NCBI GenBank assembly: GCA_022447225.1
Contig: JAKVAZ010000001.1
Span: 1 to 64,000 of the forward strand
Reading direction: 5' to 3'
Source: Fuerstiella sp.
GTDB lineage: Bacteria; Planctomycetota; Planctomycetia; Planctomycetales; Planctomycetaceae
Length of the DNA: 64,000 bases
The position numbers were made by a program, and so were the translations under genes. The notes below the pieces were generated by a model, which saw nothing but the letters and a program-made list of their open reading frames with translations, was not told the DNA's origin and ran no database searches. Below are positions 1-64,000 of this stretch, one piece after another (positions within the stretch are counted from its first letter, which is position 1; every line of letters starts with the position of its first letter).

Positions 1-696
<696 letters not shown>

Positions 697-946
697 TATG
701 CTTACCAAGCAAAAGACAAAGAACAAAGCCTTTGTTCCATCGCTCGGCGATTAGCATGAAAAGAGTGATACCTGTTCGCCATCCCGGTCAAAAGATGGCA
801 AGTGCAGATCGTTAGCCAAAACTCACAGACTCACAGATCTCAACCATATTGTCAAAGAACGGCGCCTAACCAAGGCCGTGTCACCCACGCCCGTTGACGC
901 AAACTACGTCGAGGCATGGAGATGGCCGAATTCAGGCGGGCGGGAA

Positions 947-974
947 AGTCTACCGAGCCACTCGATCCTGTCAA
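947..974 (-). promoter_or_regulatory. Candidate sigma70-type promoter of the rRNA gene
   Basis: On the minus strand a perfect TTGACA (969-974) is followed after 16 bases by TAGACT (947-952), a 4/6 match to the -10 consensus. It points at the 16S gene about 250 bases downstream. The interval 697-946 would be the transcribed leader and contains no recognisable gene. The -35 box lies just after the stop codon of the DUF983 gene. This assignment rests on consensus matching alone. Confidence 0.5.
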
Positions 975-978
975 GGCC

Positions 979-1431
979 TCAGGGACCGATATTTGGGAGT
1001 TCGTCACGGCTTTCCTTCCGCTGCGAACTCAACCTGACCTGTTGAGCCCCCACCGGATCAAAAAAACAATCAAGCGACAACCACAGTGAACGAGCGTAGC
1101 GAAAAAAAAGTAAGGGAAAAATCAGGCAAAATGCCATCAATCCCGGTATCACCACTCGATTTGAACAGCCCAGGCCAATATGCAGCACCACATAAGTCAA
1201 AGAGGAAAATCCGGCGGTGATTCCATAGTTGATATAAGCAGAACCCAGAAAATATCCCGGTTCCCGCTCCAGTCGTGTCCCGCACTCACAGCAGATCGCA
1301 TGCATGTGAAGCAGTCCTGCAAACAGCGGCCCCTTGCCGCAGTACGGGCAACGAATCCTGACCGCTAAAGACAACGCCCGGCCCAATGACAAGTCGAATA
1401 CAGTGGATTCAGAACGATGCTCAAAAGTCAT
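979..1431 (-). CDS. DUF983 family membrane protein
   Basis: A 150-residue protein of the DUF983 family. The N-terminal third holds a zinc-ribbon-like pair of cysteine motifs (CPYCG at about residue 29 and CCECG about 19 residues further), followed by a short linker and two hydrophobic segments (about 62-86 and 96-116) that should anchor it in the inner membrane. The first cysteine motif and the phrase EREPGYFLGSAYINY are typical of the family. Its biochemical role is not established. It starts 13 bases after the Nif3 gene on the same strand, so the two are probably cotranscribed towards the rRNA gene. The C-terminal tail after residue 125 is polar and not conserved in my recollection of the family. 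Confidence 0.85.
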   Translation of the reverse strand: MTFEHRSESTVFDLSLGRALSLAVRIRCPYCGKGPLFAGLLHMHAICCECGTRLEREPGYFLGSAYINYGITAGFSSLTYVVLHIGLGCSNRVVIPGLMAFCLIFPLLFFRYARSLWLSLDCFFDPVGAQQVRLSSQRKESRDELPNIGP

Positions 1432-1444
1432 AGAACGGCTACTG

Positions 1445-2236
1445 TCAATGGCTCAGACGAAACGGATCCTGTTCATTGATGCTGGCTCGCACATCCACTC
1501 CGGTAAATGAGGCCTGCAGTTTGTCAGCCAGCCATTCCATTGCCGGCCGTTCACTGGAATAGTGCCCCGTCACTATCAGATTCACGCCCGCCGCTCGCGC
1601 CGCCAACGCAGAATGAAAACGAGCTTCTCCGGTCACAAAGGTATCACACCCCACTGCTATCGCGTCATCCAGAAACTCGGCCGCAGCCCCGCACGCTACG
1701 GCAACGTGCTCCACCACTGCGTCCTCTTCTCCGCAGTATTCAAGGTATTTCGCCTGACAGACCTCACGAACCACATCAAGAAAATCCTTGAGCAGACAGG
1801 GACCGGACAACCGCCCGACTCGCCCGCTGCCAATCTCCGGCAGGCATTCTGAGCGGCGGATCGGCACAACACTCCGCAGTCCAAAACCTTCTGCCAACTG
1901 CTGATTGACGCCATACTGCGCACTGTCGAACCGGGTATGAGCACTGTAAACGGCCACAGCCCCCTGAATCAGCTCCAGCAGCAAACGGCCCTCACTGGTC
2001 TGGTCGGAGATGGCCCTGGCACCCCGAAACAGCACCGGGTGGTGCGAAACAATCAACTGGGCTCCCTGTTTCAAAGCTTCTTTGGCAACATCGGACGTCA
2101 GTGTGAGGCAGGTCAGGATTCGGCTGACGTCGACGTCAGCCCGACCGACCAGCAGACCGGTGTTATCCCAGTCTTCAGCCAGCTCCTTCGGAGCCATTTG
2201 ATCCAGAAATCGACAAACTTCAGAAACAACGGGCAT
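1445..2236 (-). CDS. Nif3-like dinuclear metal centre protein
   Basis: A 263-residue Nif3/YbgI/YqfO family protein, the family often labelled GTP cyclohydrolase I type 2. The metal-binding HH pair is seen in LIVSHHPVLFRG near residues 60-71, and the C-terminal metal site in TGHYSSER near residue 225. The length matches the short single-domain form (about 250 residues) and not the longer version of about 370 with an inserted PII-like domain. These proteins form hexameric toroids with a dinuclear metal site; the physiological substrate is unsettled. The ATG start at 2234-2236 is followed by a normal N-terminus with the family phrase AEDWDNTGLLVG. It shares an apparent transcript with the DUF983 gene and diverges from the isomerase gene at 2324. 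Confidence 0.93.
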   Translation of the reverse strand: MPVVSEVCRFLDQMAPKELAEDWDNTGLLVGRADVDVSRILTCLTLTSDVAKEALKQGAQLIVSHHPVLFRGARAISDQTSEGRLLLELIQGAVAVYSAHTRFDSAQYGVNQQLAEGFGLRSVVPIRRSECLPEIGSGRVGRLSGPCLLKDFLDVVREVCQAKYLEYCGEEDAVVEHVAVACGAAAEFLDDAIAVGCDTFVTGEARFHSALAARAAGVNLIVTGHYSSERPAMEWLADKLQASFTGVDVRASINEQDPFRLSH

Positions 2237-2323
2237 TATCGGTTTTCCGGGTTCGGTTTTCCGGGTGCAGTGTTCTCTATCTGAACCCTAGACTGTTGAT
2301 TCTCGTTTTATAGTCAAACGATC

Positions 2324-3223
2324 ATGTCACTTCGACTTGCCGTGGCAACGGCCGATTTCGGAACACCACTTCGCCGGTCAATTCCTCGCGCAGGAAAGGC
2401 CCAGGTCTCCGGCATTCGATTAAACGCGCGTCATGAAATCCTCGCAGAGAACTTCTCCTCGTCAGGATTAAGACAGCTCTGGCAATACGTGCGGGAAAAC
2501 CGAATGGAAGTCGCAGGACTCAGCTGTCCGGTTCGACACAGTCTGGCGGATCCGGAATACCTGGAAGAGCGAATTTCACTGATTCGCTCCGTAATGGATC
2601 TGGCCCTCCCCCTGAAGACGTCCCACGTGTTCGTGCCATGCGGTCTCATTCCCGATCCGTCGGCAATGCAGCCGGCTGCAGAACCGGACAATTCCAGTGT
2701 CCACCCTGTGGAAAAACTGTTCTCACCGGCAACAGATTCGTCGACAACGCCAAAGACAGTCACAGCTGACGATGAATTCAGTACGCTGTGTCAGGTGGCC
2801 GGTGACCTGGCAGGCTATGGAAATCATATCGGCTGCACCTTAACACTGCAGCTGCCAAACTACGACGTACCACTGATTGAACGACTGACGGCAGCCGTGA
2901 CAACCGGTCCCCTGCAGATTGTTTTTGACCCGGCAGTGGCCGTTTTTACAGGCGTGTCGGTAGTCGATACCTATCGCAAACTTTACAAAAACGTGGGCGA
3001 CATCCGGGCTCGGGACGGACGTCGGAATTCAGACGTCACCGGAACAGAAACGGCTTTGGGAGATGGGATTGTCGATTGGGAAGAGTTTCTGCCGACACTC
3101 GTTGAGGCGGATTATGCCGGCTGGGTTTGTGTGGAACGAACGTACGGTGGTCATCGTGAGCCGGACGTCCTCAATGGAGTGTCCCGGGTCAAATCGTTGC
3201 TTCCCCATCCTGCGGAAGGATAG
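2324..3223 (+). CDS. Sugar phosphate isomerase/epimerase-like TIM-barrel protein
   Basis: A 299-residue protein of the AP-endonuclease-2-like TIM-barrel superfamily (xylose isomerase-like, often annotated as sugar phosphate isomerase/epimerase). The C-terminal strand-helix elements are clearest: LQIVFDPAVAVFTG, then DWEEFLPTLVEADYAGWVCVER, ending in a Gly-Gly-His stretch. Between about residues 105 and 150 there is a low-complexity insert rich in Ser, Thr, Pro and Ala (around residues 110-145) that interrupts the usual barrel. Planctomycetes carry very many paralogues of this superfamily and the substrate cannot be told from sequence. The ATG start is 88 bases from the divergent Nif3 start, leaving room for two back-to-back promoters. 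Confidence 0.75.
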   Translation: MSLRLAVATADFGTPLRRSIPRAGKAQVSGIRLNARHEILAENFSSSGLRQLWQYVRENRMEVAGLSCPVRHSLADPEYLEERISLIRSVMDLALPLKTSHVFVPCGLIPDPSAMQPAAEPDNSSVHPVEKLFSPATDSSTTPKTVTADDEFSTLCQVAGDLAGYGNHIGCTLTLQLPNYDVPLIERLTAAVTTGPLQIVFDPAVAVFTGVSVVDTYRKLYKNVGDIRARDGRRNSDVTGTETALGDGIVDWEEFLPTLVEADYAGWVCVERTYGGHREPDVLNGVSRVKSLLPHPAEG

Positions 3224-3377
3224 AATTAAGGCTCGTTCCGGTAATATGTCAACCGATGTGATTCACTCGTACCTGATTACAGGACGTCTGGGGGTTCCGG
3301 CTGTCAACACGAAGAGATCAGGAACACCGCAGCCTTCCGACCGGGATGTTCGGTAATTTCTGAAACGGGAAAGCGTT

Positions 3378-4631
3378 TTGAAAAATCCCGTCGCTGCTGT
3401 TTTGATTTTTGCAACCTCGGCCGCAGCACTGTGTGCCGTGCTGCTGTTCCCGCGCAATGATCACGTGAATCTGAATCCGCCGGTAAAGACCGCAGAGATA
3501 ACAGCGCAGGTTGATTCTGACTCAACCGGTCGTTTGCCTTACAGTCCGCCGAATCCCGAAGCACGTATCAGTCAGCAGGAACAGGATGCCGAAACACGTT
3601 CGCTGCTCGATGGGATTCCTAAGCAGATTCAGTCGTCACTGATCATTGAGGAACCTCAGCTTTCCACCGCAGACAGGGAACACCTTGCCGGCATGGTTTG
3701 GGTTCCTGGCGGTACTTTCGTGATGGGAAGTCGTCACGGACCTCCGGATGAAGCCCCGCGCCATGCACTGGTCCTCGATGGATTCTGGATGGACGCACTG
3801 GAAGTCACAAATGCCCGGTTCCGGAAATTTGTCGATGCGACCGGATATGTCACTTTGCCGGAAAGAAAGCCGGAACTCAGGAGTGTGAAAAAAGGCTCAA
3901 ACCTGGATCAGCTGGCCATCCTGGAAGAAATGAATCAGCCTGGTTCGATTTGCAGCCTCCCGATCGCCAGTCGCAACGAAATTGACGCTCGAGGAGCATA
4001 CAGCTGGTGGCAGTACGTTCCGGGCGCCAGCTGGAAACACCCGGAAGGTCCGGAATCCGGTATCACGGACCGCATGGATCATCCGGTCGTCCATGTCAGC
4101 TGGCTGGATGTCCAGGAGTACTGCCGATGGGCCGAACGAACATTGCCGACAGAAGCCCAGTGGGAATACGCCGCACGAGGTGGCCATCATGGCCGCATCT
4201 ATCCCTGGGGAAACGTCCGTCAGCCAAACGGTAAATGGCTGCAGAACATCTGGCAGGGAGAATTCCCGGTAGAAGACACGGGTAAAGACGGACACACAGG
4301 AACGGCTCCGGTTGGATCCTACGAGTCTAATGATTACGGACTGTATGATATGTCGGGAAACGTGTGGGAATGGTGTTCGGACTATTACCGCCCTGATTCC
4401 TATCTCACAAGTACCGTTCATAATCCATCGGGTCCCGACAACAGCTGGGATCCTCTGGAACCCGACCTGATCAAACGCGTGCAGCGCGGAGGGTCCTTTA
4501 TGTGCAGCGAGCAGTACTGCGTCGGATACCGGGTCGCATCCCGAATGAAGGGCGAAGAAGATACGGGAGTCTTTCATACCGGTTTTCGAACAGTCGTAAC
4601 ACCGGACATGATCGGCATCAGTGCCGATTAG
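3378..4631 (+). CDS. Formylglycine-generating enzyme (sulfatase-modifying factor), exported or membrane-anchored
   Basis: A 417-residue protein with an N-terminal hydrophobic segment (residues 4-19) and a SUMF1/FGE-sulfatase domain from about residue 110 to the end. The domain opens with the hallmark WVPGGTFVMGS and contains GLYDMSGNVWEWCSDYY. Unlike most SUMF1 proteins it keeps both active-site cysteines: the motif FMCSEQYC places Cys376 and Cys381 with the C-x4-C spacing of Cys336/Cys341 in human FGE. It should therefore convert the Cys of sulfatase CxPxR motifs to formylglycine. The predicted start is a TTG at 3378; no ATG precedes the hydrophobic segment in frame. The preceding gene ends 154 bases upstream. 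No sulfatase lies in this window, so its clients must be elsewhere; planctomycetes are known for large sulfatase repertoires. Confidence 0.88.
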   Translation: MKNPVAAVLIFATSAAALCAVLLFPRNDHVNLNPPVKTAEITAQVDSDSTGRLPYSPPNPEARISQQEQDAETRSLLDGIPKQIQSSLIIEEPQLSTADREHLAGMVWVPGGTFVMGSRHGPPDEAPRHALVLDGFWMDALEVTNARFRKFVDATGYVTLPERKPELRSVKKGSNLDQLAILEEMNQPGSICSLPIASRNEIDARGAYSWWQYVPGASWKHPEGPESGITDRMDHPVVHVSWLDVQEYCRWAERTLPTEAQWEYAARGGHHGRIYPWGNVRQPNGKWLQNIWQGEFPVEDTGKDGHTGTAPVGSYESNDYGLYDMSGNVWEWCSDYYRPDSYLTSTVHNPSGPDNSWDPLEPDLIKRVQRGGSFMCSEQYCVGYRVASRMKGEEDTGVFHTGFRTVVTPDMIGISAD

Positions 4632-4662
4632 CACAACGTATTCGAAATCTGCCTGGCCGGTT

Positions 4663-6000
4663 TTACGCTCCCCCGCTGCCGGTCAGATTGTCAACCGCTT
4701 CGTCAGAAACCACCACAACCGTTGTATCGGGGTCATCGATGGACGTGGTAAACCGGCGGGGAAGACGGCAGGTGATGATGACACGCCGGGCAGTCGAATC
4801 GGTGTACGTACGTTTAAGCTCTTCGGCGTGCTGTTTCAGCCAGGCAAACAGCCGGCCGTTTCCCGTACCCGTTTCAATCTCTGCCGTGACATACCCCCCC
4901 GACAACCGTTCAGCCACGACATGATTCAGCCGGTCAATTCCAACCCCGGTGGCAGCACTGATCGTCACAGTGTCTTCGTAGTGCCGACGCAGTACCGCAA
5001 TCAATGACTGATCAGTTACCTGGTCCACTTTATTCAGGATCAGCAGCACATTGGTACAGTCAACACCGATTTCCTCGAGGACCTCGTAACAGGTTTGAAT
5101 CTGCTGCTCAGCTTCGGGGTGGCCGGCATCGACGATATGCAGCAGCAGGTCAGCGTGACGGGCTTCCTCAAGCGTCGATCGAAATGAAGCAACCAAATGG
5201 TGCGGCAGATTGCGGACAAATCCCACGGTGTCGCTGAGCAGGGCCTCACCGTATCCGGGAACAGCCCAGCGGCGTGTGCGCGTATCCAGAGTTGCAAACA
5301 ATTTATCCTGTACAAGCACATCAGCCCCTGTCAGTCGCCTCATCAGCGTGCTCTTCCCGGCATTGGTATAGCCGACAAGTGAAACAGTGGGGTGTTCACG
5401 GCGACCGGACACAGTGCGTTCGCGCCGCTGCTCAACACCTGCCAGTCGTCGCTTCAGTTCTGAGATACGTCGGTCAATCAGACGGCGGTCTGTTTCCAGC
5501 TGCTTTTCTCCGGGGCCACGCCCTGCACCGATACCACCGGTAATTCGTTCAAGATGAGTCCACATGCGTTTCAGACGAGTACGAAAGTACATCAACTGCG
5601 CCAATTCGACCTGCAGCATGGCTTCGTGAGTCCGGGCGTGTGTGGCAAAGATGTCCAGAATCACTTCACTGCGATCAACGATCGGTTTGTTGATTTCCTG
5701 TTCGAGCGTACGTCCCTGGGACGGTGTCAGGTTGTTGTCCACAACAACCAGTTCCGCATCGGTCGCAGCAACCAGAAGCCTGAGTTCTTCAAGTTTACCT
5801 GTACCAAGGCAGTGAGCCGGGTGGGGCGTGTCCCGAAACTGAACAATTTCCCCTACGACCTCCACCCCGGCGGTGGAGGCGAGTCCTCTGAGCTCATTCA
5901 GTGCATCGTGTTTTGACCAACAGTTGCCCGGACTGAACACGCCGGTCAGGACCGCCTTTTGGTTGGCAACTTTGAGTTCTTCGCGTTTGGGATCGCCCAA
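4663..6000 (-). CDS. hflX: GTPase HflX
   Basis: A 445-residue HflX-type GTPase, a ribosome-associated, ribosome-splitting translation factor in bacteria that have been studied. The N-terminal HflX domain spans about residues 12-195, with the family glycine-rich stretch GGIGAGRGPGEKQLE (155-169). The G domain has G1 GYTNAGKST (210-218), G3 DTVGFV and G4 NKVD. The C-terminal region beyond about 375 is a short extension. Length is within the usual range of 420-450. The start used is a TTG at 5998-6000; the upstream sequence gives no better ATG in frame. It converges on the FGE gene with 31 bases between the two stops and is divergent from queC. Confidence 0.96.
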   Translation of the reverse strand: MGDPKREELKVANQKAVLTGVFSPGNCWSKHDALNELRGLASTAGVEVVGEIVQFRDTPHPAHCLGTGKLEELRLLVAATDAELVVVDNNLTPSQGRTLEQEINKPIVDRSEVILDIFATHARTHEAMLQVELAQLMYFRTRLKRMWTHLERITGGIGAGRGPGEKQLETDRRLIDRRISELKRRLAGVEQRRERTVSGRREHPTVSLVGYTNAGKSTLMRRLTGADVLVQDKLFATLDTRTRRWAVPGYGEALLSDTVGFVRNLPHHLVASFRSTLEEARHADLLLHIVDAGHPEAEQQIQTCYEVLEEIGVDCTNVLLILNKVDQVTDQSLIAVLRRHYEDTVTISAATGVGIDRLNHVVAERLSGGYVTAEIETGTGNGRLFAWLKQHAEELKRTYTDSTARRVIITCRLPRRFTTSIDDPDTTVVVVSDEAVDNLTGSGGA

Positions 6001-6270
6001 CAGTCCTTGGCCTTTGAATTGCAGGAGAATCTGAGGATAAAGTCAGTGTGCAGCGGCATCCGGCCCATCCTAGCGTCAGACTGACACACCGAAAACACAA
6101 ATGTTCGCGCTCAGGCCGCCGGTGGGTGTCCGGAACTCCCTGCCTGTCGCCATTGTCCTCACGCAACACCGAAACGGGCAATGTTGGAGTCACGCGAACT
6201 TCATCCTTTCATCGCCGAAAAACTGGCCCCTGCCGGGCGGGTCGTTTCACGAACGACGAATTGGTCTCAG

Positions 6271-6975
6271 ATGCCGACTCCCAATAAAGCTGTGGTTCTG
6301 GTAAGCGGTGGCCTTGATTCTGCCACCGTGCTGGCGATAGCTCGGAAAACCGGTTGCGAACTGCATGCCCTTTCACTGGACTACGGTCAGCGGCACCGCT
6401 TCGAGCTGGAATCAGCCGCCCGTGTGTGTCAGGCCGAATCTGTGGCCAGCCATGTGGTGTTTCCGCTTGATGCCCGGATTTTTCGCGGGTCAGCACTCAC
6501 CAGCGATATTCCGGTACCGCATCAGCGCTCGGATGCGGAAATCAGTACCGGGATTCCCGTAACGTATGTTCCGGCTCGCAACACGATCTTCCTGGCTGTG
6601 GCGCTTGGACTGGCAGAATCCATCGTCGCCGCCGACATTTATATCGGAGTGAACGCCGTCGACTACAGTGGCTATCCCGACTGTCGACCCGAATTCATTT
6701 CAGCGTTTGAGACGACAGCAAACCTGGGTACAAAGGTGGGAGTGGAAGGAACGCAAATTACAGTACACACACCTCTTGTGTCCCTGACGAAGTCACAGAT
6801 CATTCAGCGTGGTCTGCAGCTGGGTGTCGACTACGGTCTGACCCACAGCTGCTACGATCCGAATGCAAACGGTGTCAGCTGCGGTGTGTGTGATTCGTGT
6901 CGCTTACGCCTGAAGGGTTTCCGCGAAGCCGGTGTCACCGACCCAATCCAATACCAGCGCAAGAACGACCAGTGA
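6271..6975 (+). CDS. queC: 7-cyano-7-deazaguanine synthase QueC
   Basis: A 234-residue QueC, which converts 7-carboxy-7-deazaguanine plus ammonia to preQ0 at the cost of ATP, in queuosine biosynthesis. The PP-loop ATP-binding motif SGGLDSATV is at residues 12-20. Four zinc-binding cysteines appear in the C-terminal segment (SCYD, then SCGVCDSC). The open frame extends 30 codons upstream, but the ATG at 6271 gives the family-typical start a few residues before the PP-loop, so I take it. queE follows after 51 bases on the same strand, giving a queC-queE pair. No queD or queF is in the window. The 270 bases between hflX and this start hold the divergent promoters; no preQ1 riboswitch is recognisable there. 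Confidence 0.96.
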
Positions 6976-7026
6976 CATGCTCATGAATGGCCAGCCGGGC
7001 CGAAAGCGGCACGGGTACCAAAATTG

Positions 7027-7704
7027 ATGTTCATTGCCGAGACATACGAATCGTTTCAGGGCGAGGGGCCGTGGGCCGGGACCCGATCTTTGTTTATCCG
7101 AACATCCGGCTGCAATCTGCGCTGCTGGTACTGCGACACCCCGTACACGTCCTGGCATCCCGAAGGCAACCAGCGCACACTTGATGAGCTGACCGCAACT
7201 ATTCAGAAATGTTCGGCCGAACACGTGGTCATCACCGGCGGGGAACCCATGCTGGCAGCCCAGTTGACGGAACTCACGGTGATCTGTCAGAAGCTGAACC
7301 GAACCGTCACCATTGAAACTGCGGCGACGGTCGATCGGTCCGTGGAATGTGATCTGATGGCCATCAGTCCCAAGCGGCCAAATTCGGCTCCCCAGGACCC
7401 ACACTGGAGAAAACACCATGAACAGACGCGACATCAGCCGTCTGTCATCCGCTCACTGCTGGATCAATACAACTGTGTTCTCAAGTTTGTGATTAACCAC
7501 GAGACTGATGTGACGGATGTCCACGACTATCTGACAGAGTTCCCGGAAGTTGCAGCCGGTCAGGTGTGGCTGATGCCGCAGGCACGCACTCAGGAGGAAC
7601 TGAAGACGCAGTCCGGCTGGGTTCAGGCCGCAGCCGTCGCAAACGGTTTTCAGTTTTCGCCACGCCTGCATGTGGAACAGTTTGGAGACAGACGCGGTGT
7701 TTAG
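7027..7704 (+). CDS. queE: 7-carboxy-7-deazaguanine synthase QueE (radical SAM)
   Basis: A 225-residue radical-SAM enzyme that forms 7-carboxy-7-deazaguanine from 6-carboxy-tetrahydropterin. The cluster-binding motif is C29-x3-C33-x2-C36 (SGCNLRCWYC), the canonical spacing. The N-terminus has the family phrase ETYESFQGEG, and GGEPML follows the first strand as in other SAM enzymes. A TTG directly precedes the ATG at 7027; I use the ATG. The gene follows queC on the same strand and supplies its substrate, so they form a functional pair. A perfect hairpin 24 bases after the stop probably marks the end of the transcript. Confidence 0.96.
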   Translation: MFIAETYESFQGEGPWAGTRSLFIRTSGCNLRCWYCDTPYTSWHPEGNQRTLDELTATIQKCSAEHVVITGGEPMLAAQLTELTVICQKLNRTVTIETAATVDRSVECDLMAISPKRPNSAPQDPHWRKHHEQTRHQPSVIRSLLDQYNCVLKFVINHETDVTDVHDYLTEFPEVAAGQVWLMPQARTQEELKTQSGWVQAAAVANGFQFSPRLHVEQFGDRRGV

Positions 7705-7727
7705 TTCATCCCGGAATACCGGTTGAC

Positions 7728-7747
7728 GTTCTGACTCAGGTCAGAAC
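7728..7747 (+). terminator. Hairpin after queE, possible terminator without U-tract
   Basis: A perfect 8-bp stem GTTCTGAC / GTCAGAAC with a TCAG loop lies 24 bases after the queE stop. It is not followed by a run of T, so it is not a textbook intrinsic terminator and may only protect the 3' end. The remainder of the 357-base interval 7705-8061 holds no gene I can support. Confidence 0.35.
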
Positions 7748-7989
7748 ATTGCCACACACACAATCGTATCAACATTCCCCAAAATTCACCGAAAGTGGCA
7801 ACGCTGCCGGAAGAATTGTCTGCCGCTTCCTCGTTTCTGGTTGTGGCACCCCTGGTCAACAATACCAACAGAGCAAACCTGAGGGGTTCCGGCATCAGAA
7901 CCTGTCAATGGACATGAGGCATCGACCGAGCGTTCCTGGGTTTGACCGCTGGACTCCGAAAGCCGGCTGAACGAGAATTGATCGGTGAC

Positions 7990-8019
7990 CGGACGGAATT
8001 CCCGGATACAATCCGTCCG
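7990..8019. promoter_or_regulatory. Inverted repeat upstream of the dnaJ-like gene, possible operator
   Basis: CGGACGGA (7990-7997) and TCCGTCCG (8012-8019) form a perfect 8-bp inverted repeat around a 14-base centre that carries TACAAT overlapping its right edge, a 5/6 match to a -10 box. It lies 43 bases before the chaperone start. It does not resemble the CIRCE element bound by HrcA. The function is a guess from position. Confidence 0.3.
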
Positions 8020-8061
8020 TCAAACTCCCTGACTGTTCATCATACTCTGTCCCGGGCCGCA

Positions 8062-8988
8062 TTGGTGTCATCGCGCGATTACTACGAAATTCTTGGGGTT
8101 CCCCGAACATCGTCCGCCGACGAAATCCGCAAAGCCTACAAAAAGCTTGCCCGGAAATATCATCCTGATGCAAACGCGGAAAATCCTGATTCACAGCAAA
8201 AGTTCGCTGAAATCACCGAAGCTCACGAAGTTTTAGGAGACTCTGACAAACGTCAAAAATACGACCAGTTCGGACATAACTGGAATCGTGTCCCGGAAGG
8301 AGCAACCGGAGGCAGCCCGTTTGGTGGATTTGGTGGTGGCCACCCCGGAGGTGGGAGCGGATTTTCGCTTGACGATATTCTCGGTGGAGTTTTTGGGGGG
8401 GCAGGTGGCAGCCCGTTTGGCGGACGCCCGCAGGCACGAAAAGGTGAAGACCTGCGAACCAGTGTGCGTGTAGCGTTTCTGGTTGGAGTGGAAGGCGGCG
8501 AGCACGAACTGACGGTTCGCACCGGGGACAAGGCGGAACGTCTGACTTTCCGAATTCCTTCAGGCATGGAAAGCGGAAAGTCGATTCGTCTGGCCGGCCA
8601 GGGTCATCCGGGTCAGTTGGGCGGCCCTCGCGGAGATGTGCTTGTCACCGTTGAAGTGGCACCGCACCCCTACTTTCGTCGCGACGGATTCAACCTGATT
8701 CTGGATGTACCCGTCTCTGTGACCGAAGCCGCACTGGGTGCAAAAATTGATGTTCCAACCCTGACCGAAGGAACTGTGATTCTGTCTGTACCGCCAGGCA
8801 CGTCGAGCGGCGGCAGGTTACGGCTGCGCGGCAAAGGGGTCATGAATCGTACCACAGGAAAACGTGGTGACCAGTTCGTGGTGATCAAAGTGACCGTTCC
8901 CAAAGAGCTGAATGATGAAGCCAGGGATTTACTGCAGCGTCTGGACGAAGTCGCCCCCGAAAATCCTCGGGATGGATTATGGCCCTGA
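8062..8988 (+). CDS. DnaJ-type J-domain co-chaperone (CbpA-like, class II)
   Basis: A 308-residue J-domain protein. The J domain (about residues 3-68) starts DYYEILGVPR and has the HPD motif in KYHPDAN, needed to stimulate DnaK. It is followed by a Gly/Phe-rich linker (GGFGGGHPGGGSGFSLDD region) and two C-terminal substrate-binding beta domains. The cysteine zinc-finger repeats of class I DnaJ are absent, so this is the CbpA/DnaJ-class II form. The open frame runs 40 codons further upstream, but that part has no similarity to J proteins; a TTG at 8062 or GTG at 8065 places the start just before the J domain. No dnaK or grpE is adjacent. Confidence 0.9.
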   Translation: MVSSRDYYEILGVPRTSSADEIRKAYKKLARKYHPDANAENPDSQQKFAEITEAHEVLGDSDKRQKYDQFGHNWNRVPEGATGGSPFGGFGGGHPGGGSGFSLDDILGGVFGGAGGSPFGGRPQARKGEDLRTSVRVAFLVGVEGGEHELTVRTGDKAERLTFRIPSGMESGKSIRLAGQGHPGQLGGPRGDVLVTVEVAPHPYFRRDGFNLILDVPVSVTEAALGAKIDVPTLTEGTVILSVPPGTSSGGRLRLRGKGVMNRTTGKRGDQFVVIKVTVPKELNDEARDLLQRLDEVAPENPRDGLWP

Positions 8989-9177
8989 CAACGTGCAGGA
9001 GGTTGTCAGACGGACCGCCAGACCGGATCCTGACTGTCCCTGTTTGTCGGCACAGCAGGATGCATCCCGAAACAGGAAAGGGCATCTGCCCTGCGAAGGT
9101 CGTATCTGACTGATATCGTTTGTTCGGAATGCATCCGACCCCTTGTTCGTCACCAATCATGAATCATACCCGCTAAA

Positions 9178-9447
9178 ATGCAGAGCAGGCTTCCGATTCT
9201 CAGCTTCTGGATCAACCTGGTTCTGCTCGTATTCAGATTACCCGGCACAATGGTGATTCTGCTGATTCGCTGTTATCAGAAGCTGCTGAGTCCTCTGCTG
9301 GGCCGCACGTGTCGATTTCACCCTTCGTGCAGTGAATATTTTGTGCTGGCTGTCCGCAAACAGGGACTGCTGATCGGTTGCTGGAAGGGGATTTGTCGAA
9401 TCAGTCGCTGTCATCCGTGGCACCCTGGCGGCTATGACCCACCCTAA
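9178..9447 (+). CDS. yidD: Membrane protein insertion efficiency factor YidD
   Basis: An 89-residue YidD protein. The core CYQKLLSPLLGRTCRFHP, followed by CSEY and later CHPWHPGGYDPP, matches the family closely. A hydrophobic N-terminal segment of about 25 residues precedes it, longer than in E. coli YidD, and could anchor the protein more firmly. YidD supports YidC-dependent insertion of inner-membrane proteins. In many bacteria yidD sits in the rpmH-rnpA-yidD-yidC cluster; here it stands alone, 189 bases after the dnaJ-like gene. The ATG at 9178 is the only good start. Confidence 0.95.
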   Translation: MQSRLPILSFWINLVLLVFRLPGTMVILLIRCYQKLLSPLLGRTCRFHPSCSEYFVLAVRKQGLLIGCWKGICRISRCHPWHPGGYDPP

Positions 9448-9731
9448 GCCGTTTCTGTTCAGCTAACGAAAATCCAGGTAACATCGGGAGTCAAAGCGGG
9501 TTTACAGGCAAAATACTAAACCTGCAGGGTCAAATTGATTCGACCGTGTCAGCCCATTGTTGTTACAGGATATCCGGCATTCACGGAATGCAGGGACCGC
9601 TCCGCACTCGCTGATCCCATTTGACCAAATGGCAAAGTCATCATTCCTGAAACCCCGATCACCAGCAGCCTGTTACAAAGTGTCAGAACGCGGCTCCGTC
9701 CCCGGTCATTGGCAGCTGCGTGTTACCGCTC

Positions 9732-9821
9732 ATGATTGTCCTGCTCGGGCTGTGTATTCTGACCGTGCTGGTCATTCGCCTGCTGGGGCTGCTGCCGGTT
9801 AACAGGGAAAACCCCTGGTGA
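9732..9821 (+). CDS. Possible small single-span membrane peptide
   Basis: An ATG at 9732 opens a 29-codon frame whose product is almost entirely hydrophobic for 20 residues (starting MIVLLGLCILTVLVI), then ends LLPVNRENPW. A GTG at 9720 would add four residues. A single transmembrane span with a short polar tail is a plausible small membrane protein, but so short a frame can arise by chance and I recognise no family. It sits in the 467-base interval between yidD and the convergent ribF gene; the rest of that interval holds nothing I can support. Confidence 0.25.
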   Translation: MIVLLGLCILTVLVIRLLGLLPVNRENPW

Positions 9822-9914
9822 CTGGCTGGCATGGTGCCGGTCGCCGCACTCAGCGCGCGGATCTTTCACAAGCAGAACAGCCCGCTGCCGCAAAAGTCAG
9901 GCGTTGCGGGTCTC

Positions 9915-11174
9915 TCAGTCGACTTCCCGGGGAAACCTGTGAGTCCCGCTGATCCACGGCAGTGGTTGTGTGCCAACAGCCGCGTCGACGGGCAGGCAGT
10001 CATACAGATGAGGAAACAGCCGGCCTCCCCGGGACAACTCCCATTTCAGCGCCGATCCAAGACGAATGGGGTCAACTTCCACCAGCAGCAGATTTGACTG
10101 ACCGGAAAAATGTCTGGCAGCCGTTTCTCTAAGCTGGTCTGCCGTAGAGAAGTGGATAAATCCGTCGGCCAGGTCCGCCTCCGAACCACTGAACTCTCCT
10201 TTAGCCACAGCCTGCTGCCATTCGCTGCTGGAACAGATTTTGTAAACGGGCTTCGAAAGTCGATCCACCAGCATCCGGCATTGCTCAACGTCTGCAGCAA
10301 TTTGTGCGATAAGTTGATCAACCGAATCAAAAGAACGGAGTGGTCGAATTTCGCTCAGAAGATCAATCTCCAGACCGTCGTCGTAAAGGTCGTCGTTGAA
10401 ATCCAGCAGATGGCATTCAACTTTCAGGTTGTTGTCTGCAAATGTGGGATTGGGACCAATACTGAGTGCTGCGGAATATCGCTGGTCCCCGACACAGACT
10501 GTTCCTGCATAAACTCCGCTGGCCGGGAGCATGGTGGGGATACCGTCCAGATTAGCCGTCGGAAATCCCAGCTGTTTTCCTCGCCCTGCTCCGCAGGAAA
10601 CAACGCCTGAAATTCGGTGAGCATGCCCCGTCATCGCCACCGCATCACCGGCGCGTCCCTGGCTCAGCAATGTGCGAATGCGGCTTGACGAAACCAGACG
10701 CCCTTCATTCTGCACCGGCGAAATCTCATGAAATACAATTCCGGCACGTTGGCAGAGTTTCGCCAGGCTGTGAATATCGCCGGCGCGATCGCGGCCGAAA
10801 CGAAAATTTGGACCTTCAACCACTCCTGCCGCTGCAAAACGCTCCACCAGCACCTGGTCAAAAAACTCCTCCGGCGTCATTTGAAGAAGAGCATTGGTTA
10901 CGGGCAGAACGACCACTTCGTCAGCCCCGTATTCTTTCAGCAGAGCTGACCTGCGTTCGATTGTTGTCAGGCGGGGAAGCGGGGAGTCCGGCCTCAGCAG
11001 ACTCAGCGGGTGCGGATCGAACGTGACAACAACTGCCGGAGCAGAATGCTTTGCGGCCGTCCTGCGCAGGGTCTGCAGCATCTGCTGGTGGCCGCGGTGG
11101 ACACCATCAAAATTGCCAACCGTGACCACGCCCTGGAGTGCGTTGCCGGGAATATCAAATTCCGCGTAGTTCAT
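9915..11174 (-). CDS. ribF: Bifunctional riboflavin kinase/FAD synthetase fused to a C-terminal DUF952 domain
   Basis: A 419-residue protein, about 110 residues longer than ordinary RibF. Residues 1-185 are the FMN adenylyltransferase domain, with GNFDGVHRGHQ (20-30) as the nucleotide-binding HxGH-like motif and SSSRIR (162-167). Residues 186-305 are the riboflavin kinase domain, with RGKQLGFPTANL (198-209) and GPNPTF. Residues 308-419 match DUF952: VYKICSSSEWQ, DGFIHFSTADQL, then LKWELSRGG and a final PLPWISGTHRFP. The same frame is open throughout with no stop, so it is a genuine fusion in this sequence. RibF makes FMN and FAD; the role of DUF952 is unknown, so the attached function is open. 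It is convergent with the yidD region and followed on its 5' side by an unrelated secreted protein gene 99 bases away. Confidence 0.93.
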   Translation of the reverse strand: MNYAEFDIPGNALQGVVTVGNFDGVHRGHQQMLQTLRRTAAKHSAPAVVVTFDPHPLSLLRPDSPLPRLTTIERRSALLKEYGADEVVVLPVTNALLQMTPEEFFDQVLVERFAAAGVVEGPNFRFGRDRAGDIHSLAKLCQRAGIVFHEISPVQNEGRLVSSSRIRTLLSQGRAGDAVAMTGHAHRISGVVSCGAGRGKQLGFPTANLDGIPTMLPASGVYAGTVCVGDQRYSAALSIGPNPTFADNNLKVECHLLDFNDDLYDDGLEIDLLSEIRPLRSFDSVDQLIAQIAADVEQCRMLVDRLSKPVYKICSSSEWQQAVAKGEFSGSEADLADGFIHFSTADQLRETAARHFSGQSNLLLVEVDPIRLGSALKWELSRGGRLFPHLYDCLPVDAAVGTQPLPWISGTHRFPREVD

Positions 11175-11273
11175 TCGCCGAAAAATACCGGGGTGTCATC
11201 CGGTATTCCAGACGATCGGCACCGTTACCCCAAACTCGGGATAATTCCTGAACAAAAAACGCTGAATCACATG

Positions 11274-12308
11274 CTAGTTTTCCTCAGCAATGCGTTGGCT
11301 GTATTTACTGATGATGTCAAGGTAATTCGCCGGAAACTGCTGACGGATCAGTTCGCGGGCTTTGACTTCCCTGCGACGATCAAGCATGCCCCAGCTGCCG
11401 GTTTCTTTGAGCTCGCGGGAATCTGCTTCGCCTTTGCCTGGTGAACCATGGATTCTGCTGTTGGGAGCGGCTCTGCCCGAAGACGGCTGATTCGGCGTCT
11501 GCTGCCCGTTTTGTCCCTGGCCCTGCTGCTGATCGTTGTTCTGTTTGTTTTCCGCTTCTTCCAGCAGGTGATCGATCGCATCAATCACCTCAACCTGACG
11601 TTCCTGAACCCGTTCTCCCGATCGCCCCAGGTCCAGTTGACGTTTAACATCGGCCATTAGACGCGCCACGTGCCCCAGGTCGTCAGCGCTGCGACCACTA
11701 AGTTCCTTCTGCAGGATCATGGCCACGGTGCGAAAACGGGGCGGAACCTGAAGGGTGTGATTCAGCAGCAGGCTCAGACTGTCCAGAGCCGCCTCACGCC
11801 TGAACAATTCACTTTGACAGACAGCACGATAGAAAAACATTCCGGCCGGATCGACAACACGATCGGGTAAAATCCTGTCGTAGATCTCCAGGGCTTCGTC
11901 GAACAGACGATGCTGAGTCATCCAGCGGGCACGAAAAAGCTCGATATGGTTGTGGTAGATGTCAAGATCACGGATGCCGTCGTAGATGATCTGCTCAAGA
12001 GGACCGGCACCCGCCGAGGATTCCAGCAGTCGTTGAGTCGACACATCAGCGGCGGCGAATGATTCAACAAGCAGGTCAAGCAAATCCTCATCACTCAGAC
12101 GGGCCAGCTGACCATCATCCGTCCAGTCGGCGATCACGGTTTCACGGACCTGAGGATCGGCGTCTGAACGAGCGATCCACTGCATCAGCTCCGAACGGAC
12201 ATCCGCCATGTCCGGCCTGGAGAACATAATCGCGGCATCGTCTGCACTGAAAACAGTACCGAAAAAACACAGTGCCGGAAGAATTGTGAAACGGAGCAGC
12301 CGGTTCAT
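11274..12308 (-). CDS. Secreted hypothetical protein with Gln/Asn-rich linker
   Basis: A 344-residue protein starting at the ATG at 12306-12308 with a clear signal peptide (MNRLLRFTILPALCFFG, cleavage probably after FSA). The open frame extends 47 codons upstream but without signal-like sequence. The middle (about 40-245) is helical and reads like tandem helix pairs; around residues 250-295 lies a low-complexity Gln/Asn/Gly-rich linker, then a C-terminal segment ending ARELIRQQFPANYLDIISKYSQRI. That C-terminal phrase (a 'reidlPpnYrdiIeeYyrrla' type pattern) resembles the tail of planctomycete proteins found near von Willebrand/Bat-type genes, but I cannot name a family. It lies 110 bases downstream of rplS and may be read from the same transcript. 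Confidence 0.75.
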   Translation of the reverse strand: MNRLLRFTILPALCFFGTVFSADDAAIMFSRPDMADVRSELMQWIARSDADPQVRETVIADWTDDGQLARLSDEDLLDLLVESFAAADVSTQRLLESSAGAGPLEQIIYDGIRDLDIYHNHIELFRARWMTQHRLFDEALEIYDRILPDRVVDPAGMFFYRAVCQSELFRREAALDSLSLLLNHTLQVPPRFRTVAMILQKELSGRSADDLGHVARLMADVKRQLDLGRSGERVQERQVEVIDAIDHLLEEAENKQNNDQQQGQGQNGQQTPNQPSSGRAAPNSRIHGSPGKGEADSRELKETGSWGMLDRRREVKARELIRQQFPANYLDIISKYSQRIAEEN

Positions 12309-12418
12309 ACCCACAATGATACCCGGATACAAAACATCGTGCGACGGCCGATCAGAAAAGCGTCTCGACCGTTGGTGCTGCTGCACACTGTCAGCAACGT
12401 CAGTTATTCGACCGCAGC

Positions 12419-12802
12419 CTACTTTTTGGCATTGGGATCCACTTCCCACGATTTGGCTTTGCGTTCACGCAGGCGAGTCGCCTTACCGGTTCGTTCACGC
12501 AGGTAAAACAGTTTGGCGCGGCGCACACGACCGTGTCGTTTGATTTCGATTTTGGCAATCTTCGGCGTGTTAACCGGAAAGGTTCGCTCAACACCTTCAC
12601 CGGCAACAATTCGTCGAACGGTAAATGTTTCACCTGTGCCTTGGCCTCGCCTGGCAATCACAACACCACTGAAGATCTGGACGCGTTCTTTACTGCCTTC
12701 CAAAATTCGTGTGTGGACATCCAGTGTGTCACCAATTGCAAAATTAAGAGGTTCGTCGCGCAGACTCGACTGTTCAGCAATGTCCAGCAGTTTATTTCGC
12801 AT
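12419..12802 (-). CDS. rplS: 50S ribosomal protein L19
   Basis: A 127-residue L19, at the 30S-50S interface. The family signatures are present: [20 protein letters not shown], then [20 protein letters not shown] and [15 protein letters not shown], and YYLRER-like [15 protein letters not shown] near the C-terminus. The ATG start at 12800-12802 is one base from the trmD stop codon, which implies translational coupling. It is the last gene of the conserved ffh-rpsP-trmD-rplS order. Confidence 0.98.
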
Positions 12803-12803
12803 C

Positions 12804-13526
12804 TCAGGAACTCCCCGGTTGAACCGTTTTCTTTGTAGCCTGCGATTTGTCGAGCAGATCTGCTCGACGTTCGGCCGTCCGTTTCACACTTTGCTCATGT
12901 CGCCAGGCCGCAATGGCCTGATGGTCACCACTCAATAAGACCTCAGGAACTGCCATCCCCCGAAATTCCCGAGGTCTGGTGTATTGCGGATATTCCAACA
13001 ACCCTGCGTTACTAAATGTATCATATCGACTGCTGGTCTCATCGCCCAATACGTCCGGAATCAGACGGATGACGGTATCAATCAGCAACATGGCCGGAAC
13101 TTCACCACCGTTACAGATGAAATCACCAGCCGAAATTTCCGTGGGCTGCAACCCTTCCCGGATTCGTTCGTCAAACCCTTCATAGCGACCGCAAAGGATG
13201 ACCAGTCGCTGCTCGGTGGCCAGTTCTTCAACCAGCGACTGGTCAAGAGTACGCCCCTGCGGACTCATCATAATCAACCGTCCAGGTTTTTCGGCTGACG
13301 CCTGCACCGATTCGACACAGTCGAAAATCGGCTCACACATCAGCAGCATTCCCGGACCTCCACCATACGTTTTGTCATCCACCTGAGCATGCCGACCGGA
13401 CGCAAACGCTCGAAAATCATGAGTTCGGACCTGTACCAGTCCACGTTCAATTGCCAGCTTCAGAATACTCTGCCCGAGATAGCCCGGGAAAATTTCAGGA
13501 AACAGCGTCAGCACGTCGAAACGCAT
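12804..13526 (-). CDS. trmD: tRNA (guanine-N1-)-methyltransferase TrmD
   Basis: TrmD methylates G37 of tRNAs using S-adenosylmethionine and prevents +1 frameshifting. The SPOUT trefoil-knot signature is present: [15 protein letters not shown] and [19 protein letters not shown]. The N-terminus [17 protein letters not shown] is family-typical at the ATG at 13526, giving 240 residues; an ATG two codons upstream and a longer frame to 13559 are less likely. A C-terminal polar tail (about 15 residues after [11 protein letters not shown]) is extra. It lies 40 bases after rpsP and one base before rplS. Confidence 0.97.
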
Positions 13527-13566
13527 AACCATGTCCCGGCACTGCTGAGACCAAAACAAACAGAAA

Positions 13567-13938
13567 TCACTCTGCCGCTTCGGTCGTTTCTTCTGCTGCC
13601 TGATCCGCGGACTCAGCCTGCTCGCCCGCTGCCTCCGGCTCCGGCGCTTTCGGTGCCGTCATCGGTGGCGGCGCCGCAGCCTCACCAAATGTTCCTTTTT
13701 TGACTTTTCTGATCAGCGCATTGACCTTCTCAGATGGCTGAGCACCAACCGAAAGCCAATAATCGATGCGATCCATTTTCAGGTTGATGCGCTGTGACTT
13801 ATCCGGAATGGAAGTGTCGTAAAAACCAACTTCTTCTATGGCTTTGCCGTCGCGTGGTTTGCGCTGATCCATAATGCAAACGCGGTAAAAAGGCCGGTGC
13901 TTTCTGCCCAGCCGCTTCATACGTATTCGAACTGACAT
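13567..13938 (-). CDS. rpsP: 30S ribosomal protein S16 with acidic/proline-rich tail
   Basis: A 123-residue S16. Residues 1-82 are the conserved protein (SVRIRMKRLGRKHRPFYR; then GFYDT and LSVGAQPSEKVNALI). From about residue 86 to the end there is an added tail rich in Ala, Pro and Glu (PPPMTAPKAPEPEAAGEQA and onward), which is absent from the usual 80-90-residue proteins. It is second in the minus-strand ffh-rpsP-trmD-rplS cluster, 163 bases after ffh. The tail is probably disordered and solvent-exposed on the ribosome. Confidence 0.97.
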   Translation of the reverse strand: MSVRIRMKRLGRKHRPFYRVCIMDQRKPRDGKAIEEVGFYDTSIPDKSQRINLKMDRIDYWLSVGAQPSEKVNALIRKVKKGTFGEAAAPPPMTAPKAPEPEAAGEQAESADQAAEETTEAAE

Positions 13939-14002
13939 TGTTTCTCCCGTGGATCGCGCGACGATGCCGCATGTCTTTCAGTTTGTGTTTCGTTGACCCT
14001 GC

Positions 14003-14021
14003 CGGACGTCACTGACGTCCG
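14003..14021. promoter_or_regulatory. Perfect hairpin between ffh and rpsP
   Basis: CGGACGTC-ACT-GACGTCCG is a perfect 8-bp inverted repeat with a 3-base centre, 64 bases before the rpsP start on the minus strand. It is not followed by a T-run on either strand. It could be an RNA element acting on the ribosomal protein genes or an operator; the sequence does not decide. Confidence 0.35.
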
Positions 14022-14101
14022 TTATGTCTCTGCGGGGCCTGTGACCAACCCCGGTAAAAAATCGTCCAAACACCGGTCCAATTCCGAAAGGGTCCGTCGT
14101 T

Positions 14102-15586
14102 TTACCTTCTTCGGTTACGTTTTTTCGCCCTTTTCGCGTCTTTCCGCTTATTTTTCTTCTTTTCTCTGGCAGCAACAGCATCCAATGGCCCGCGTTTGCT
14201 GCGGGTCTTCCTTTCCCGCAGGTCTGCGTTCGGATCCATCATGCCCTGATCAGTCAGCTGTTTGACAGCCTTCATGCGGTCCCGTAACCCCATGCCGGAC
14301 ATATCCTGCATCAGCTTGCTCATGGACTGAAAGTCCTTAAGCAGCTTGTTCACGTCCGACGCCTCAACTCCGCTTCCGTCCGCAATACGATGGCGACGGC
14401 TGCGGTCAATCCTGTCAGGATTACTGCGCTCGTCCAGTGTCATCGAATTGATAATCCCTTCAATCCTCCGCATGTCGTCTTCCGGGTTCATATCTCCCAT
14501 CTGATCGACCATCTTGCCCATGCCGGGAATCATTTTCATGACTTCCCCCATAGTGCCCAGCTTTTTGATCTGGCCCATCTGCTTACGGAAGTCATCCAGA
14601 GTGAACTTGCCCTCCTGCATCTTTTGCTGCTGGGCAAGCATCTCTTCTTCATCAAATTCCCGCTGAGCCTTCTCGACCAGGGACAACACATCGCCCATGC
14701 CCAGAATCCGACCGGCCATCCGGTCAGGGTGGAATTCTTCCAGTCGATCCAGCTGTTCCCCCACGCCCACATATTTGATGGGCACACCAGTCACCGCTTT
14801 GACGCTCAGTGCCGCGCCGCCTCGGGTATCCCCGTCGAGCTTGGTGAGAATGACACCGTCTAATTCCAGAGCCTCATTGAATGCATTGGCGCTGTTCACA
14901 GCGTCCTGACCGGTCATGGCGTCGCAAACGAACAAACACTGATCCGGACCGACACGCGAATCAATCCGCTGCAGCTCCTTCATCAGCTCCTCGTCGATCC
15001 CCAGTCGGCCGGCCGTATCCAGAATGACAACTTTCAGTCCCTGCCGCTTCGCTTCTTTAACCCCGTTGCGGCAAACCTGGATGGGATCGCTTTTGGCCGG
15101 ATCTTCGGCATACACCGCACAGCCAACCTGTTCTCCAATCACCTTCAATTGTTCGATCGCAGCCGGACGCTGAAGGTCTGCGGCAACCAGCATCGGCGGC
15201 TGATCGCTTTCTTTGAGCATCCTGGCCAGCTTGCCGCAGGTCGTGGTTTTCCCGCTTCCCTGCAACCCGCACATCATGATGACGCTGACACCACTGCGCT
15301 TGATTGCCAGAGAATGATCCACCGGGCCCATCAGGTCGATCAGTCCCTGATGGACGATTCCCACAACCTGTTCGTCAGGGCGCAGGGCCTTGAGGACCTC
15401 CTCTCCGACAGCCTGGGCGGTCATCCGCTGCACAAAATCCTGGGCAATATCGTAGGCAACGTCGGCTTCCAGCAGAGCCTGTCGGACCTGCTTCATGCCA
15501 TCACGGATGTTGGATTCGGTAATCTTTCCGGTACCGCGGAAAGCCGAAAACGCGTCTGTCAGCCCTGCTGTGATTCCTTCAAACAC
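14102..15586 (-). CDS. ffh: Signal recognition particle protein Ffh
   Basis: A 494-residue SRP54-type GTPase that binds signal peptides of nascent membrane proteins together with the 4.5S RNA. The N domain (1-95) is followed by the G domain, with P-loop [15 protein letters not shown] (107-121), DTAGR, and [14 protein letters not shown]. The methionine-rich M domain (from about 325) contains [15 protein letters not shown] and [19 protein letters not shown]. The extreme C-terminus is very basic ([19 protein letters not shown] region), longer than in E. coli, which may add RNA contacts. It heads the ffh-rpsP-trmD-rplS cluster. The SRP RNA gene is not in the window. Confidence 0.98.
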
Positions 15587-16490
15587 CGATTTAAACTTAC
15601 TTTGTGGTTCAGGGATGTTTGATCACAGAATCAACACTGCCCGGATCTTCTGTGATGGTCGAATGGTACTTTAGGGTTGTCGTCAACCAGGTACACCCGG
15701 TTGACTTGATGCAGCAAACCCGGCAGACGATCAACGGACAGAAATTCCCGGGACCGGCAGATCTGCAATGTGCCACAAATCGATTCCCGTATAAGAAACG
15801 AGCAGGTGACGTATCAGAAATTTCCGGCAACCCGGGAGAGCAAAGTCCCCGTTTGAAGACCAACCGGGCAAGTCGATTTTCATCGAATACCCGCCACTGC
15901 CGCTCAGCAGATTCTCCGGCGGATAACGATCAAAAAAAATCGGAATTTTCCATGATATCGCTGGTGTCTACCGATAACAAGCTGTTGTTGAAACTGGCCG
16001 GAGACCGACAGTGACCGGAATCAGACGAGCGAAGCCCGGCGGGTGATCAGGGCCGGGCCGTCCGGCTTTCTGTGGCTTCCCGGGACCAGCCTGTTACCGG
16101 ACGTAAATACAACGGAATCCGGCCGTTGCTGGAAGACGCTGCAGGTTACCGGACACACCTGATGAAGCACGGACAATTCAGTCAGGCCAAAGATGCTCCG
16201 GTTACTCACCCGGCCCCTCCCCTGGTCGGCTGTGTTCGTTAGTCACAGACAGCACACGGGAGGCTACCGTTCCAAATTCCCAACACCCTGGCCGGGATCG
16301 CACGCAGGCTGACTGATCGGTAGAATTGCGGAGGCAACTGGAGAGTTCAACTTCTCCAGCTGACCGTGTCCCGGCTGCGTCAACAGCAGGACCGCGACAT
16401 CATCAGTACAGATCACACTGGCACTTCAGGTGGCTGACGCGACCTCAGATTTCACCAGGTAACAGGTCATGTCACCAATCAGAGACAACC
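15587..16490. other. 904-base divergent intergenic interval between ffh and alaC
   Basis: Short open frames here (for example 15604-16014 plus and 16021-16209 minus) lack any recognisable motif, and I do not call them. Near the alaC side there is a hairpin, CTGGAGA (16338-16344) and TCTCCAG (16353-16359) with an 8-base loop, about 130 bases upstream of the start. The interval must hold the promoters of both genes, but I see no strong -35/-10 pair. Confidence 0.5.
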
Positions 16491-17729
16491 ATGCGCAGCG
16501 AATCTGATGTTCTGTTTGAAGACAGCCCGTTTGCGATCCCTGTCGCGGATCGCGTCAACCGACTGCCACCATACATGTTCGGAGCCATCAATCAGCGCAA
16601 ATACCAGCTGCGAGTGGAAGGTGTCGATGTTATTGACCTTGGAATGGGGAATCCCACTGATCCTCCTGATCCGCTGATAGTTCATAAGATCGAGGAAGCA
16701 CTTGAGGATTCGCGTAACCACCGTTACTCGGTCAGTAACGGGATCAGCAACCTCCGCAAAGAAGTGGCCAAACGTTACTGGAAACGCTACGGCGTGCGGC
16801 TGAACCCCGATGACGAAGTGCTGGCCTGTATCGGTTCCAAAGAAGGCTTCAGCCACATGTGCATGGCGCTCATGGGGCCTGGTGATACGGCGATTGTCCC
16901 CTCCCCGTCGTTCCCCGTTCATGTTTATGCCGTAATGCTGGCATCCGGCAATGTGATTACTCTGGATACCCGTGACCCGCAAAATTTTCTGCGCAATGTG
17001 GCCTACACCTGTGAAAACCTGTTTCCTAAACCAAGAGTCGTCATCGTCAATTTTCCCCACAATCCGACAGCCACGGTCATCGAACAGGATTTCTACATTG
17101 ACCTCGTCAGGCTCGCAAAGAAATACGGCTTTCTGGTGATCAGCGACTTTGCATACGCCGACATTTGCTACGACGGATACGTAGCTCCCAGCTTTTTGGC
17201 GACTCCGGGTGCCATTGACGTTGGAGTCGAATTCACCTCGATGAGCAAAAGCTACAGCATGGCCGGCTGGAGAATCGGCTACTGCTGTGGCAATCAGGAA
17301 ATGGTGCGTGCCCTGGCTACGATCAAAGGCTATTACGACTACGGCATATTTCAGCCAATTCAGATCGCGGCGATCGTGGCCATGAGACACTGCGATGCTG
17401 CCGTGGAAAGCATCACCCGCGAATATCAGCATCGCCGTGACACTCTGTGCGAAGCCCTGGGCCGTCTGGGCTGGAATGTCCCGCCCCCGAAGGCCGGAAT
17501 GTTCGTCTGGACAGAAATGCCGGAAGAATGGCGAGAAATGGGATCGATTGAATTTGCGATGAAACTGCTCAACGAAGGCGGAGTAGCCGTCAGTCCTGGC
17601 CGAGGTTTTGGTGAAGACGGAGAAAACTGCCTGCGACTGGCCATTGTGGAAAACACACAGCGGCTCCGTCAGGCCGCGCGACAGATTGACAAATGTCTGA
17701 CCAGGCCGGAAACCGATTCCCCCGTATGA
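16491..17729 (+). CDS. alaC: PLP-dependent aminotransferase, AlaC-like (glutamate-pyruvate transaminase)
   Basis: A 412-residue class I/II aminotransferase. It follows E. coli AlaC closely along its length: [10 protein letters not shown] near residue 24, [10 protein letters not shown] (47-56), [32 protein letters not shown], and the PLP-lysine motif [14 protein letters not shown] with Lys253. AlaC interconverts pyruvate plus glutamate with alanine plus 2-oxoglutarate; related enzymes in this subfamily are annotated as LL-diaminopimelate aminotransferase, which I consider less likely. The frame is open 55 codons further upstream, but homology begins at the ATG at 16491. It stands alone between divergent ffh and convergent panD. 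Confidence 0.85.
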
Positions 17730-17846
17730 TTCTGTTGGCCTGACAAAATCGCCGGTAACAGAATCCTGTTAATCACGTTGAAGCATCTATCAACGTCAGA
17801 CACCCGCATTCCGGGCCACGCCAACCCGGTTCGACTTCCAAAGATC

Positions 17847-18197
17847 TCAGCGGCAAGGCCGGTTATTCTCGTCCACCACAATAACGACCGGCTGGTGGCC
17901 AGGTATCTCATTCTCGTGGAAGTCGGCATAACTAACGATAATCACAAGGTCTCCGACTCCGATCAGTCTGGCAGCGGCTCCGTTCAGACAGATCACTCCG
18001 GACCCTGCCTGCCCCCTGATCACATATGTAGTCAGTCGATTGCCGTTGGTAATGTCATAAATATCAACCTGCTCATAGTCGACTATTCCGGCGGCCAGCA
18101 TCAGACGCTCGTCGATCGTGACGCTGCCTTCATAGTTGAGATCAGCTTCAGTGACAGTAGCACGATGGATTTTGGATTTGAGCAGACGACGAATCAT
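17847..18197 (-). CDS. panD: Aspartate 1-decarboxylase PanD
   Basis: A 116-residue pyruvoyl enzyme that makes beta-alanine from aspartate for pantothenate and coenzyme A. The self-cleavage site Gly24-Ser25 is seen in YEGSVTID, where Ser25 becomes the pyruvoyl group. Conserved phrases [22 protein letters not shown] and [19 protein letters not shown] are all present. Length is slightly below the 126 of E. coli. It begins 102 bases after pheT on the same strand and ends 117 bases from the convergent alaC stop. Confidence 0.97.
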
Positions 18198-18299
18198 GTC
18201 TTCCGATGAAATTCGCTGGCGTTATGAGGTGCACAGTTTGGTGATCGCTCGCGTTTTCGGCATCTGTGTCCGTGCGAGCTGTATGAGAGAAATTGTGGG

Positions 18300-20321
18300 T
18301 CATCGCAACTGAGCTTCAAGCTTTTCCTGACAGGCAGTGACAATGTTCCCAACGGCTGCATCAACTTCGTCAGCAGTGAGAGTCCGGTCGGGAGCCCGAA
18401 AACCGGCACTCAGTACATAGGATTTACAGCCGGCATCAATCTGACTTCCACGGTATTGACCACCAAATGACACGCTGGTTAACAGGTTACCACCGGCAGC
18501 CTGAGCCACGTCAGCCAGTTCAGCCCAGTTCACCGTTTCCGCCAGCACAAAATTCAAATCCCGCGAAATCCCGGGAAATCGAGGAGGTGGCGTTGAACGA
18601 CGATGCGGCTCATACAGTTCTTCCAGCAGCATCACGTCGAGTTCGGCCACGGAAACGCCGCTCTGTAATCCCAGCTGATCAGCGGCGGACCGGTCCAGTT
18701 CTCCCATATAACCAAGTGGTTGCCCGTTCAGAGTCAGTTGTGCGCCCCGTCCGTCAGCCAGCCCCCGGACATCGCTCGGCTGAGTGGTCAGCAAACTCCC
18801 TGGAATCAAATCCCGCACCAGCGTCTCCACAACACCCTTCAGCCCCAGGAAATCCCGACCACTCACCATTCCCACCGTCATGGGTTCTGCTTCCCGTTCG
18901 GGTTTTCCATCCCCGGCCGAAAGGTAAACCCGAGCCACCTCAAACAACTCCGCATTCGGGGTGCCAGTCCGTTCGTTCTGGCGACGACACTGCAGTAAAC
19001 TGGGCACCAGACTCTGCCGCAGCTGATTTTCCAGACTCCGGGTGGAATGATCGACCGCCACAACGGGTCGATCTCCTCGCGGGCGAAACAGCAGCTGAGT
19101 CGCCTCACTGACAAACGATAGCGTCAGCGCCTCAAAAAAACCACAGGCTGTCAGGTGCGAACGAATTCGGTCCCCTGTCTGTTCGCGCCGACTGCGAGAC
19201 GTCGCCGTGACCGGCAGCATGGCGTCATCCGGTATCCGGTCGTAACCGTGAATTCTGGCCACTTCTTCGATCAGGTCGCATTCGCGGGTGATGTCCAGTC
19301 GCCAGTCAGGAATGAGGAACGAAGCTTCGGTCTCCGACTGATCCGTGCATTCCAGTCCCAGACGACTGAGAATCGAAACACACTCATCAGCAGGGATTTC
19401 CATGCCCAGCAACCGCCTGATTTGATGGAATCGCAAAGTAACCGGCTGGACAGACTTTGGTTTACGGTCTCCGGCAACCACCGAACCTGCTAACAGCTGC
19501 CCGCCGGCAGTCTGCAGTATAAGTTCGCAGCAGCGACGAGAGGCCCAGTCCATATTTTGCCGATTGACGCGACGTTCAAACCGATACGAGGACGGGCTGT
19601 GCAGTTTAAGTGTCCGTGCCGTTGACCGAACGGACACCGGGTCAAAAGACGCCACTTCAATCAGGACATTGGTCGTGCCGTCTGAAATTTCGGTTTCCAA
19701 TCCGCCCATCACACCCGCAACCGCCACCGGTCCCACTTCATCCGCGATCACACAGGCCTCAGCCGGCAGCAGATAATCACGCTGATCGATCGCCGTGATT
19801 TTTTCACCGTCGAGGGCCTGTCGTACGATCACCGATGACCCGTTGAGCTGATCGAAATCAAAAGCATGCAGCGGCTGACCGCATTCCAGCATCACATAGT
19901 TCGTCACGTCGACCACATTGTTGACACTGCTGATCCCGGCAGCCGCCAGCCGATCTCGCAACCAGTCCGGACTGGGGCCGATGCTGACTCCCTGAATCAC
20001 ACGAGCATGATATTCGTGACACAAGTCCGGACAGTCGATCCGTACGGAAGCGGCACTTGAGCAGGCATCTTTGGACTCCGCCACCTCAGCCGCAGGAATG
20101 CTGAGCGGCGTGTTGAACAATGCAGCAACTTCCCGGGCAACACCGATATGCCCAAGACAGTCCGGGCGATTGCTGGTGACTTCCAGATCAATCGCCAGAT
20201 CATCGCCCACCGGCTGCAGGCCTTCGAGATTCAGACCCGACATCGTCAGGCGATCCGTAAGATCGTCGACCGAATCGGGAAGAGTTATATATTCAGCAAG
20301 CCAGTTATGACTGACAATCAT
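18300..20321 (-). CDS. pheT: Phenylalanyl-tRNA synthetase beta subunit lacking the N-terminal tRNA-binding domain
   Basis: A 673-residue PheT, some 110-120 residues shorter than the standard bacterial protein (about 790). The start MIVSHNWLAEYI and the phrase TMSGLNLEGLQPVGDDL are family-typical. The chain then passes directly to IDLEVTSNRPDCLGHIGVARE, which in E. coli PheT comes after the EMAP-II-like OB-fold (about residues 40-150). That domain is therefore absent. B3/B4 (editing), B5 and the catalytic-like core follow, and the C-terminal FDX-ACB anticodon-binding domain is intact (PRFPGISRDLNFVL to the end). No pheS is adjacent; pyrE lies 171 bases upstream. Confidence 0.95.
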   Translation of the reverse strand: MIVSHNWLAEYITLPDSVDDLTDRLTMSGLNLEGLQPVGDDLAIDLEVTSNRPDCLGHIGVAREVAALFNTPLSIPAAEVAESKDACSSAASVRIDCPDLCHEYHARVIQGVSIGPSPDWLRDRLAAAGISSVNNVVDVTNYVMLECGQPLHAFDFDQLNGSSVIVRQALDGEKITAIDQRDYLLPAEACVIADEVGPVAVAGVMGGLETEISDGTTNVLIEVASFDPVSVRSTARTLKLHSPSSYRFERRVNRQNMDWASRRCCELILQTAGGQLLAGSVVAGDRKPKSVQPVTLRFHQIRRLLGMEIPADECVSILSRLGLECTDQSETEASFLIPDWRLDITRECDLIEEVARIHGYDRIPDDAMLPVTATSRSRREQTGDRIRSHLTACGFFEALTLSFVSEATQLLFRPRGDRPVVAVDHSTRSLENQLRQSLVPSLLQCRRQNERTGTPNAELFEVARVYLSAGDGKPEREAEPMTVGMVSGRDFLGLKGVVETLVRDLIPGSLLTTQPSDVRGLADGRGAQLTLNGQPLGYMGELDRSAADQLGLQSGVSVAELDVMLLEELYEPHRRSTPPPRFPGISRDLNFVLAETVNWAELADVAQAAGGNLLTSVSFGGQYRGSQIDAGCKSYVLSAGFRAPDRTLTADEVDAAVGNIVTACQEKLEAQLR

Positions 20322-20492
20322 GAGAAGCCAACGATTGTTAACAGGAGTGCGTGAAAAAAACGGCAGGAAAGCTGACCGCCGGCAGAATCAAGCAGTCTAT
20401 CCAACTGCAGCACCAGTCCACCATGCCGGACACCGAAATGCTGAATCCGACCGGCATTTGGCAGCAGAAATCGTAACACAGGCTGTGGCCAA

Positions 20493-21047
20493 CTATCGTG
20501 GCGGGACCTCGATGCCAAAGTCCTGGACAGTAAACAAAGTTGAAAACGGAATTCCACGAGCCTCAAAAGCCTCCTGCCCGCCCTGCAGCCGGTCCACAAT
20601 GCCAATCGCGTGAACGACCTTACAGCCAAAGTCCTCGACTCGGTCCACGGCCTCCAGCGAACTGCCGCCGGTGGTCACCACGTCATCAACAATCACCACC
20701 CGGTCACCCGGCTGCACAGGCCCTTCGACATATTTTTTAGTACCGTGTCCCTTGGCTTCCCTGCGTACCAAAAATCCACGCAGTTCCATATTCTGCGCGG
20801 CAGCAGCGGTGAGGACTCCACCGACAATCGGATCGGCGCCAATCGACATTCCACCAAATCCGGAACAATCAACACCACGCAAAAGGCTCAGGATTCCCTC
20901 AGAAATCTGCAGAAGACCTTCGGCATGCAGGGTCACCTGCTTTCCGTCCAGGTAGTACGAAGATTTTTGGCCGGACGCCAGAGTGAAATCACCGAACTGC
21001 AGAGCACGCTCGCAAATCAGTTCCATGAGTCGTGTGCGATTGTACAT
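20493..21047 (-). CDS. pyrE: Orotate phosphoribosyltransferase PyrE
   Basis: A 184-residue phosphoribosyltransferase that converts orotate plus PRPP to orotidine 5'-phosphate in pyrimidine synthesis. The PRPP-binding motif VVIVDDVVTTGGSSLEA is present, as are SGQKSSYYLDGKQVTL and the flexible-loop lysine region RREAKGHGTKKY. It starts at the ATG at 21045-21047. It is followed on the same strand by pheT after 171 bases and preceded by the lipoprotein gene at 21301-21690 with a 253-base gap, so its own promoter is likely. Confidence 0.96.
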   Translation of the reverse strand: MYNRTRLMELICERALQFGDFTLASGQKSSYYLDGKQVTLHAEGLLQISEGILSLLRGVDCSGFGGMSIGADPIVGGVLTAAAAQNMELRGFLVRREAKGHGTKKYVEGPVQPGDRVVIVDDVVTTGGSSLEAVDRVEDFGCKVVHAIGIVDRLQGGQEAFEARGIPFSTLFTVQDFGIEVPPR

Positions 21048-21300
21048 AACGGGCCTCTGTCAGAACAAAGCTGTTTCCAGATGCAACGATGGTCCAGGAA
21101 AACCTGCATCATAGACATGTTGAACCAGGAGGGAATCCAGACAAACTGAATTCTCATGTGGTGTTGATCAGGCGAACAGACCAGCTGCATTTGGCAATGC
21201 TGTTGAGCTCAGCACGGGGGAGGCCGTCTTACCTGTGTGCCGACACCCTGCAGCCACTCATCACCGAACCAACCCGTGAAAATCCGCAAATTGCGACTGT

Positions 21301-21690
21301 TCAGAACGAAACCAATCGGCGACCCGTTGCCATCAGCGGGTTTTCGCCGGACTCTGCGGTCACCAGCGGATTACGATATTCGCCTGACGTCAGCAGGGGT
21401 TTCATGCTGTCGGGGGAGAATCGGTCGGGTGACTGAGCTCGAGCCGTCTTTGTTTTCTGAGTCAACACGGAAGCCATTTTCTGTGTCGACTCAGACGTCG
21501 TGGTGTCAGTCGAAACAGGCCGGACGGCCAGCTGCCTGGAAATATGTTTCCGATTTGTGTCACCGGCATCCACCGACAGCTGCATCCCCAGAAACGGGAC
21601 ACCACTGTCGCTGTTCATATTCAGGAATGACCGGTTGTACTGACAACCGGAAAGCAGAGCGATCAGCAGCAGAGAAACAAAGTACCGCAT
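21301..21690 (-). CDS. Lipoprotein, unknown function
   Basis: A 129-residue protein with a short signal peptide ending in the lipobox LLSGC (Cys16), so it should be lipid-modified and exported. After the cysteine there is a short motif FLNMNSDSGVPFLGMQLSVD that looks more conserved than the rest, which is polar and probably disordered. I recognise no named family. A second, smaller lipoprotein gene lies 35 bases upstream on the same strand; the two are probably one transcript. Confidence 0.65.
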   Translation of the reverse strand: MRYFVSLLLIALLSGCQYNRSFLNMNSDSGVPFLGMQLSVDAGDTNRKHISRQLAVRPVSTDTTTSESTQKMASVLTQKTKTARAQSPDRFSPDSMKPLLTSGEYRNPLVTAESGENPLMATGRRLVSF

Positions 21691-21725
21691 TGAACTAAAA
21701 ACTCGCGAAGAGACAGGCTGTGGAG

Positions 21726-21866
21726 CTATTCATCGTCCAAAACGGGTTCGGTCAATTTCGGAACATCGGAAACACCATTGAATGCCATCATATTGGACAG
21801 TCGTGCGCAACCGGGCAGCAGAATCAGGCTGACATACAGCAGCAAACATGTCAGTCGTGATTTCAT
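21726..21866 (-). CDS. Small lipoprotein (46 residues)
   Basis: A 46-codon gene starting with ATG at 21864-21866, with AGGA eight bases upstream as ribosome binding site. The product is MKSRLTCLLLYVSLILLPGC and then a 26-residue tail ending PVLDDE. The signal peptide ends in the lipobox LLPGC at Cys20, so the mature protein would be a lipid-anchored peptide of 27 residues. It lies 35 bases upstream of another lipoprotein gene on the same strand. It was too short for common ORF cut-offs, but signal peptide, lipobox and binding site together make it credible. Confidence 0.6.
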   Translation of the reverse strand: MKSRLTCLLLYVSLILLPGCARLSNMMAFNGVSDVPKLTEPVLDDE

Positions 21867-22287
21867 GAGTTTGTCCTACATTAATATGACAAATACCAGG
21901 GTGGATTCTTCCAAATAAAACAGCTCTGACCAGGCAGCCGGGCCGCAATGCGTCGCGGAGGATACTTACGATGGCCCAACCCACCAATGGCAGTCCACGG
22001 GGGCCCGTCACTGGTCCCAGGAAACCGGCGAAGCCTGCCGGTTCTCCGATTCACAAACCGGCGAATACTGCAGAACCGACCCCCTGTTGAGAGGGTCACC
22101 AGGGGGTCCGGCGATGCAAGGAACCGAGGTGGCCACAAACGGCCTCGGAACCAGACCCCGGAAACCGAAAGTTCCGCAGAATTTGTGATCGATTCAGGTA
22201 CCCCGCATGCAGAACATCGTTCGGTTTTCATCGCTCCGACCGGTAAGATACCGACAGAGCGGACGCCGTCACAGAAAGCCCACCAAC
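21867..22287. other. 421-base divergent intergenic interval
   Basis: This lies between the small lipoprotein (minus) and the PSD1-type gene (plus). It contains AACCGGC (22023-22029) and GCCGGTT (22037-22043), a perfect 7-bp inverted repeat, and a second copy of AAACCGGCGAA about 30 bases on. I see no gene in it; the open frames on both strands lack family features. Confidence 0.5.
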
Positions 22288-24711
22288 ATGAAAATGATGT
22301 ACCTGCTGTTGTTTTGCCTGGCATTCAACCTGCCGGCACCCGCCGATGGCGACAGCCAGCAACGTGCGCAGAATCATCCCGCGACTGACTCTCGCAATCC
22401 CTCGACGTTGCCCACGCCAACATTCGAAGACGACATTCTGCCAATCTTTGCCGAAGCCTGTCTGGACTGCCACGGAAGCGAGACACAGGAAGCCCAGCTC
22501 GATCTTCGGACAGCCACGTCGACTCTGCAGGGCGGCGAAAATGGTCATGGAGTCGTACCTGGCGACCCGGAACGCAGCCTGATGCTGGATATGATCGTTC
22601 GAAAGCAAATGCCTCCCGACCAAACGGATCTGCTGACAGAAGATCAGATCAGCACAATTCGTCGATGGATTCAGGCGGGGATCCCGGCAAAGGAAACAGT
22701 CGTTCGGTTGCCGCCGCGCACAATGATTGGCGAATCCGACCGACAGTTTTGGGCATTTCAGACACCTGTGAAAACAGTCCCCCCTGCGGTACACATGGAA
22801 CACCGGGTGCGAACACCCATTGATCGTTTTTTGCTGAAACAACTGGAAGAGAATCACACCTCATTCGCGGCGGATGCTGACAATGCCACTCTGTTGCGGC
22901 GTGCCCATCTGGCCCTGACCGGCCTGCCGCCATCCCCCGAACAGCTTGAGGATTTCCTGGCCGATCAGAGGCCGAATGCCTGGAATCTGCTGATCGACCG
23001 TCTGCTGGAATCACCACGATACGGCGAACGCTGGGGTCGACACTGGCTGGATGCGGTGGGCTATGTAGACAATCGCCTGTTCGACGGCGATCTGGGCACG
23101 ATCTATCCCAATGAAGGCATCTGGCGTTATCGCGACTATGTGGTCGACAGCCTGAATGCCGACAAACCGTACGATCAGTTCCTGACAGAACAACTGGCCG
23201 GAGACCAGCTTGTCGACTGGAAAAATGCGGACGAACTGACCCCCGAAATGTCGGAGAAACTCATTGCCACCGGGTTCTTTCGCAGCATTGAAGATGCCAC
23301 CAGCGAAGCTCAGTACGGACTGGCTAAACGATATGAAGTTGTTTTTGACACGATGACCATGCTGACGTCAGCCGTCATGGGACTCACCATCGAATGCTGT
23401 CGCTGCCACAATCACAAGTTCGATCCCCTGCCTCAGCGGGATTACTACCGGCTGATGGCGTTCCTGGAACCCGCGCTGAATCCTCACGACTGGCTCACTC
23501 CTCAGGAACGCTGGTTGCCAACCGTTTCCGCGAAACGCAGAAAACAGATCGACACTCACAATGAGACCGTCCGGAAGCAAATCGAGAAATTGACCAAAAC
23601 ACGTGACAAAGCAGAATCAAACGACACGGCGGCCGTCAGCAGACTCACCCAACAAATTCAACAGCTGGAACAGACCAAACAGTCTTACGGAAAAATTCAG
23701 GCCCTGTGGGACACAAAAACCATGCCTCAGTCCCGCATCCTGCGACGAGGACAGGTCGAAGCAGCCGGGATGGTTGTGCAGCCCGGGTTTCCTGAAGTTC
23801 TGTCTCAGGACAGCGAATCGGTCCGGCGGCCCGACGAAACAGGTAATGATTCCACCGGACTGCGTCTGGCACTGGCCCGCTGGCTGACGAACCCGAAACA
23901 TCCGCTGACCGCACGCGTGATCGTGAATCGTGTGTGGCATCATCATTTTGGTACCGGAATCGTGGCCACCCCCGGCAATTTTGGACACACGGGCAGTCTG
24001 CCCACCCATCCCCGTCTGCTGGACTGGCTGTCTGTGGACTTCATCGAACACGGCTGGAGTCTCAAACGTCTCCACAAACAGATCATGACATCTACCAGTT
24101 ATCGGCAGTCGTCACTGCCGGCAGCAAACGAAACAATGCCTGACAGACCAGGTGAATGGCTGCTGGCAACCATGCCACTGCGGCGAATGGAATCAGAAAT
24201 CATTCGCGACTGCATCCTGGCCGTCAGCGGTCGACTGGACAGCACCCGCGGCGGACCATCGGTGATGGTCACCACCCCGGTCGACGGATTGTCGCGGATT
24301 GAACAAAACCCCACCCCCACCAGTCATCACCGCAGAAGCCTGTACGTGTTCGCCAGACGCGTGTATCCGCTCAAATTTATGGAAGTGTTCGATTCTCCCA
24401 TTATGCCCGTCAACTGCACGAAACGCATGACATCCACCACCGTGCTGCAGTCGTTTACTCAGCTCAATGACAGCTTTATGCTGGAAAATGCGGCTGCCGC
24501 CGCCCGACGCATTCGCAGGCGGGCGGAACACGATATCTCCGAACAGATTGATGCGGCGTTTCGACTGATCCTTTCCAGGCCGCCTGACACTACAGAATTG
24601 CAGAGATGCACTGATTATTTTAAATCCCGGCACACAGCTGATTCCGACGCAGCCCTGGACGGACTGTGTCACATGCTTTTGTGTACCAACGAATTTCTTT
24701 ACATCCACTGA
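22288..24711 (+). CDS. PSD1-type protein: planctomycete cytochrome C domain (PSCyt1) + DUF1549 (PSCyt2) + DUF1553 (PSD1)
   Basis: An 807-residue exported protein starting with a signal peptide (MKMMYLLLFCLAFNLPAPA). PSCyt1 follows, with one c-type heme motif CLDCH (Cys58, Cys61, His62) and MPPDQTDLLTEDQISTIRRW at its end. DUF1549 begins near RTPIDRFLLKQLEE (about residue 180) and includes SPRYGERWGRHWLDAVGY. A coiled-coil-like polar segment around 425-470 links it to DUF1553, with NPKHPLTARVIVNRVWHHHFG, NFGHTGSLPTHPRLLDWL and a final MLLCTNEFLYIH. Proteins of this type are widespread in planctomycetes, usually next to a DUF1501 gene as here; a role in periplasmic breakdown of complex polymers has been suggested but not shown. 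The DUF1501 gene follows after 20 bases. Confidence 0.93.
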   Translation: MKMMYLLLFCLAFNLPAPADGDSQQRAQNHPATDSRNPSTLPTPTFEDDILPIFAEACLDCHGSETQEAQLDLRTATSTLQGGENGHGVVPGDPERSLMLDMIVRKQMPPDQTDLLTEDQISTIRRWIQAGIPAKETVVRLPPRTMIGESDRQFWAFQTPVKTVPPAVHMEHRVRTPIDRFLLKQLEENHTSFAADADNATLLRRAHLALTGLPPSPEQLEDFLADQRPNAWNLLIDRLLESPRYGERWGRHWLDAVGYVDNRLFDGDLGTIYPNEGIWRYRDYVVDSLNADKPYDQFLTEQLAGDQLVDWKNADELTPEMSEKLIATGFFRSIEDATSEAQYGLAKRYEVVFDTMTMLTSAVMGLTIECCRCHNHKFDPLPQRDYYRLMAFLEPALNPHDWLTPQERWLPTVSAKRRKQIDTHNETVRKQIEKLTKTRDKAESNDTAAVSRLTQQIQQLEQTKQSYGKIQALWDTKTMPQSRILRRGQVEAAGMVVQPGFPEVLSQDSESVRRPDETGNDSTGLRLALARWLTNPKHPLTARVIVNRVWHHHFGTGIVATPGNFGHTGSLPTHPRLLDWLSVDFIEHGWSLKRLHKQIMTSTSYRQSSLPAANETMPDRPGEWLLATMPLRRMESEIIRDCILAVSGRLDSTRGGPSVMVTTPVDGLSRIEQNPTPTSHHRRSLYVFARRVYPLKFMEVFDSPIMPVNCTKRMTSTTVLQSFTQLNDSFMLENAAAAARRIRRRAEHDISEQIDAAFRLILSRPPDTTELQRCTDYFKSRHTADSDAALDGLCHMLLCTNEFLYIH

Positions 24712-24731
24712 TCCTCCGGACACTTTCAGGA

Positions 24732-26159
24732 ATGCAGACGTCATCCTCACGCCGCGATATGCTCGTCCAGTCAGGCCGAGGCTTTGGTTCACTGGCACTG
24801 GCAGGTCTGATGAACGAACAGGGGCTGCTGGGCGCCCACTCGTCCACCCTGCCAAGCACGCTGACGCCCCGACGGAGTGACGTGCCGCCCAGAGCCAAAG
24901 CCGTGATTCAGCTTTTTCAAAACGGTGGTCCGTCGCAAATGGACCTGTTCGATGAAAAACCCGAACTCACACGGCGCAACGGTGAACCCCATCCTGGCGA
25001 TGTGGAAACCTTTCAGCTGGGAAACAAAAACGTCCTGCTCAAAAGCCCGTTCCGCTTTCGTCGGCACGGTGAATGCGGAATGAATCTGGGTGAAACGATT
25101 CCGCAGATTGCGTCCATCGCTGACGACATCTGTCTGATCCGCTCAATGTACACCGAAAACAACAACCACCCGTTCGCAATCAACATGATGCAGTCCGGCA
25201 AAACGTTCGCCGGAAGACCGGCGATGGGATCGTGGGTGTGCTACGCCCTGGGCAGTGAGAACCACAACCTTCCCGGCTATGTGGTTCTGCGTGACCCCGC
25301 CGGCTACAACACGTCCGGAAAAATGGTCTGGGCCAGTGGCTGGCTGCCGTCCATCTTCCAGGGAACCGAATTCAGTTCCGCCGGGACACCCGTTCATCAT
25401 TTGGATCGTCCCGAATCCGTGTCGGCCGAATCGCGGCAGCAAAGCCTGAAACTGCTGGCCGACCTGAACCGACGACACCAGCAACGCTACCCCGGCAACT
25501 CCGAACTGGATGCCCGGATTCAGAACTTCGAACTGGCTGCCCGCATGCAGATGGAAGCCACCAGCGTGCTGGACGTTGCCCGGGAATCGCAAACAACACG
25601 AACCCTGTACGGACTCGACAACCCCACCACGGCTCCCTACGGGCTTCGGTGCCTGATGGCACGCCGCCTGGTGGAAAACGGGGTGAGATTCGTGCAGGTC
25701 TTCCCGCCGCTGAACCCTTCCAATCAGCCGTGGGATAATCACAAAAATCTTGAAGGACAGCTGCCACAGATTTGTGCCCAGGTCGACGGCCCCAGCGCCG
25801 CACTGATCACCGATCTTCAGCAGCGCGGACTGCTGGACGATGTGATTGTGCTGTGGACCGGAGAATTCGGTCGCCTGCCCATCACCGAAAACGCCAACGG
25901 TCGTGACCACAATCGCCACGCCTTCAGTCTGTTTCTTGCCGGAGGAGGATTTCGTTCCGGACATCAAATGGGACAGACGGATGAATTTGGTTACGCAGCC
26001 ATTGAACAGCGTGTGAGTGTCCCCGATCTGCACGCCACACTGCTGCATCAGCTGGGCATCGATCACACGCAGTTGTCGTACGTCCACAACGGACGAGCCG
26101 AACGTTTAACCGACCCCGAAGTCACCAAAGCCCGAATCGTCAAAGAAATCATCGCCTGA
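24732..26159 (+). CDS. DUF1501 family protein, Tat-exported
   Basis: A 475-residue DUF1501 protein. The N-terminus has the twin-arginine signal SSRRDMLVQSGRGFGSLALAG, consistent with export in folded form. DUF1501 belongs to the alkaline phosphatase/sulfatase superfamily; seen here are FQNGGPSQMDLFDEKP, SIADDICLIRSMYTENNNH, WTGEFGRLPITE, GRDHNRHAFSLFLAGGGF and HATLLHQLGIDH, which hold the metal-ligand-type His and Asp residues. The start at 24732 is chosen because it directly precedes the Tat motif; the open frame runs 22 codons further up into the previous gene. It follows the PSD1-type gene by 20 bases, and the two surely form one unit. Confidence 0.92.
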   Translation: MQTSSSRRDMLVQSGRGFGSLALAGLMNEQGLLGAHSSTLPSTLTPRRSDVPPRAKAVIQLFQNGGPSQMDLFDEKPELTRRNGEPHPGDVETFQLGNKNVLLKSPFRFRRHGECGMNLGETIPQIASIADDICLIRSMYTENNNHPFAINMMQSGKTFAGRPAMGSWVCYALGSENHNLPGYVVLRDPAGYNTSGKMVWASGWLPSIFQGTEFSSAGTPVHHLDRPESVSAESRQQSLKLLADLNRRHQQRYPGNSELDARIQNFELAARMQMEATSVLDVARESQTTRTLYGLDNPTTAPYGLRCLMARRLVENGVRFVQVFPPLNPSNQPWDNHKNLEGQLPQICAQVDGPSAALITDLQQRGLLDDVIVLWTGEFGRLPITENANGRDHNRHAFSLFLAGGGFRSGHQMGQTDEFGYAAIEQRVSVPDLHATLLHQLGIDHTQLSYVHNGRAERLTDPEVTKARIVKEIIA

Positions 26160-26197
26160 TCAGGACTCGAACATCCCAACCATCGGGTTTGCAGTCC

Positions 26198-26233
26198 ACC
26201 ATAACCGCCGTGACCACCATAACCACCGTGACT
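26198..26233. repeat. Two tandem 18-bp units; antisense reading encodes a Gly/His/Tyr-rich stretch
   Basis: ACCATAACCGCCGTGACC is followed directly by ACCATAACCACCGTGACT (two differences). On the minus strand the pair encodes SHGGYGGHGGYG within a frame (26063-26347) that begins with a hydrophobic, signal-like segment. Small GGYGG-type exported proteins occur in planctomycetes, but this frame runs 97 bases into the end of the DUF1501 gene, so I annotate only the repeat. Confidence 0.5.
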
Positions 26234-26338
26234 CCCGCACGCTGCTGATCCGCCAAAGCAAATCACCCCCAAAACAAACCACCGCCAAAGCGAACAACGG
26301 CAAACTTCAATCGTCACCCGAATCCGGACAGAAAAATC

Positions 26339-28003
26339 ATGCTGCACAGCAACTGTACTCGCATCTGCCTGACACTGCCGATGATCGCAGTTGTTTTGTT
26401 CCCGGCCGCAACCAGGGCGGCCGAAGGTCGGGTGGCCATCCGGATTGTCGACGAGCAGGGCAATCTCACTCCCGCACGAGCGTGGGTCAAAGTGGGTGAC
26501 AGACGCCTGTACGAACCGTCCGATCCCGATACGGCCACACCCTACCCAGGCGACGGCAGTTTCAGCTGTGACGGATCATTTACCATGCAGGTCCCGGCCG
26601 GTCCGGCCGTGGTGCATGTGGAAAAGGGCAAAGAATTCCAGCCGCAGGATGTGGACGTGGTGGTTTCACAGGATGAGACCGTCACGAAGACCATTCAGAT
26701 CGGCCGCTGGATTGATATGCCGGCAAAAGGATGGTACTCGGCCGATCTGCACGTGCATCTTGGATTCGACAACCCGCGGGTCCTGAAACAGCTGTCACTG
26801 GCCGACGACGTTCACCTGATTCCTTCGTTCACGTACTGGCTGCGCGGACAGGGAGAACCCTGGCACGAAGCCTGGCCCGACAAATCGTTCACCGCGCCGA
26901 TCGAGGTTGACAGTCATCACCTGATCACACGCAACAACATGGAGATCGAACGGATCACCCACAAAGCCGATCCGGGAGCCACCATCGGAGCCACCTTTCT
27001 TTACAATCTGAATCACCCCGTTACCGCAAAACGAAACGGCGAACATTTTCCAACCGACGCAGAACTGTGTCGTGTGGCCCGCCGCCACTCCCCGCAGGCC
27101 GTGTTCGACAGTGACAAACCTTCCTGGGCAGAAACGGTGGTGGGAGCAGCACTGGGCATGCTCGACACCATTCAGGTGTGCCACAACCATTACAATCGTC
27201 GCAGAACCGTTCCCGGAGGCTGGGGCATGATCGGACCTCTGGCCACCGGTGAATCCAATGCGGCTGTGGGCGATGGCCTTTTTCATCGCACCAACGCACT
27301 CTACTATCGTTTTCTGAACTGTGGTTTCAGACTGGGAGTCTCCGGAGGATCCGCGGTGGGAGTCATGGGCGTGCCAACCGGGTACAACCTGGTTTATGCA
27401 AAAATCGATGGACCACTGACCTCCGACAAAATGTGGACCGCAATTCGCACCGGCCGGACGTTTGCCACCACCGGCCCCATGCTGACTCTGAATGCCAATC
27501 ACAGCACGATTGGCGACACGATTGCCGTCAATTCAAATCAGTCCCCGCAAATTTCGGTCCGGACCACCGTGCAATCCCGGGAACGGCTGGAATCTCTGCA
27601 GATCATTCACAACGGACGCACAGTGGCCTCCCGCAGCCTGCAGAACACGGAACCCCGGCCGGGTGCAGAACAATTCGTGGTGGAAAACACCCTGGAATTC
27701 ACTCTGTCGGCACAACACAGTGGCTGGGTGGCGTCCCGCGCTCTGTACCGAACTCCGCACGGACTGCTTCGGCAGGCACATACGAGTCCGATCTACATTT
27801 CTGTTGATAACAAACCCACCGCATCAGCTGAAGATGCCCGATACATGCTTCGCTGGATCGATCGACTCGCCGAAATTGCCAATTCTCACTCGGATCATTT
27901 TCCCGATGATGACGCACGACAGTCGGTGCTGTCGGTTTATTCCGAAGCTCGTTCACGATACGAACACATCATTGACACCGCACTCAACAACAACGGCGGC
28001 TGA
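26339..28003 (+). CDS. CehA/McbA family metallohydrolase (PHP-type), exported
   Basis: A 554-residue protein with a signal peptide (cleavage probably near ATRAA-EG). Residues 30-125 look like a carboxypeptidase-regulatory/transthyretin-like beta domain (VAIRIVDEQGNLTPARAWV). The PHP-type metallohydrolase domain begins at GWYSADLHVHLGF and continues through IPSFTYWLRGQG, NLNHPVTAK, and LGVSGGSAVGVMGVP to AIRTGRTFATTGPML. CehA and McbA were described as carbaryl hydrolases, but most members, including planctomycete ones, have unknown substrates. The gene follows the PSD1/DUF1501 pair on the same strand after a 179-base gap and may belong to the same exported module. Confidence 0.85.
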   Translation: MLHSNCTRICLTLPMIAVVLFPAATRAAEGRVAIRIVDEQGNLTPARAWVKVGDRRLYEPSDPDTATPYPGDGSFSCDGSFTMQVPAGPAVVHVEKGKEFQPQDVDVVVSQDETVTKTIQIGRWIDMPAKGWYSADLHVHLGFDNPRVLKQLSLADDVHLIPSFTYWLRGQGEPWHEAWPDKSFTAPIEVDSHHLITRNNMEIERITHKADPGATIGATFLYNLNHPVTAKRNGEHFPTDAELCRVARRHSPQAVFDSDKPSWAETVVGAALGMLDTIQVCHNHYNRRRTVPGGWGMIGPLATGESNAAVGDGLFHRTNALYYRFLNCGFRLGVSGGSAVGVMGVPTGYNLVYAKIDGPLTSDKMWTAIRTGRTFATTGPMLTLNANHSTIGDTIAVNSNQSPQISVRTTVQSRERLESLQIIHNGRTVASRSLQNTEPRPGAEQFVVENTLEFTLSAQHSGWVASRALYRTPHGLLRQAHTSPIYISVDNKPTASAEDARYMLRWIDRLAEIANSHSDHFPDDDARQSVLSVYSEARSRYEHIIDTALNNNGG

Positions 28004-28173
28004 TCCTCCGGGGGGCAGCATTCGATTTCAAATTCAGACGTGCTGGTGATCATCGTCGGTTCGCAGGCCCGTGTAAGTTCCGCTGCGAATTCCACTGCCG
28101 CTGCTCCCGGTGGAAACTCCCGGCCGTATGTTGGGTCTGGAAAACTCCCGAATGGAGACGCAAAACGGCGAGA

Positions 28174-29583
28174 TCAACGAGTGAACACAAAAAGCTGCGG
28201 CAGGAGGATCCGGTCCGGTGCACATTCGTCGTAAAGGATCGCCATCTGCCGGTTCGAGTTCACCAGGGAATCGGCGGCACCGCGGTGTAAGGAACTGAAC
28301 AGTAAATGGCACCGGGCGGTTTGCGGCTTGTCATCAATTTTAAACTGAACGTCGATGCGGTATTCCATCCGGTCACTGCTGTAATTCCCCGTGGGAGCAA
28401 ACCCAGTGATCTGTCCGTAGACCAAAGTGCCAAGTTCGAGCAACCGTCGGGCCCGACGAGGGCGACTGACATGCCGCACAAACGCGAAGCCGCTGATCGC
28501 ACTGACAATGCCCATAAACACAACCGCGGATACGACAGGAGAAACCGCCAGTTCCCCCACCACCAGCCCGGCTGCCAATACGGAAAACAAAACGTACAGG
28601 ACCAGGCGAAACGCATGCACGGCGGTCAGCTTCTTCCATTCCCGCTCAAGTTGGCGGGGCGGCGATTGTGACAGCACAGACCGGTAACTCTCAGCAGAAA
28701 AAGCCGCCTTCCCGAACGGAAAACGTTGAACCGTTTTTTCCAGGTCAATGCCACTGTGTTCCGGTTCACTCGACGTGGACTGTTCGACGCTGAAGATGTC
28801 TGCGAAGACCAGCAGCCCTGCCAGCAGTCCGTTAAATTCGCGAACAGAAAAGACTTTCCCCTGGCGGTACAGCAGGACATGACCGCCATTTGCTCTCAAG
28901 GTCCAGGCAGGGTAACGATCCCCGTACGAAACATGGGCCAGCCACTGCTTAACCGAAACCCACACTTCCGGCGGGAGACGGTCGTCGGTTGCCGGATCGA
29001 TGTCATAAAGATTTTCAAATTTACGACAGTCTGCAGGCTGCAGGGTGAGCCTAAGCAGCCGGCCCGCCACACGCAGTGGATTGCTGACGGGGTTCAACTC
29101 AAACACGGGCAGCACAAGTCCGCGATTCTGAACAAGGCACACGGTTGACGAACGATATTCCCCTGAGTCATCTCCGCTTCCGCGGCGAACGACTTCCGTG
29201 ACATCTGCAAAATAGAGTGTCGTCCCCTCACGGATGACATATTTTGCCAACGGGTCGATCTGCGAAAGGCCTGCAGCAAACAAACCCTGGATTTGTTCGC
29301 AGAACCACTGGTTTTCTTCAGACGTCAGGCGGAGACATCCGATGGACTCCAGCCCCGTTTGTCGCTCTGCGATGCCTCGCCGGTGCAGTTCGCAGCCCAA
29401 AAACCCCAGGCAGAAAACCCCGGCGGCAGTAACAAGCCACCACACACCCTCAATCGGCAGCCGGATCCCCCAGAGCTGACGGCTCAGCAGAGCCAACAGG
29501 TAGATCACAAAAACGCAGAAAGCACCAAGCACGCCGAATCCAGCTGACTGGTACATGCCACCTTCATGAATCAATCGTTTCAT
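28174..29583 (-). CDS. Membrane protein of unknown function
   Basis: A 469-residue protein with two hydrophobic pairs: about residues 14-35 and 47-64 near the N-terminus, and 322-342 and 346-366 in the C-terminal third. The region between (70-310) is soluble, and the C-terminal part after 375 (RRLLELGTLVYGQITGF... then RMEYRIDVQFKI) resembles the beta-rich extramembrane part of DUF3592-like proteins, with phrases such as ILYDECAPDRILLPQ. I cannot assign a function. The ATG at 29581-29583 has GGAG eight bases upstream, an unusually good binding site here. The gene converges on the CehA/McbA gene with 170 bases between them, which hold nothing notable. Confidence 0.75.
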   Translation of the reverse strand: MKRLIHEGGMYQSAGFGVLGAFCVFVIYLLALLSRQLWGIRLPIEGVWWLVTAAGVFCLGFLGCELHRRGIAERQTGLESIGCLRLTSEENQWFCEQIQGLFAAGLSQIDPLAKYVIREGTTLYFADVTEVVRRGSGDDSGEYRSSTVCLVQNRGLVLPVFELNPVSNPLRVAGRLLRLTLQPADCRKFENLYDIDPATDDRLPPEVWVSVKQWLAHVSYGDRYPAWTLRANGGHVLLYRQGKVFSVREFNGLLAGLLVFADIFSVEQSTSSEPEHSGIDLEKTVQRFPFGKAAFSAESYRSVLSQSPPRQLEREWKKLTAVHAFRLVLYVLFSVLAAGLVVGELAVSPVVSAVVFMGIVSAISGFAFVRHVSRPRRARRLLELGTLVYGQITGFAPTGNYSSDRMEYRIDVQFKIDDKPQTARCHLLFSSLHRGAADSLVNSNRQMAILYDECAPDRILLPQLFVFTR

Positions 29584-29948
29584 GACGACACTCCTTCAGA
29601 CGCGATGTTCGGGTGCTGACGAGGCGTTCAGACGGCACTCTAACCGGATCTCCGGACTATGCAATTTAGAGAACCGTGGGTGCACTCCACAGATTCATTG
29701 ACCAGCCGTTACGACTGCACACCGCTCACCCGCTGCGACTTTTGTGGGTGACGTAAAAATATCAGACGAGTCTGGCGCTCGTGGCGTGTCGAAGCTCCCG
29801 CTTCGACCGCCGGTCCGGGACCGTCCGGCGTCCGTGATCAGACTCAAACCCGATCGGCCTCTGTGAGCAGACGAACGACGTCACGCATGCAGGCCCGGCT
29901 GTCGCGGCTCCGCCACGCGACCCCCAGGCTTCCGCGACGGACGAAGTC
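29584..29948. repeat. Intergenic interval with dense inverted repeats (REP-like)
   Basis: Several GC-rich palindromes crowd the second half of this 365-base interval: GTCGAAGC-TCCC-GCTTCGAC (29788-29807), CGCCGG..CCGGCG just after it, and a GTCGCG..CGCGAC hairpin near 29897-29917 whose loop repeats GCGG/CCGC. No gene is visible. The clustering recalls REP or BIME-type intergenic elements, but only one locus is in view, so repetition in the genome cannot be judged. The interval separates the membrane protein gene from the 3' end of the frameshifted SUMF1 gene. Confidence 0.4.
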
Positions 29949-31270
29949 TCACCGGCCTCCGGCCACGGACGGACTCAGGCACAGGCGGAAGCCTAGGCGG
30001 TTGTTGCGTCGGTCCGGCGTGTACCTGATGCGGAGCGCCGAGCGGCAAAGCCTGGCATTGTCGTTCCAGCTACCGCCCCGGCTCATCCGGTTCGAGCCTG
30101 ACGAAGGGCCTGTACGATCCGTGACTACTCCTCCCCCATATTCTTCTGAATACCAGTCTGAGCACCACTCCCATACATTCCCATGCATATCGAAAAGACC
30201 TTTGTCATTCGGATACAGAACGCCCACGGGATGCACCTGACATCCACTATTCTCATCGTACCACGCATATCCAGACAGCAGAGCTTCAGGATTGCCAAAG
30301 TGATAACGAGTTTCTGAACCGGCACGACACGAATACTCCCATTCAGACTCCGTCGGTAATCGGTAACCACTCAGCTCCCAAAAATTATCTCGAGCACGCA
30401 CACCCTCTCCGTACTCGCCCTCTGTATTGGGGTCATAACACCACTGAGACTCCGTAATCCCTTCCTGCTCACTTAGCCAGTTGCAGTAATGCGCTGCCTC
30501 ATACCAATCCACTTCCACCACCGGTGAGTCATCGCTGCTATCACCGGTCAATTCACGTTCATCCCGCAAGCCCACATCACTGATGAACGTGAGCCACTGG
30601 GATACCGTCACTTCTTTCGTACAAATCGCATAGTGACCGTCAAGCACGCGACGATGCAACATTTCATTATCTGAACGATTGGCTTCCGTTTCCGGAGAAC
30701 CCATCTGAAATTCCCCACCTTCAAGTACGGAAAACGTCTGCCCCTGACTGTTGATAAACCACTCGCGGACATTGTCGTCGGCAGAAAAAAACTGTGCGGC
30801 CGGCTGAGCAAGATCCGCATCAATCACAGCCAGCTGTTCCGACGCTCCCCAACGACGAAGCAACCATTCAGCCGACCCGTGAAGGCCCGCATCCGGATCG
30901 TTCCGGTAAGCATCCAGAAGTTGCTCAATCAACACCTGACGGTCTGAATCGGGTAAGTCAAACTGCCCCAGACAAAGCAGCAAAGCACGACGGATACTCA
31001 CATCCGATTCCTGTTCGTAGCGGGAAATGATCGTTTCCGCACTCACGCCGGACGGACCAAGCCGATCGATAATGTCGCTGCGAACTGTCGGATCCGGACT
31101 GTGCCTCAGTAACGGCCAAACAGAATCCGCTTTACCGTCTTTCAGCAGTTGAATCGCGGCATCAGCTTCCAACTGCTCAACGGTTCAATCTTCTCTTCCT
31201 TGACGGGTTCACCCTCGCCACAACCAACCCAGCCAACACAAAGCAGCACCACTAAAAATCGGTTTCGCAT
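29949..31270 (-). pseudogene. Lipoprotein-HEAT-SUMF1 gene interrupted by a frameshift
   Basis: The main frame (29949-31172, TTG start) encodes 407 residues. Residues 1-125 are HEAT-like helical repeats (VWPLLRHSPDPTVRSDIIDR; SIRRALLLCLGQFDLP). From about 150 a SUMF1 domain follows (LEGGEFQMGSPE, YRLPTESEWEYSCRAG, GLFDMHGNVWEWCSDWY, RGGSWNDNARLCRSALR). The first active-site Cys of true FGE is Asp here, so it cannot be a formylglycine-generating enzyme. Directly upstream, in another frame, an ATG at 31268-31270 begins an export signal (MRNRFLVVLLCVGWVGCGEG) that runs into EEKIEP and then a stop at 31142; the main frame reads VEQLEADAA from the same place. A one-base loss near 31185-31200 would join the two. 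Either the gene is broken, or the sequence has an error, or translation begins at the TTG without a signal. Confidence 0.7.
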
Positions 31271-31503
31271 TTCTTAAATACCTCAAACAATGTTTGTCGT
31301 GGTGGCTCGCTTTCTGAGAACCTCAGCCTCACGCACACGGAGCGATCGCGCCCAACCGGCAGCCCCAAAGACCACTCCTCATCTCTCACGCCCGTTGTTC
31401 AGCAAATTGACAACCCGTCCTGCTTCGGCAAGTCGAACAGTCTAATGACCAACCACAGCCTGATCGTTGTTTGTTTTTTCTGATTTTCACAGAACTAACG
31501 GAT

Positions 31504-32166
31504 TCACCCGGCGATTTCATGGACGTTGAAGCGTTTCGCCGTAAAGCAGCGAGTCCCGTCTTCCGTGATTCCTGCGTCCAGTACTTTGGCAATATGCGGA
31601 TGATCCATCATGGCCAGAGCCTGACGTTCGGCTTCAAACCGAGCGATCATCTGCTTGCTGTCCATCCCCGATTTGACCAGCTTCAAAGCCACCCGTCGTT
31701 TAACGGGTTCCAGCTGATCGGACATCCAAACTTCACCCATCCCGCCTTCACCCAGCTTTTGCAGCAGCTTGTACGGGCCAATCCGTTGAGACGGCTGATA
31801 ACCGCCTGCAACAGCCCCTGACGCTGCCGCCTGGGCCGGCCGGGCAGCGGAGGAGGAATTCGGCTCAATCGTGGGCAGATCTGCGGGAGAAAACAGCGAA
31901 TCCTGAATCTCAGCAAACGCTTTGCCAAACCGCGGCTGGTAATCAGCCGGAGTCACGTCATCGCCCGCAGCTCGCCGGTGATGAATGTCCAGATCGATCA
32001 GAGCTTTGAGCAGTTCGTGGTTGTTGTCGCCCGGCAGTGATTCCTGAAAGTCCTCGATCTTTGCGGACGGATCGGTTTTGAGGGCCGCTTCAAAACGATC
32101 GCAAATCGCATCAATCTGCTGCTGCAGAGAGCCAGGTGAATTGGCAGAGGCGTCGGGATCAGGCAT
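31504..32166 (-). pseudogene. Hanks-type Ser/Thr protein kinase, truncated after the N-lobe
   Basis: The 220-residue frame starts with a helical region typical of planctomycete kinases (to about residue 95) and a Pro/Ala linker. The kinase N-lobe then reads [20 protein letters not shown] (P-loop 139-147), VALKLVK (Lys162) and [28 protein letters not shown]. After residue about 205 the similarity ends abruptly: the usual hinge sequence is replaced by [16 protein letters not shown] and a stop. The catalytic HRD and DFG motifs are missing, so it cannot phosphorylate. It lies 233 bases upstream of the frameshifted SUMF1 gene on the same strand; kinases and SUMF1 proteins often sit together in this phylum, so the pair is probably a decayed locus. 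Confidence 0.75.
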
Positions 32167-32560
32167 CGGTGATTCCCCGGCAGGGGCGCAATGAATGTGG
32201 CTGCGGTATCAACAGTTTCAGAGACTTACCATCAGCATAACCCCGCGGTCCGGACAATTCATCCTGCAAATTGAGTGCCGCGGTGGCTGGTTGACATAGT
32301 ACCGGCAAACAACATCACAGCCTCACCGACGGGGCAATGTTCGAGTGAGTTGAAACGAGCGGTGCGACTTGAAAGTAATCATACCGACCGTACCATGAGG
32401 CTCCGCCTGGATTTCGGACTGTCGGGTCAACCGGGTGACTTCCTACCGGTCACACCTCGGGACGATGGGCACGTTGGCGGTGCGCACTTTTTTATATGTC
32501 CAATCGTGAAACTTTTCCTGCGGACTTTCGACCTTCATCATCACATCCCCGGAGCACACT
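32167..32560 (+). promoter_or_regulatory. Upstream region of the methylamine operon with a weak candidate promoter
   Basis: This 394-base interval separates the kinase fragment (minus) from mgsA (plus) and must carry the promoter of the eight-gene operon. The best match to a sigma70 promoter is TTGAAA (32370-32375), 16 bases, TACCAT (32392-32397). A perfect TTGACA also occurs at about 32288 but has no good -10. No regulator gene is next to the operon. The ribosome binding site of mgsA is GGAG, six bases before its GTG. Confidence 0.3.
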
Positions 32561-33457
32561 GTGTGTGGAATTGTCGGCCTGCTGCTGAAGAACCGTGAAT
32601 TGCGGGAAAGTCTGGGCCAACTGGTTACACCCATGCTTGACTGCATGAGCACGCGTGGCCCGGATTCGGCAGGTCTGGCAGTGTTTCACCCGCTGCCGAA
32701 CCCGGAACAGACTCGGTTCGGTTTGTTTTCATCGTGTGCTGATTTCGACTGGCCGTCGTTTCATGACGGATTTGAACGTGACACTCAAAGTACCGGATCG
32801 ATCCGTTTCACCAAAAAACACGCGGCACAGGTTTCGTCGATTGACGTCGACACCTTCAAACAGTGGTTGAGTTCTTCTCACCCGGAGGTGGATTTAATTT
32901 CCACCGGCCATGCAATTGAAATGTACAAGGACGAGGGGACTCCAAGTGAAATTGCTGCGCGATACAACTTCCCCCAACTGACAGGCACGCATGCTGTCGG
33001 GCACACGCGAATGGCCACCGAATCGGCCGTTTCTCCGGCACACGCTCACCCCTACACGGCCGGTCAGGATTTCTGTCTGGTACACAACGGGTCGCTTTCC
33101 AACCCGTACAGCATTCGTCGCAGGCTGGAAAGCCGCGGGATTGAATTTGAAACGGACAACGATACCGAAGCAGGCTGCCGGTTTCTGGAGTGGCGAATGC
33201 GCGAAGGCGACACTCTCGAACAGGCCATTGAAACCTCGATGACAGAACTCGACGGGTTTTTCACCTTTCTGATGGCCACGGCCGATCGAATGGTTCTGGT
33301 GCGCGACGCGTTTGCCTGTAAACCGGCCGTCGTCGCCGAAACCGACGGTTACATTGCAGTGGCCTCTGAATTTCGCGCGCTGGCGCATCTTCCTGATATC
33401 AAACAGGCCGACGTTTTCGAACCGGCCCCGGAACAAATCTACTCATGGACTCTGTGA
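32561..33457 (+). CDS. mgsA: N-methylglutamate synthase subunit A (GlxB-like class II amidotransferase domain)
   Basis: A 298-residue protein resembling the amidotransferase part of glutamate synthase as a separate subunit (GlxB/MgsA). The GTG start at 32561 is followed by Cys2, the N-terminal nucleophile of class II amidotransferases (MCGIVGLLLK), with STRGPDSAG, GTHAVGHTRMATESAVSP, HAHPY and VHNGSLSNP as the other pocket motifs. In the N-methylglutamate pathway, MgsA-C move the methylamino group of gamma-glutamylmethylamide to 2-oxoglutarate, giving N-methylglutamate. Without the neighbouring gmaS and mgd genes this could be any GlxB; with them the assignment is strong. It overlaps mgsB by 13 bases. 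Confidence 0.85.
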   Translation: MCGIVGLLLKNRELRESLGQLVTPMLDCMSTRGPDSAGLAVFHPLPNPEQTRFGLFSSCADFDWPSFHDGFERDTQSTGSIRFTKKHAAQVSSIDVDTFKQWLSSSHPEVDLISTGHAIEMYKDEGTPSEIAARYNFPQLTGTHAVGHTRMATESAVSPAHAHPYTAGQDFCLVHNGSLSNPYSIRRRLESRGIEFETDNDTEAGCRFLEWRMREGDTLEQAIETSMTELDGFFTFLMATADRMVLVRDAFACKPAVVAETDGYIAVASEFRALAHLPDIKQADVFEPAPEQIYSWTL

Positions 33458-34137
33458 CGCAGCTGGATCTGTCAAAGCTGAATGTCCGTCAGGTCAATCA
33501 GATTCTGCACCACGAACTTCCCGACAGCGGAACACAGCGTGTTGAGATTCTGAATCCCGGCGGTCTGCACAGTATTGCGGCCGGACTGGACCGCGAGATC
33601 ACAGTCGACCTGCTGGGGCATGCCGGGTACTTCATCGGCGGAATGAACAAGCTGGCCACGGTCACCATCCACGGCAACGTGGGCTGGAGCGTGGCAGAAA
33701 ACATCATGTCAGGCACTGTGCGTGTGAAAGGTCATGCGTCAGAATCAGCCGGAGCATCAGGTCACGGAGGCCTCGTCGTGATCGAAGGAGATGCGTCTTC
33801 ACGGTGTGGCATTTCCATGAAAGGCTGCGACATCGTGGTGGGAGGCAGCGTCGGACATTTTTCGGCTTTCATGGCCCAGGCCGGGACACTGGTTGTTTGT
33901 GGCGACGCCGGGCCCAATATCGGTGATTCCCTGTACGAAGCAACAATCTACGTCCGCGGCAAAATTCACAGTCTGGGTGCGGATGCTCAGGAAGAAGAAA
34001 TGCAGGCGGAAGATTTTGAGCAAGTGGATCATCTGCTCACGGCGGCCGAAATTGATTGTGATTCCAAAAATTTCAGGCGTGTCGCCTCAGCTCGCAGTCT
34101 GTATCACTGGAATGCAGATGCACATCAGGAGTATTGA
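33445..34137 (+). CDS. mgsB: N-methylglutamate synthase subunit B (GlxC-like, glutamate synthase C-terminal beta-helix domain)
   Basis: A 230-residue protein corresponding to the GXGXG beta-helix domain at the C-terminus of glutamate synthase alpha subunits, here a free subunit (GlxC/MgsB). The repeating Gly-rich turns are obvious: DLLGHAGYFIGGMNK, VTIHGNVGWSVAENI, VRVKGHASESAGASG, LVVIEGDASSRCGISMKG, VVGGSVGHFSAFMAQ. In glutamate synthase this domain bridges the amidotransferase and FMN domains. The ATG at 33445 lies inside the last codons of mgsA, and its stop lies next to the start of mgsC, so all three are translationally coupled. Paired with mgsA and mgsC it should form N-methylglutamate synthase. 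Confidence 0.85.
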   Translation: MDSVTQLDLSKLNVRQVNQILHHELPDSGTQRVEILNPGGLHSIAAGLDREITVDLLGHAGYFIGGMNKLATVTIHGNVGWSVAENIMSGTVRVKGHASESAGASGHGGLVVIEGDASSRCGISMKGCDIVVGGSVGHFSAFMAQAGTLVVCGDAGPNIGDSLYEATIYVRGKIHSLGADAQEEEMQAEDFEQVDHLLTAAEIDCDSKNFRRVASARSLYHWNADAHQEY

Positions 34138-34139
34138 GT

Positions 34140-35480
34140 TTGTCCAGACCGGTTCACCGCGAAGAAAGTGCTTCAATCGATCGTCAGGCGATACGCTATA
34201 TTCGTGAAGCCGCCGAATGCGGTCTGTACGAAATCCGCGGAATGGGCGCCAAGCGGCAGGTGCCGTCATTTGATGATCTGGTGTTTCTCACTGCATCCGC
34301 CTCGCGATATCCGCTTGAGGGATACCGCGAAAAGTGCGTGGCAAAAACCGTGCTGGGAACCCGGTACGCAAAGAAACCCGTCGAACTGGAAATCCCGATC
34401 ACCATCGCCGGGATGAGTTTCGGTTCCCTGTCGGCCAATGTGAAAGAAGCATTGGGTCGTGCGGCCACTCAACTGGGAACGTCGACCACCACCGGTGACG
34501 GAGGAATGACGCCGGAAGAACGGCAGTCGTCGAAAACTTTGGTTTACCAGTGCCTGCCGTCGCGCTACGGGTTCAATCCCGATGATCTGCGCCAGGCAGA
34601 TGCGATCGAGATGGTGATTGGCCAGGGCGCCAAGCCGGGAGGCGGCGGAATGCTGCTGGGACAGAAAGTCAGTCCGCGTGTGGCAAAGATGCGCACGCTG
34701 CCGGAAGGCATTGATCAGCGTTCGGCCTGTCGGCATCCCGACTGGACCGGACCGGATGACCTGAAAATCAAACTGGAGGAATTGCGGGAAATCACCGACT
34801 GGCAGATTCCCATTTATATCAAGCTGGGTGCCACCCGAGTTCGTGACGACGTCAAACTGGCAGTCAAAGCAGGAGCAGACGTAGTGGTCATCGACGGAAT
34901 GCAGGGCGGTACGGCGGCAACCCAGCAGGTCTTTATCGAACACACCGGCATTCCCACCCTGGCCGCAGTCCCACAGGCCGTGGAAGCCCTGTCAGACATG
35001 AACGTGACGGGTGAAGTGCAGTTGATCGTTTCCGGTGGTATTCGTTCGGGGGCGGACGTGGCCAAGGCCCTGGCACTTGGCGCCGACGCGGTATCGATCG
35101 GACAGGGGGTGCTGGTGGCCCTGGGCTGCAATCACGATACATTTTCCGCCAATGGACAGGACGTGGATGCAACAGCAGACTACACCAGACTGGGCACGGC
35201 ACCGGGCTTCTGCCACCATTGCCACACCGGACAATGTCCCGTTGGAATCACCACACAGGACCCGAATCTGCAGGACCGGCTGACACCGGAGACCGGTGCC
35301 CGGCGGCTGAGCAACTATCTGCGGGTGCTCAACATGGAACTCACCACCCTGGCACGTGCCTGCGGTAAGTCCAACGTACACCATCTTGAACAGGAAGATC
35401 TGGTCGCCCTGACTGTGGAAGCCGCCGCCATGGCAAAAGTTCCACTGGCCGGCACCGATTGGATTCCAGGAGTCAAATAG
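34140..35480 (+). CDS. mgsC: N-methylglutamate synthase subunit C (GlxD-like FMN domain)
   Basis: A 446-residue FMN-binding glutamate synthase domain protein (GlxD/MgsC). Typical elements are ITIAGMSFGSLSANVKEAL, TTTGDGGMTPEE, IGQGAKPGGGGMLLG, IKLGATRVRDDVKLAVKAG, VVIDGMQGGTAATQ and SGGIRSGADVAKALALGAD. The Fe-S motif CHHCHTGQCPVGITTQDP is present, as expected for a 3Fe-4S cluster. Two TTG codons compete for the start, at 34134 and 34140; AGGAG at 34127-34131 is eight bases before the second, so I prefer 34140. The first overlaps the mgsB stop. It catalyses the synthase half-reaction with 2-oxoglutarate. A 179-base gap follows before gmaS. Confidence 0.85.
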   Translation: MSRPVHREESASIDRQAIRYIREAAECGLYEIRGMGAKRQVPSFDDLVFLTASASRYPLEGYREKCVAKTVLGTRYAKKPVELEIPITIAGMSFGSLSANVKEALGRAATQLGTSTTTGDGGMTPEERQSSKTLVYQCLPSRYGFNPDDLRQADAIEMVIGQGAKPGGGGMLLGQKVSPRVAKMRTLPEGIDQRSACRHPDWTGPDDLKIKLEELREITDWQIPIYIKLGATRVRDDVKLAVKAGADVVVIDGMQGGTAATQQVFIEHTGIPTLAAVPQAVEALSDMNVTGEVQLIVSGGIRSGADVAKALALGADAVSIGQGVLVALGCNHDTFSANGQDVDATADYTRLGTAPGFCHHCHTGQCPVGITTQDPNLQDRLTPETGARRLSNYLRVLNMELTTLARACGKSNVHHLEQEDLVALTVEAAAMAKVPLAGTDWIPGVK

Positions 35481-35659
35481 TTCAGAATCGATGATGCGGT
35501 TAGGTCTGTGGTGATCCACCGCGGCAGCCATCGCGATCTGCGGTGCGGGCCATCCGGTTGAGCGGCCCGAAACTGGCAGCACGTGACAACATAAAACGAC
35601 CGGCAACAACGGAAGGATTTGCGGCCGGCAATTTTTTTACAGATTCGGAAACCAACACC

Positions 35660-37018
35660 ATGAGTACCCGGGAACAAATTCAGGAACAGATGAAAGAGGA
35701 TGGTGTTGAATTCATCCTGGCGCAGTTTGTCGATGTCCACGGTGCCGCCAAGGTGAAGATGGTACCATCGTCGTCACTGGACGATGTACTGGACGACGGA
35801 GCCGGCTTTGCCGGTGCTGCCGTGGACGGCGTTGGGCAGGGACCGCATTCGCACGACATGATGGCCCGCATCGACCTGAACAGCTATACCCGACTTCCGT
35901 GGATGCCCAACACGGCCCGTTTTGCCACGGACCTGTATGTGGATGGCGAATCGTTTCCGTTCTGTTCCCGGACAAATCTTAAACGCGTTCTGGCTGACGT
36001 GCGCAGCAGCGGTTATGTGTTCAACGTGGGAATGGAACCGGAACATTTTCTGGTGACCCGTAATCCTGATGGATCGATTGTTCCGTGGGATCCGGACCAC
36101 GTGGATTCGCTGTCAAAACCGTGCTATGACTTCAGGTCCATGGCTCCGGCCATGGAATATCTGCAGGAACTGACGCATTCGCTCAACCAGCTGGGCTGGG
36201 GGGTGTACCAGACCGATCATGAAGATGCCAACGGACAATTCGAAGTCAACTTCGACTATCAGGATGCACTCACAACGGCCGACCGGATCACGTTTTTCAA
36301 AATGGCGACATCTCAGCTGGCAAAGAAATACGACGCCATTGCCACCCACATGCCCAAACCCTTCGGCGACCGGACCGGCAGCGGTCTGCATATTCATTTT
36401 CATCTGGCGGGTGCTGACGATGGCGGTGGCGTGTTTGAAGATCCCGCTGACCCGCGCGGCCTGGGCTGTTCCGAACTGGGCTATCATTTCGTGGGAGGTG
36501 TGCTGCATCATGCCCGCGCGCTGTGTGCCGTGACCAGTCCCACGGTGAACTGTTACAAACGTTTGCAGCTTGGTGCCGGGCTGAATTCAACACGCAGCGG
36601 ATTCACATGGACACCGGCATTCATAACGTACGGAGACAACAATCGTACTCAAATGATTCGCACGGCCGGACCTGGTCATTTCGAGGATCGCACGGTGTCG
36701 GCCGGGTGCAATCCGTACCTGGCCCTTGCCGCTTACGTGGCAGCCGGTATGGATGGAATTCAGAACAAAATTGATCCCGGAGACCCAAACCTGGGCAACA
36801 TGTACGAACGGCCACTGGAAGAAGTGCTGACACAGGGCATTCAGATCCTGCCGCAGTCACTGCACGAAGCGATTGAAGAGCTTCGCGGGGACGAAGTCAT
36901 CTGCGGCGCACTTGGTGCGATCGCTGATGAGTTCATCGATCTGAAAACCCGGGAATGGCAGACATATCACAATCAGGTGACACAGTGGGAAATTGACCGT
37001 TATCTGACGTATTTTTAA
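35660..37018 (+). CDS. gmaS: Gamma-glutamylmethylamide synthetase (glutamine synthetase type III-like)
   Basis: A 452-residue member of the glutamine synthetase superfamily, closest in pattern to GlnT/type III and GmaS. The N-terminus reads VEFILAQFVDVHGAAKVKMVP. Active-site motifs are NVGMEPEHFL (metal Glu), DHEDANGQFEVNFDY, GSGLHIHFHLA and GLNSTRSGFTWTPAFITYG with its nucleotide-binding Arg, then RTAGPGHFEDRTVSAGCNPYLALAA. In the N-methylglutamate pathway it joins methylamine to the gamma-carboxyl of glutamate at the cost of ATP. Position between mgsABC and mgdABCD is the main argument against an ordinary glutamine synthetase or a polyamine-glutamylating relative. The frame is open 39 codons upstream, but the ATG at 35660 fits the family start. 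Confidence 0.85.
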   Translation: MSTREQIQEQMKEDGVEFILAQFVDVHGAAKVKMVPSSSLDDVLDDGAGFAGAAVDGVGQGPHSHDMMARIDLNSYTRLPWMPNTARFATDLYVDGESFPFCSRTNLKRVLADVRSSGYVFNVGMEPEHFLVTRNPDGSIVPWDPDHVDSLSKPCYDFRSMAPAMEYLQELTHSLNQLGWGVYQTDHEDANGQFEVNFDYQDALTTADRITFFKMATSQLAKKYDAIATHMPKPFGDRTGSGLHIHFHLAGADDGGGVFEDPADPRGLGCSELGYHFVGGVLHHARALCAVTSPTVNCYKRLQLGAGLNSTRSGFTWTPAFITYGDNNRTQMIRTAGPGHFEDRTVSAGCNPYLALAAYVAAGMDGIQNKIDPGDPNLGNMYERPLEEVLTQGIQILPQSLHEAIEELRGDEVICGALGAIADEFIDLKTREWQTYHNQVTQWEIDRYLTYF

Positions 37019-37148
37019 GGGAACCGCAGAAGGCTGAACGTGGCCTGATCCGGGCAGCAGATCCGGACACGGCGGCGAGATCTCAACCTTCAATTCCACT
37101 CGCAGCCCTTCACTTTTTGTCCCGTTCTCCTCACCTGCTGACTCCCTC

Positions 37149-38393
37149 ATGCCTCACCGACTTCTCAGGTTTGCTCTGAACAAAAAGCATCCGGAACCAC
37201 GCATGTTTCGTGAGCCGGAGCAGCTGAAGGACGAATACGATGCGGTGATCATCGGCGGTGGAGGCCACGGGCTGGCAGCAGCCTACTACCTGGCTAAGGA
37301 TCACGGGATCACGAATGTGGCCGTGATTGAAAAGGGCTATATCGGTGGCGGAGGAACGGGGCGCAATACGGCAATCATTCGGTGCAACTATCTGACCCCG
37401 GATGGTGTTCGGTTCTATCGGCAAAGCGTTGATCTGTTTCAGGATCTCTCACGCGATCTGAATCTCAACCTGTTCTACTCTGAACGGGGACACTTTACCC
37501 TGGCCCATTCTCCGGCCTCACTGAACACACAGCGGTGGCGTGCCGAAGTGAACCGACATCTGGGAGTCAACAGCAGAGTCGTTACTCCCGATTTCATTAA
37601 AGACACGGTTCCGGAGATTGATTTGAATGTTGGCGGACATCAGGCGCCGGTGTACGGGGCGCTTTACCATCCGCCGGGAGCCATCGCCCGTCATGACGCG
37701 GTTGCCTGGGGTTATGCCCGGGGAGCCGATCAGCGAGGCGTGGAGATCCATCAGAAAACCGCGGTTTCCGATATTGAAATCCGGGACGGTGCAGTCGCCG
37801 GGGTTCACACGAACCGCGGATTCATCAAAACACGCAAAGTTCTGTCGGCAGTCGCCGGCTGGACCACCAGTATTACTCAGATGACCGGACTGCGAACACC
37901 ACTGGTCGTTCATCCGCTGCAGGCCATGGTCACCGAACCTCTGAAACCCTGGCTGAACAGCATCGTGGTTTCGGCCAGCCTGCACCTGTACGTCAGTCAG
38001 TCATCACGAGGCGAACTGGTGGCCGGCGCGTCGCTGGATCCTTATGAGCTGATCTCAATGCGGTCATCACTGGACTTTGCAGAAGGAATGAGCACCGGAT
38101 TGCTCGATCTGTTCCCCTGTCTGGGCGATGTGCGGGTGCTGCGTCAGTGGGCAGGACTCTGCGATATGACTCCCGATTTTTCGCCCATCATGGGGACCAC
38201 TCCGATCAAAGGTTTTTACATTGACGCCGGCTGGGGCACCTGGGGATTCAAAGCAACACCGGTCAGCGGCAAAACAATGGCGCATACACTGGCTCACGAT
38301 CACAATCACGAATTGATTCAGGCATTCAGTCTGTCACGATTTGAACAGTTCAATCTGGTCGGTGAAAAGGGCGCAGCCTCGGTAGGACACTGA
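37149..38393 (+). CDS. mgdA: N-methylglutamate dehydrogenase subunit A (SoxB-like FAD/FMN subunit)
   Basis: A 414-residue flavoprotein like the beta subunit of heterotetrameric sarcosine oxidase. The FAD fold is seen at YDAVIIGGGGHGLAAAYYL (30-48) and EKGYIGGGGTGRNT, and the C-terminal FAD/substrate region at WAGLCDMTPDFSPIMG and YIDAGWGTWGFKATPVSG. In SoxB the FMN is linked to a His in the segment RHDAVAWG; that segment is present with His182. It is the catalytic subunit where the N-methyl group of N-methylglutamate (rather than sarcosine, judged from neighbours) is oxidised. An alternative ATG at 37203 would shorten it by 18 residues. mgdB follows after six bases. Confidence 0.85.
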   Translation: MPHRLLRFALNKKHPEPRMFREPEQLKDEYDAVIIGGGGHGLAAAYYLAKDHGITNVAVIEKGYIGGGGTGRNTAIIRCNYLTPDGVRFYRQSVDLFQDLSRDLNLNLFYSERGHFTLAHSPASLNTQRWRAEVNRHLGVNSRVVTPDFIKDTVPEIDLNVGGHQAPVYGALYHPPGAIARHDAVAWGYARGADQRGVEIHQKTAVSDIEIRDGAVAGVHTNRGFIKTRKVLSAVAGWTTSITQMTGLRTPLVVHPLQAMVTEPLKPWLNSIVVSASLHLYVSQSSRGELVAGASLDPYELISMRSSLDFAEGMSTGLLDLFPCLGDVRVLRQWAGLCDMTPDFSPIMGTTPIKGFYIDAGWGTWGFKATPVSGKTMAHTLAHDHNHELIQAFSLSRFEQFNLVGEKGAASVGH

Positions 38394-38399
38394 TTCACC

Positions 38400-38666
38400 A
38401 TGAAAATCATCAACTGTCCACTCAACGGTCCCCGACCGCTGCAGGAATTCCACTACGGCGGAGAACTGCGGGACATGCCCGATCCGCAGGCAGCGACCGA
38501 CACCGAATGGGCCGGCTACGTGTTCAATCGCAAAGGCGAACCGGGTGTGAAACGCGAATGGTGGTATCACGTTCCTAGCGGTGTGTGGTTCATCGCCGAA
38601 CGGAACAATCAAACCGACGAATTCCTGAATACGTATCTGTTCGAAGCGGAGAACTCCGATGGATAG
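38400..38666 (+). CDS. mgdB: N-methylglutamate dehydrogenase subunit B (SoxD-like) with degenerate zinc site
   Basis: An 88-residue homologue of the delta subunit of sarcosine oxidase. The family frame is clear: NCPLNGPRPLQEFHYGGE at the start and EWAGYVFNRKGEPGVKREWW, then YHVPSGVWFIAER. In known SoxD proteins zinc is held by Cys6, Cys9, His59 and Cys63. Here the first Cys is present (Cys6) and a His remains (His57), but the second Cys is Asn9 and the last is replaced in SGVWF. The zinc site therefore looks lost or altered. It lies between mgdA (six bases) and mgdC, whose ATG overlaps its stop region by eight bases. Confidence 0.83.
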   Translation: MKIINCPLNGPRPLQEFHYGGELRDMPDPQAATDTEWAGYVFNRKGEPGVKREWWYHVPSGVWFIAERNNQTDEFLNTYLFEAENSDG

Positions 38667-41562
38667 ACGTCTGCCGCCGCGTGACGGCGAATGGATCGAT
38701 CGCACCCGGCCGGTGACGTTTCGATTCGAAGGCCGAACGTATCAGGGATTTGCCGGGGACGTGCTGTCGGCAGCCCTGTGGGCCAGTGATGTTCGGCTGC
38801 TGGGGCGCAGCTTCAAATATCATCGGCCGCGGGGAATCTGCAGCCTGGCCGGTCACGATGCCAATGTCGTGGTTGAAGATGCGTCCCGAACAAATATGCG
38901 GGGTGACCAGCTGCAGATCGAACCGGGACTTGACGTGCGTTCGGTCAATACATTCGGCGGACTGGAACGCGACCGGTTGCGGATCATGGAATGGTTCAGC
39001 CGCTTCCTGCCGGTTGGCTTTTACTACAAAGCCTTTCACACTCCGCGATGGCTGTTTCCGTTTTACGAAAACCAGATGCGAAAAGTGGCCGGTCTGGGTC
39101 GCATCAATCCGGACCACAGATCCCGACCCTCACCAAAAGACTATGCCTTCTGCGACCTGCTGGTGGTAGGCGCCGGACCGGCCGGGATGGCCGGAGCAAT
39201 CACGGCTGCGGAACACGGACTGAAAGTTGTGCTGGTTGATGAGCAGCCCAGGCCCGGCGGCAGCCTGACATGGCAGTGGAAGGGTGACGCCGCGTGCAAA
39301 GACCATCTGAACCGAATGCTGCAGCAGATTGAAGTCAGTGACAACATCGAACTGCGCTGCCGGACACAGGCCGCCGGCTGCTACGCAGACAACTGGATTG
39401 GGCTGTTCGACAATGATCGTCTGACCAAAATGCGGGCCAAAGGACTGCTGGTGGCCACCGGATGCTTTGAACAGCCGGCCGTGTTTCAGAACAACGATCT
39501 CCCGGGTGTGATGCTGGCCTCAGCTGCCCAGCGGTTAATCCATCTGTATGCGGTGAAACCGTTTGACCGGGCCGTGGTGTGCACGGCCAACAGTGACGGC
39601 TATCGGGCGGCTCTGGATCTGCACCGGGCGGGTGTTGTTGTCACGGCAGTCGTGGACCTGCGACATGAGGGCGAATCGGGCGACCTGGCACAACAGACGC
39701 ACGATGCCGGAATCGACATACGCCGCGGACAGACGGTGACCGAAGCAATCCCGGTCCGCGGTCAAAAACGCATTTGCGGAGCCCGCATCTGTCCGCTGGA
39801 CGAAAGTGGTCAGCCCATAGAACAGCAGGCAGTGCGAATGGACTGTGACGGCATCGCCGTCAGTGTGGGATGGGCCGCCAACTGCGGTCTGATTTATCAG
39901 GCCGGAGGTCGCTTCCGCTACAGTGATCGGGTGCAACAGCTGATCCCGCACACCATGCCCGACCATGTTTTTGCAGCCGGCCGGGTCAACGGTGTGTTCA
40001 GTCCCCAGGACCAGATCAAAGACGGATCGCGTGCCGGTCTGGTTGCCGCTGCCCGCATCGGTGGCTTCAGCGGACAGATCCCCGAACCACCGCTGCACGA
40101 CGCGCCTGCACCCGGTCATCCTTATCCGGTGTTTGCCCACACCGGGAAAAAGAATTTTGTTGACCTGGATGAAGATCTGCATCTGGCAGACTTCAGCAAT
40201 GCCCATCAGGAAGGGTACGACAATATCGAACTGATCAAACGCTTTACGACAGTGGGAATGGGCCCCAGCCAGGGCAAGCTGTCAAACGGCAGCGCGGTCC
40301 GAATTCTGGCTCGATTGAATGAAAAATCGATTGACGAGACGGGAACAACAACCTCACGCCCGTTTCATCAGCCGGTTCCGCTGAATCACCTGGCAGGTCG
40401 TCGGTTTCACCCGCAGCGGCGGACGCCCATGCATTCGTGGCATGTGCAGGCCGGCGGACAAATGATTCATGCGGGTGCCTGGCTCCGTCCGGAATACTAC
40501 AACTCAGGACAGAAATCTCGTGCCGACTGCATTTTCAGTGAGTCCGAAAATGTTCGACAGCGGGTGGGGCTGATCGACGTGGGAACGCTGGGTAAGCTTT
40601 GGGTCAGCGGCCCGGACGCCGTCCGCTTCCTTGAACGTCTGTACACCGGCCGATTTGCCAAACAGCCTGTGGGACGGATCCGCTACGGCGTGGCCTGCGA
40701 CGAAACCGGTGTGATCATTGAAGACGGTGTGATTGCCCGACTTGCTGATGATCGCTTTTATGTAACGGCAACCAGCAGCGGTGCGGCCGCATTCTACCGA
40801 GAAATGCAGCGCTGGGCTTTAATGTGGAACATGAATGTGACCCTGGCCAACGCAACCGGTCAGCTGGCCGCCATGAATCTTGCCGGACCGCAGTCACGCG
40901 ATGTGCTGCAGCAATTGACACAACTGGACCTGACCAGCGAAGGATTTCCGTACTCCGGAGTCCGGGAATGCAAAGTCGCCAAAACACCGGCCACGGTGAT
41001 GCGAGTCGGATTTGTGGGGGAACTGGGATTTGAGATTCACGTTCCGGCGTCCTGTGGTCTGCATGTCTGGACCGCACTGATGCAGGCCGGCCAAACGGCC
41101 GGGATTGCTCCCTTCGGTGTGGAAGCTCAGCGGCAGCTGCGTCTGGAAAAGGGACATCTGATTGTGGGTCAGGACACAGACGCCCTGACGAATCCGTACG
41201 AAGCCGATGTTGGGTGGGCGATCGGCCGCAACAAATCGTTTTTCGTCGGTTCACGCAGTCTGGACATCCTTCAGAAACAAACACAGAACCGCCAACTGGT
41301 GGGACTGAAATTTCCAGCCGACGCCGGCGACAATCTGCCGGCAGAATGTCATCTGATCATTGCCGGACAGGAAATTGCCGGACGAATCACCAGCATCGCT
41401 CCCCGTTCGACTCTTGGACATCCTGTTGCCATGGCGTTCGTGCGGCCGGATCTGGCGGAGCCGGGAACACACGTACAAATTCGCCGCGACGACGGAACAC
41501 TGGCTACCGCCCAGGTGGCCGATCTGCCGTTTTACGATCCTCAGAATACTCGACAGCAATAG
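38659..41562 (+). CDS. mgdC: N-methylglutamate dehydrogenase subunit C (SoxA-like)
   Basis: A 967-residue homologue of the alpha subunit of sarcosine oxidase. The N-terminal ferredoxin-like fold without cluster cysteines spans about 1-110 (TFRFEGRTYQGFAGDVLSAAL; RSFKYHRPRGICSLAG). A pyridine nucleotide-disulphide oxidoreductase-like domain has its first Gly-rich motif VVGAGPAGMAGA around residue 171, then LLVATGCFEQPAVF and VFAAGRVNGVFSPQDQI. The C-terminal third (about 595-960) is a GcvT-like aminomethyltransferase domain: VGLIDVGTLGKLWVSGPDAV, RVGFVGELGFEIHVP and EAQRQLRLEKGHLIVGQDTD, expected to pass the C1 unit to a tetrahydrofolate-type cofactor. Length is in the normal range. GGAG seven bases before the ATG supports the start. 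Confidence 0.87.
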   Translation: MDRRLPPRDGEWIDRTRPVTFRFEGRTYQGFAGDVLSAALWASDVRLLGRSFKYHRPRGICSLAGHDANVVVEDASRTNMRGDQLQIEPGLDVRSVNTFGGLERDRLRIMEWFSRFLPVGFYYKAFHTPRWLFPFYENQMRKVAGLGRINPDHRSRPSPKDYAFCDLLVVGAGPAGMAGAITAAEHGLKVVLVDEQPRPGGSLTWQWKGDAACKDHLNRMLQQIEVSDNIELRCRTQAAGCYADNWIGLFDNDRLTKMRAKGLLVATGCFEQPAVFQNNDLPGVMLASAAQRLIHLYAVKPFDRAVVCTANSDGYRAALDLHRAGVVVTAVVDLRHEGESGDLAQQTHDAGIDIRRGQTVTEAIPVRGQKRICGARICPLDESGQPIEQQAVRMDCDGIAVSVGWAANCGLIYQAGGRFRYSDRVQQLIPHTMPDHVFAAGRVNGVFSPQDQIKDGSRAGLVAAARIGGFSGQIPEPPLHDAPAPGHPYPVFAHTGKKNFVDLDEDLHLADFSNAHQEGYDNIELIKRFTTVGMGPSQGKLSNGSAVRILARLNEKSIDETGTTTSRPFHQPVPLNHLAGRRFHPQRRTPMHSWHVQAGGQMIHAGAWLRPEYYNSGQKSRADCIFSESENVRQRVGLIDVGTLGKLWVSGPDAVRFLERLYTGRFAKQPVGRIRYGVACDETGVIIEDGVIARLADDRFYVTATSSGAAAFYREMQRWALMWNMNVTLANATGQLAAMNLAGPQSRDVLQQLTQLDLTSEGFPYSGVRECKVAKTPATVMRVGFVGELGFEIHVPASCGLHVWTALMQAGQTAGIAPFGVEAQRQLRLEKGHLIVGQDTDALTNPYEADVGWAIGRNKSFFVGSRSLDILQKQTQNRQLVGLKFPADAGDNLPAECHLIIAGQEIAGRITSIAPRSTLGHPVAMAFVRPDLAEPGTHVQIRRDDGTLATAQVADLPFYDPQNTRQQ

Positions 41563-41728
41563 CTCACCAACCCGCCGTGATTTCACAGACACACACCCAA
41601 CCCGCCGATGTCCCAACCGTTTCACGGGTCATGACCACCCTGGCAGGACGGGCCGGGCAGGACCGACCTGGAGCCGGTCTGCTGTTCCTTCCCGTCCGGT
41701 TGGGTCATTAAGAAAGTCAGCAAAACCA

Positions 41729-42412
41729 ATGACGCCGTCCGCTGAAAATGTCGTACCGCGCAGCCCCGTCCAGGACTGGCTGGATCAACACGAAGCGCAG
41801 CAAACGACCGTGGGAGACAGCCGATTCGTGTTGCGGTTTGCGTCTGATGAAATCGAACGCTCGGCCATGGAAACCCTGGGACTTTGTGATGTCAGCGGAC
41901 TCCGCAAACTGGGTCTTAAGGGACCCGATGCACACAGGGCACTGCAGGCAGCCCGTCTGGATGTGCCACACAATATTTTTGAATCGCGTCCTCTGACGGA
42001 CGGCGGCGTTATTGTGCGTTTCGGTTCCGACGAATTCTTTCTGGAAAGTGGATTTCAGGACAAAAGTGTGCGAGCCGTCTCTGACAGCGTGGATCAGAGT
42101 CAGGGTCAGATGTTTCGCGTGGCTCACCAGGAAGCCAGCTTCCTGGTGAGCGGCTCGCGGGGGCCGGAAGTCCTTGCCCAAACCTGCGGTATCAACTTCA
42201 GCGAAGCGGTTCCTCAACAGGCCGTGTTCACACGCGTTGCCGGTGTCAGTTGCTGCATCTTACCGGACACTGTCCGGCAGGTGCTGTGTTATCGGATCTG
42301 GGTCGATCCGAGTTACGCCATGTATCTGTGGGACACACTGGTGGAGATCTGTGAAAGTCTCGACGGCCGGGTGATTGGCGCCGGCTGTCTGTTTCCGACG
42401 CTCACAGCATGA
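41729..42412 (+). CDS. mgdD: N-methylglutamate dehydrogenase subunit D (SoxG-like)
   Basis: A 227-residue protein resembling the gamma subunit of sarcosine oxidase, itself GcvT-like. Recognisable pieces are MSGLRKLGLKGPD-type text (DVSGLRKLGLKGPDAHRAL), RFGSDEFFLE, and SFLVSGSRGPEVLAQTCGINF followed by YRIWVDPSYAMYLWDTLVEI. The open frame extends 123 codons upstream across the end of mgdC, but the ATG at 41729 begins the family match. The 166-base gap from mgdC is the longest within the mgd genes and contains nothing else I can identify. This is the last gene of the eight-gene run; the convergent PSD1-type gene ends 36 bases beyond. Confidence 0.8.
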   Translation: MTPSAENVVPRSPVQDWLDQHEAQQTTVGDSRFVLRFASDEIERSAMETLGLCDVSGLRKLGLKGPDAHRALQAARLDVPHNIFESRPLTDGGVIVRFGSDEFFLESGFQDKSVRAVSDSVDQSQGQMFRVAHQEASFLVSGSRGPEVLAQTCGINFSEAVPQQAVFTRVAGVSCCILPDTVRQVLCYRIWVDPSYAMYLWDTLVEICESLDGRVIGAGCLFPTLTA

Positions 42413-42448
42413 CCGTGGTTGCGGTTGCGTCGCACCCGGTCAGATTTA

Positions 42449-45400
42449 TCAGTCGACCCAGGAAAACTCATTCGACATCAGAAGAACCTGAGACAGTTCT
42501 TCCCAGGCATTCAGCGGCCGGGGAAGACTGCCGGGGTTCCGAAAGTTGTTCTGAGCATCCCAACGCATGGGGATTCCCTGCATGGTCGGCAGATCACGAT
42601 TCGGCATTGTGATGACCGGTGCCCACTGAAAACTGTCCTCCGGGGAGTCATCTCGACTGGTGGTCACAAAATCCAGAATGTCACCGCGTTGAACTTCCAC
42701 GTCCGACAGTTCGGTCAGACGGCTGCTGCCGGTTACCGACCACTCGCCCAGCAGTCCTGTGCGACCGGACACCACGCGGCAAATCACACCAGCGCCCGTT
42801 TCATCGGCATGAATCAATTCAGCATAAATGTCCACGTGATCGTCGAACGGTGACGTCCAGCGACGGATCGTGGCTTTGCCCCGGGCCGTCGTTCCTCCCT
42901 GGGCCGTCATTTCCAGTCCGGTCAGATCAAGCCCGTCAGTCTGTGTCCCCCGCACCGTGGAATCGGAAAACTCCAGGGGTCGGAAATTCACAACAGACTG
43001 GGTGTCTTCCTGGTAATCACCCGCACCGTAACTCCAGGAAGTGACTTCCGGCATAATACTTTCCTCAGCCGCATAGCCGTCAACAAAGCTCAACGCCCCG
43101 GCAACTTCCTGGTCGGTGGGATCCCGCTGCAGCGCCAGTTGAAACAGGCGGTTCACTCGAGATGCATTCAGCCGATCCTGTTCGCCACTGTCTGTCACGT
43201 TTGCCGGTTCTGCTGAGCTGAATTCTGCCGGGTCGGCCTCCGACCCGGATTGGGTGCATTCGATTCCGGACCGTTCCGCAAGCAGTCGGGCACAATCTAT
43301 CGCCCAGGGGCTGTTCAGCAGAAATAACGACTGAGGTGTGAGTGCGGTCTGATTTCGAGTCGCTGCACTGAAGTTCGGATCGGGGAAGTCAAAACTGCGG
43401 AACAAACCTGGCAGGGTTTTGCGATCCACAGTGCCGTAGATTGTCCGCCGAACGGCCGTTTGTTCCGACAGGTCAAGCGACCTGCCGCCGAGTGTCGAGT
43501 CCAGACGACCGGATACCGCCAGCAGGCTGTCTCGAAACGGTTCGAATTCCAGTGGTCCGGGATTCATCCACCCCAGTAACCGATTCACCGGATCGGTTGC
43601 CTGCAATTCGTCCGACACATCGCTGCGCTGCTGCCATGCGTCAGTCCGCAGCAGCGTTCGATGCAGCTGTTTGAGGCTCCAGCCCTGGTCGATGAACTCT
43701 GTCACCAGCCAGTCGAGCAGTTCGGGGTGCGTTGGAGCTTCACCCCGCAGACCAAAGTCGCTGGTCGTTGCCACCAGTGCGCGACCGAAATGCCATTTCC
43801 AGACGCGGTTGATGATCACACGTGCTGTCAGAGGATTCTCGGGACTGACGATAGCCCGGGCCAGTTCCAGCCGACCACTTGTTGTTTCAGACAACACGGG
43901 TCGGTCGGGGCCCGCCAGGACTTCGAAGAACCGTCGGGGAGCCGGGTCACCCTGAGAACCAGGATCACCACGAATAAAGATGTTTCCGTTGTGGGGCCCA
44001 TCGTCCCTCATGGCCATCAGACGCACGGGCGACCCCGGATGTTTGCTCAGCGCATTAATCTCCGCCGACAGTTCATCAAGTTTCTTCCGGTGTTCTTCAG
44101 TAAATAACTGACCGGCCTGCAGCCGGTCCGGAGTGATCTTCACAGGAGAAGCGGCGACAGTCAGTATCTGTCGCAGGGCTTCCACACCGGCATCTGATAC
44201 CGCCAGTCCGCTGTGCACTTCGTTCAGTCGGGACAGTACGCCTGAGCGAAACTGGTTGAACGGAGGATTAAGATCGTCTTCACGAAGAGCGGCGGCTTCT
44301 TTCAGCGGCATTGCGGCAAGCGGACGCCACCGGGTGTCCACATCGGCGAACAGCCGGTTGTAACGTTCGGCCACATCTTCAAGAGCTGCAGACAGGTCCT
44401 CCTGAAACATGTTTGCCACAGCCGGGTGCAGTTTTTGATCTGCATTGGAACGGAACTGTGCAAACAACTCCGGCGCCATCGTCGGGAAGTCATCATCGGG
44501 CAGCGCGATCAGCATTAACCACGGTGAAAACACTTCGGGATGCGCTTCCAGCCAGCTTTCGCGTGCGCCAACCAGGGCATTGTGCAGTTCTTTGTGCAGA
44601 TCACGTTCCTGCAGCACTTCTGCAAAGGATTTGTGATCGTCTGTGGTTTTCCAGTCAGATTCGTGAGCGGCCAGCAGATAGTCACCCACCCGTGACCAGG
44701 CGGCCACGGTTACATTTTCTGAAGCAGTCAGCAGAGTCGCCACGTACCGGCTGCGCACGTCACGGTTTTGTTTTCCGTAATCATCTGTGGCGGCATTCAC
44801 AGGCTGGGGTGTCATCAGCGGATACACTTGCGATTCCCGGCCGCCGCGCAGAACGCCGAATAACGCGTAGTAATCGAACTGAGTGACGGGTTCCAGCTTG
44901 TGATGATGACAGCGTGCACACGCCGCCGTGAGTCCCATCAGACCGCGGGTGATCAGATCGATCCGGTCGTCGTAAACATCATTGTCCACACGACGATCGG
45001 TTCGGCGACCGACTGTCAAAAAACCGAGTGCGGCGTGCGCACGATTGTCTTCCGGTGGCTGCGGCAGCAGGTCGGCAGCCAGCTGTTCGGTGACGAACTG
45101 ATCGTAAGGCTTGTCTTCATTGAACGCCTGAACAACATAGTCGCGATAGGTGTAGGCAAACGGATAACTGTCGTCTCCGTTGAAGATCGCTCCCATGGTG
45201 TCAGCGTAGCGGGCAACATCCAGCCAGTGCCGACCCCAGCGTTCACCGTAGTGTGGTGATTCCAGCAGGCGATCGATGAGCCGTTCAAAGGAATCCGGAT
45301 GGTCATCCGTGATGAATGCCTGCACGGTTTCCGGAGACGGCGGCAGACCGATCAGATCAGCATAGGCCCGACGAATCAAAGTCCGCCGATCGGCTTTGGC

Positions 45401-45946
45401 TGAAAAGCCTCGACCGTGCTTCCCGAGTTCTGCCAGCAGAAAGGCATCAATCGGTGTGCGAGCGGCTGTGTCTTCAGTCGGCGGTCGTGTTTCTTTGACC
45501 GGCTGAAACGCCCAGTGCCGGGTGGCTTCGTCGAACAGCTTTGCCGTGCCGACCAGCATCCGCGGGCCGTCCCGTGGATCCGGGGCTCCCATTCGTACCC
45601 AGGCTTCCAGATCGGCAATTTGAGCATCGCTGAGTTTTCCGTCGGGCGGCATCTGTCGGTCACCGTGATAACGAACGGCGCTGATCAGCAGGCTGTTGTC
45701 CGGGTCACCCGGTACAACGGCCGCACCGCTGGCCCCGCCACCCAGAACACCGGCCCGGGAATCCAGCAACAGGTCGCCTTCCTGTTCGTGTTCAGCGCTG
45801 TGACATCCGTAACAATGTTCCACCAGCAGTGGACGGACCTTGCGCTCAAAGAATTCTGTCTGCTCAGGAGGAAGTTCGTCACCGGCAACGGCAACAGCCG
45901 CGTGCCCCGCAACCAGCAACACTGTTAGGATCAGGCAATCTTTCAT
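42449..45946 (-). CDS. PSD1-type protein with an inserted C-terminal domain (PSCyt1 + DUF1549 + DUF1553)
   Basis: A 1165-residue exported protein, about 350 longer than the related gene at 22.3 kb. After the signal peptide (MKDCLILTVLLVAGHAAVAVA) comes PSCyt1 with the heme motif CYGCH (Cys45, Cys48, His49) and VVPGDPDNSLLISAV. DUF1549 has RTPIDAFLLAELGKHG, SPHYGERWGRHWLDVARYAD and CARCHHHKLEPVTQFDYYALF (a second CxxCH). DUF1553 has NPLTARVIINRVWKWHFG and GLRGEAPTHPELLDWL. Between LSFVDGYAAE (about residue 985) and the usual end LNAWEELSQVLLMSNEFSWVD lies an extra segment of about 140 residues with a beta-sandwich look. The DUF1501 gene lies 53 bases upstream on the same strand. Confidence 0.92.
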   Translation of the reverse strand: MKDCLILTVLLVAGHAAVAVAGDELPPEQTEFFERKVRPLLVEHCYGCHSAEHEQEGDLLLDSRAGVLGGGASGAAVVPGDPDNSLLISAVRYHGDRQMPPDGKLSDAQIADLEAWVRMGAPDPRDGPRMLVGTAKLFDEATRHWAFQPVKETRPPTEDTAARTPIDAFLLAELGKHGRGFSAKADRRTLIRRAYADLIGLPPSPETVQAFITDDHPDSFERLIDRLLESPHYGERWGRHWLDVARYADTMGAIFNGDDSYPFAYTYRDYVVQAFNEDKPYDQFVTEQLAADLLPQPPEDNRAHAALGFLTVGRRTDRRVDNDVYDDRIDLITRGLMGLTAACARCHHHKLEPVTQFDYYALFGVLRGGRESQVYPLMTPQPVNAATDDYGKQNRDVRSRYVATLLTASENVTVAAWSRVGDYLLAAHESDWKTTDDHKSFAEVLQERDLHKELHNALVGARESWLEAHPEVFSPWLMLIALPDDDFPTMAPELFAQFRSNADQKLHPAVANMFQEDLSAALEDVAERYNRLFADVDTRWRPLAAMPLKEAAALREDDLNPPFNQFRSGVLSRLNEVHSGLAVSDAGVEALRQILTVAASPVKITPDRLQAGQLFTEEHRKKLDELSAEINALSKHPGSPVRLMAMRDDGPHNGNIFIRGDPGSQGDPAPRRFFEVLAGPDRPVLSETTSGRLELARAIVSPENPLTARVIINRVWKWHFGRALVATTSDFGLRGEAPTHPELLDWLVTEFIDQGWSLKQLHRTLLRTDAWQQRSDVSDELQATDPVNRLLGWMNPGPLEFEPFRDSLLAVSGRLDSTLGGRSLDLSEQTAVRRTIYGTVDRKTLPGLFRSFDFPDPNFSAATRNQTALTPQSLFLLNSPWAIDCARLLAERSGIECTQSGSEADPAEFSSAEPANVTDSGEQDRLNASRVNRLFQLALQRDPTDQEVAGALSFVDGYAAEESIMPEVTSWSYGAGDYQEDTQSVVNFRPLEFSDSTVRGTQTDGLDLTGLEMTAQGGTTARGKATIRRWTSPFDDHVDIYAELIHADETGAGVICRVVSGRTGLLGEWSVTGSSRLTELSDVEVQRGDILDFVTTSRDDSPEDSFQWAPVITMPNRDLPTMQGIPMRWDAQNNFRNPGSLPRPLNAWEELSQVLLMSNEFSWVD

Positions 45947-45999
45947 GATGACTGTGCTGCTGCGGTTGATGTGTTACGTAACAGACGAAGACACCGGTT

Positions 46000-47466
46000 T
46001 CAGGCAAGGATTTCCCTGACAACTCTGCCGTGCACGTCTGTAAGTCGGAAGTCACGTCCGGCGTGACGGTGTGTGAGCTGTTCATGGTCGAAACCAAGCA
46101 GATGCAGAATCGTGGCGTGCAGATCATGAACATCCACCGGGTTCTCAACGGCAACAGCTCCCAGTTCATCTGTTGCCCCGTAGATGAAACCGCGTTTGAC
46201 TCCACCACCGGCCATCCAGATAGTAAAGCCGGCGGCATTGTGGTCGCGTCCGATCGATTTTTTGCTGGCAACGTCATTGTTGTCGGCGGTCGGCGTACGT
46301 CCGAACTCGCCTGCCCAGATCACCAGTGTATCCCGCAACAGGTCACGTTGTCTGAGGTCTTCCAGCAGGGCGGCCAGCGGCTGATCGGCCGCCCCGCACA
46401 GATCGCGGTGTCGTTCGTCGTTTTCGTCGTGTGTGTCCCAGCCCTTGTGCCATACCTGGACAAATCGCACGCCGCGTTCCACCAGTCGGCGAGCCAGCAG
46501 TAACTGTCGTCCCTGCTGCGTGTCTCCGTACATTTCCCGAACCGGCAGTGGTTCCCGGGCGATGTCGAAGGCATCGGTGGCTTCGACCTGCATGCGAAAC
46601 GCGGTTTCGAATGAGGTGATCCGCCCTTCCAGCAGGGCCTGTCCCGGTCGTACGGCCTGATGCCGGTGGTTCAGCCGGGCCAGCAGGTCAAGCTGCCGCC
46701 GCTGTTCACTCAGCGATGTACTTCCGCTGCGAAGATGCTCCAACAGACGATCCACGCTGGTGTCTTCGGTGGCCATCGCTGTTCCACGAGACCAGCTTGG
46801 CAGAAACACATTGCTCCAGTGTTTGTCACCGCTGGAAGTCGTTCCGTTGGGAGACAGGGCCACAAACGCCGGCAGGTTCTCATTCTCAGTACCAAGTCCG
46901 TAGACGGCCCACGACCCAAGACTGGGACGCGCCTGAATCACATCGCCGGTGTTCATCATCAGCTGCGCCGGTTCGTGAACACTGCTGCTGGTGCGCATCG
47001 ATCGAACAATACACATCTCATCGACGTGCCGGGCCAGCTTCGGAAACAGGTTGCTGACGGGGATACCGGATTCACCGTGTTTGGTAAACGGGAACGCAGA
47101 ACGCTTGATTTTCCCGCTGAGTCTGCCGACCTGCTGACGGATCGCAACGACCACACCATTTTTGGTGTAGTCCTTCTGCACTTCATTGACTCCACTACCG
47201 TGATACTGATCCAGTGCCGGCTTTTCGTCGAATGTATCAACCTGAGACGGTCCTCCCTCAGGAAAGATATGGATGATTCGTTTGGCCCGGGCGGGAAAAT
47301 GCGACTCCCTCGAAGCCAGCGGGGAGATAAAACTGCCTGACCCCGCGGATTCCGTACCGACAGCCGTCTGCTGCAGAAGCGGGACCAGCGACAGGGCTCC
47401 CATCCCCAGTCCGCAGCGGGACAGCATTTCTCGACGACTGGTGATTTGCGGAAACGCAGGAGGCAT
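46000..47466 (-). CDS. DUF1501 family protein, Tat-exported
   Basis: A 488-residue DUF1501 protein with an N-terminal twin-arginine-type signal (SRREMLSRCGLGMGALSLVP). Family landmarks are IHIFPEGGPSQVDTFDEKPAL, CIVRSMRTSSSVHEPAQLMM, VWHKGWDTHDENDERH, IWAGEFGRTPTAD, GRDHNAAGFTIWMAGGGVKRG and HATILHLLGFDHEQLTHRH. It is the upstream member of a DUF1501-PSD1 pair, the reverse of the order at 22.3-26.2 kb. Its ATG at 47464-47466 faces a 610-base interval. Confidence 0.92.
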   Translation of the reverse strand: MPPAFPQITSRREMLSRCGLGMGALSLVPLLQQTAVGTESAGSGSFISPLASRESHFPARAKRIIHIFPEGGPSQVDTFDEKPALDQYHGSGVNEVQKDYTKNGVVVAIRQQVGRLSGKIKRSAFPFTKHGESGIPVSNLFPKLARHVDEMCIVRSMRTSSSVHEPAQLMMNTGDVIQARPSLGSWAVYGLGTENENLPAFVALSPNGTTSSGDKHWSNVFLPSWSRGTAMATEDTSVDRLLEHLRSGSTSLSEQRRQLDLLARLNHRHQAVRPGQALLEGRITSFETAFRMQVEATDAFDIAREPLPVREMYGDTQQGRQLLLARRLVERGVRFVQVWHKGWDTHDENDERHRDLCGAADQPLAALLEDLRQRDLLRDTLVIWAGEFGRTPTADNNDVASKKSIGRDHNAAGFTIWMAGGGVKRGFIYGATDELGAVAVENPVDVHDLHATILHLLGFDHEQLTHRHAGRDFRLTDVHGRVVREILA

Positions 47467-48076
47467 GGTGGATACTCAACAGGTGGGCGAAAACTTCATC
47501 GTTATCCCGCAGACTCCACGCTGAAACACACCGAAACCGGGCATCCGTGAAGTCGTCCCGCGTCGTTTTGAACGACAGCGGGCACCTCAAAGGTTACGCT
47601 GATTATAATCCATTCCCCGGAAGAATGCAGCGCATATCTGGAAAGTTGAAACAGCCGCCGGACCATCGATGCTGTTCAGCCGGACCCGAATTTGACGCAC
47701 CGACCGACGGCATGACGCCGTAAATTCAGACGCGTTTTTTGACGGACGATCGTGGTACAGCAATACAGACAACCAGCCGGGTATCAGGAACATCCCGACT
47801 TTCCAAATCGACGGAATGGTACCGGTCAGTGAAGATATTCCAATGATTTTTCAATAGGCTGGGCTTTAGAGTCTGATGATGTCACGTTCGTACGTGATCC
47901 GCACAGACGGGTGAACGAGCAGCCGAATCCCGGGATGCGGGAAAACGCCGGCAGGAAAAGGATTCAGGGGCACGCCCCCTGTGAGCAACAGCAGCGATCG
48001 GGTTTTCTGCGCGGAGTTTCAAATGTGCGGCGGAAATGCAGAGCATGTTGGAACATGAGCAGAAGGCCGGAGTCCT
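47467..48076. other. 610-base divergent intergenic interval
   Basis: This lies between the DUF1501 gene (minus) and pepN (plus). ATTATAAT at 47602-47609 gives a TATAAT on both strands, but neither has a matching -35 box at the right distance. CAGGGG-CACGC-CCCCTG (47965-47981) is a small perfect hairpin about 95 bases before pepN. Open frames of 60-130 codons occur on the minus strand without recognisable features; I see no gene. Confidence 0.5.
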
Positions 48077-50725
48077 GTGAAATTCGGAGCTGGAAATTTG
48101 AGTGCATCGAAAACAATTCAGACCGTTGAGCGCAGCAACTATCAGCCACCGGCCTGGTGGATTGAAAATGTCGCCCTTGAATTCGACCTGGATCCAAAAC
48201 AAACGCGTGTGACAACACGAATGACGGTCCGTCGTAATCAGGATCAGCCGCAGGATCAGCTGGAACTGCACGGGGAACAACTGCAGCTTGAATCCGTGCT
48301 GATCGATGGTGTGGAAGCGGGTCCGGGCAGGTCTGCGGTGACGGACGAATTGCTGATCCTGACCGGTCTGCCGGAGCAGTGCGTTATCGAAACCACTGTG
48401 GTGATCTCACCGGTGACCAACAAGTCACTTTCCGGACTTTACCAGACGTCGGGTAACTACTGCACCCAGTGCGAAGCCATGGGGTTTCGCCGGATCACGT
48501 ATTTCCCCGATCGGCCCGATGTGATGGCGACTTACCAGGTCACCATCCGTGGTGACAGGACCTTGTGTCCGGTCATGCTGTCCAACGGTAACCGCGTGGC
48601 GGCCCGCGACCTGGACGACGGCCGGCACGAAGTGGTCTGGGAAGATCCCTTCCCCAAACCCAGCTATCTGTTCGCTCTTGTCTCCGGCAATCTGCAGTGC
48701 CATCGGGGAACGTTCACCACACTCAGCGGTCGCGAAGTGGCGCTGGAGATCTGGGTGGAACCACAAAACATCGACAAATGTGAACACGCGCTGCGGTCAC
48801 TGCAAAAATCGATGAAGTGGGATGAAGAAGTGTTCGGGCTCGAATACGACCTGGACATCTACATGATCGTGGCCGTCAACGACTTCAACATGGGGGCAAT
48901 GGAAAACAAAGGCCTGAACGTTTTCAATTCCAAGTATGTTCTGGCCCTCCCGGAGACCGCGACCGACACAGATTACATATCGATCGAAGCCGTGATTGCC
49001 CACGAATATTTTCACAACTGGACCGGAAACCGTGTCACGTGCCGGGACTGGTTTCAGTTGACTCTGAAAGAAGGACTGACCGTGTTCCGCGATCAGCAGT
49101 TCACTGCTGATCAGACGTCTGCGGATGTCAAAAGAATCGATGACGTTGCCGGGTTACGCTCCGGCCAGTTCCTGGAAGACAGCGGCCCCATGGCTCACCC
49201 GATTCGCCCCGAGTCGTATATCTCGATGGACAATTTTTATACCGCGACTGTGTATCGCAAAGGGGCCGAAATCATTCGCATGTACCATACGCTGCTTGGA
49301 GCGGACGGGTTTCGACGAGGGATGGATCTGTATTTCCGGCGGCACGACAACAGTGCGGTGACCTGCGACGACTTCCGGGCCGCAATGGGTGACGCCAACA
49401 GCGTGAATTTCGATCTGTTCGACCGCTGGTATTCCCAGGCCGGAACCCCTGAGTTATCCGTCAGCGAACACTGGAACCCGACTGCGGGCGAGTTTCGCCT
49501 GTCCATGAAGCAACACTATCCGGATCTGTCGGGAGACATCCCGGGGGCCTCCGATCGACAGCCGGTGCCCATACCCGTTCGAGTCGGATTACTGGAAACA
49601 GAAACCGGCGCGGAACTTGCCGAACACGCGCAGGTGTTACTGCTGGAATCGGAATCGGAGACATTTACCTTCAGTGGTCTGAGCAAAAAACCGATCGCAT
49701 CGGTCCTGCGCTGTTTTTCGGCCCCCGTCCGGCTGCGCATGCAGCGCAGCGATGCGGAACTCGCGTTCCTGATGGCTCACGACACCGACACATTCAATCG
49801 CTGGGATGCCGGCCAGACGCTGGCGACGAACCGATTGCTGGATCTGGCGAACGATGCGGCCCATGGCAGAACATTGAAGATGTCTGGTGAGTTTTGTGAG
49901 GCGTTTGGTGTTGTGCTGAAAGACCGTTCGCTGGACGAATCCGTCAAAGCGCTGGCCATCACACTTCCCCGGGAATCGGTGCTCGGTCAGGAAATGGACG
50001 TGATTGATCCTGATGCCGTCCATGCGGCACGGGAATTCTTTCGCAAAAGTCTGGCGGCAGAATGGCGTTCTGAGTTGCTGTCGATCTACCACGATCTGAC
50101 CACCGACCAGGCTTACAGCAGTGACGGGGAATCCATCAGTCGGCGGCGACTTAAGAATGTCGTGCTCGGGTATCTGGCGACCATCGACGATCCCGGGATT
50201 GTCGCTCTGGCCCGTCAACAGTTCGATGCTGCTGACAACATGACAGACAAACAGGCCGCGCTGTCGGTTCTGACCGATCTGCCGGGGCCGGACCGTGACG
50301 AGGCACTGCAGACGTTTTACGATCAATACCGGAACGATCCTCTGGTGATCGACAAATGGTTTGCCGTGCAGGCCCTGTCACGTCGAAGCGATACGATCGA
50401 TGTCGTCACAAATCTGACCACACACCCGGATTTCAATGTCGAAAATCCCAATCGAGTTCGTTCCCTGCTGGGAGCACTGACTCAGAATCAACATCACTTT
50501 CATCAGGCGGACGGAGCCGGCTACAGACTGCTGACCGGGTTTGTGCTGAGAATTGATCCCGTCAATCCTCAGCTGGCCGCACGTTTGGTGGCTGCCCTGA
50601 ACAGCTACCGCCGATTTGATCCTTCGCGGCAATTGTTGATGGAAAACGAGCTGAAACGAATTGCTGAACATCCCGGATTGTCCAAAGATGTTCATGAGAT
50701 TATCCACAGAGCACTCAATTTCTAA
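48077..50725 (+). CDS. pepN: Aminopeptidase N (M1 family, PepN type)
   Basis: An 882-residue M1 zinc aminopeptidase of the gammaproteobacterial PepN type. The exopeptidase motif GAMENKGLN and the zinc site HEYFHNWTGNRVTC (His309, His313) with the downstream Glu332 in LTLKEGLTVF are intact. Next come the PepN-type C-terminal Ig-like and helical domains, ending LVAALNSYRRFDPSRQLLM. It should remove N-terminal residues from peptides in the cytoplasm; no signal peptide is seen. The start is uncertain: GTG at 48077 has GGAG four bases before it, while a TTG at 48098 has GGAG eight bases before it and would shorten the protein by seven residues. Confidence 0.95.
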   Translation: MKFGAGNLSASKTIQTVERSNYQPPAWWIENVALEFDLDPKQTRVTTRMTVRRNQDQPQDQLELHGEQLQLESVLIDGVEAGPGRSAVTDELLILTGLPEQCVIETTVVISPVTNKSLSGLYQTSGNYCTQCEAMGFRRITYFPDRPDVMATYQVTIRGDRTLCPVMLSNGNRVAARDLDDGRHEVVWEDPFPKPSYLFALVSGNLQCHRGTFTTLSGREVALEIWVEPQNIDKCEHALRSLQKSMKWDEEVFGLEYDLDIYMIVAVNDFNMGAMENKGLNVFNSKYVLALPETATDTDYISIEAVIAHEYFHNWTGNRVTCRDWFQLTLKEGLTVFRDQQFTADQTSADVKRIDDVAGLRSGQFLEDSGPMAHPIRPESYISMDNFYTATVYRKGAEIIRMYHTLLGADGFRRGMDLYFRRHDNSAVTCDDFRAAMGDANSVNFDLFDRWYSQAGTPELSVSEHWNPTAGEFRLSMKQHYPDLSGDIPGASDRQPVPIPVRVGLLETETGAELAEHAQVLLLESESETFTFSGLSKKPIASVLRCFSAPVRLRMQRSDAELAFLMAHDTDTFNRWDAGQTLATNRLLDLANDAAHGRTLKMSGEFCEAFGVVLKDRSLDESVKALAITLPRESVLGQEMDVIDPDAVHAAREFFRKSLAAEWRSELLSIYHDLTTDQAYSSDGESISRRRLKNVVLGYLATIDDPGIVALARQQFDAADNMTDKQAALSVLTDLPGPDRDEALQTFYDQYRNDPLVIDKWFAVQALSRRSDTIDVVTNLTTHPDFNVENPNRVRSLLGALTQNQHHFHQADGAGYRLLTGFVLRIDPVNPQLAARLVAALNSYRRFDPSRQLLMENELKRIAEHPGLSKDVHEIIHRALNF

Positions 50726-50839
50726 AGTACACACACTCAGGATCTTCCCGACACATCGGAAGACACCAACGTATTGCAGGATGTTTCCTGCAGCCAAAGC
50801 CTGATCTTCAATTCACTCTCAGGGAAAGTGCGAACGCAC

Positions 50840-52429
50840 ATGGCAGAATTTGACACAGTGATTCACGGGGGCACGATTATTGACGGTTCCGGTGCACCGG
50901 GCCTTCGCGGTGACCTGGGCATCAACGGTGATCGCATCTCCCGAATTGGTTCCCTGGACGCTTCCAGTGGTGACGTGGCCATTGATGCGGCCGGGCAGAT
51001 GATCGCTCCAGGGTGTGTGGACGTGCATAACCACTCCGACGGCTGGCTGCTGAGAGAACCCCATTTCCTGCCCAAGATCAGTCAGGGCGTCACAACCGAA
51101 GTGATCATGGCTGACGGGATCTCCTACGCTCCGGTGGCAGCGGAAACGACACCGGAGTGGATTCATTATCTGCGTTCCATCAATGCACTCACCATCCCCG
51201 AGTACACCGGCTGGGAAACCATTGCCGAGTACATGCAGTGCCTGGACGGCCACACGGCTCAGAACGCCATCGCACACATTCCTTATGCCAACGTGCGAAC
51301 ACTGATCATGGGATGGAGGCGAGATCCTGCAGATGACGTCCAGAAGCAGATGATCCAGGCCGAAGTGCGGCGGGGGATGGAAGACGGTGCGGTGGGAATT
51401 TCGACGGGCATCGATTACGTGGCCCAGTCGTTCTGCACGACCGATGAGATCGTCAGCGCCTGCCAGGCAATGGCCGAATACAACGGTCTTTACGTTACCC
51501 ACGTGCGGTATAAGAAAGGTCTGATCGAAGGCATCCAGGAAGCGGTGGAGATCGGCAAACGTGCGGGTGTCGCCGTTCATATTTCCCACCTGAAGGCCAG
51601 GACACCTGAACTCGCCGAACAGGTCCTGGATTACATCGACCGCGTTGCGGTGAATGAAGTCGATTTTTCATTCGACGTGTATCCCTATCTGCCTGGCAGC
51701 ACGATGCTTCATTCACTGCTGCCGTACGATGTCTGGGAAGACGGCCCGCTGCGGGTGCTTCCAAAACTCGCAGAACCGCGAGTACGGCGACTGGTGGCCG
51801 CCACCATGGCGAGTCTTGGCGATCTGGACGGCGTGCGGCTGGCCTGGTGCGCCTCCAAAGAAAACTCACAATACCAGGGTCTGACGGTGGGAGAATATGT
51901 ACGGCACACCGGAAAGAGCGCTGCGGATGCCGTCTGTGATCTGTTGATGGAGGAAAATCTGGCCGTACTGGCCGTCTTCGGTCCTGGCACTTCCGATCAG
52001 GATGTCGACAGCGTTGTGGATCCGTTCCTGCAGCATGACCGGTTCATGCTGGGAAGTGACGGAATCTACTACCCGGACGGTGTTGTTCATCCGCGTGTCT
52101 ACGGTTCTGTCCCGCGTCTGCTTGGTCCGCTGGTTCGCGAACGGAAACTGTTCACTCTGGAAGACGCGGTGCGCAAGGCTGCCGGCTATCCGGCCGAACG
52201 ATTCGGTCTGACCGATCGCGGACTTCTGCGAGAAGGCGCGTTTGCCGATTTGTTTGTCTTCAATCCGGATACAATCCGCGATACGGCGACTTACACAGAC
52301 CCGCATCAGATTGCTGAAGGAATCGATACGGTCATGATCAACGGACAGCTGGTGTTGTCGGCGGGCGCGGCGGTTGGCGCTGAACAGCAGGACCAGCCGG
52401 GGCGTGCCCTGCGATATCGCAGTCAGTGA
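50840..52429 (+). CDS. N-acyl-D-amino-acid deacylase-like amidohydrolase
   Basis: A 529-residue amidohydrolase of the D-aminoacylase/dihydroorotase-like group. The start MAEFDTVIHGGTIIDGSGAPG is typical; the metal site DVHNHSDG gives the HxH motif, and the rest of the active site is spread over THVRYKKGLIEG, VAVHISHLKA, and GSDGIYYPDGVVHPRVYG. The end shows the composite domain phrase GAFADLFVFNPDTIRD. Members remove acyl groups from N-acyl-D-amino acids, but many are functionally uncharacterised. The frame is open 22 codons further up; the ATG at 50840 fits the family start. It follows pepN by 114 bases on the same strand, so a peptide/amino-acid salvage pairing is possible. Confidence 0.85.
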   Translation: MAEFDTVIHGGTIIDGSGAPGLRGDLGINGDRISRIGSLDASSGDVAIDAAGQMIAPGCVDVHNHSDGWLLREPHFLPKISQGVTTEVIMADGISYAPVAAETTPEWIHYLRSINALTIPEYTGWETIAEYMQCLDGHTAQNAIAHIPYANVRTLIMGWRRDPADDVQKQMIQAEVRRGMEDGAVGISTGIDYVAQSFCTTDEIVSACQAMAEYNGLYVTHVRYKKGLIEGIQEAVEIGKRAGVAVHISHLKARTPELAEQVLDYIDRVAVNEVDFSFDVYPYLPGSTMLHSLLPYDVWEDGPLRVLPKLAEPRVRRLVAATMASLGDLDGVRLAWCASKENSQYQGLTVGEYVRHTGKSAADAVCDLLMEENLAVLAVFGPGTSDQDVDSVVDPFLQHDRFMLGSDGIYYPDGVVHPRVYGSVPRLLGPLVRERKLFTLEDAVRKAAGYPAERFGLTDRGLLREGAFADLFVFNPDTIRDTATYTDPHQIAEGIDTVMINGQLVLSAGAAVGAEQQDQPGRALRYRSQ

Positions 52430-52582
52430 TTGATCCCTACTGACGTTTCACAGTGGCCGGGGTCAACTTAAGCACGCCCGCGGCAGGCCAAGCCGGAGAG
52501 ACCTCGGCGCGTGAGAACTCAAAGCCCGGCCGCATGACTGATCAGCTCAGACAAACGCAGACTGGCTGAAACCCGCAGGAAA

Positions 52583-53728
52583 TTAGTTCCTGGGTCGAAT
52601 GACTCGCACCTTGTGAGCCCCCGTGTCACCAATGAACACTTCGCCCACAGCCGGATCAACACCCACTCCGTGAAGTCTGGCCATCCGGCTGCGCAGTGGA
52701 TCTCCGTCCGGGCCGTCTCCTGGTTCTCCGGTTCCGGCAATCAGACGCAGGATCGGAGGCGTTGTGTTGAGGTCGATGGCCCGCAGGGTGTGGCTTTCTG
52801 TATCGGCCAGAAAGACCAACTGACGAACTTCATCAACCACGATCCCCTTGGGACCCGAAAGCGTTGCGTCCACAGCAGGACCGTTGTTTCCGGTGAAGCC
52901 TTTTGTTCCCGTTCCGGCCACGTGCCGGATCACCCCCGCCTGCCGGTCGAACCTGACAACCTGATTTCCTTCCCGCAGGGCCAGCCAAAGATCGTTTTTC
53001 GAATCGACAATCAAAGCCCGCGGCCCTTTGAGCGGAGTCAGAGGCGAGATGGCCGCGCCATCGGCCGGTCCTATCTTTTGACCGGTTCCGCAGTAAGTTG
53101 AAATTTTTCCGGTGCCCATGTCGACTCGACGAATTCGGTGGTTGCCGATATCACAAATCAACAGGTTGTCGGATGCATCCAGCACGATACTGTGGGGCCG
53201 ACTGAGCTGTGCCTGGTCGGCGGGTCCTCCATCCCCGGCGAATCCCTGCACGCCCGTCCCGGCAACGGTGGAAATGATGCCGGTTTCCGCATCAATCCGT
53301 CGCACGATGTGGTTCATCATTTCCACGATGAAAATGTGGCCGTGTCGGTCAAAACGGATCTCATACGGTTCGAATAACCTGGCTTCGGTCGCCGGACCGC
53401 CGTCACCGGAATACCCGCTGCGACCGCCCTGCCCTGCGATGGTGGTGATCACGCCGGAAACTCGATCAATCCTGCGAATAACGTGATTACCGGTATCACA
53501 CAAATACAGCTGACCGTCCGGCCCAACCTCAACACCGAACGGCTGATTGATCTGCGCCGCCGTGGCCGGGCCGCCATCACCGGAAAATCCGGGTTCTCCG
53601 GTTCCGGCCAGAGTCACAATTTCCTGATGATCGCCGCTGTGGACGTGATCGCCGCTGTGGACCTGATTGGCACTGTGGACGGATGCCGTCAGTAAGAGGG
53701 CAATGGCTGGTATCAACGATCGCTTCAT
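52583..53728 (-). CDS. NHL-repeat protein, exported
   Basis: A 381-residue beta-propeller protein of the NHL type, with a signal peptide (MKRSLIPAIALLLTASVHS). At least five to six repeats are visible, each with the pattern GDGGPAxxAxxxxPxGxxxDxxGxxxxxDxxNHxIRRID (for example GPATAAQINQPFGVEVGPDG and NHRIRRVDMGTGKISTYCGT). Just after the signal there is a short His-rich repeat, VHSGDH twice in tandem. NHL propellers bind proteins, ligands or act as enzymes, and nothing here specifies which. The start at 53728 is preferred over one five codons earlier because it begins the signal peptide. It starts 15 bases after sppA on the same strand. Confidence 0.85.
   Translation of the reverse strand: MKRSLIPAIALLLTASVHSANQVHSGDHVHSGDHQEIVTLAGTGEPGFSGDGGPATAAQINQPFGVEVGPDGQLYLCDTGNHVIRRIDRVSGVITTIAGQGGRSGYSGDGGPATEARLFEPYEIRFDRHGHIFIVEMMNHIVRRIDAETGIISTVAGTGVQGFAGDGGPADQAQLSRPHSIVLDASDNLLICDIGNHRIRRVDMGTGKISTYCGTGQKIGPADGAAISPLTPLKGPRALIVDSKNDLWLALREGNQVVRFDRQAGVIRHVAGTGTKGFTGNNGPAVDATLSGPKGIVVDEVRQLVFLADTESHTLRAIDLNTTPPILRLIAGTGEPGDGPDGDPLRSRMARLHGVGVDPAVGEVFIGDTGAHKVRVIRPRN
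53627..53680 (-). repeat. Three 18-bp tandem units encoding VHSGDH-type repeats
   Basis: On the plus strand the units are atgatcgccgctgtggac (53627-53644), gtgatcgccgctgtggac (53645-53662) and the diverged ctgattggcactgtggac (53663-53680). Inside the NHL gene they encode HSGDHQ-like, VHSGDH and VHSANQ hexapeptides right behind the signal peptide. This looks like recent slippage amplification of a His/Asp-rich, possibly metal-binding, N-terminus. Confidence 0.8.
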
Positions 53729-53743
53729 GGCCGGGCCAGGCAT

Positions 53744-55603
53744 TCAGTTTGTGATGATCGGCATGGTGAGTGACACTCGCTCCTTTTGCAGTACGAGTAA
53801 CTGCAGCAGAGCCTGTTTAATGGCGGTGACACGTCGAAGGTCAAGCCGCTGCAGCAGCGGCAGGGCAGCCTCCAGAGCCGCCGGGATCTGCATTTGGTTC
53901 AATGATAAATTCTTCCCGTCATCCTCAGGGCCCGTCATGTCATTCATCAGCTGCTGCATGAAATTCTTCGGCCGCGGCACAATACGCACATCGTAACCTG
54001 GTTTGAGCTCTGCTTTTTCTGCAGCCAGAGCAATGGCATCGTTCAATCCCCCCATGTGGTCGACCAAGCCAAGTTCCTGAGCCTGTCTGCCGCTGTACAC
54101 ACGTCCACCGGCGATCTCATCGATGGGCTGACTAAGTCGATCGCCGCGACTGCGGGTCACGTGGCCTTTAAAGACTTCGTACGTTTCATCCATATAACTT
54201 CGAATCGCCGTTCGTTCTGAATCAGAGAACACTTCCGCGGAACTCAGCATGGCCGCATTCCTTCCGCGTTTGACGGGGGTAAAACGGATCCCCAGCCTGT
54301 CCCACATTGCCGTGGTGGCGAATTTGCCCACCACAACACCGATGGAACCGGTGATCGTTGAAGCCTCCGCAAAGATGGTGTCCGTACCGCAGGCCACGTA
54401 ATAACCTCCACTGGCTGCCACATCTCCCATGGACACGATCAGCGGTTTGTTGGCGGCCACACGCCGGGACGCATTCAGAATCACTTCGCTGGCCACCGCG
54501 GATCCACCAGGCGAATTGACTCGAAACACGACAGCCTTGACGGCATCGTCTTCTGCCGCTTCGTCAAGTGCCCGGCGGATGTCATCAGAGAACGCGGCAG
54601 CGTCTGCCAGAAGCGGGTTACTGCCACTGCTGCCCGGCATAATGGCGCCTTCCAGATAGACAATGGCGACCCCCGGTTTTTTGCTGCGGCGCGGCTTTGA
54701 GGGAGCCAGCAGTTCGGCATAGAAACTCAGCATTCCGAAGGGAGAAGAAAAATCGATTTCAGTTGACGATTTCCTGGCATAGCGACGGTCAAACTTCAGT
54801 CTGTCACCATACAGATCTTTAAGTCGTCTCTCAAAATCCTGATGATGTTCCACCACATCGATGATTCCGGCCTCAGCCGCACGTTCTGCCGTGAACACCC
54901 CCTGATCAATCCATTCCTGCGCCTGTTCAGTCGTCACTCCCCGACCGCCGGCAATCATGGAAACCGTGTTGTCCCAAATGCTGTCGTACAACCACTGCGA
55001 CATTTCCGCAGACTCATCACTGGGTTCATGCCGCATGAACATTTCGGCGGCACTCTTGTAGTCCCCGCAGGTGAAGTAGTCCGGTACCACGCCGATTTTG
55101 TCCAGCAGTCCCCTCAGGAAGACCTGTTCCCCGTACAGCCCCGTGATAAACATGTGGCCGGTTGGCACCATGCTGACTTCACTGGCGTGACTGATCAGAG
55201 CCAGTTCAGCGGTGGAAAACAAATCCGTATGGACGTGAACCTTTTTCCCTGCGTCCTTAATTGCTTCCACCGACCGCACGAGTTCTTCGAGTTGAGCCCG
55301 TCCGATGGTGATGTTACCAGGCTGCAGCACGATGGCCGGAACGTTCTGATCGTCTTTGGCCTTCGCCAGACGTGTCAGCAGGCTGTGCAGGGATTCGGAC
55401 TGCCGGTCACCAAAGGCAAACGGAAAATCTTCCGGCACGGGCCGTTCGGGAATGGCTCCCGACAGTCGAAACACGGGAACAACCGTTCTTGTGCGATTGT
55501 TCCTGACAGCAGACGGCGTCTGATGTTTTGTCTCATCCGCGCGGACCAGACCAACGGAACACAGCAATGCCAGCGTGATTGCCGGCCGGATCATTCGTAT
55601 CAT
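53744..55603 (-). CDS. sppA: Signal peptide peptidase SppA, 67-kDa type
   Basis: A 619-residue serine protease of family S49 with an N-terminal export/anchor sequence (MIRMIRPAITLALLCSVGLV). It has the tandem S49 domain layout of E. coli SppA: the catalytic lysine is in GDYKSAAEMF (Lys183) of the N-terminal domain and the nucleophile in GDVAASGGYYVA (Ser398) of the C-terminal domain; VFRVNSPGGSAVASE and STITGSIGVVVGKF are also typical. It degrades cleaved signal peptides in the membrane. A C-terminal extension of about 60 residues follows the second domain. The NHL-repeat gene begins 15 bases downstream, so the two are probably co-expressed. Confidence 0.93.
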   Translation of the reverse strand: MIRMIRPAITLALLCSVGLVRADETKHQTPSAVRNNRTRTVVPVFRLSGAIPERPVPEDFPFAFGDRQSESLHSLLTRLAKAKDDQNVPAIVLQPGNITIGRAQLEELVRSVEAIKDAGKKVHVHTDLFSTAELALISHASEVSMVPTGHMFITGLYGEQVFLRGLLDKIGVVPDYFTCGDYKSAAEMFMRHEPSDESAEMSQWLYDSIWDNTVSMIAGGRGVTTEQAQEWIDQGVFTAERAAEAGIIDVVEHHQDFERRLKDLYGDRLKFDRRYARKSSTEIDFSSPFGMLSFYAELLAPSKPRRSKKPGVAIVYLEGAIMPGSSGSNPLLADAAAFSDDIRRALDEAAEDDAVKAVVFRVNSPGGSAVASEVILNASRRVAANKPLIVSMGDVAASGGYYVACGTDTIFAEASTITGSIGVVVGKFATTAMWDRLGIRFTPVKRGRNAAMLSSAEVFSDSERTAIRSYMDETYEVFKGHVTRSRGDRLSQPIDEIAGGRVYSGRQAQELGLVDHMGGLNDAIALAAEKAELKPGYDVRIVPRPKNFMQQLMNDMTGPEDDGKNLSLNQMQIPAALEAALPLLQRLDLRRVTAIKQALLQLLVLQKERVSLTMPIITN

Positions 55604-55645
55604 GCCTGAACCCTTTCACAGGTAAACCCGTTGACGCGCACCCGC

Positions 55646-57007
55646 TCAGGCATAAATGGAATACTCAGGCCGCTGCTCGCGCTTGAGCATCGCAGTGGCC
55701 TGACTGTCGTCGGTGAAGGTTTCTTTTTGGGGATCAAAGGTCAGCTTTCGGTCCAGGATCATGGCGATGTTTGCCAGATGGCAGACACTCACCGACCGAT
55801 GATGTGTAAACGGATCGGAAATCGTCAGACCGCCATCTCTGATACAGTCGAAGAAGTTGTGCATGTGAGCTCCGGCCCTGTCGTCATTTCCGTTTTCTCC
55901 GGACGGATCCTTCCCGTGACACAACTGAATGATCTGGTCGTTAATCCGGTCTTCGTCAGCCGCCGTCAGTTCTTCCACCGGTTTTCCGGTTAACCCGCCG
56001 CGGTTGACCCGAATCCGACCCTGATCCCCCGCGAGGATCAGTTCGTTTTTGCCACTGTAAAGACGGCACACCTGTCCGTCGGCAAAAGTCAGGCTGCAGT
56101 CAAAATCGACGGCCACGTTGTAGCCGTTTGGAATGTTCGGATAACTGCCGTGACCTGAAATACTCACAGGCCCCGTGTTTTCCAGGCCAAGAGCCCACAA
56201 AGCGATATCCATGTGATGGACACCCCAGTCGGTGACCTGACCTCCTGAGTATTCCAGCCACCAGCGGAAATCGTAGTCACAGCGTTCTTTGCAGTACGGT
56301 ACCGCAGGTGTCGGACCAAGCCACATGTCCCAGTCGAGTTCGGCCGGCGGATCGGATGTTGCAAACGGACCTCCCTGGGTCCCGGTTCCAACCGAAACAA
56401 GTGCGTGCAGTTTGTCACCCAGTCGACCACTGCGGGCGATGGCAACCGCTTTTAGAAAATCCCGACCAAACTCACTGCGCTGCTGCGTTCCCACCTGAAA
56501 CACCAAACCCGTATCTCTGACAACCTGATTCAGCTGCCGGCCCTCGTCCACGGTCAGACTGACGGGCTTTTCACAGTACACATGTTTGCCGGCACGCAAA
56601 GCGTCGATGGCCACCTTCACGTGCCAGTGATCCGGTGTACCGATTGTCACCGCATCGATGTCTTTCCGATCCAGCAGTTTTCGGTAGTCCTGAAAGACCT
56701 CAATGTCTTTGTTCAAATGATTTTTGAAGAACTCACCATGCTTCAGGTTAACGTCTGCCACGGCGACCGTTTCTCCCAAAGTCGCTGCCTGCAGGGCAAT
56801 CGTCATGCCGCGGCCCGGATGATCGCCGGACCCCGTGTAACGATTTGTATACACACCCGTGCCGATCGCACCCAGCACAATGCGGTCACTGGCCGGCACC
56901 TGAGCGGTCGCGTTCTTTCGCCACCAGACCGGCAGGGCCAGGGCCCCGGCCGCTGCAGACGTTGATGTCAGAAAATCACGACGAGTGGATGCATTATTGC
57001 CTGCCAT
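55646..57007 (-). CDS. Gfo/Idh/MocA family oxidoreductase, Tat-exported
   Basis: A 453-residue NAD(P)-dependent oxidoreductase-type protein with a twin-arginine signal (STRRDFLTSTSAAAGALALP). The Rossmann part follows (IVLGAIGTGVYTNRY), with the family hallmark CEKPVS in GKHVYCEKPVSLT and TIGTPDHWHVKVAIDAL before it. The C-terminal alpha/beta domain has WWLEYSGGQVTDWGVHHMDIA. Planctomycetes export many paralogues; substrates are generally unknown sugars or related compounds. Two ATG codons are possible, at 57016 and 57007; AGAGGA lies nine bases before the second and directly abuts the first, so I choose 57007. It ends 42 bases upstream of sppA and may be cotranscribed with it. Confidence 0.88.
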   Translation of the reverse strand: MAGNNASTRRDFLTSTSAAAGALALPVWWRKNATAQVPASDRIVLGAIGTGVYTNRYTGSGDHPGRGMTIALQAATLGETVAVADVNLKHGEFFKNHLNKDIEVFQDYRKLLDRKDIDAVTIGTPDHWHVKVAIDALRAGKHVYCEKPVSLTVDEGRQLNQVVRDTGLVFQVGTQQRSEFGRDFLKAVAIARSGRLGDKLHALVSVGTGTQGGPFATSDPPAELDWDMWLGPTPAVPYCKERCDYDFRWWLEYSGGQVTDWGVHHMDIALWALGLENTGPVSISGHGSYPNIPNGYNVAVDFDCSLTFADGQVCRLYSGKNELILAGDQGRIRVNRGGLTGKPVEELTAADEDRINDQIIQLCHGKDPSGENGNDDRAGAHMHNFFDCIRDGGLTISDPFTHHRSVSVCHLANIAMILDRKLTFDPQKETFTDDSQATAMLKREQRPEYSIYA

Positions 57008-57016
57008 GAATGTCAT

Positions 57017-57458
57017 TCCTCTGATAATCCGGGTCGATGAACTTCGGTCTGCATCTTAACGCACACACAACACAAAAAGTAGAACTCAGCCGTCATTGAA
57101 CTCCGCACTGTTATCTTCCAACACCGCCATCGGATCGTCAAACAGGCTGATTTTTCGATTTGTCTGATTCGGTCTGACCTTATTGGAGATTTACCGGCAA
57201 CTCGGAGTCACTTTGATGAACCCCGGCCGCACACATCCCCTGGGAGACGCACACGAAACCTGTACCGATTGAAATTTCAGTCGTGGAGTGCCGTGAGTCT
57301 CACGGTATTTGGCAGATTTTGCGAATCGCGGACCGAACGGCTCACGCCGTTTCGTTACAAAGTGAATGCTGTTGACCGCGGACTTCCAGGCTGCGTTCTG
57401 CGGTGATCGCCGCTCCGCATTTGTGTCACACACTGTAAACCCCTGCTGAGAAACCAAT
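57017..57458. promoter_or_regulatory. Divergent intergenic interval with three palindromes
   Basis: This 442-base stretch separates the oxidoreductase (minus) from the deacylase gene (plus). Three palindromes lie within 90 bases: CGATTGAAATTTCAGTCG (57266-57283, one mismatched pair), CCGTGA-GTC-TCACGG (57291-57305) and AACGGC-TCAC-GCCGTT (57336-57351). The first looks like a dimeric repressor or activator site; the others could be operators or hairpins. They end about 107 bases before the deacylase start. No regulator is encoded in the vicinity. No gene is seen in the interval. Confidence 0.35.
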
Positions 57459-58526
57459 ATGAATCAGCGACAGGAATTTGACTTTGATCGGCTGCCTGCC
57501 GGTACCAAACAGGCCTACCGGTTAACGGTGAACGTTCGGGAATCGTGTGATCTCGCAGACACCATCGAAATGATTTCCGGTGACCTGTGTCTGAACGAAA
57601 GCATTCAAAGTGAAATCGACCGTGCGTTTCGTGACGGGACTCTTTCCATCCCGGTACTGGCGGTTCGCGGATCTCATCCGGGTCAAACCCTGGTGACCAC
57701 CGCCGGAATACACGGCGACGAATATGAAGGCATGGAAGCCATTCATCGAACCTTTGATGCACTCGACCCGTCTTCAGTAAGCGGAACTTTCGTCGCCGTT
57801 CCGGCGGTAACGCTTCCCGCCTACTGGATGGCCTGTCGGGTCAATCCTCTGGACGGACGCAACATGGCTCGTGTCTTTCCGGGTACGACGGATGGAAGTG
57901 CCAGTCAGCGTCTGGCCGCTCGCCTGCTGGATCGTGTCCTGCGTCACGCCAGCCTGTATATTGATCTACACAGTGCCGGTCGAGGATCACACTGGGTGAC
58001 TTTATGCGGGTACTCCGACTATGGCAGTCAGGTCAGTACGGCTCGCGCAGCCGCCAGATGTTTTGGGGCACCTTTCATCTGGGAGCATCCCCACGATCCG
58101 CAGACCGGCGGTCGTACGCTCTCGGCGACCAACGAGCTGGGGATTCCGTCGCTTTATACCGAAGCCCGCGGCGGGGGTCATGCACGGCCTGAAGATGTCG
58201 ACTGTTACACTCGGGGCCTCGCCAATCTGTTGCAGTATCTGGACATCGCGGATCTGCCGGTTGCCGGCCGCCCTGAATCGTACAGCCCGACAGAACTGTG
58301 CGGATCGGGCAACACCGACACAGCACTTCGTGTTTCCCGGGCCGGGCTGGCCTGGATGCAGGTGCAGCCGGGAGACCGCATCCGCGCCGGTCAGAAGATC
58401 GCCTACGTTCGTGACCTGGAAGGCAACATCATTGAGGAAGTCGCCAGTCCGCAGGATGCATTCGTGGTGGGAGTCCGGGCCATGCCGCGTGTTTTTGCCG
58501 GCGATAGTCTGGTGATACTGACTTAA
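57459..58526 (+). CDS. Succinylglutamate desuccinylase/aspartoacylase family protein (M14-type)
   Basis: A 355-residue zinc-dependent deacylase. Zinc ligands appear in TTAGIHGDEYEGMEA (HxxE) and YIDLHSAGRGSHW (His), the pattern of the AstE/ASPA branch of the carboxypeptidase A clan. The catalytic Glu is probably in YTEARGGGHARPED. The C-terminal 80 residues (LAWMQVQPGDRIRAGQKIAYV and on) form a biotinyl-lipoyl-like hairpin domain seen in this subfamily. Such proteins cleave N-acyl amino acids or related amides; the exact substrate is unknown. It is convergent with the ABC transporter operon, with only four bases between the stop codons. Confidence 0.85.
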   Translation: MNQRQEFDFDRLPAGTKQAYRLTVNVRESCDLADTIEMISGDLCLNESIQSEIDRAFRDGTLSIPVLAVRGSHPGQTLVTTAGIHGDEYEGMEAIHRTFDALDPSSVSGTFVAVPAVTLPAYWMACRVNPLDGRNMARVFPGTTDGSASQRLAARLLDRVLRHASLYIDLHSAGRGSHWVTLCGYSDYGSQVSTARAAARCFGAPFIWEHPHDPQTGGRTLSATNELGIPSLYTEARGGGHARPEDVDCYTRGLANLLQYLDIADLPVAGRPESYSPTELCGSGNTDTALRVSRAGLAWMQVQPGDRIRAGQKIAYVRDLEGNIIEEVASPQDAFVVGVRAMPRVFAGDSLVILT

Positions 58527-58530
58527 AGCC

Positions 58531-59598
58531 TCAGAAATCAAAATCGTCGATGTTGGCCTGACTGAAGATCAGTGGCGGCCCGAGAATGGCCTGTCCGTCA
58601 CGGACTTCGATCTCTTTGAGGCGACCGAAGTCATAGGTACCCGGTTCGAGGCCACCATTTGCCATGCGGCGGGCCACGTGGACGGTGAGGTACCCCAGAT
58701 CGACCGGGCTGAACAGTACAAATTCGTCAATGGTACCGTCCTTAACGTATTCCCGCATGGTGTTCGGCAGACTCAGACCCGTGACGAAAATCTGTTGGGC
58801 TTTGCCGGCATCGCGAACCACCTTTGCAACCGCGGGCAGTGACACCGAAGTAATTCCCCAGATGCCTTTGATGTCAGGATTCGCCGCCACAGCTTCTGCT
58901 GCCTGTTCCTGTGATTTTTGATGATCTTCTCCCGGATACAGCGGTTCAAGGAGTTTGATTTCGGGATATTTTTCTTCAATACGACGTCGCATGAACTCCA
59001 TCCACACGTTTTGATTGGCTGCCGTCGCCGTTCCACTGACGATCAGATAATCACCGGCCAGGTCTCCGCCGCGACGTTTGATGCCTTCCGCCATCACGTC
59101 CGTCAGCGCGTAACCGATTGATTCGGGGACGCATTGATTGACAAAGATCGGGCGTTTGGATGTTTGCGGATTTGCGTCGGTATCCCAGGTCACCACAGTC
59201 ACACCGGCTTCCTGTGCATTTTTCAGAGTGCGGGCCACGCCGTCCGGATCGTTGGGAGCGACCGCAATCACGTCGAATCCCTGAGCCACCCAGCCGTCCA
59301 ACATGCGGATCTGATCTTCAGAACGTGATTCGGTTGGCCCGTCATAAATCAATTCCACACCGAGTTCAGCAGCCGCTTCTTTTGCTCCCCGACCGGTCGC
59401 ATCAAAAAAACTGATGCCCATCAATTTGGGCATCATCCCGATTCGCAGTGATTCACCGGCAGACGTTGCAGAGGAATCCGAACGGTCACCGGTCAACGGT
59501 TCGGAATCGGCGCATCCCAACAGCAGCAGGCATGACACCAGAGAAGTCACCCGAAAAATGGTTCCGGTTTGACGAGCTTGACGAATGAATCCGATCAT
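58531..59598 (-). CDS. Sugar ABC transporter substrate-binding lipoprotein (RhaS/LsrB class)
   Basis: A 355-residue periplasmic binding protein of the sugar-binding type 4 (Peripla_BP_4) group. A lipobox LLLLGC places the lipid anchor at Cys29. The fold is recognised from IGMMPKLMGISFFDATGRGAKE, LDGWVAQGFDVIAVAPNDPDG, TVVTWDTDANPQT and YLIVSGTATAANQNVWMEFM. The pattern is closest to RhaS (rhamnose) and LsrB (autoinducer-2) binding proteins. It is the last gene of the transporter operon (ATPase-permease, permease, binding protein), 58 bases after the second permease. Which sugar is bound cannot be said. Confidence 0.88.
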   Translation of the reverse strand: MIGFIRQARQTGTIFRVTSLVSCLLLLGCADSEPLTGDRSDSSATSAGESLRIGMMPKLMGISFFDATGRGAKEAAAELGVELIYDGPTESRSEDQIRMLDGWVAQGFDVIAVAPNDPDGVARTLKNAQEAGVTVVTWDTDANPQTSKRPIFVNQCVPESIGYALTDVMAEGIKRRGGDLAGDYLIVSGTATAANQNVWMEFMRRRIEEKYPEIKLLEPLYPGEDHQKSQEQAAEAVAANPDIKGIWGITSVSLPAVAKVVRDAGKAQQIFVTGLSLPNTMREYVKDGTIDEFVLFSPVDLGYLTVHVARRMANGGLEPGTYDFGRLKEIEVRDGQAILGPPLIFSQANIDDFDF

Positions 59599-59656
59599 CT
59601 GTTGTTTGCTCCGTGGACTTCAATACGGCAGGTTGTTGGTTCGCACACGCATCAGA

Positions 59657-60688
59657 TCATCCGTTCTGCCCCCGCCCTGATGTCAGCAGCGCAGATCGAT
59701 CTTTGTCCCGAGTTGCTTTTTCGTTGAGGACGGCGACCACCATCAGCAGGACGCCAATCACAATCAGCCGTGACTCCCCGGTCAGCCAGCTGATCCGGCT
59801 GCTCAGAAAATTCAGGCCGACGTCCAGGTTCGACACAACGGCCAGGCCCAGAACGGTTCGCAGGACTCCTCCGCGTCCACCGGTAATCAACGTGCCTCCA
59901 ATGACGACACAGGCAATTGCACTCAGTTCGACTCCCATCTGCGCATCCGGCAACACGACATCCTGTTTGATTGCGTTGGAAATCGCAACCAACGCGCACA
60001 TCAGTCCGCTGACCGAATACAACAGCCATTCCACTCGTGCGACGGGAACCGCAGCAAACCGACTGGCAGTCCGGTTGTCGCCAATCGCGAAACACGACCG
60101 GCCGAACCGGGAAAAATGAACAACAACAAAGCACGTGATCACAGTCACCAGAAGCAGCCAGAACTGAATCGGGATTCCCTGGATCCTTGTCAGATCAGTA
60201 AAGGTTTCCGGAAACCGGTCCACCTGCTGTGCATTGGAAATGGCCATGGCAAGTCCGCGAAAGAAGGCCATCGTGGCCAAAGTCGCCACCAGCGGAGGCA
60301 TCCCGATCACAACCAGCCAGCCATTCAGTGAACCTGCCAGAGTGCCTGTGAACACGGCTGCGAGGGTGGCCATCCAGATCGGCCATTCCGCATCATGCCA
60401 CAGGACTCCCAGCACCATTCCCGACAGAGCCACGATCGAACCGACTGACAGATCGATGCCACCGGTGAGGATAATGGGTGTCATCACGACGGCCAGACAG
60501 CCAACTTCCGCCCAGGGTGAAAAGACGGTCCACAGATATCGGGGATTTTGGGCATTGGCGGCCACCATCCACACAGCGGCCGTCAACAGCATCCACGGTA
60601 CCAATCCGGCCGTACGGGCCAGGAGTGTTGGCGCACGAGTTACCATCCTTTTGTTCATGGTGGTGTTCATTGGCGACGACGTCTCCAA
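59657..60688 (-). CDS. Sugar ABC transporter permease (RbsC/RhaP-Q class)
   Basis: A 343-residue inner-membrane permease of the BPD_transp_2 family with eight to ten hydrophobic segments. The family phrase GGIDLSVGSIVALSGMV, later TLATMAFFRGLAMAISN, and the EAA-like loop region GDNRTASRFAAVPVARVEW are present, with VIGGTLITGGRGGVLRTVLG near the end. Its N-terminus overlaps the 3' end of the preceding ATPase-permease gene by 22 bases, showing tight coupling. It would pair with the permease half of that fusion to make the heterodimeric channel. The first ATG, at 60688, is used; a second ATG seven codons in is possible. Confidence 0.88.
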   Translation of the reverse strand: METSSPMNTTMNKRMVTRAPTLLARTAGLVPWMLLTAAVWMVAANAQNPRYLWTVFSPWAEVGCLAVVMTPIILTGGIDLSVGSIVALSGMVLGVLWHDAEWPIWMATLAAVFTGTLAGSLNGWLVVIGMPPLVATLATMAFFRGLAMAISNAQQVDRFPETFTDLTRIQGIPIQFWLLLVTVITCFVVVHFSRFGRSCFAIGDNRTASRFAAVPVARVEWLLYSVSGLMCALVAISNAIKQDVVLPDAQMGVELSAIACVVIGGTLITGGRGGVLRTVLGLAVVSNLDVGLNFLSSRISWLTGESRLIVIGVLLMVVAVLNEKATRDKDRSALLTSGRGQNG

Positions 60689-63243
60689 ACCAGATCCAGC
60701 AGAACGGCGGCAAGCAGCAGTGTACCCACCACCAAATCAACTTTTGGTCCCGAAACGCCCCAGCGCACCAGCGCACTGTTGACCAGCCTCAGCAGGATGG
60801 CGGCCAGGACCACCCCAGGAACAGAACCACGACCACCGGTGATGGCCACTCCGCCGATGACGGCAATGGCGATGGCCTGCAGTTCCCATCCTGCTCCCAG
60901 ACGAGCCTGCATCTGTGTATTCAGTGACAATTCCAGTACTCCCGCCAGACCGGCCAGGGCACCACTCACGCCAAACGCGGTCAGCCACACGCGGGTCTGT
61001 GAGATACCTGCCAGACGCGAAGCGACGGGTGAAGAACCAAACGCGTACAAATGACGTCCCGACGGGGAGCACTTCAGCCAGACTGCGGTGAGACACACGA
61101 CAACAGCCGAGATTGCCAGAATGCCGCGAAAGCCGGTGCCAGGATCGACGGCAAGTCGAGTGAAGCTGCCGGGTAGTCCGGTGAGTGCCGTGCCGCCCAA
61201 AATCACAATGACAAGGCCTCGGTAAACCGTCATCGTGCCCAGGGTGACCACAATCGGATGCACACGCCCAATCAGCGAAATCGACGCGTTCAGAAGACCT
61301 CCGGCCGTACCAACCAGAATCCCGACCCCCACCGCCAGGGGGATTCGCAGGACATCAGAGACATCAAGCTGCAGCACCCGGCCGCAGCACACCGCCGACA
61401 GGGCAACCACGGAGCCAATGGAAATGTCGATTCCGCCGGCGATGATCACACATGCGGCGGAAAGTCCCAGAAGTGCCCACAGCGGAGCGTATGTCGCGAG
61501 ATTCGTGAGCCCTGACATAATGTCTTGCGAACCGGTGCTGCCGGCGGCCAGACAAAGCCACAGACCAAGCGTCACCACCGCCAGTCCGAATTCATTTCCT
61601 GAACGCAGCGAGCGGACACGGGACGGGCGGGTCTGAACAGCCGATCGTGTGACAGTTGTACTCACAGGACTGTCAGAATCAGTTCCGGACGACGTCTGCG
61701 TTGCCGCCGGAAGTGCTGCACCGGCAACGTCGGACGGCGACGCCTGTCGCGGATCGAATTCGCCGGAGACCGAACCTTCACAAAACACGATAATCCGGTC
61801 ACTGTTTTGCATGATCTCCGGCAGCTCTGAACTGATTAACAGTACCGCGCAGCCGCCGTGGGCCAGATTGCGGAGTCGCCGGTGGATTTCAACTTTGGCG
61901 GCAACATCGACCCCTCGGGTTGGCTCGTCCAGGATCAGCACTCGGGGCTCATTCAGCAGCCAGCGTCCCAGTACGACTTTTTGCTGATTCCCACCCGAAA
62001 GGTCGCCAATTGACTGCTCCATCGAATTCAGCCGCACGTCCAGTCGGCGCACAATCTCATTGGTTGCAGCACGTTCGGGGCCGGGGATTGCAAGCAGCCC
62101 GGATCCCCGACGCCATAAGCCGGCCAGCACGCAATTTGCCCGAACAGACAGACCTCGACAGATGCCCTGTCTCAGTCGATCTTCCGGCAGGTAGGCAATC
62201 CCGGCGTCCAGTGCGTGTCCGGGTGAACGAATGGCCTGACGGCGGCCGTCGACTTCCACCTGACCGGCGGCAATCGGTTTCAGCCCAAACACACAGTGTG
62301 CCAGTTCTGTACGCCCGGCCCCCACCAGTCCATACACTCCCAAGACTTCGCCTGCGGCCACGGTAAGACTCACATTACGAACCTGACCGTCTGCATCGCT
62401 GAGTCCTTTGATCTGAAGCCGCGCCGGCGGAGGATCTGCGGCAACCGATTTTTGCTTTTGATGCTGTGCGGTATCAACATTCGGGTTTGCTGCAGCTGGC
62501 TGGTCTCTGCCAACCATCAATTCCACCAGACGGTTTCTGTTCAGTTCCGATTTGGCTCCGGTCCACACGGCCTGTCCGTCCCGAAGTACGGAAATCCGAT
62601 CGGCCAGTCGAAAAATCTCGTCCTGCCGATGCGAGATGTAGATGATCCCGGCACCTGCCGTTTTGAGTCGTGTGATCTGCGTGAACAGCCATTCGGATTC
62701 TGCCGTGGACAGAGCGCTTGTCGGCTCGTCAAGTATTACAATGCGTGATTCCTGAGTCACAGCCGCGGCCACCTGAATCATGTGGCGGCGGGCGACACTC
62801 AGTCGATCAGCCGGCGCGTCGACATCGATCGGTTCGCCGATCCGGTCAACAGCAGCCTGCGACGAGTCCCGCAAGGCTTTCCAGTCGACCAGCCCGAATC
62901 GTCCGGTTGGCAGACCCAGCACCAAGCCCCTGTTCTCAGCAATCGACAGCGTGGGAAACAGCTCGGCTTCCTGATGGACTGTCACGATGCCGCGTCTGCG
63001 AGCTTCAACAGGATTCGTCAGTCTGACTTCGTGATCATCCAGCAACACCATGCCGGAATCGGGCTGGAGGACTCCGGAAATCAGGTTGATCAGCGTACTT
63101 TTTCCAGCACCATTTTCACCCACGATCGCGTGGACTTCGCCACTCCGCAGATCGAACGACACGGAATCGACAGCGACGACACCGGGATATGTCTTCGTGA
63201 CATCAACAAGTCGCAAAACGGCAGCGGGCGGCTCGGTCACCAC
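60667..63243 (-). CDS. Fused sugar ABC transporter: double ATPase (RbsA type) joined to a permease (RbsC type)
   Basis: An 858-residue protein. Residues 1-255 form the first nucleotide-binding domain, with Walker A GENGAGKST (42-50) and Walker B RIVILDEPTSAL. Residues 285-520 form the second, with the degenerate Walker A GLVGAGRTEL that is normal for RbsA, the signature LSGGNQQKVVLGRWL and LILDEPTRGVDV. After a Ser/Thr-rich linker (about 520-550) comes a full permease domain (about 555-858) with GGIDISIGSVVALSAV, TLGTMTVYRGLVIVI, and VIGGVAITGGRGSVPG. In the usual operons these are separate genes (rhaT/rhaP, rbsA/rbsC, lsrA/lsrC). The second permease gene overlaps its end. The frame is open without interruption. 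Confidence 0.9.
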   Translation of the reverse strand: MVTEPPAAVLRLVDVTKTYPGVVAVDSVSFDLRSGEVHAIVGENGAGKSTLINLISGVLQPDSGMVLLDDHEVRLTNPVEARRRGIVTVHQEAELFPTLSIAENRGLVLGLPTGRFGLVDWKALRDSSQAAVDRIGEPIDVDAPADRLSVARRHMIQVAAAVTQESRIVILDEPTSALSTAESEWLFTQITRLKTAGAGIIYISHRQDEIFRLADRISVLRDGQAVWTGAKSELNRNRLVELMVGRDQPAAANPNVDTAQHQKQKSVAADPPPARLQIKGLSDADGQVRNVSLTVAAGEVLGVYGLVGAGRTELAHCVFGLKPIAAGQVEVDGRRQAIRSPGHALDAGIAYLPEDRLRQGICRGLSVRANCVLAGLWRRGSGLLAIPGPERAATNEIVRRLDVRLNSMEQSIGDLSGGNQQKVVLGRWLLNEPRVLILDEPTRGVDVAAKVEIHRRLRNLAHGGCAVLLISSELPEIMQNSDRIIVFCEGSVSGEFDPRQASPSDVAGAALPAATQTSSGTDSDSPVSTTVTRSAVQTRPSRVRSLRSGNEFGLAVVTLGLWLCLAAGSTGSQDIMSGLTNLATYAPLWALLGLSAACVIIAGGIDISIGSVVALSAVCCGRVLQLDVSDVLRIPLAVGVGILVGTAGGLLNASISLIGRVHPIVVTLGTMTVYRGLVIVILGGTALTGLPGSFTRLAVDPGTGFRGILAISAVVVCLTAVWLKCSPSGRHLYAFGSSPVASRLAGISQTRVWLTAFGVSGALAGLAGVLELSLNTQMQARLGAGWELQAIAIAVIGGVAITGGRGSVPGVVLAAILLRLVNSALVRWGVSGPKVDLVVGTLLLAAVLLDLVWRRRRQ

Positions 63244-63627
63244 TGGACCAATCGTGGATCGATATAAATGAGTTGACAGACTGACTGTGAGACAATGTCA
63301 CTTCGCATGACTGGCTTCGTTCCACAGTCGCCGCATGATGGTTCATTAACCGGGCACATTCCAGTCCCACACCCGATTGTGCGAGGCAGCTTCCCGAGAC
63401 GTGAGTGTTTGCGCAACACAACGGGCATCAATCACCGCGCTTCGTTTCGCAGACACCATTCCGTGTGGCCAGACTCCCGGCCTGACGGCAGACCGTAATA
63501 CCCCCTGCGAAGTCCGCAGGACGAGAAGCAGGATGCTTATATACAAGCCGAAGACCACCCACGAAAGAAAGAGCCAACGTGCTGGCCAGTTAACGATTTT
63601 GGGATGGCCTCGTTGAAACACATTACA
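63244..63627. other. Intergenic interval upstream of the ABC transporter operon
   Basis: About 380 bases between the ABC ATPase-permease start and the terminator of the porin gene. A minus-strand frame at 63346-63687 contains one hydrophobic segment but starts inside the terminator, so I do not call it. The promoter of the transporter operon should lie here; I find no convincing -35/-10 pair. Confidence 0.4.
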
Positions 63628-63665
63628 AAAACGCCCGCCTGCCGTTACAGGCAGACGGGCGTTTT
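63628..63665 (-). terminator. Intrinsic terminator of the beta-barrel gene
   Basis: AAAACGCCCGCCTGCC (63628-63643) pairs with GGCAGACGGGCGTTTT (63650-63665) with one mismatch and a six-base loop. On the minus strand the stem is followed by a run of T (GTTTTTG). It lies about 40 bases after the stop codon of the gene at 63708, which it should terminate. The flanking A and T runs could make it work in both directions. Confidence 0.85.
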
Positions 63666-63707
63666 CAGTTTTAAACTCCTGACCCAACTATGCTCCAAGG
63701 CACATTG

Positions 63708-64000
63708 TCAGAAGACCAGAATGGCATCGACACCGAACACCGCATCGTCCCTTCCATCAACATTGGTATCGGGTTGAAACCGAACTTCAGGACGAATCAC
63801 GATGTTGTCTGTGGGCCTGACATTCACGCCCAGAGTCGTTTGGAACTGACTTGCGCCATCGTCGTCAATCCATTCAAAGCGACCACCCACGGAGAAGGTA
63901 TCGTTCACGTCGTAGAACAGGTACTGAGTGATTGCCACGTCATTGTCAATGTCACCATCCGATTCTTCCATATCCTGGAAGTCGCTCTGAATCACATAGT
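63708..64000 (-). CDS. Outer-membrane beta-barrel (porin-type) protein, C-terminal part
   Basis: Only the last 97 or so codons are in the window; the frame is open through base 64000, so the true start lies beyond. The visible segment shows alternating amphipathic strands: ITQYLFYDVNDTFSVGGRFE, FQTTLGVNVRPTDNIVIRPE and VFGVDAILVF, ending in a C-terminal Phe as in many outer-membrane barrels. The pattern resembles the BBP2/OmpL-like porin family common in planctomycetes. The gene ends about 40 bases before a strong terminator. Confidence 0.7.
   Translation of the reverse strand, partial: YVIQSDFQDMEESDGDIDNDVAITQYLFYDVNDTFSVGGRFEWIDDDGASQFQTTLGVNVRPTDNIVIRPEVRFQPDTNVDGRDDAVFGVDAILVF

Follow-up and report, generated by a model that had tools for sequence, protein, structure and literature searches.

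Eight genes on the plus strand, at positions 32561 to 42412 of the window (the whole 64,000-nucleotide stretch of Fuerstiella sp. DNA analysed), form what is, with a probability of about 0.88, a complete N-methylglutamate (NMG) pathway operon. The genes lie in the order mgsA-mgsB-mgsC-gmaS-mgdA-mgdB-mgdC-mgdD, all reading frames are open, and gmaS, mgsABC and mgdABCD stand together as in an NMG operon (Table 1). A preliminary description had proposed this operon in a planctomycete, with eight genes in this order on one strand, and the families matched in profile searches, the motifs, the GmaS residues and the gene order agree with it. The motifs it had named are present as well, namely Cys2 of MgsA, the cysteine motif of MgsC, the FMN-linking-type histidine of MgdA and the GcvT domain of MgdC. 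The pathway very probably works, because the residues and tree of GmaS, the relationships of MgdA and MgdB, and the genomic fae, mch and fhcABCD genes all point that way. From the genes, their relationships and the active-site residues we infer that the catalytic steps take place, that the genes are expressed and that methylamine is the substrate in nature.

In the proposed pathway, GmaS would form gamma-glutamylmethylamide from methylamine, glutamate and ATP, and MgsABC would convert the product to N-methylglutamate. MgdABCD would then regenerate glutamate from N-methylglutamate, with the methyl carbon released as formaldehyde or methylene-tetrahydrofolate. The methylamine nitrogen would pass to glutamate or ammonia. 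The methyl carbon would be oxidised by Fae, Mch and FhcABCD, which are encoded elsewhere in the genome. Genes of this kind had been named beforehand as the ones to look for, and the genome (97% complete) holds two copies of fae, together with mch and fhcABCD. The genes fhcB, fhcA, fhcC and fhcD lie in one cluster, and mch adjoins a tetrahydromethanopterin-glutamate-ligase-like gene. No formate-tetrahydrofolate ligase (PF01268) was found in the genome. Methylamine most likely serves as a nitrogen source and for C1 oxidation for energy, rather than as a sole carbon source.

Table 1. Genes of the putative NMG operon, in window coordinates.
Gene	Position	Strand	Proposed product	Profile match	Remark
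mgsA	32561..33457	+	N-methylglutamate synthase subunit A, class II amidotransferase domain with Cys2	GATase_6, 67.6 bits	starts VCGIVG
mgsB	33445..34137	+	N-methylglutamate synthase subunit B, GXGXG domain	PF01493, 49 bits	
mgsC	34134..35480	+	N-methylglutamate synthase subunit C, FMN and Fe-S glutamate-synthase-like domain	PF01645 (Glu_synthase), 331 bits	
gmaS	35660..37018	+	gamma-glutamylmethylamide synthetase, 452 aa	TIGR03105, 549 bits	longer reading from GTG 35543 possible
mgdA	37149..38393	+	N-methylglutamate dehydrogenase, SoxB-like subunit	SoxB family, 469 bits (below cut-off 529)	
mgdB	38400..38666	+	SoxD-like subunit	PF04267, 95 bits	lacks two of four TSOX zinc ligands
mgdC	38659..41562	+	SoxA-like subunit	TIGR01372, 836 bits (below cut-off 1164)	Fer2_4, FAD, SO_alpha_A3, GCV_T and GCV_T_C (GcvT folate-binding) domains
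mgdD	41729..42412	+	SoxG-like subunit, 227 aa	TIGR01375, 31.6 bits (below cut-off 144); PF01571, 33.8 bits	position after mgdC

Three gene pairs overlap (mgsA/B, mgsB/C and mgdB/C), and the remaining gaps measure 6–179 bases. The ATG start of gmaS is more likely than the alternative GTG, as is the ATG start of mgdD over a TTG at 41360, which falls within mgdC. MgsA has the N-terminus (V/M)CGIVG, and the cysteine motif of MgsC in a 7-row alignment is CHHCHTGQCPVG. The gmaS product passes the NCBIfam cut-off for type III glutamate-ammonia ligase (TIGR03105, cut-off 470 bits). All four NCBIfam sarcosine-oxidase-subunit models score below their curated cut-offs (469/529, 60/117, 836/1164 and 32/144 bits); the Pfam cut-offs for SoxD and GCV_T are passed. 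The mgsB product is 65–83% identical among the same-family genomes examined, and the mgsC product is 75–81% identical to the betaproteobacterial loci from the scan of named genomes. The operon is not on a stray short contig, since the window belongs to a contig of 609 kb; a 16S gene at 1-696 on the minus strand is cut by the window edge. The left neighbours, on the opposite strand, are a kinase-like fragment and an FGE-sulfatase-domain protein, and those on the right are a PSCyt1/DUF1549/DUF1553 protein and a DUF1501 protein. Among the neighbouring genes scanned, no methylamine transporter or regulator was seen.

The identity of GmaS is central to the pathway. A search of PDB sequences returns 9qur, titled 'Glutamate--methylamine ligase', as the best match (438 bits), with Rhodovulum GmaS 7cql at 333 bits and glutamine synthetases (GS) at no more than 252 bits. 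Both 9qur and 7cql are homologous to the window protein over nearly its full length. The substrate-binding residues of Rhodovulum GmaS (RhGmaS), and the residues that set GmaS apart from GS, are defined in the available part of PMC7948447. Window GmaS is identical at 23 of the 25 RhGmaS positions checked, differing by W189F and S239H, and retains the catalytic D177, E186 and R312 (RhGmaS numbering). In a tree of 89 rows (proteins of 400–560 aa; 88 different, one locus present twice), mgs-linked GmaS separates from the outgroup, which consists of four GS-like rows on long branches. Window GmaS lies in a planctomycete clade of 11 rows with an SH-aLRT value of 100, and a twelfth planctomycete row is more distant. 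MgsC matches supplied the loci for the trees, so that GmaS unlinked to mgs is represented by the four outgroup rows only; a Pontibacillus GS, which is shorter, and the genome's third PF00120 gene stand outside the GmaS tree. All trees were built by a quick method with SH-aLRT support only.

The oxidising enzyme can be compared with heterotetrameric sarcosine oxidase (TSOX; PDB 2gag, 1vrq), which has the same four kinds of subunit. MgdA is 43% identical to the TSOX beta subunit. In one alignment with 41 other operon loci it is 65–84% identical to 25 and 50–59% identical to 13, the latter comprising actinobacterial, some alpha- and gammaproteobacterial, and other planctomycete loci. The last three, two from Comamonadaceae and one from Aminobacter, are 43–47% identical to MgdA and nearer TSOX (50–54%). 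The histidine aligned with the FMN-linking histidine of TSOX is kept in all 43 rows, window MgdA included. At the TSOX delta positions C6, C9, H59 and C63, the zinc-binding residues, window MgdB has C, N, H and a gap, and so keeps two of the four. Two or more of these ligands are missing in 31 of the 41 other MgdB loci, including Methyloversatilis, and all four are kept in 10 (seven duplicate or partial loci omitted). The MgdA tree holds 42 rows (identity of at least 40%, 360–520 aa); TSOX was compared by identity, outside the tree. The window dehydrogenase is predicted to be of the commoner N-methylglutamate-linked type, because of the high identity of its MgdA to 25 of the 41 loci and because its MgdB has the zinc pattern of the majority. 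For MgdA and MgdB, the subunits compared, the enzyme is nearer the NMG-linked dehydrogenase than sarcosine oxidase.

Automatic annotation names these genes glutamate synthase, type III glutamate-ammonia ligase and sarcosine oxidase, and would fit a cluster in which the GS-like gene encodes a glutamine synthetase or polyamine glutamylator and the rest a glutamate synthase and a sarcosine oxidase for glycine-betaine breakdown. This alternative is highly improbable. Window GmaS has Ala48 where GS has the ammonia-site Asp and Trp300 where GS has the flap Glu, and scores 312 bits against the GlnA cut-off of 429 for type I glutamine synthetase. The genome encodes three PF00120 proteins, and besides gmaS and a weak match at C10 there is a separate, stronger Gln-synt_C gene at C3. 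The gamma-glutamylputrescine synthetase model NF045547 gives 233 bits against a cut-off of 650. The preliminary description had proposed a tree of GmaS against both kinds of relative; the separation from GS rests on the four GS-like rows, and that from polyamine glutamylators on profile score only. It had also put MgdA forward as the subunit that would betray a true sarcosine oxidase, and by identity MgdA lies with the operon loci, as the lost zinc ligands of MgdB also indicate. On profile scores, the GmaS tree, the residues and the MgdA/MgdB comparison, we reject glutamine synthetase or a polyamine glutamylator as the identity of GmaS, and sarcosine oxidase as that of the dehydrogenase.

The same chemistry acting on another small primary amine, such as ethylamine, is a second alternative, in which a longer flap would mark a different pocket. 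The flap from K287 to W300 has 18 residues in all 12 planctomycete-clade rows, four more than the 14 found in the other 74 GmaS (7cql of Rhodovulum and the duplicate L146 among them, the latter omitted from the residue groups); the four outgroup rows have 8 or 9. S239H occurs in 11 of the 12 planctomycete-clade rows. Judging from the alignment, planctomycetes of the window's family share a GmaS lineage with an active-site flap longer by four residues. The amine specificity of window GmaS could differ, since the protein is only 44–51% identical to the beta- and gammaproteobacterial mgs-linked GmaS compared and carries the longer loop. However, the methylamine-pocket residues of RhGmaS (Y147, Q175, D177, E179, E186, N188 and K30') are unchanged in the window, and the MgdA and MgdB encoded downstream are of the N-methylglutamate-linked type. 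Use of another amine is accordingly judged quite unlikely, and methylamine is the more probable substrate.

The NMG pathway and its parts are known from other bacteria. The preliminary description had ranked the operon as the window's best candidate for an undescribed system, which it is not, because an Aminobacter plasmid carries genes annotated in this order and components of the pathway are present in several phyla. The mgsABC and mgdABCD genes of M. universalis are described in the available part of PMC3160333. All eight genes of the Methyloversatilis pathway are present in the window, and the Methyloversatilis genome L056, a MAG, has proteins 78% (MgsC), 69% (MgdA), 60% (MgdB), 52% (MgdC) and 46% (GmaS) identical to those of the window. 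The same MgdB zinc ligands are missing in both. In contrast, the order in L056 is mgdABCD-gmaS-mgsABC, and window GmaS is of a different lineage with the longer flap. Most beta- and gammaproteobacterial loci have the order mgdABCD-gmaS-mgsABC or gmaS-mgsABC.

Plasmid pAM01 of Aminobacter sp. MSH1 carries the eight genes in an order identical to that of the window, annotated as glutamine amidotransferase, GXGXG, FMN-binding glutamate synthase, glnT, and sarcosine oxidase beta, delta, alpha and gamma. Its GmaS falls in the alphaproteobacterial clade. Its dehydrogenase belongs to another branch, since its MgdA is 43% identical to that of the window and 50% to TSOX, which means that gene order alone does not define the enzyme. 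A scan of plasmids for MgsC gave 244 records. Among named genomes, the best 80 of at least 587 confirmed MgsC matches are 69–84% identical and are titled Pseudomonadota, Planctomycetota, Cyanobacteriota, Actinomycetota, Acidobacteriota and Spirochaetota; many are MAGs of unchecked binning, as are most of the cyanobacterial, actinobacterial, acidobacterial and spirochaetal pathway loci among these 80. In the MgsC tree (95 rows, 360–560 aa), the window groups with other planctomycetes near a large, mostly betaproteobacterial clade. A single history is improbable for the planctomycete operons, because planctomycete locus L057 falls inside that clade and L071 and L090 fall outside the window's group, although support at several of these forks is only 80–95.

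Within the phylum, an even sample gives MgsC at 1e-60 in 19 of 392 genomes; seven matches, the window's own included, have at least 58% identity, and the other 12 are remote. In the window's family, MgsC is found at 1e-150 in 37 of 170 species genomes and 21 of 58 genera, which rules out a peculiarity of a single genome; part of the gene set is thus present in roughly one fifth of the species sampled. At this threshold, MgsC was not found in either of the other two genomes listed for the genus of the window. GmaS is matched at 1e-100 in 35 of the 37 carriers and has no match in two. In 29 of the 37, gmaS follows mgsC on the same strand at a distance of no more than 700 bases; the two genes lie on different contigs in five, and one has another arrangement. 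No published report of the pathway in planctomycetes was recognised in the open-access literature. We know of no clear C1 substrate for the planctomycete tetrahydromethanopterin (H4MPT) genes. That planctomycetes carry H4MPT C1 genes is described in the available part of PMC5020050, and the pathway itself is not reported for planctomycetes in the available parts of PMC8262859, PMC7065363, PMC10994693, PMC5020050, PMC5023228, PMC3160333 and PMC7948447. Methylamine is not a general answer to these genes, since MgsC is absent from most sampled genomes; with 37 of 170 carriers in the family and 19 of 392 in the phylum, planctomycete H4MPT genes in general are left unexplained by the operon.

The oxidising end behind mgsABC-gmaS is variable. 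MgdC is matched at 1e-60 in 26 of the 37 carriers, six of them at 66% identity or more (the window's type, its own genome included), one at 56% (partial) and 19 at 40–48%; no match was found in the remaining 11. Locus L177, of the 40–48% group, has the order mgsABC-gmaS-mgdB-mgdC-mgdD-mgdA. By matches, L037 and L051 share this order, with mgdD not identified, and their MgdB has all four zinc ligands. MgdC contains 21–22 cysteines in L037 and L051, 16 in the window and 7–14 in five others of the window's type.

In genus g292, all four carriers have a gene of the monomeric sarcosine oxidase / N-methyl-L-tryptophan oxidase family directly behind gmaS. The two intact copies exceed the cut-off of 257 bits, with scores of 419 and 425, and the other two are cut by a contig end. 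A gene for the single-chain enzyme spans 2968-4125 of locus L168. The position of this single-chain enzyme suggests that it may oxidise N-methylglutamate. In genus g3, no MgdC was found at 1e-60 in four of five carriers, two of which are single-contig genomes rated 100% complete, and a search of two mgd-less genomes to 1e-10 gave only a GcvT-sized match. Compared with G181, whose operon is complete, loci L026 and L025 match as far as the gmaS stop codon, and the match resumes at the end of mgdD and takes in a CDF cation-efflux gene; about 5.2 kb, almost exactly mgdABCD, is present in G181 and absent from both loci. The CDF gene behind gmaS was considered as a replacement for mgdABCD and rejected as a mere neighbour, because G181, with all eight genes, has it behind mgdD as well. 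Behind gmaS, the stretches read in G451 and G505 show no mgd or single-chain oxidase gene, and the G469 contig breaks off at this point. A single-chain oxidase homologue (34–61% identity) is present in all 15 genomes tested, lying away from gmaS in 12 (G469 being less certain owing to its contig end), and G181, with mgdABCD, has one too. An unlinked oxidase could serve the mgd-less g3 strains, since all four carry such a homologue (44–45% identity).

Tentatively, and with rather less than even odds, the family may have its own pathway lineage, in which a fixed core of mgsABC and longer-flap GmaS is joined to at least three N-methylglutamate oxidising ends, one of them a single-chain enzyme that would replace the four-subunit complex in one genus. 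Some genomes would have no such end, with N-methylglutamate then being the product (a nitrogen store or solute) or being oxidised by an unlinked enzyme. The chemistry of the operon appears ordinary, and its interest, moderate overall, lies in the host and in the changing oxidising end. Exchange of that end would serve as a natural experiment showing which half of the pathway selection favours. The core of a methylamine route in 37 of 170 family genomes would give those species, and not the phylum, a concrete source of C1 units and nitrogen.

Within g3, a genus of the window's family, the four genes of N-methylglutamate dehydrogenase, mgdABCD, are variably present or absent among related genomes (loci L025 and L026 versus L027), in the interval with gmaS on one side and a CDF cation-efflux gene on the other. 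L165 and L166 join this comparison through gene order only; at L165, the CDF gene likewise lies 3' of gmaS.

At L028, L029, and L030, which come from planctomycetes of other families and have MgsC identities of 56-57%, mgsABC is followed directly by mgdB and mgdC. The genes mgdA and gmaS occupy the far end of the cluster in L028 and L030; at L029, this pair was not seen at the cluster end. In GmaS of this group, Ala replaces Gln175 (Rhodovulum numbering), a methylamine-pocket residue, in both rows checked (2/2). In fourteen betaproteobacterial loci (L065, L066, L070, L072, L073, L075, L077-L080, L084, L086, L087, and L089), no close mgdABCD accompanies gmaS-mgsABC within the stretches examined; these loci have a remote match (24-26% to MgdA) at most a few kb upstream.

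Upstream of the operon in the window, the 220-aa ORF is either a fragment or a short kinase-like protein. The N-terminus of the neighboring FGE-sulfatase domain protein also matches HEAT-repeat, weakly.

Coordinates of single-chain oxidase family genes in g292 and of features of the window
Feature	Location	Strand	Observation
Monomeric sarcosine oxidase/N-methyl-Trp oxidase family gene	L168:2968-4125		immediately 3' of gmaS
Monomeric sarcosine oxidase/N-methyl-Trp oxidase family gene	L169:5482-6621		immediately 3' of gmaS
220-aa ORF	window, 31504-32166	minus	aligns to protein kinase domains over their first ~70 residues only
FGE-sulfatase domain protein	window, 29949-31172	minus	profile match
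16S rRNA gene, cut by window edge	window, 1-696	minus	model positions 1-689

In g292, another genus of the family (L168 and L169), the position of mgdABCD after gmaS is occupied by a gene of a single-chain oxidase family. From this placement, its product is a candidate single-chain N-methylglutamate oxidase.
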